DNA of 10,139 nt from the NCBI GenBank assembly GCA_902783305.1, contig CACZQU010000274.1:1-10139 (forward strand). Reading direction: 5' to 3'. The notes beneath the pieces are model-generated. The model was not told the DNA's origin, searched no databases, and saw nothing but the letters and a program-made list of their open reading frames with translations. The stretch comes from an uncultured Lachnospiraceae bacterium (lineage in GTDB: Bacteria > Bacillota > Clostridia > Lachnospirales > Lachnospiraceae). Shown here piece after piece: positions 1-10,139 of this stretch. The position numbers and the translations under genes were made by a program. Each line of letters starts with the position of its first letter. Position 1 is the first letter of the stretch.

Positions 1-937
1 CGGCATCATTTCCGGCCATTGGCGCATTCTCCGCGCCCTGCTCCTCTTTCTTATATTCCCACTCCTCTGCCTCCACAATCTCTACATTTTCACAATAATC
101 AAAGGAATCCGTTTCTGTTTTCACCGCGCCGCAGAGGACTGCTTTTTCCAGTGCATGGCAATACTCGAAGGCTCTTGACTCCAGCTGGCTGTCCTGTGCA
201 CAGATGACCTGCTTCAAATCGTCACAATATCCAAAGGCTCTGCCTCTGACCATCACCTCCGGCCCGATCAGCAGCTGATCAACTACTTCGCAATAACTGA
301 AAGCACATTTCTCCACCTCAACCCCGGATGGAATCTCTACCACCGAGGGCAGCAGCGCATAACTGAACGCGTCTTTCCTGATTATCACATTTTCAGGGAG
401 ATGAAGCTCATCTTCTATGTCGCAGTATTCAAAGGCTCTCTCCCCGATGGTTTGCACCCCGTCAGGAATCGACAAGGCTTTCATCTTTTTATAGGTGAAA
501 GCCTGATATCCGATATCGGTGACCGGATATCCATCGATTTGCTCCGGTACCTCAATCACGTCTTCGAGCCCGGTATACCCGGCGATGGTGATCGTCTGAT
601 TATCCTCATTGACATAATAATGATAGTCCCCTGCGTCGATTACTTCAGGGAAGAGCGAATCCGGATCGGTTTCATCCGAAAGGTAATTCTCCGGATCGGT
701 TTCTTCCGTGAGGTGATTCTCCGGATCGGTTGTATCTGAACGGGAAGCATCCGGGTCAGATGCAAATTGTCCCTGGATATCGATGTCCTGCAGGAAATCC
801 TCTATCACGGATACGAGATCATCCCATCCATCCGGCATATCTGCGTCATAATCCCTGTCCGGAGCACCCGCCTGTGCATACCCCCCAAAAGACATCACTA
901 TAGCTAACGTTAACATAATCATCCATAACTTCTTCAT
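1..937 (-). CDS. Secreted BspA-like leucine-rich repeat protein (3' end outside window)
   Basis: The minus-strand frame stays open from the ATG at 937 to the window edge (312 codons visible), so the C-terminus is missing. The start is preceded by GGAGG seven bases upstream. The product begins MKKLWMIMLTLAIVMSFGGY and has a clear Sec signal peptide, with likely cleavage after AQA near residue 23. Residues 24-100 are acidic and contain a tandem 10-residue repeat (TDPEN/TDPDS units, about 63-92). From about residue 105 the chain turns into BspA-type LRR_5 units: IPxGVxxIGxxAFxYC and relatives such as AFEYC, AFSYC, AFGYC and SFDYC, spaced about 21-23 residues apart. Such proteins are surface-exposed or secreted and often bind host or other ligands; the ligand here is unknown. 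The recurrent Cys in AFxYC is notable. The gene has its own promoter-like sequence and lies beyond a terminator-like hairpin, so it is probably separate from the upstream operon. Confidence 0.85.
   Translation of the reverse strand, partial: MKKLWMIMLTLAIVMSFGGYAQAGAPDRDYDADMPDGWDDLVSVIEDFLQDIDIQGQFASDPDASRSDTTDPENHLTEETDPENYLSDETDPDSLFPEVIDAGDYHYYVNEDNQTITIAGYTGLEDVIEVPEQIDGYPVTDIGYQAFTYKKMKALSIPDGVQTIGERAFEYCDIEDELHLPENVIIRKDAFSYALLPSVVEIPSGVEVEKCAFSYCEVVDQLLIGPEVMVRGRAFGYCDDLKQVICAQDSQLESRAFEYCHALEKAVLCGAVKTETDSFDYCENVEIVEAEEWEYKKEEQGAENAPMAGNDA
661..750 (-). repeat. Three 30-bp tandem repeats inside the LRR gene
   Basis: Three consecutive 30-bp units start at 661, 691 and 721, each beginning CCGGATCGGT on the plus strand; a fourth partial unit (CCGGGTCAGA) starts at 751. 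They encode the acidic 10-residue repeat containing TDPEN or TDPDS. The first two units differ at only a few positions and the third is more divergent. The period is a multiple of three, so copy number can change without breaking the frame. The segment is probably a linker between the signal peptide and the LRR domain. Confidence 0.85.
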
Positions 938-963
938 GCTGATATCCTCCGTTATTCTGTTTC

Positions 964-992
964 GCTATACATGTGCCAGTCCGTATTGTCAG
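964..992 (-). promoter_or_regulatory. Candidate sigma-A promoter of the LRR gene
   Basis: Read on the minus strand, CTGACA (992-987) is followed after 17 bases by TATAGC (969-964), close to the TTGACA/TATAAT consensus at ideal spacing. The -10 box lies just upstream of the GGAGG ribosome binding site of the gene starting at 937, giving a short leader. The assignment rests on consensus matching only. Confidence 0.45.
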
Positions 993-1100
993 TCCTTCTG
1001 AAATCCTGAAATCATTGTATCTCAAAGAGCTTTTCTTTTCAACAGGAACCGTTTCCGTGCCTTCCCATTGGTTCCATGGGGTGCTGTTCACCAGGTCAGG

Positions 1101-1140
1101 CTGATAAAAGGCAGACCATCCACTGAAGTGAATGGTCTGC
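1101..1140 (-). terminator. Probable intrinsic terminator of the long minus-strand operon
   Basis: GCAGACCAT (1111-1119) pairs with ATGGTCTGC (1132-1140); an inner CAC/GTG stem closes a four-base loop after one mismatch. On the minus strand the hairpin is followed by CTTTTAT (1110-1104), a short U-rich tail. There is no comparable U-tract in the plus direction, so it should act on minus-strand transcription arriving from the operon and HAD remnant at higher coordinates. The U-tract is modest, so efficiency is uncertain. Confidence 0.55.
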
Positions 1141-1275
1141 TGCCTGTTCAAAGCCGTATTTACGCCTGTTTATTTCTGACGTACTGAAGTCAGTCTGATT
1201 ACTCTTGCCTTTTCAACAATCAGCAGCCGCTCTATGTCTCTCTCCGGATACTCCGATGTGAGCAGCAGCCATCGC

Positions 1276-1842
1276 TTATTCTTCAGCCAGATCTTCCAGC
1301 CAGTGGAAGCTGCCGGTCTTCACCACATCTTCTCCATAAATCGTCTGCCAGTCCTCCTTCATGGAAATCACATTGTACCCTGACTCCTCCCACCGCTCAC
1401 GCAGTTCTTCTTCTCCTGCATCTCCATATTCCCTCACATCATCGTCTGCTATTAACATAAATGCCAGACTTTTATATGGGTTATCGTAGATCGTGTAATT
1501 ATGCATACTCACATCACCGCTGCTGTTGCCAAATGACAGCACCGGATGGCGGCCTATTTCCTGGGCAATCTGGGTTACTTTATTCTTTTTGTAGTTATAG
1601 ACCATCGCCTGCTCCGTGCGGATAAGCGCATCTCCCTCTTCATAATCGCCCGCTTTTTCCGGCTGTTCTTCCCGCTCCGGATCTGTCTGCTCTACCACCC
1701 GTAATTCCACATCTGTTCCGATAATATTCTCATAGGGGATATCGATCTGGCCTTCCCTCACCAATGTACGGCAGACGAAGCGGTCATTGCCGGAGCACAA
1801 AAACACCTCGAAGTCATTACTCTGAAGATAATCTAAAAGAAG
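1276..1842 (-). pseudogene. HAD-superfamily phosphatase remnant lacking motif I
   Basis: The frame is open from just after a TAA at 1845-1843 to the stop at 1276, 188 codons. It encodes the C-terminal two thirds of a haloacid-dehalogenase-type hydrolase. Motif II is seen in LLDYLQSNDFEVFLCSGNDR, followed by a K-rich motif III region (KNKVTQIAQEIGR), motif IV in PVLSFGNSSGDVSMHNYT, and the family-typical tail with DDDVREY and ISMKEDWQTIYGEDV. The N-terminal DxDGT nucleophile motif (motif I), which normally lies upstream, is absent and the frame is closed by TAA there. The only in-frame initiator nearby is a GTG at 1806, inside the conserved fold, with no evident ribosome binding site. Intact relatives are usually around 300 residues with a signal peptide; the adjacent 32-codon ORF may be that lost N-terminus. 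The product could not be catalytically active. Confidence 0.75.
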
Positions 1843-1915
1843 TTACAGAAAAGACGATTCCCAGGTTGATCAGCGCAGCAAATGTCGATTTATATCTTTC
1901 TGTACTGGTCATCAT
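1817..1915 (-). pseudogene. 32-codon signal-peptide-like ORF, likely 5' stub of the HAD gene
   Basis: ATGATG at 1915 follows a good ribosome binding site (AGAGGAG, about eight bases upstream). It encodes 32 residues beginning MMTSTERYK, then a hydrophobic stretch STFAALINLGIVFSVTSF, ending FRLSSE and a TAA at 1819-1817. The last codons overlap the HAD remnant in another frame. The positively charged start plus hydrophobic core looks like a signal peptide or membrane anchor. HAD proteins of the adjacent type are often exported, so the simplest reading is one gene that suffered an out-of-frame internal deletion near 1843 removing the catalytic motif I region. It could instead be an independent small membrane peptide. 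Confidence 0.4.
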
Positions 1916-1940
1916 AATTGGTACTCCTCTATGAACGTTT

Positions 1941-2040
1941 CATTTCATCCTCATTTCCACAGGTCGACAGCATGATGAAACCCTCATATGGATCGTCTTC
2001 ATCAGTCTCTGCGGGCGCATCCCCATAGCCTGCTCCCGGG
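1941..2040 (-). pseudogene. Sortase-like C-terminal remnant (LSTC motif)
   Basis: A minus-strand frame overlapping the end of the epimerase gene reads FFPGAGYGDAPAETD, then EDDPYEGFIMLSTCGNEDEM, then KRS and a TAG at 1943-1941. The LSTC tetrapeptide after a hydrophobic strand and followed by an acidic turn and Arg resembles the active-site Cys strand of class B sortases, where a strand carrying the catalytic Arg should follow; here translation ends. No start codon or ribosome binding site serves this frame and no N-terminal sortase domain is visible, so I read it as a relic. The identification rests on a short motif. A near-identical DNA segment recurs at 8891-8919. Confidence 0.4.
1942..1970. 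repeat. 29-bp dispersed repeat, copy 1
   Basis: On the plus strand the copy is ATTTCATCCTC-A-TTTCCACAGGTCGACAG. Copy 2 at 8891-8919 is identical except for G in place of the central A. Flanking sequence on both sides diverges. The two copies bracket almost the whole minus-strand cluster in the same orientation, so they could serve as homologous recombination points, though 29 bp is short. Confidence 0.85.
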
Positions 2041-3171
2041 AAAAACGTGAGTTGGCAGATCCTCCTCCCCCTGCTTTTCCTCATAGCATATCATATCTGC
2101 AATGAACTCTGAAGCCCGTCCATTTCCGTAAGCGGCACACTTTCGGCACATCCTGTCATAGACATCCTGATGATCCAGTATTTCTGAAAAACCCTGGTAT
2201 ACGGATTCTTCTTCCGTTCCGATCAGGCGTATGGATCCGGACTGGATTCCTTCGATCCGCTCTGTATGTTTTCTCATCACGAGGACCGGACGTCCCCAAT
2301 AGGAACATTCCTCCTGAATCCCGCCGGAATCGGTCAGGCAGACATAACATCTTGCTTCAAGATTATGCCATACCATGACATCCACTGCCTCGAGAATGTG
2401 TATCTGCTCACAATCCGCGAATTCCTCCGCTGCTGTGTTGGACACTTCCGGGTTTGCATGAACAGAAAGAACCGCCCTGCAGCAAGGATGTTCTTCGAGA
2501 ACCCGCCGGATTGCCCGGAACATCCTGTGTAATGGCATACCGATATTTTCACGCCGATGGGCGGTAACCAGGACCAGTTTTCCCCGGGATGCCCAATCCA
2601 GCTCCGGGTGCCGGAAATTTTCCTGATAAGTATACCGAAGCGCATCAATCCCGGTATTTCCTGTCATGAAAATCGATGCCGGATCTTTTCCTTCCAGGAG
2701 AAGCTGGTCTGCAGCATATTTCGTTGGCGCAAAATAATACCGACTGACCAAGTCAATTGCCTGCCGGTTGAATTCCTCGGGAAACGGGCTCTCCAGGTCA
2801 TGCGTTCGTAGTCCTGCTTCGATATGACCGACCGGAATCTTCAGATAAAAAGCAGCCAGAGCAGCTGAAAATGCTGTACTGGTATCCCCATGAACCAAAA
2901 TGAGATCCGGTGCTTCTTTCATCAGGATGGGCTGCAGTCCCGTTATGACGGCTGTCGTAATGTCAGAGAGGGTCTGACGATCTTTCATTATTTCCAAACG
3001 GTAATCCGGCTGAATCTGAAAGAAATCCAGAACCTGACGCAGCAGATGATGATGCTGACCCGTAACACAGACAAGCGTGGATACCTCAGGCCGTTTTCGA
3101 AGCTCTATGACAAGGGGGCACATCTTGATCGCTTCCGGCCTGGTTCCAAAGACCAGCATCACTTTTTTCAT
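2002..3171 (-). CDS. wecB: UDP-N-acetylglucosamine 2-epimerase (non-hydrolysing)
   Basis: The gene encodes 389 residues, near the family norm of about 375. The enzyme interconverts UDP-GlcNAc and UDP-ManNAc in the cytosol, supplying ManNAc-type sugar donors. Family motifs appear in order: FGTRPEAIKMCPL (8-20), GQHH (38-41), HGDTSTAF (94-101, Asp96), HIEAGLRT (116-123, Glu118), PFPEEFNRQAID (129-140, Glu132), TAHRREN (203-209, His205), SVHANPEV (236-243), TDSGGIQEE (280-288) and RKHTERIEGI (300-309). The ATG at 3171 is chosen because it starts the conserved MKKVMLVFGTRPE and overlaps the glycosyltransferase stop as ATGA; an upstream in-frame ATG at 3276 would lie inside that gene. The last 20 or so residues are not family-like: they read a sortase-like remnant in the wrong frame, suggesting a recombination scar. 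Near-certain as an enzyme; its role in peptide or surface glycosylation is inferred from context. Confidence 0.93.
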   Translation of the reverse strand: MKKVMLVFGTRPEAIKMCPLVIELRKRPEVSTLVCVTGQHHHLLRQVLDFFQIQPDYRLEIMKDRQTLSDITTAVITGLQPILMKEAPDLILVHGDTSTAFSAALAAFYLKIPVGHIEAGLRTHDLESPFPEEFNRQAIDLVSRYYFAPTKYAADQLLLEGKDPASIFMTGNTGIDALRYTYQENFRHPELDWASRGKLVLVTAHRRENIGMPLHRMFRAIRRVLEEHPCCRAVLSVHANPEVSNTAAEEFADCEQIHILEAVDVMVWHNLEARCYVCLTDSGGIQEECSYWGRPVLVMRKHTERIEGIQSGSIRLIGTEEESVYQGFSEILDHQDVYDRMCRKCAAYGNGRASEFIADMICYEEKQGEEDLPTHVFPGSRLWGCARRD

Positions 3172-4115
3172 TGTTCCGGTTCCTTCCGTTCTTTCCTGAT
3201 GATTTTTTCCATTCGCCGTCTTGTCATCTGCTTTGCCATACTGAATCTGCCAGCTCCGGAAAACGCAGTCTCCCATGCTTTATATGCCTTTTCACGATTG
3301 GGAATTTCCGCATATGCGTAAGCGATCCTCATCCATTGTCTCCGGTACAGCCTCTCTTTTCCGGAAAGATCTTCTCCGAATCTCTCCACCATGGCTTCCA
3401 TTCCTTCGATATATCCTTGAAGATTGTCGGTCAGTTGTTCCCCTTCATGTTCATGGTAAACAGCAACCGGTTCCGGCGTACAGGCAACAGGGTATCGTTT
3501 TGCCAGCCGAAGATAAAGGTCATAGTCTTCCATGTATAATCTGGATGGATCAAATCCACCCAGTTCATCCAGACAGGCTTTGCGAAACATAACAAAGGAT
3601 GGATATCCGATCCAGTTTCCGCCCAGAAGCTTTCTGTATACGTTTCCCCGTTCCAGCCTGCAGCGCATCCGGCATTCTTCCCCGGTCTGATCCTTCCGGA
3701 TCCATCCGCCTCCATAAATCAGGCCTGGCTCCGGCTTGCCGAAGCGTCCCGCCTTTTTAAAAGCGTGTAACTGCAAGGCTGTTTTTTCCGGAAGCCACTC
3801 GTCATCATCATCCAGATAGGCAATATATTTTCCGGCCGCATAGGCCAGTCCGGTATTGCGTGCGGCAGAGAGCCCTTTACAGGTGGGATGGGGGATATAC
3901 AAAACATTTTGGTCCTGAAAAGCAGAAGCCAGATTACGGATTTCTTCTCTTCCGGGGAACTCCTTGTCACTGTCATCCACAATAATAATCTGCAGCAGCG
4001 GACAGGTTTGTGCCAGTACACTGGAAAGAGCCCGTTTCACCATCTTTGTTTCTCTGTTGTGAGTGGTGATCACTGCTGTAACCTCACGGATCGTATCATC
4101 TCTGATGGCAATCAT
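3168..4115 (-). CDS. Family 2 (GT-A) glycosyltransferase
   Basis: The gene encodes 315 residues of an inverting GT-A glycosyltransferase. The N-terminal Rossmann half reads VTAVITTHNRETKMVKRALS (12-31), with IIIVDDSD (43-50) for nucleotide binding, GLSAARNTGL (81-90), and the metal-binding acidic cluster YLDDDDEW (100-107). The acceptor half has GGWIR, MEDYDLYLRL (195-204), the usual catalytic-base ED motif, and a C-terminal helical tail rich in Arg/Lys. There is no transmembrane segment, so it is cytosolic or peripheral. The ATG at 4115 lies seven bases after the upstream stop; a TTG at 4133 inside that gene is an alternative start, and neither has a strong ribosome binding site, consistent with translational coupling. 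The stop overlaps the epimerase start (ATGA). Between a radical SAM maturase and a UDP-sugar epimerase, it is a candidate for glycosylating the modified peptide; cell-surface glycan synthesis is the alternative. Confidence 0.9.
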   Translation of the reverse strand: MIAIRDDTIREVTAVITTHNRETKMVKRALSSVLAQTCPLLQIIIVDDSDKEFPGREEIRNLASAFQDQNVLYIPHPTCKGLSAARNTGLAYAAGKYIAYLDDDDEWLPEKTALQLHAFKKAGRFGKPEPGLIYGGGWIRKDQTGEECRMRCRLERGNVYRKLLGGNWIGYPSFVMFRKACLDELGGFDPSRLYMEDYDLYLRLAKRYPVACTPEPVAVYHEHEGEQLTDNLQGYIEGMEAMVERFGEDLSGKERLYRRQWMRIAYAYAEIPNREKAYKAWETAFSGAGRFSMAKQMTRRRMEKIIRKERKEPEQ

Positions 4116-4122
4116 AATGGAT

Positions 4123-5238
4123 TTATTCCGCAAGCCGCTGGCAGGCTTTGATATTCCGCAGAAGCTTCAGCTCGTCATCCTTGTCAAGAGCCAGGTATCC
4201 TGCCGCATATTGACGGTATTTAAACTGCGCGTTAGCCAGAAACAACGTTTTCATCATCCGGCAATGGTCATTCGCGACATGATAGACATTATCATACAGG
4301 GCAAAATTTATCCCGTAACAGGTCGGACAATTTCCACTGATCGGACATTCCCTGCATTTTTCATCCAGATCCGCCTTTTGTAAAGGACAGGAAAAGTCCA
4401 TGCGGCTGGCCGCTTCCGCCTTTTCCTTTCCGATACAGAGCGGAGCAAACGCATGGCAAGGATAGCAGCGTCCATCCTTGTCATAGGATTTCATCAATGG
4501 ACCAACGCCGCAGAATCTTTTGGGATTTTCAGCATAGGGATTCAGGTCCAGAATGGCCTGATCCAGGAGTGTCGCAGGCTTCAGATCCGGATGCTCCATA
4601 TAATAATCGATCAATACTGCCAGCTGTCCGGCCAGAATTTCGGGACTGTTCTTTTCCCATGGAATGCCATATCCCAGGTTCGCGGATACCTGAAATCCTG
4701 TTTCATGAAGGCTGATGACGCCTTCTGCCAGATCCGGCAGGGTCCTTTCTGTCACGGTCATCTTTGCAAACGGATATTCCTTTTGAAAAAAACCGATGTC
4801 GATCTGGTCATAGGAATTGCATCTGTTTGCATTGTGCATCTTGCGGCTGCCATCCAGACTTAAATAGACCTCCATGCTGTCCTGATTTTCATGCAGCCAT
4901 TCTGCGATCTCCCCATGAACCAGTGTTCCATTTGTCGTTGCAAATCCAAACCAGCCTTTTTGCCATTTATTGTCTTTCAGATAGGAATGAATCTTTCGTA
5001 TGGTATCAAACGCCAGAAAAGGCTCTCCGCCAAAATAATAGATACAGACGAAATCGGATCCGTCATCTACGGTCATCTCATGGTCTACAATCTGAAGAGC
5101 CATGTTCAGATCCATGGCCGTATTCTCTTTATTATGTTCATAGCAATAAACGCAGGATAAATTGCAGGTGTTTGTCAAAGTCAGAATAACTATTTTTGTA
5201 TTCGGCTGATTCATAAACCGATCCAGATTTTTCCTCAT
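4123..5238 (-). CDS. Radical SAM/SPASM peptide maturase
   Basis: The gene encodes 371 residues. The radical SAM [4Fe-4S] motif CNLSCVYC (Cys25, Cys29, Cys32) follows strand KIVILTLTNT; the SAM-binding YFGGEP (68-73) and TTNGTL (101-106) are present, as is LSLDG (127-131). The C-terminal part is a SPASM-type auxiliary cluster domain: Cys243 in RFCGVGP, CYPC (258-261), Cys268, Cys284, CRECP (295-299), CPTC (304-307) and Cys326. SPASM enzymes commonly install carbon-sulfur, carbon-carbon or other crosslinks on ribosomal peptides. The ATG at 5238 has AGAGGA seven bases upstream; an earlier in-frame codon at 5286 is less likely. The gene follows the 54-aa peptide gene by about 200 bases, with a large hairpin between. 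A SPASM enzyme beside a short Cys-containing peptide is the standard RiPP arrangement. The exact chemistry cannot be read from sequence; an anaerobic sulfatase-maturase-like role is unlikely without a sulfatase nearby. Confidence 0.92.
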   Translation of the reverse strand: MRKNLDRFMNQPNTKIVILTLTNTCNLSCVYCYEHNKENTAMDLNMALQIVDHEMTVDDGSDFVCIYYFGGEPFLAFDTIRKIHSYLKDNKWQKGWFGFATTNGTLVHGEIAEWLHENQDSMEVYLSLDGSRKMHNANRCNSYDQIDIGFFQKEYPFAKMTVTERTLPDLAEGVISLHETGFQVSANLGYGIPWEKNSPEILAGQLAVLIDYYMEHPDLKPATLLDQAILDLNPYAENPKRFCGVGPLMKSYDKDGRCYPCHAFAPLCIGKEKAEAASRMDFSCPLQKADLDEKCRECPISGNCPTCYGINFALYDNVYHVANDHCRMMKTLFLANAQFKYRQYAAGYLALDKDDELKLLRNIKACQRLAE

Positions 5239-5336
5239 TTCTATTCCTCTGCTCTCTGAGCGAAAGCTTCCGCTTTGTATGAGCATGAACGCTCTGACCC
5301 GCTGAAAAACCGGAACCGGAGCGTGATCATCTTTTC

Positions 5337-5381
5337 GGCCGGGTGGAAAACGAAAGCCTGTGTCTTCGTTTTCCCCCGGCC
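5337..5381 (-). promoter_or_regulatory. Long hairpin between peptide gene and maturase gene
   Basis: GGCCGGG (5337-5343) and GGAAAACGAA (5345-5354) pair with TTCGTTTTCC (5365-5374) and CCCGGCC (5375-5381): 17 base pairs with one bulged base and a ten-base loop. In the minus (coding) direction the stem is followed by GAAAAG, not a U-tract, so it is not a canonical intrinsic terminator. Strong hairpins after RiPP precursor genes commonly protect the upstream message or partly block readthrough, giving more precursor than enzyme. That role is inferred here from position. Confidence 0.65.
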
Positions 5382-5442
5382 TGTGGGCTGACTAAACCAT
5401 TTCACAGGATTCCGGCGGATGGCCTGTCGGTGCCATCAGCCA

Positions 5443-5607
5443 TCAATCCCATGCCTGGCAGTATCCTCTGTGACAGCCGCTGAAATTCAGCTCTCCGGAA
5501 AGATCCTCCGAAACGGCGGCGCCTTCCTTTACCAGACACTTCATCCTCTCGTCGATGGAATCGAGTATGGTTTCGTCTAAAACGAAGCTTTTCTCTGCTG
5601 AACTCAT
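5443..5607 (-). CDS. 54-aa Cys-containing peptide, candidate RiPP precursor
   Basis: A short gene with an excellent ribosome binding site (AAGGAG, six bases before the ATG at 5607). The peptide begins MSSAEKSFVLDETILDSIDE, continues RMKCLVKEGAAVSEDLSGEL and ends NFSGCHRGYCQAWD with a TGA at 5443. The first 40 residues are acidic and helical-looking, as expected of a recognition leader. The last 14 are enriched in Cys, Tyr, Trp, His and Gly, as expected of a modified core, with a CxxxxC pair (Cys45, Cys50) as the obvious thioether or crosslink sites; Cys24 lies in the leader. No transmembrane segment or double-glycine cleavage site is evident, although GAA (29-31) or SGEL (37-40) could flank a leader. 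It sits directly upstream of a radical SAM/SPASM maturase. I do not recognise the family. Translation is likely; the RiPP precursor role is inference. Confidence 0.75.
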   Translation of the reverse strand: MSSAEKSFVLDETILDSIDERMKCLVKEGAAVSEDLSGELNFSGCHRGYCQAWD

Positions 5608-5691
5608 TTTGTACTCCTTTCTCCTTTTTCAAAAGGTACCAGCAGGTTGACAATAGTTCCTGTATGATGATCCTTTGCAGGGAACATCCTT

Positions 5692-6555
5692 TCATCCATT
5701 CCTGGTAAAATACAGATTGAGGGAACGCCGGCCGCAGGGTTCAAGTCCAAATGCTGTCCCCTCGAACCAGACCTCCGGATGCATTCGATACCAGTCCCGG
5801 ACCCGGAAAAGTGTCCGGGACAACGTATCTCCATCCGAAAAAAAGGGGGATTCCACCGGCAGCTGCAGATCCTTGTACCGCCGCAGGTAGATTTTACATT
5901 TCACGTCCTGTTTTCCGGTATCCAGTCCGACCATCCAAAATGCGGCCCCCGTGTTTTTCCTCACAAAATCTGCATGCTCCAGAAGAGCATCATACTCCGT
6001 GGAGATTTGTCCGTGGAGCTGCTGAAACAATTCCTGGCTTTGGGAGGAAAAATAATATTTTACCGTGTTCAGTTTCCCGTTCTCATATGCCAGTCCCAGA
6101 TGACAAAGCCATATTTCCCTGTCCTTCCGGTGTATCGATTCGTTTTCCTTCTTTACGAAGCAGCCGTAAGCCTCTGCCAGACGGCCATGCTTAAGAAGTT
6201 TGTCTCTGAGCATACGGACTTCTGATTCAATGGGAAAGATACGGTCTGTTTCCGCCAGCAGACTGCTGATATTTCTATGATTCCTGTTGCAAAGAGCGTA
6301 GTCAAACCGTTCCCGGCAATTATCCGATGGAAACCGTTCCAGTATTGTTTCCGCATACCTGAGCATATCCCGGTGAATCAGAAAATCGTAAAACGGTTCC
6401 GTGAAGACGAATGGGTCTGCTTCATGGTAAAGGCGGAACGTAACTTCAGGTGTATTCTCTTTACAGGAAAGGCATAAATAATCATAATCTGCTTTCCTGA
6501 TGCTGGTTTCACAGTACCGGGAAAACCATTCATACTCTTACTCTAACGCATACAT
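5692..6555 (-). pseudogene. Unrecognised ABBA-barrel-like protein with in-frame stop at codon 6
   Basis: An ATG at 6555 with a strong ribosome binding site (GAGGAG) begins MYALE, then TAA (6540-6538), after which the same frame continues uninterrupted for 281 codons to the stop at 5692. No ATG, GTG or TTG occurs in frame until Met64 (6366), which would start inside the fold without a ribosome binding site. I call it a probable nonsense allele of a 287-codon gene. I do not recognise the family. Four segments share a strand pattern ending in K/L-x-Y-F/L: VTFRLY (38-43), GLAYENGKLNTVKYYF (154-169), VGLDTGKQDVKCKIYL (209-224) and GLEPCGRRSLNLYF (270-283), separated by helical stretches. This resembles repeats of ABBA-type prenyltransferases, which include peptide prenyltransferases of the LynF/TruF/PatF group. 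The gene sits between a kinase and the peptide gene. The fold guess is tentative; helical-repeat protein is the alternative. Confidence 0.6.
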
Positions 6556-6596
6556 TTTACTCCTCTTTCCGGATCTGCCGAAATTCCGCTTCATGA

Positions 6597-7613
6597 CTAC
6601 AGGCATTCCAGTGCAGCCCGAAAAGCGGATGCAGACACATACCGTTTCCGGGGATCCGGTTCAATCGCTTTCATGACAGCTTCCGCCAGTCTGCGTCCGG
6701 AATCGATGGTTGCCGGACTGACCTGTGCTCCGATCCCTGCGATTTCAGCAGGATCTTCTGTCGGGGATCTGATCAGAATACGGGGAGGTGGAGGTGCTTC
6801 TCCACTTAAGCGCCGGAACAGGGCAAGGCTTCGTTCCTTATGAGTGAAGGAAACAGGATACAGCGGCTGAAAGGGAAGCCGGAAATCATTGATCATACGG
6901 TAAAGGATAAGCCCAAGAGAATATTCGTCCGACAAGGCCGAAAACGCATTGTCCCTGTATACCTCCGGAGCTGTATATGTTCCTGCTTTTTCCGGCATTT
7001 CATGTGCTTCTGCCATACTTTGCGCCATGCCGAAATCTCCGAGTTTATAGGCATCGGTCCGCACATCATAAAAAATATTGCCCGGGGCCAGATCACGGTG
7101 CAGAATTCCTTTTTTTTCACAGGATTCCAAGGCTTTGCACATATGGATGCCTATCCGGATTACTTCCGGAACTGTCAGCGGAACTTTACGGAAATGATCC
7201 TGGAGGGTTTCCAGTTTTTCCATGCGGATCAGCATTATCCATTCGTCTGTGCTTCCTGCCCGCAGACCTTCCTCACATTGTACGATATGCGGATCGTTAT
7301 CAAACAGGCACAGCGTATCATATTCCCTCTCGGCCTGCCGGATGACGCTTTCCATATATGTGTGATAGCCGTTTTGATCAAAACCTTCCAGGCGCAGACG
7401 TTCGTCGGGAATCTTCTCTTCCGAAATAGAGATCACCTTCAGCGCCGCTGTTTCCTCCCCGCGATGGATCTGCCATACATCCCCATAGACACCGCTTCCA
7501 AGGCGATGATCCAGATACCATTCGCCCCAGAAGGGCTCCATTCCTTGAACCCGGGTTTCCGGAGAACCGGTGAGATCCGTGTCCTGTTCTCTGTTGTAAG
7601 CTTTATTCTCCAT
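6597..7613 (-). CDS. Hanks-type serine/threonine protein kinase, soluble
   Basis: The gene encodes 338 residues and contains a complete eukaryotic-like kinase domain. It has the glycine loop LGSGVYGDVW (38-47), catalytic Lys59 in AALKVI, the alpha-C Glu97 in QAEREYD, the catalytic loop HRDLAPGN (172-179, Asp174), the Mg-binding DFG (193-195), the APE motif in TYTAPEVY (212-219), and DEYSLGLILY in helix F. All key residues are intact. There is no transmembrane helix and no PASTA or other sensor domain, so it is a cytosolic kinase unlike the PrkC/PknB housekeeping type. The ATG at 7613 overlaps the preceding stop by 11 nt and has GGA five bases upstream; the longer frame to 7859 lies within the upstream gene. 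Kinases inside RiPP-like clusters could regulate the pathway or phosphorylate the peptide or an enzyme; nothing in the sequence decides between these. Confidence 0.93.
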   Translation of the reverse strand: MENKAYNREQDTDLTGSPETRVQGMEPFWGEWYLDHRLGSGVYGDVWQIHRGEETAALKVISISEEKIPDERLRLEGFDQNGYHTYMESVIRQAEREYDTLCLFDNDPHIVQCEEGLRAGSTDEWIMLIRMEKLETLQDHFRKVPLTVPEVIRIGIHMCKALESCEKKGILHRDLAPGNIFYDVRTDAYKLGDFGMAQSMAEAHEMPEKAGTYTAPEVYRDNAFSALSDEYSLGLILYRMINDFRLPFQPLYPVSFTHKERSLALFRRLSGEAPPPPRILIRSPTEDPAEIAGIGAQVSPATIDSGRRLAEAVMKAIEPDPRKRYVSASAFRAALECL

Positions 7614-8748
7614 ATTCTTCCAAAATCTCATCCTCAACAATCCTGTCAAGATCGATGCTGTCAAAAAAACGGCGGCTGTTTCGGGACCAGTTGTCATAAT
7701 CCAGGGAAAGGGTCTCCAGCGCTTTTTCAATTTCTGCCGGATTTCTCTCACAGCAGATTCCCATCCGGTACCGGGAAAATGGCACTTCCAGACCGGGAAC
7801 CCGTGTTCCCAGCATAGGCAGCCCAAATGCTGCATACTCGAAGATTTTATTTGGCGCACAGTAGAGTGCGTTCAAAGGGGAATAGTGGAACGCTTCTTCC
7901 GGAATATAAGGCAGAATTCCGAAGTCTGCGTTTCGGGTAATTGATAAATGCATCGGGGGAGGCAGAAAAGGAATGTATCTTACTTCCGGAAACCGGCTGC
8001 GGAATTTTCTGCAAAGATCATTCTCTCTTCCCATGATATACAGGCAGTAATGCTTCCTGTTTCTCCGTACTGCTTCTGCAAATGCGCTTAAGTCCCGGTC
8101 CGTTTCAAATACGCCCTGATAAAGAAGGATTTTCCTCGTCTCAGCACGCATTTCTTCTTCCAGCTCAAGGATCCGCTTCTGATCTGTATCTGATCCGCCG
8201 GAACCGCTTTCGAGCTCATAGGGCTTATTGGGCAGGACGACAGGCCGCCTGTCCAGCTTCCACCAGGCCTGCTGAATGCAGGCACGGTTGTACTCCGGAA
8301 CGACCACCTTCCATGCTTTTCTGGCATATGCTTCGATATGAAGCATGATTGTATTCTGGTATGGAAAGAGTGGAATATCCTGTATAAGCTCCAACAATTG
8401 CATGATGTGGCAGTGCTCCAGCACTTCCTTCCCGAGCTCCCGAACGGTGCAGTCGGTTGTTGTCCAGAGAATATCGTGATTCGCCATCTCGCTCCGGACG
8501 ATCCGCCGCAGCTCTTTCTGAAACCTGCCATGCAGAAGAAGCTCCCCTGCGGCAGTTCTCCGTCTGGGGGAATGAATCTGTATCATGCGGATATTCCCAG
8601 AGGAAATACTAATATGACCTGGGTCGTCTTTGGCGATCAATGTTACGGCATGTCCGTTGTGAAGCAGATTTTGCAGCAGACTTAGAACAGGAGGGAAAAG
8701 ACTGACCTCATGACAATGGACAAGTAAGATTTTCTTTTTTCTGTTCAT
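7603..8748 (-). CDS. GT-B glycosyltransferase (family 4-like)
   Basis: The gene encodes 381 residues with a two-domain GT-B layout. The N-terminal half starts KKKILLVHCHEVSLFPPVLS (4-23), with the LLHNGHAVTLIAKDDP (28-43) acceptor-domain pattern. The C-terminal half has ILLYQGVFETDRDLSAFAEA (207-226), LYIMGREND (236-244), YIPFLP (258-263), and the donor-binding NADFGILPY (273-281) and PNKIFEYAAFGLPMLGTRVPG (299-319), where the EYAAFGLP stretch is the usual nucleotide-sugar site. Length is typical. No membrane segment is present. The ATG at 8748 has GGAG seven bases upstream. It is the first gene of the minus-strand operon and overlaps the kinase gene by 11 nt, indicating translational coupling. 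The donor and acceptor cannot be read; with the GT2 and epimerase downstream it suggests a glycan is built or attached in this pathway. Confidence 0.9.
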   Translation of the reverse strand: MNRKKKILLVHCHEVSLFPPVLSLLQNLLHNGHAVTLIAKDDPGHISISSGNIRMIQIHSPRRRTAAGELLLHGRFQKELRRIVRSEMANHDILWTTTDCTVRELGKEVLEHCHIMQLLELIQDIPLFPYQNTIMLHIEAYARKAWKVVVPEYNRACIQQAWWKLDRRPVVLPNKPYELESGSGGSDTDQKRILELEEEMRAETRKILLYQGVFETDRDLSAFAEAVRRNRKHYCLYIMGRENDLCRKFRSRFPEVRYIPFLPPPMHLSITRNADFGILPYIPEEAFHYSPLNALYCAPNKIFEYAAFGLPMLGTRVPGLEVPFSRYRMGICCERNPAEIEKALETLSLDYDNWSRNSRRFFDSIDLDRIVEDEILEEYGE

Positions 8749-8873
8749 ACTTTTTCTCCATTATAACCTCACCGTTGGTTTTCGCTTCAGATCAGATGCA
8801 GTTTTACAGGAGGAGAGGAGAAGGTTTGTAAACCCAATAGCGTATTACAGCAGATGTGTCTGGATCAGTTATC

Positions 8874-8933
8874 GTTACAAGGTGTTTTTTATTTCATCCT
8901 CGTTTCCACAGGTCGACAGAACCAAAGACTTCA
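8874..8933 (-). pseudogene. Second sortase-like LSTC remnant
   Basis: A minus-strand frame reads VKSLVLSTCGNEDEIKNTL and stops (TAA, 8876-8874). It is broken immediately upstream: the frame has a TGA within a few codons, and the preceding coding-like sequence (EEGDDGIEGKDG) is in a different frame. The LSTCGNEDE core matches the remnant at 1941-2040, and 28 of 29 bases are identical between 8891-8919 and 1942-1970. It looks like a decayed paralogous copy of the same gene end. The sortase label depends on the LSTC motif alone. Confidence 0.35.
8891..8919. repeat. 29-bp dispersed repeat, copy 2
   Basis: Same orientation as copy 1 at 1942-1970, with one mismatch (G for A). Both encode the LSTCGNEDE segment on the minus strand. 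Confidence 0.85.
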
Positions 8934-9127
8934 CCCATCTTTCCCTTCAATGCCATCATCACCTTCCTCTGATATGCCCGTTTTCCTCATTTTCCGCTCC
9001 CAGGCAGTATACGTGACCATAAGCCAGACACTGCATGTCATCAGATCTGCTGACTGTGAAGCCTTGTTTTCCCGCGGTTCCGGAATAATATGATTTAATT
9101 ATACCCGAAAAGGACTCCCTTTGCAAT

Positions 9128-9158
9128 TTGAAAAGGCAGGACTTATCCGTGCTATACT
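9128..9158 (+). promoter_or_regulatory. Candidate promoter for the UBA-like protein gene
   Basis: TTGAAA (9128-9133) and TATACT (9153-9158) are separated by 19 bases, slightly wide for sigma-A. They lie in an AT-rich stretch about 180 bases before the plus-strand gene, which would give a long leader. Consensus matching only. Confidence 0.35.
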
Positions 9159-9270
9159 GTTTTACCTGGAAAAAGTGATTTATCTTTCTTAATCCGTTTT
9201 TAATGGTTCTTAAAAGACATTCTCATCTTCAGGAAGTATGATATACCCATCACAAGGAAATACCGTTTCC

Positions 9271-9295
9271 ACACAAAGACAAAACACAAAGACAA
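9271..9295 (+). repeat. Short direct repeat in the leader
   Basis: ACACAAAGACAA occurs at 9271-9282 and again at 9284-9295, separated by one A (period 13). It lies 45 bases before the start codon at 9341. It may be replication slippage or a protein-binding site. Confidence 0.7.
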
Positions 9296-9340
9296 TATTC
9301 CCTCCAGGAGGGAAGAAAACCGGAAAGGAAGGTCAGGAAA

Positions 9341-9859
9341 ATGGATATCATGGAAAAAGTGGAACAGTTGACAGCCAAAGCTGATATCTCTTACGAAGAA
9401 GCGAAAGCTGTTCTCGAGGAAGCCAACGGGGATCTGCTCGATGCGGTCATTCTGCTCGAGCAGCGTGGGAAGATCAGAAAGCCGGAGACGGAGTTGATTC
9501 AATATGCTGGTGAATCCATCTCCGATGAAAATCCGGCAGCAGGAGAAAAGACCAGAAGCGATGATCATATAAAGGAAGGAGCCCGAAAAATGAAGAACGC
9601 GATACGAAAGATTGTCAATGTGCTCAGGAACAATACCTTCCATGTGTCCAGAAAAGGGGAAAGCCTTTTTAGTGTATCTGCATGGGCATTTGCCCTGATT
9701 CTCCTGTTCTTCTGGCACACGGTCATCCCGGTTATGATCATTGCTCTTTTCTTTGATGTGCGGTATTCTTTCACCGGAAAGGATGATCTGACAAAGGCAA
9801 ACCAGTTCATGGACAAAGCCGGCAGTATTGCGGATGAAGTGTGTGGTGAATTCAGGTGA
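9341..9859 (+). CDS. UBA-like domain membrane-associated protein (DUF4342-type)
   Basis: The gene encodes 172 residues. Residues 1-45 form a UBA/TS-N-like three-helix pattern: MEKVEQLTAKADISYEEAKA, then LEEANGDLLDAVILLEQRG, the layout shared with EF-Ts and NAC UBA domains. An acidic, variable linker (50-80) and a basic helix (80-105) follow. Residues about 110-138 are a hydrophobic segment (SVSAWAFALILLFFWHTVIP and onward) that should be a membrane hairpin or single span. The tail ends with a short charged helix. The arrangement matches DUF4342-type proteins of Clostridia, whose function is not established. The ATG follows an AGGAAA-rich site. A 221-codon frame on the opposite strand is its antisense shadow. 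Unlike the rest of the window it is on the plus strand, and it is followed by a strong terminator, so it is a single-gene unit unrelated to the peptide cluster. Confidence 0.85.
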   Translation: MDIMEKVEQLTAKADISYEEAKAVLEEANGDLLDAVILLEQRGKIRKPETELIQYAGESISDENPAAGEKTRSDDHIKEGARKMKNAIRKIVNVLRNNTFHVSRKGESLFSVSAWAFALILLFFWHTVIPVMIIALFFDVRYSFTGKDDLTKANQFMDKAGSIADEVCGEFR

Positions 9860-9937
9860 TATCACTGGGGTACCGCCGGTGACAATGGAACCGAAGGTGC
9901 TGCGCGAGCAGTGAAGCTTCCGCTTCAGTCACATTTC

Positions 9938-9988
9938 AAAAAGAACCGGAAGGGTGGATAATGATCATCCAGCCTTCCGGTTCTTTTT
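9938..9988 (+). terminator. Strong intrinsic terminator after the UBA-like gene
   Basis: AAAAAGAACCGGAAGG (9938-9953) pairs with CCTTCCGGTTCTTTTT (9973-9988), with an inner TGGAT/ATCCA stem, giving more than 16 base pairs ending in a five-T run. The matching A-run on the other side makes it potentially bidirectional. Confidence 0.9.
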
Positions 9989-9996
9989 GTCATATG

Positions 9997-10018
9997 ATCA
10001 CAGTGTAAGTGCTGTGAT
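9997..10018. repeat. Small inverted repeat
   Basis: ATCACAG (9997-10003) and CTGTGAT (10012-10018) form a seven-bp dyad around eight bases, just past the terminator. It could be an operator for a gene beyond the window or a weak hairpin; no function is assigned. Confidence 0.5.
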
Positions 10019-10072
10019 ACCAGCTTTCTTCGCAATACTTGAATATGCTGTGAAGGTTACTATTCAGCCGTC

Positions 10073-10135
10073 CCTGAAAATGCGCTTATCTGAACGTCAT
10101 GCTCGCATGTAAGGGCAGATAAGCGCATTTTCAGG
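10073..10135. repeat. Perfect 20-bp inverted repeat at the right edge
   Basis: The left arm 10073-10092 (CCTGAAAATG...) and right arm 10116-10135 (...CATTTTCAGG) are perfect reverse complements over 20 bases. They surround a 23-base centre that itself contains a CATGC/GCATG dyad. There is no clean U-tract after the stem in either direction, so it is not a textbook terminator. Candidates are a miniature inverted-repeat element, a cruciform or recombination site, or an RNA processing hairpin of a neighbouring transcript outside the window. Confidence 0.8.
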
Positions 10136-10139
10136 TGAC

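Follow-up and report, generated by a model that had tools for sequence, protein, structure and literature searches.

Among ranthipeptides, the chemistry of PapB, the enzyme of the PapA/PapB (freyrasin) pair, has been described (excerpts of PMC9413430 and PMC11002830). Prenylated RiPPs with soluble barrel prenyltransferases are known from cyanobactins (PagF, PatF, KgpF) and lanthipeptides (MppC), and Trp is the residue prenylated by KgpF and MppC (excerpts of PMC12715784 and PMC11002830). The peptide ComX is geranylated or farnesylated on Trp (excerpts of PMC10373908). Cyanobactins, lanthipeptides and ComX were the RiPPs that we found described as prenylated in these excerpts.

We analyzed a stretch of 10,139 nucleotides from an uncultured Lachnospiraceae bacterium (hereafter the window) and found a 54-aa peptide gene accompanied by radical SAM/SPASM, protein kinase and ABBA-type genes. 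Taken as a whole, this locus probably serves gut Clostridia as a compact cassette for RiPP biosynthesis, in which the radical SAM enzyme would crosslink the peptide, the ABBA-fold enzyme would prenylate it where present, and the kinase would serve as a switch. Our searches of the open-access literature (PMC) listed no described RiPP class with this gene set, in agreement with a sequence-only reading of the same DNA, which had known of none.

Gene content and recurrence of the cassette

ORF calls and Pfam/NCBIfam profile scans of the window identified seven genes in one direction, all on the - strand (Table 1). All seven co-directional genes named in the sequence-only reading are thus present, but the span it gave, 3168-8748, omits the epimerase (2002-3171) that it listed in the same finding. 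By their coordinates, the GT-B and kinase genes overlap by 11 bases, the radical SAM and GT2 genes by 11, and the GT2 and epimerase genes by 4; the GT2 start, a TTG, was set by the relative in L009.

Table 1 Features of the locus, with positions in the window.
Feature	Position	Strand	Evidence
GT-B glycosyltransferase	7603..8748	-	PF13692 over cut-off; outside conserved cassette
Ser/Thr-type protein kinase	6597..7613	-	PF00069, 91.1 bits vs cut-off 31.7, E 1e-25
ABBA-fold prenyltransferase-like gene (strand-repeat protein)	5692..6555	-	TAA-interrupted at 6540-6538; fold predicted from intact relatives L018 and L009
54-aa putative RiPP precursor peptide gene	5443..5607	-	Match in 12/12 radical SAM genomes; 123 relatives at E<=0.01
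Conserved core at the C-terminus, residues 37-54, SGELNFSGCHRGYCQAWD	5446..5499	-	Motif in 117/120 relatives listed
Hairpin, peptide-radical SAM spacer	5337..5381	-	Whole-spacer MFE -82.1, z -4.6
Radical SAM/SPASM putative peptide maturase, 371 aa	4123..5238	-	PF04055 over cut-off
GT2 glycosyltransferase, lineage-specific	3168..4133	-	PF00535; adjoins radical SAM gene only in window and L009
Non-hydrolysing UDP-GlcNAc 2-epimerase	2002..3171	-	TIGR00236, 416 bits vs 210; outside conserved cassette

The peptide and the radical SAM enzyme were found together in all 12 genomes of the clade, with one peptide match each. Homologues of the enzyme without a comparable peptide, which the sequence-only reading had named as evidence that would refute it, were thus not observed in this clade. 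The peptide had no match in the 396 other genomes of the family sample; genome G318 of that sample carries a distant relative of the enzyme (E 1.1e-90), yet no peptide match. A database search returned 123 peptide relatives at E<=0.01, and dN/dS against the nearest relative, in L009, was 0.13. These findings indicate that the peptide picked out by the sequence-only reading is real and no chance ORF; an RBS-like aaaggag lies upstream of its gene.

The cassette recurs with differing flanks and with altered gene order between loci. A kinase orthologue lies within it in 10 of the 12 loci and an ABBA-type gene was found in 8 of the 12 genomes (none was detected in L011-L013 or L016), which supports a recurring RiPP cassette of peptide and radical SAM enzyme with these two partners. 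The absences in L009, L010, L011 and L015 are weak because these contigs are short or cut. L013 and L016 are not independent, since cassette and flanks are the same in both, and of these two L013 alone was aligned and folded. In wider samples of 397, 398 and 392 genomes, relatives of the radical SAM enzyme at E<=1e-60 were found in 2, 2 and 6 genomes, respectively, the window's own genome being counted each time, and those beyond that genome were distant relatives only. The gene groups shared between loci include no exporter or protease; leader removal and export would fall to genes outside the cassette.

The glycosyltransferases and epimerase had also been proposed as parts of the system, and we rejected them as defining parts on a comparison with the 11 other loci, several of which lie on cut contigs: the GT-B and epimerase genes had no match there, and GT2 was matched in one only, that of the closest relative, L009. 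The same absences, some on cut contigs, speak against the earlier proposal of a glycosylated RiPP, in which GT-B and GT2 would decorate the peptide using UDP-ManNAc made by the epimerase. This proposal draws on the gene overlaps in the window, on the GT2 beside the radical SAM gene in L009 too (83% identity, dN/dS 0.15) and on the best NCBIfam score of GT2, which was to the mycofactocin glycosyltransferase MftF (65.4 bits, far below the cut-off of 280). We regard it as very unlikely.

The precursor and the predicted chemistry of its maturase

Column conservation across the 120 peptide relatives listed separated a variable leader from a conserved C-terminal core, and the precursor would split into a leader of about 36 residues and a core of about 18. 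The core motif E-x-N-x-x-G-C-x4-C-x-[AG]-W was present in 117 of the 120, the core Trp in 119, and a Ser or Thr two residues ahead of the invariant Glu in 118. The C-terminus was WD in 78 and WA in 40 (together 118 of 120). In the window peptide, the second core Cys lies within a Cx3D motif (CQAWD).

In the radical SAM enzyme, the CX3CX2C motif and the SPASM-type Cys residues were invariant in 11 aligned sequences, the SPASM pattern being judged by eye. Among the best 25 of 70 NCBIfam families, no maturase model reached its cut-off: the nearest were PapB (NF047865; 132.9 bits, cut-off 340) and the CXXX-repeat maturases (TIGR04115; 113.7 bits, cut-off 350), followed at a distance by DynA, YhhB and AmcB (49.5, 44.1 and 34.2 bits). 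The length of the enzyme would leave no room for an RRE domain. Its distant relatives occur without this peptide, and in 5 of the 6 loci read (L023, L024, L025, L027 and L028) a different small Cys-rich ORF, chosen by eye, lies nearby.

The 54-aa peptide is very probably the substrate of this enzyme. Every chemical step set out here is one that we infer from the genes, and for the radical SAM step the likeliest product would be Cys-thioether crosslinks joining C45 and C50 to core residues. Candidate acceptors would be E39 and N41, both invariant, with the second Cys placed in a Cx3D motif as in the PapB substrate. Cx3D cannot be the general crosslink motif, however, and is weakened as a universal feature: Ala is the last residue in 40 of the 120 peptides listed.

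We think a thioether product probable. An alternative is that the enzyme makes a carbon modification of a different kind, such as a C-C or C-O bond to Trp53 or to residue 49, and that the two Cys later form a disulfide or a metal site. This would fit the near-universal Trp, which is retained in the four genomes where no ABBA gene was detected, as well as the scores below every NCBIfam maturase cut-off. However, the PapB and CXXX-repeat models outscore DynA, YhhB and AmcB, and the distant relatives adjoin Cys-rich ORFs, so that we judge a non-thioether product to be rather unlikely.

The spacers between the peptide and radical SAM genes were folded for 10 of the 12 loci, and all 10 showed a hairpin, with z values of -3.6 to -7.2. 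Since strong hairpins were also found in 5 of 17 control gaps (z<-3.5), the hairpin gives moderate support only and was not accepted as proof of a RiPP operon.

The ABBA-fold gene and the protein kinase

The window copy of the ABBA gene starts at ATG 6555 and is interrupted by an in-frame TAA at 6540-6538. Because the first start codon past the TAA is ATG 6366, the barrel's first strand pair is missing from the 224-aa ORF listed for this gene. The window strain may have lost the prenyl step; alternatively, an assembly error may have introduced the TAA. This gene was the fastest-changing of the four compared (dN/dS 0.31).

Structure prediction upheld the name "ABBA-like", which had been given from the letters alone. 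The models of two intact relatives, from L018 and L009 (pLDDT 88.8 and 85.1), show a ten-stranded barrel of five strand pairs with outer helices. All 50 matches listed in both VIA lists were prenyltransferases, and PagF and PatF were among the Foldseek matches; the top matches were modest (TMq 0.54 with rmsd 8.2, and TMq 0.61 with rmsd 5.9). The assignment rests on predicted models, since a sequence search of the ABBA profile against solved structures gave no match at E<=1. No prenyltransferase family was listed for the members scanned with Pfam (window, L009, L010, L014, L017, L019) or NCBIfam (window, L009, L014, L017, L018, L019). A wider protein search with the profile gave only 10 matches at E<=0.001, including several copies of known members, so the group is either rare or too divergent for this search.

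Where present, the ABBA-fold enzyme would then attach a dimethylallyl or longer prenyl group to the peptide, most likely at the penultimate Trp53. In some strains, DMAPP could come from a cassette-borne isopentenyl-diphosphate isomerase: an IPP isomerase-like gene lies within the cassette in L015 and L017, and IPP isomerase models were the two best NCBIfam models for both proteins, although these scored 101.7 and 96.9 bits against the TIGR02150 cut-off of 105.8 (4-9 short) and 10-20 bits below that of NF002995. Prenylation alone cannot account for the conservation of the Trp, because it persists in L011-L013 and L016.

We lean slightly towards prenylation of the peptide. The ABBA-fold protein could instead prenylate a small molecule or be a non-catalytic binder that travels with the cassette and leaves the peptide unmodified, as its patchy presence, very divergent sequence and interrupted window copy might suggest. 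Fold likeness shows no function, and the one family match elsewhere was weak and at chance level (LnuB, 19.8 vs 525 bits). However, the gene stays inside the cassette though its position within it shifts, and has the isomerase-like gene as a partner. ABBA enzymes bind diphosphate in a cationic/Tyr pocket, and K153, K222, K224 and Y226 (L018 numbering), candidate residues for it, were invariant in a 14-row sequence alignment, as such a pocket would need. A role apart from the peptide seems rather unlikely.

The kinase has the glycine loop, Lys, HRD, DFG and APE motifs; the window protein reads HRDLAPGN, and Lys occupies that site in all seven aligned relatives. It was rejected as a piece of a lanthionine synthetase, as there is no lyase or cyclase, Pfam shows kinase domains only, and the class III and IV lanthipeptide synthetase models gave 23.8 and 31.2 bits (cut-offs 575 and 650). 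A defence system proper was likewise rejected: the kinase scores against the defence kinases mad6 and PD-T4-6, but PADLOC kinase scores fall on kinase domains generally, and TIR-STAND neighbours occur in two loci only.

The kinase might phosphorylate the precursor, at the Ser/Thr before the invariant Glu, or the enzymes, as a switch; we give action on peptide or enzymes an even chance. Alternatively, the kinase would be a sensor or output, and the modified peptide, rather than being an antibiotic, would act as an intracellular or pheromone-like signal controlling a conflict or phospho-signalling system. Its place inside most cassettes, the lack of an exporter among shared genes, the VWA, PP2C, Hsp70, FHA-kinase and TIR-STAND genes flanking L009, L010, L017 or L019, and the defence-kinase scores are consistent with this. 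However, the flanking genes are not common to loci, TIR-STAND in L009 and L010 excepted, the family scan of flanks left out L012, L013 and L018, and kinase-domain likeness points to a very large superfamily. We consider such a signal unlikely, though appreciably less so than glycosylation.

Comparison with known systems

Our most far-reaching proposal is tentative: anaerobic gut bacteria would make a new class of RiPP whose peptide receives both Cys crosslinks, from a SPASM radical SAM enzyme, and a dimethylallyl group on its C-terminal Trp, from an ABBA enzyme. With a Ser/Thr kinase dedicated to its control, the product would be a signal or bacteriocin that is lipidated and phospho-regulated. 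If true, a radical SAM-crosslinked and prenylated peptide would widen both fields, connect a RiPP with a protein kinase dedicated to it, and reveal a divergent Clostridia ABBA group missed by the sequence profiles used. The number of peptide relatives makes the family tractable for heterologous expression.

The PapA/PapB ranthipeptides also have a SPASM radical SAM enzyme of similar length adjoining a Cys-containing precursor; further likenesses are the best NCBIfam score and the single Cx3D motif that the core of the window peptide contains. They differ in having six Cx3D-type links where the peptide here has two Cys, the score is far below the cut-off, a third of the listed cores here end in Ala, and the kinase and ABBA partners are found here. 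The CXXX-repeat maturases gave the second-best score, and the distant radical SAM relatives lie near Cys-rich ORFs, but that score too is below its cut-off and the core here has no CXXX repeats.

Prenylated cyanobactins and lanthipeptides share the combination of a RiPP with a barrel prenyltransferase, and PagF and PatF match the ABBA model in structure, whereas the ABBA gene here matched no prenyltransferase family or solved chain in our sequence searches. To our knowledge, no SPASM radical SAM enzyme forms the basis of these pathways, and the excerpts cited above mention none. The ComX precursor is short, with a Trp near its C-terminus, and ComQ has an isoprenyl-synthase fold; we know of no radical SAM enzyme in the ComX/ComQ system. 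The likeness lies in the peptide itself, which carries a prenylated Trp there and would carry one here.

Gene layout of the window

The window is contig C274 from base 1 to base 10139; the draft genome to which it belongs measures 2.99 Mb and is 82% complete. As the sequence-only reading had claimed, seven co-directional genes are present, all on the - strand: a GT-B transferase, a kinase, a strand-repeat protein (predicted ABBA-fold prenyltransferase-like), a 54-aa peptide, a radical SAM/SPASM enzyme (rSAM), a GT2 and an epimerase. The coordinates in that reading were correct, but its span omits the epimerase. The strand-repeat gene starts with an ATG at 6555 and is interrupted by an in-frame TAA at 6540-6538, which makes a prenyl step doubtful in this strain. 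Three further ORFs were found in the window. The LSFGNSSGD stretch of the 176-aa ORF recalls, by eye, a HAD-type phosphatase end, so this ORF may be a gene fragment.

Further ORFs of the window
Feature	Coordinates	Strand	Remarks
BspA-type leucine-rich-repeat protein	2-937	-	signal-like N-terminus; cut by window end
172-aa ORF	9341-9859	+	divergent from cassette; sub-threshold N-terminal UBA-like / nascent-polypeptide-associated-complex-like stretch; hydrophobic C-terminal part
176-aa ORF	1276-1806	-	no Pfam/NCBIfam match at E<=0.1

Recurrence of the cassette

Searching genome contigs with the rSAM uncovered 11 further loci (63-92% identity), or 12 with the window, and the rSAM relatives are recorded as Lachnospiraceae and other Clostridia. 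Loci L013 and L016 have flanks in common and represent a single lineage. Each of the 12 rSAM genomes has exactly one peptide match; at 11 of the 12 loci, the window included, the peptide gene shares a contig with the rSAM gene and is upstream of it. At locus L010, the contig starts inside the rSAM gene; the peptide is on a different contig, close to its end and oriented outwards. Across 397 family genomes (E<=0.001), the sole peptide match was in the window's own genome.

A kinase orthologue was found in the cassette at 10 of the 12 loci. In L011-L019 it immediately follows the rSAM (the L011 copy is truncated where its contig stops); in the window it precedes the strand-repeat gene. The contig of L009 ends too early to show its presence or absence, and L010 has an FHA-kinase beside the strand-repeat gene in its place. 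The strand-repeat gene is present in 8/12 genomes and was undetected in the drafts of L011, L012, L013 and L016. It precedes the peptide in the window, L009, L014, L015 and L019, follows the kinase in L017 and L018, and follows the rSAM in L010 with a TIR-STAND gene between.

When ORFs of >=90 residues were compared, the other gene groups present at more than one of the 12 loci were GT2 in the window and L009, the TIR-STAND gene in L009 and L010, an isomerase-like gene in L015 and L017, and the flanks that L013 and L016 have in common. Among the distant rSAM loci, two were joined by another cross-match. Gene order and flanks differ between loci but the set persists, so the cassette is most simply a functional unit. 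Of the set first proposed, the peptide, rSAM, kinase and strand-repeat gene recurred, but the glycosyl genes were largely missing elsewhere: GT-B and the epimerase have no match in the 11 other loci (E<=1e-3), and the sole match of GT2 is in L009, where the gene overlaps the end of the rSAM as well. GT-B, GT2 and the epimerase may be lineage additions. The RiPP-type cassette is real and recurring, and its tool set is unusual.

The TIR and NPHP3/NACHT-type STAND protein adjoins the cassette in both close relatives (L009:4089-7499, -; L010:1133-4451, +), and in L010 it is split into two ORFs. Other cassette neighbours (L017:233-8601, L019:461-8136, L010:5765-10521) include VWA, PP2C, TrwB/HerA-like ATPase (mad8-like), Hsp70, FHA-kinase and Clp-type AAA proteins, as well as large proteins for which no Pfam family passes its cut-off.

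Peptide family, spacer and kinase

A profile search detected 123 peptide relatives (E<=0.01), of which the 120 listed were used for motif counts. The core E-x-N-x-x-G-C-x4-C-x-[AG]-W is present in 117/120 and forms the very end of the peptide in 116/120 (P0023 has an extension); 78 peptides end in WD and 40 in WA. The three exceptions are P0109, with G changed to V, P0118, with the second C changed to G, and P0119, whose tail differs. E-x-N itself occurs in all 120, and a stricter form of the core with Ser/Thr-Gly ahead of Glu in 113. Against L009, dN/dS was 0.13 for the peptide and 0.09 for the rSAM.

The peptide-rSAM spacer contains a strong hairpin in 10/10 folded cases (z -3.6 to -7.2; the L010 spacer is interrupted, and that of L016 is the one of L013). 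This supports unequal expression but falls short of proof, because 5/17 control gaps between other co-directional genes likewise pass z<-3.5. The L009 spacer (1444-1857) carries a ~200-base insertion absent from the window; it includes several near-repeats (CGCTCTGAATTCTGACATGGCG and neighbours).

The window kinase matches only kinase domains in Pfam and has the glycine loop, Lys, HRD, DFG and APE motifs. It reads HRDLAPGN, where seven aligned relatives have Lys. The Ser/Thr preceding the invariant Glu of the peptide (118/120) is a candidate target by conservation only. The window's genome encodes another kinase (C492:5669-6460, -), within a 575-aa frame, that resembles the cassette kinase (265.9 bits).

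The radical SAM enzyme and known systems

The CX3CX2C motif and SPASM-type cysteines are invariant in 11 rSAM sequences. None of the NCBIfam models listed reaches its cut-off; the best scores are 132.9 bits for PapB (cut-off 340) and 113.7 bits for CXXX-repeat maturases (cut-off 350). From its 371 residues, we infer that the enzyme lacks an RRE. A profile search returned 1155 proteins at E<=1e-70; among those listed, identity to the window enzyme is 60-92% for the best 63 and drops to 42-54% for most of the other 57. Small ORFs read by eye near the enzyme at six more distant rSAM loci included a Cys-rich one at five (L023, L024, L025, L027, L028) and none that could be named at L026; the Cys-rich ORFs are probably other RiPP precursors.

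The sequence-only reading knew of no RiPP class with this gene set, and among the papers listed by searches of the open PMC library, no title or abstract opening described a RiPP combining radical SAM, ABBA and kinase. Novelty is provisional, as the literature covered was mainly open-access. Bacteroidales rSAM clusters, some with glycosyltransferases or a histidine kinase, appear in part of PMC10352776, and 'prenyl' does not occur in that part. According to PMC9413430, PapB crosslinks a Cys with an Asp or Glu residue within Cx3D/E motifs. The window core has one Cx3D (CQAWD). As 40/120 cores end in Ala, the invariant residues Glu39 and Asn41 rank no lower as candidate crosslink acceptors than the Cx3D Asp.
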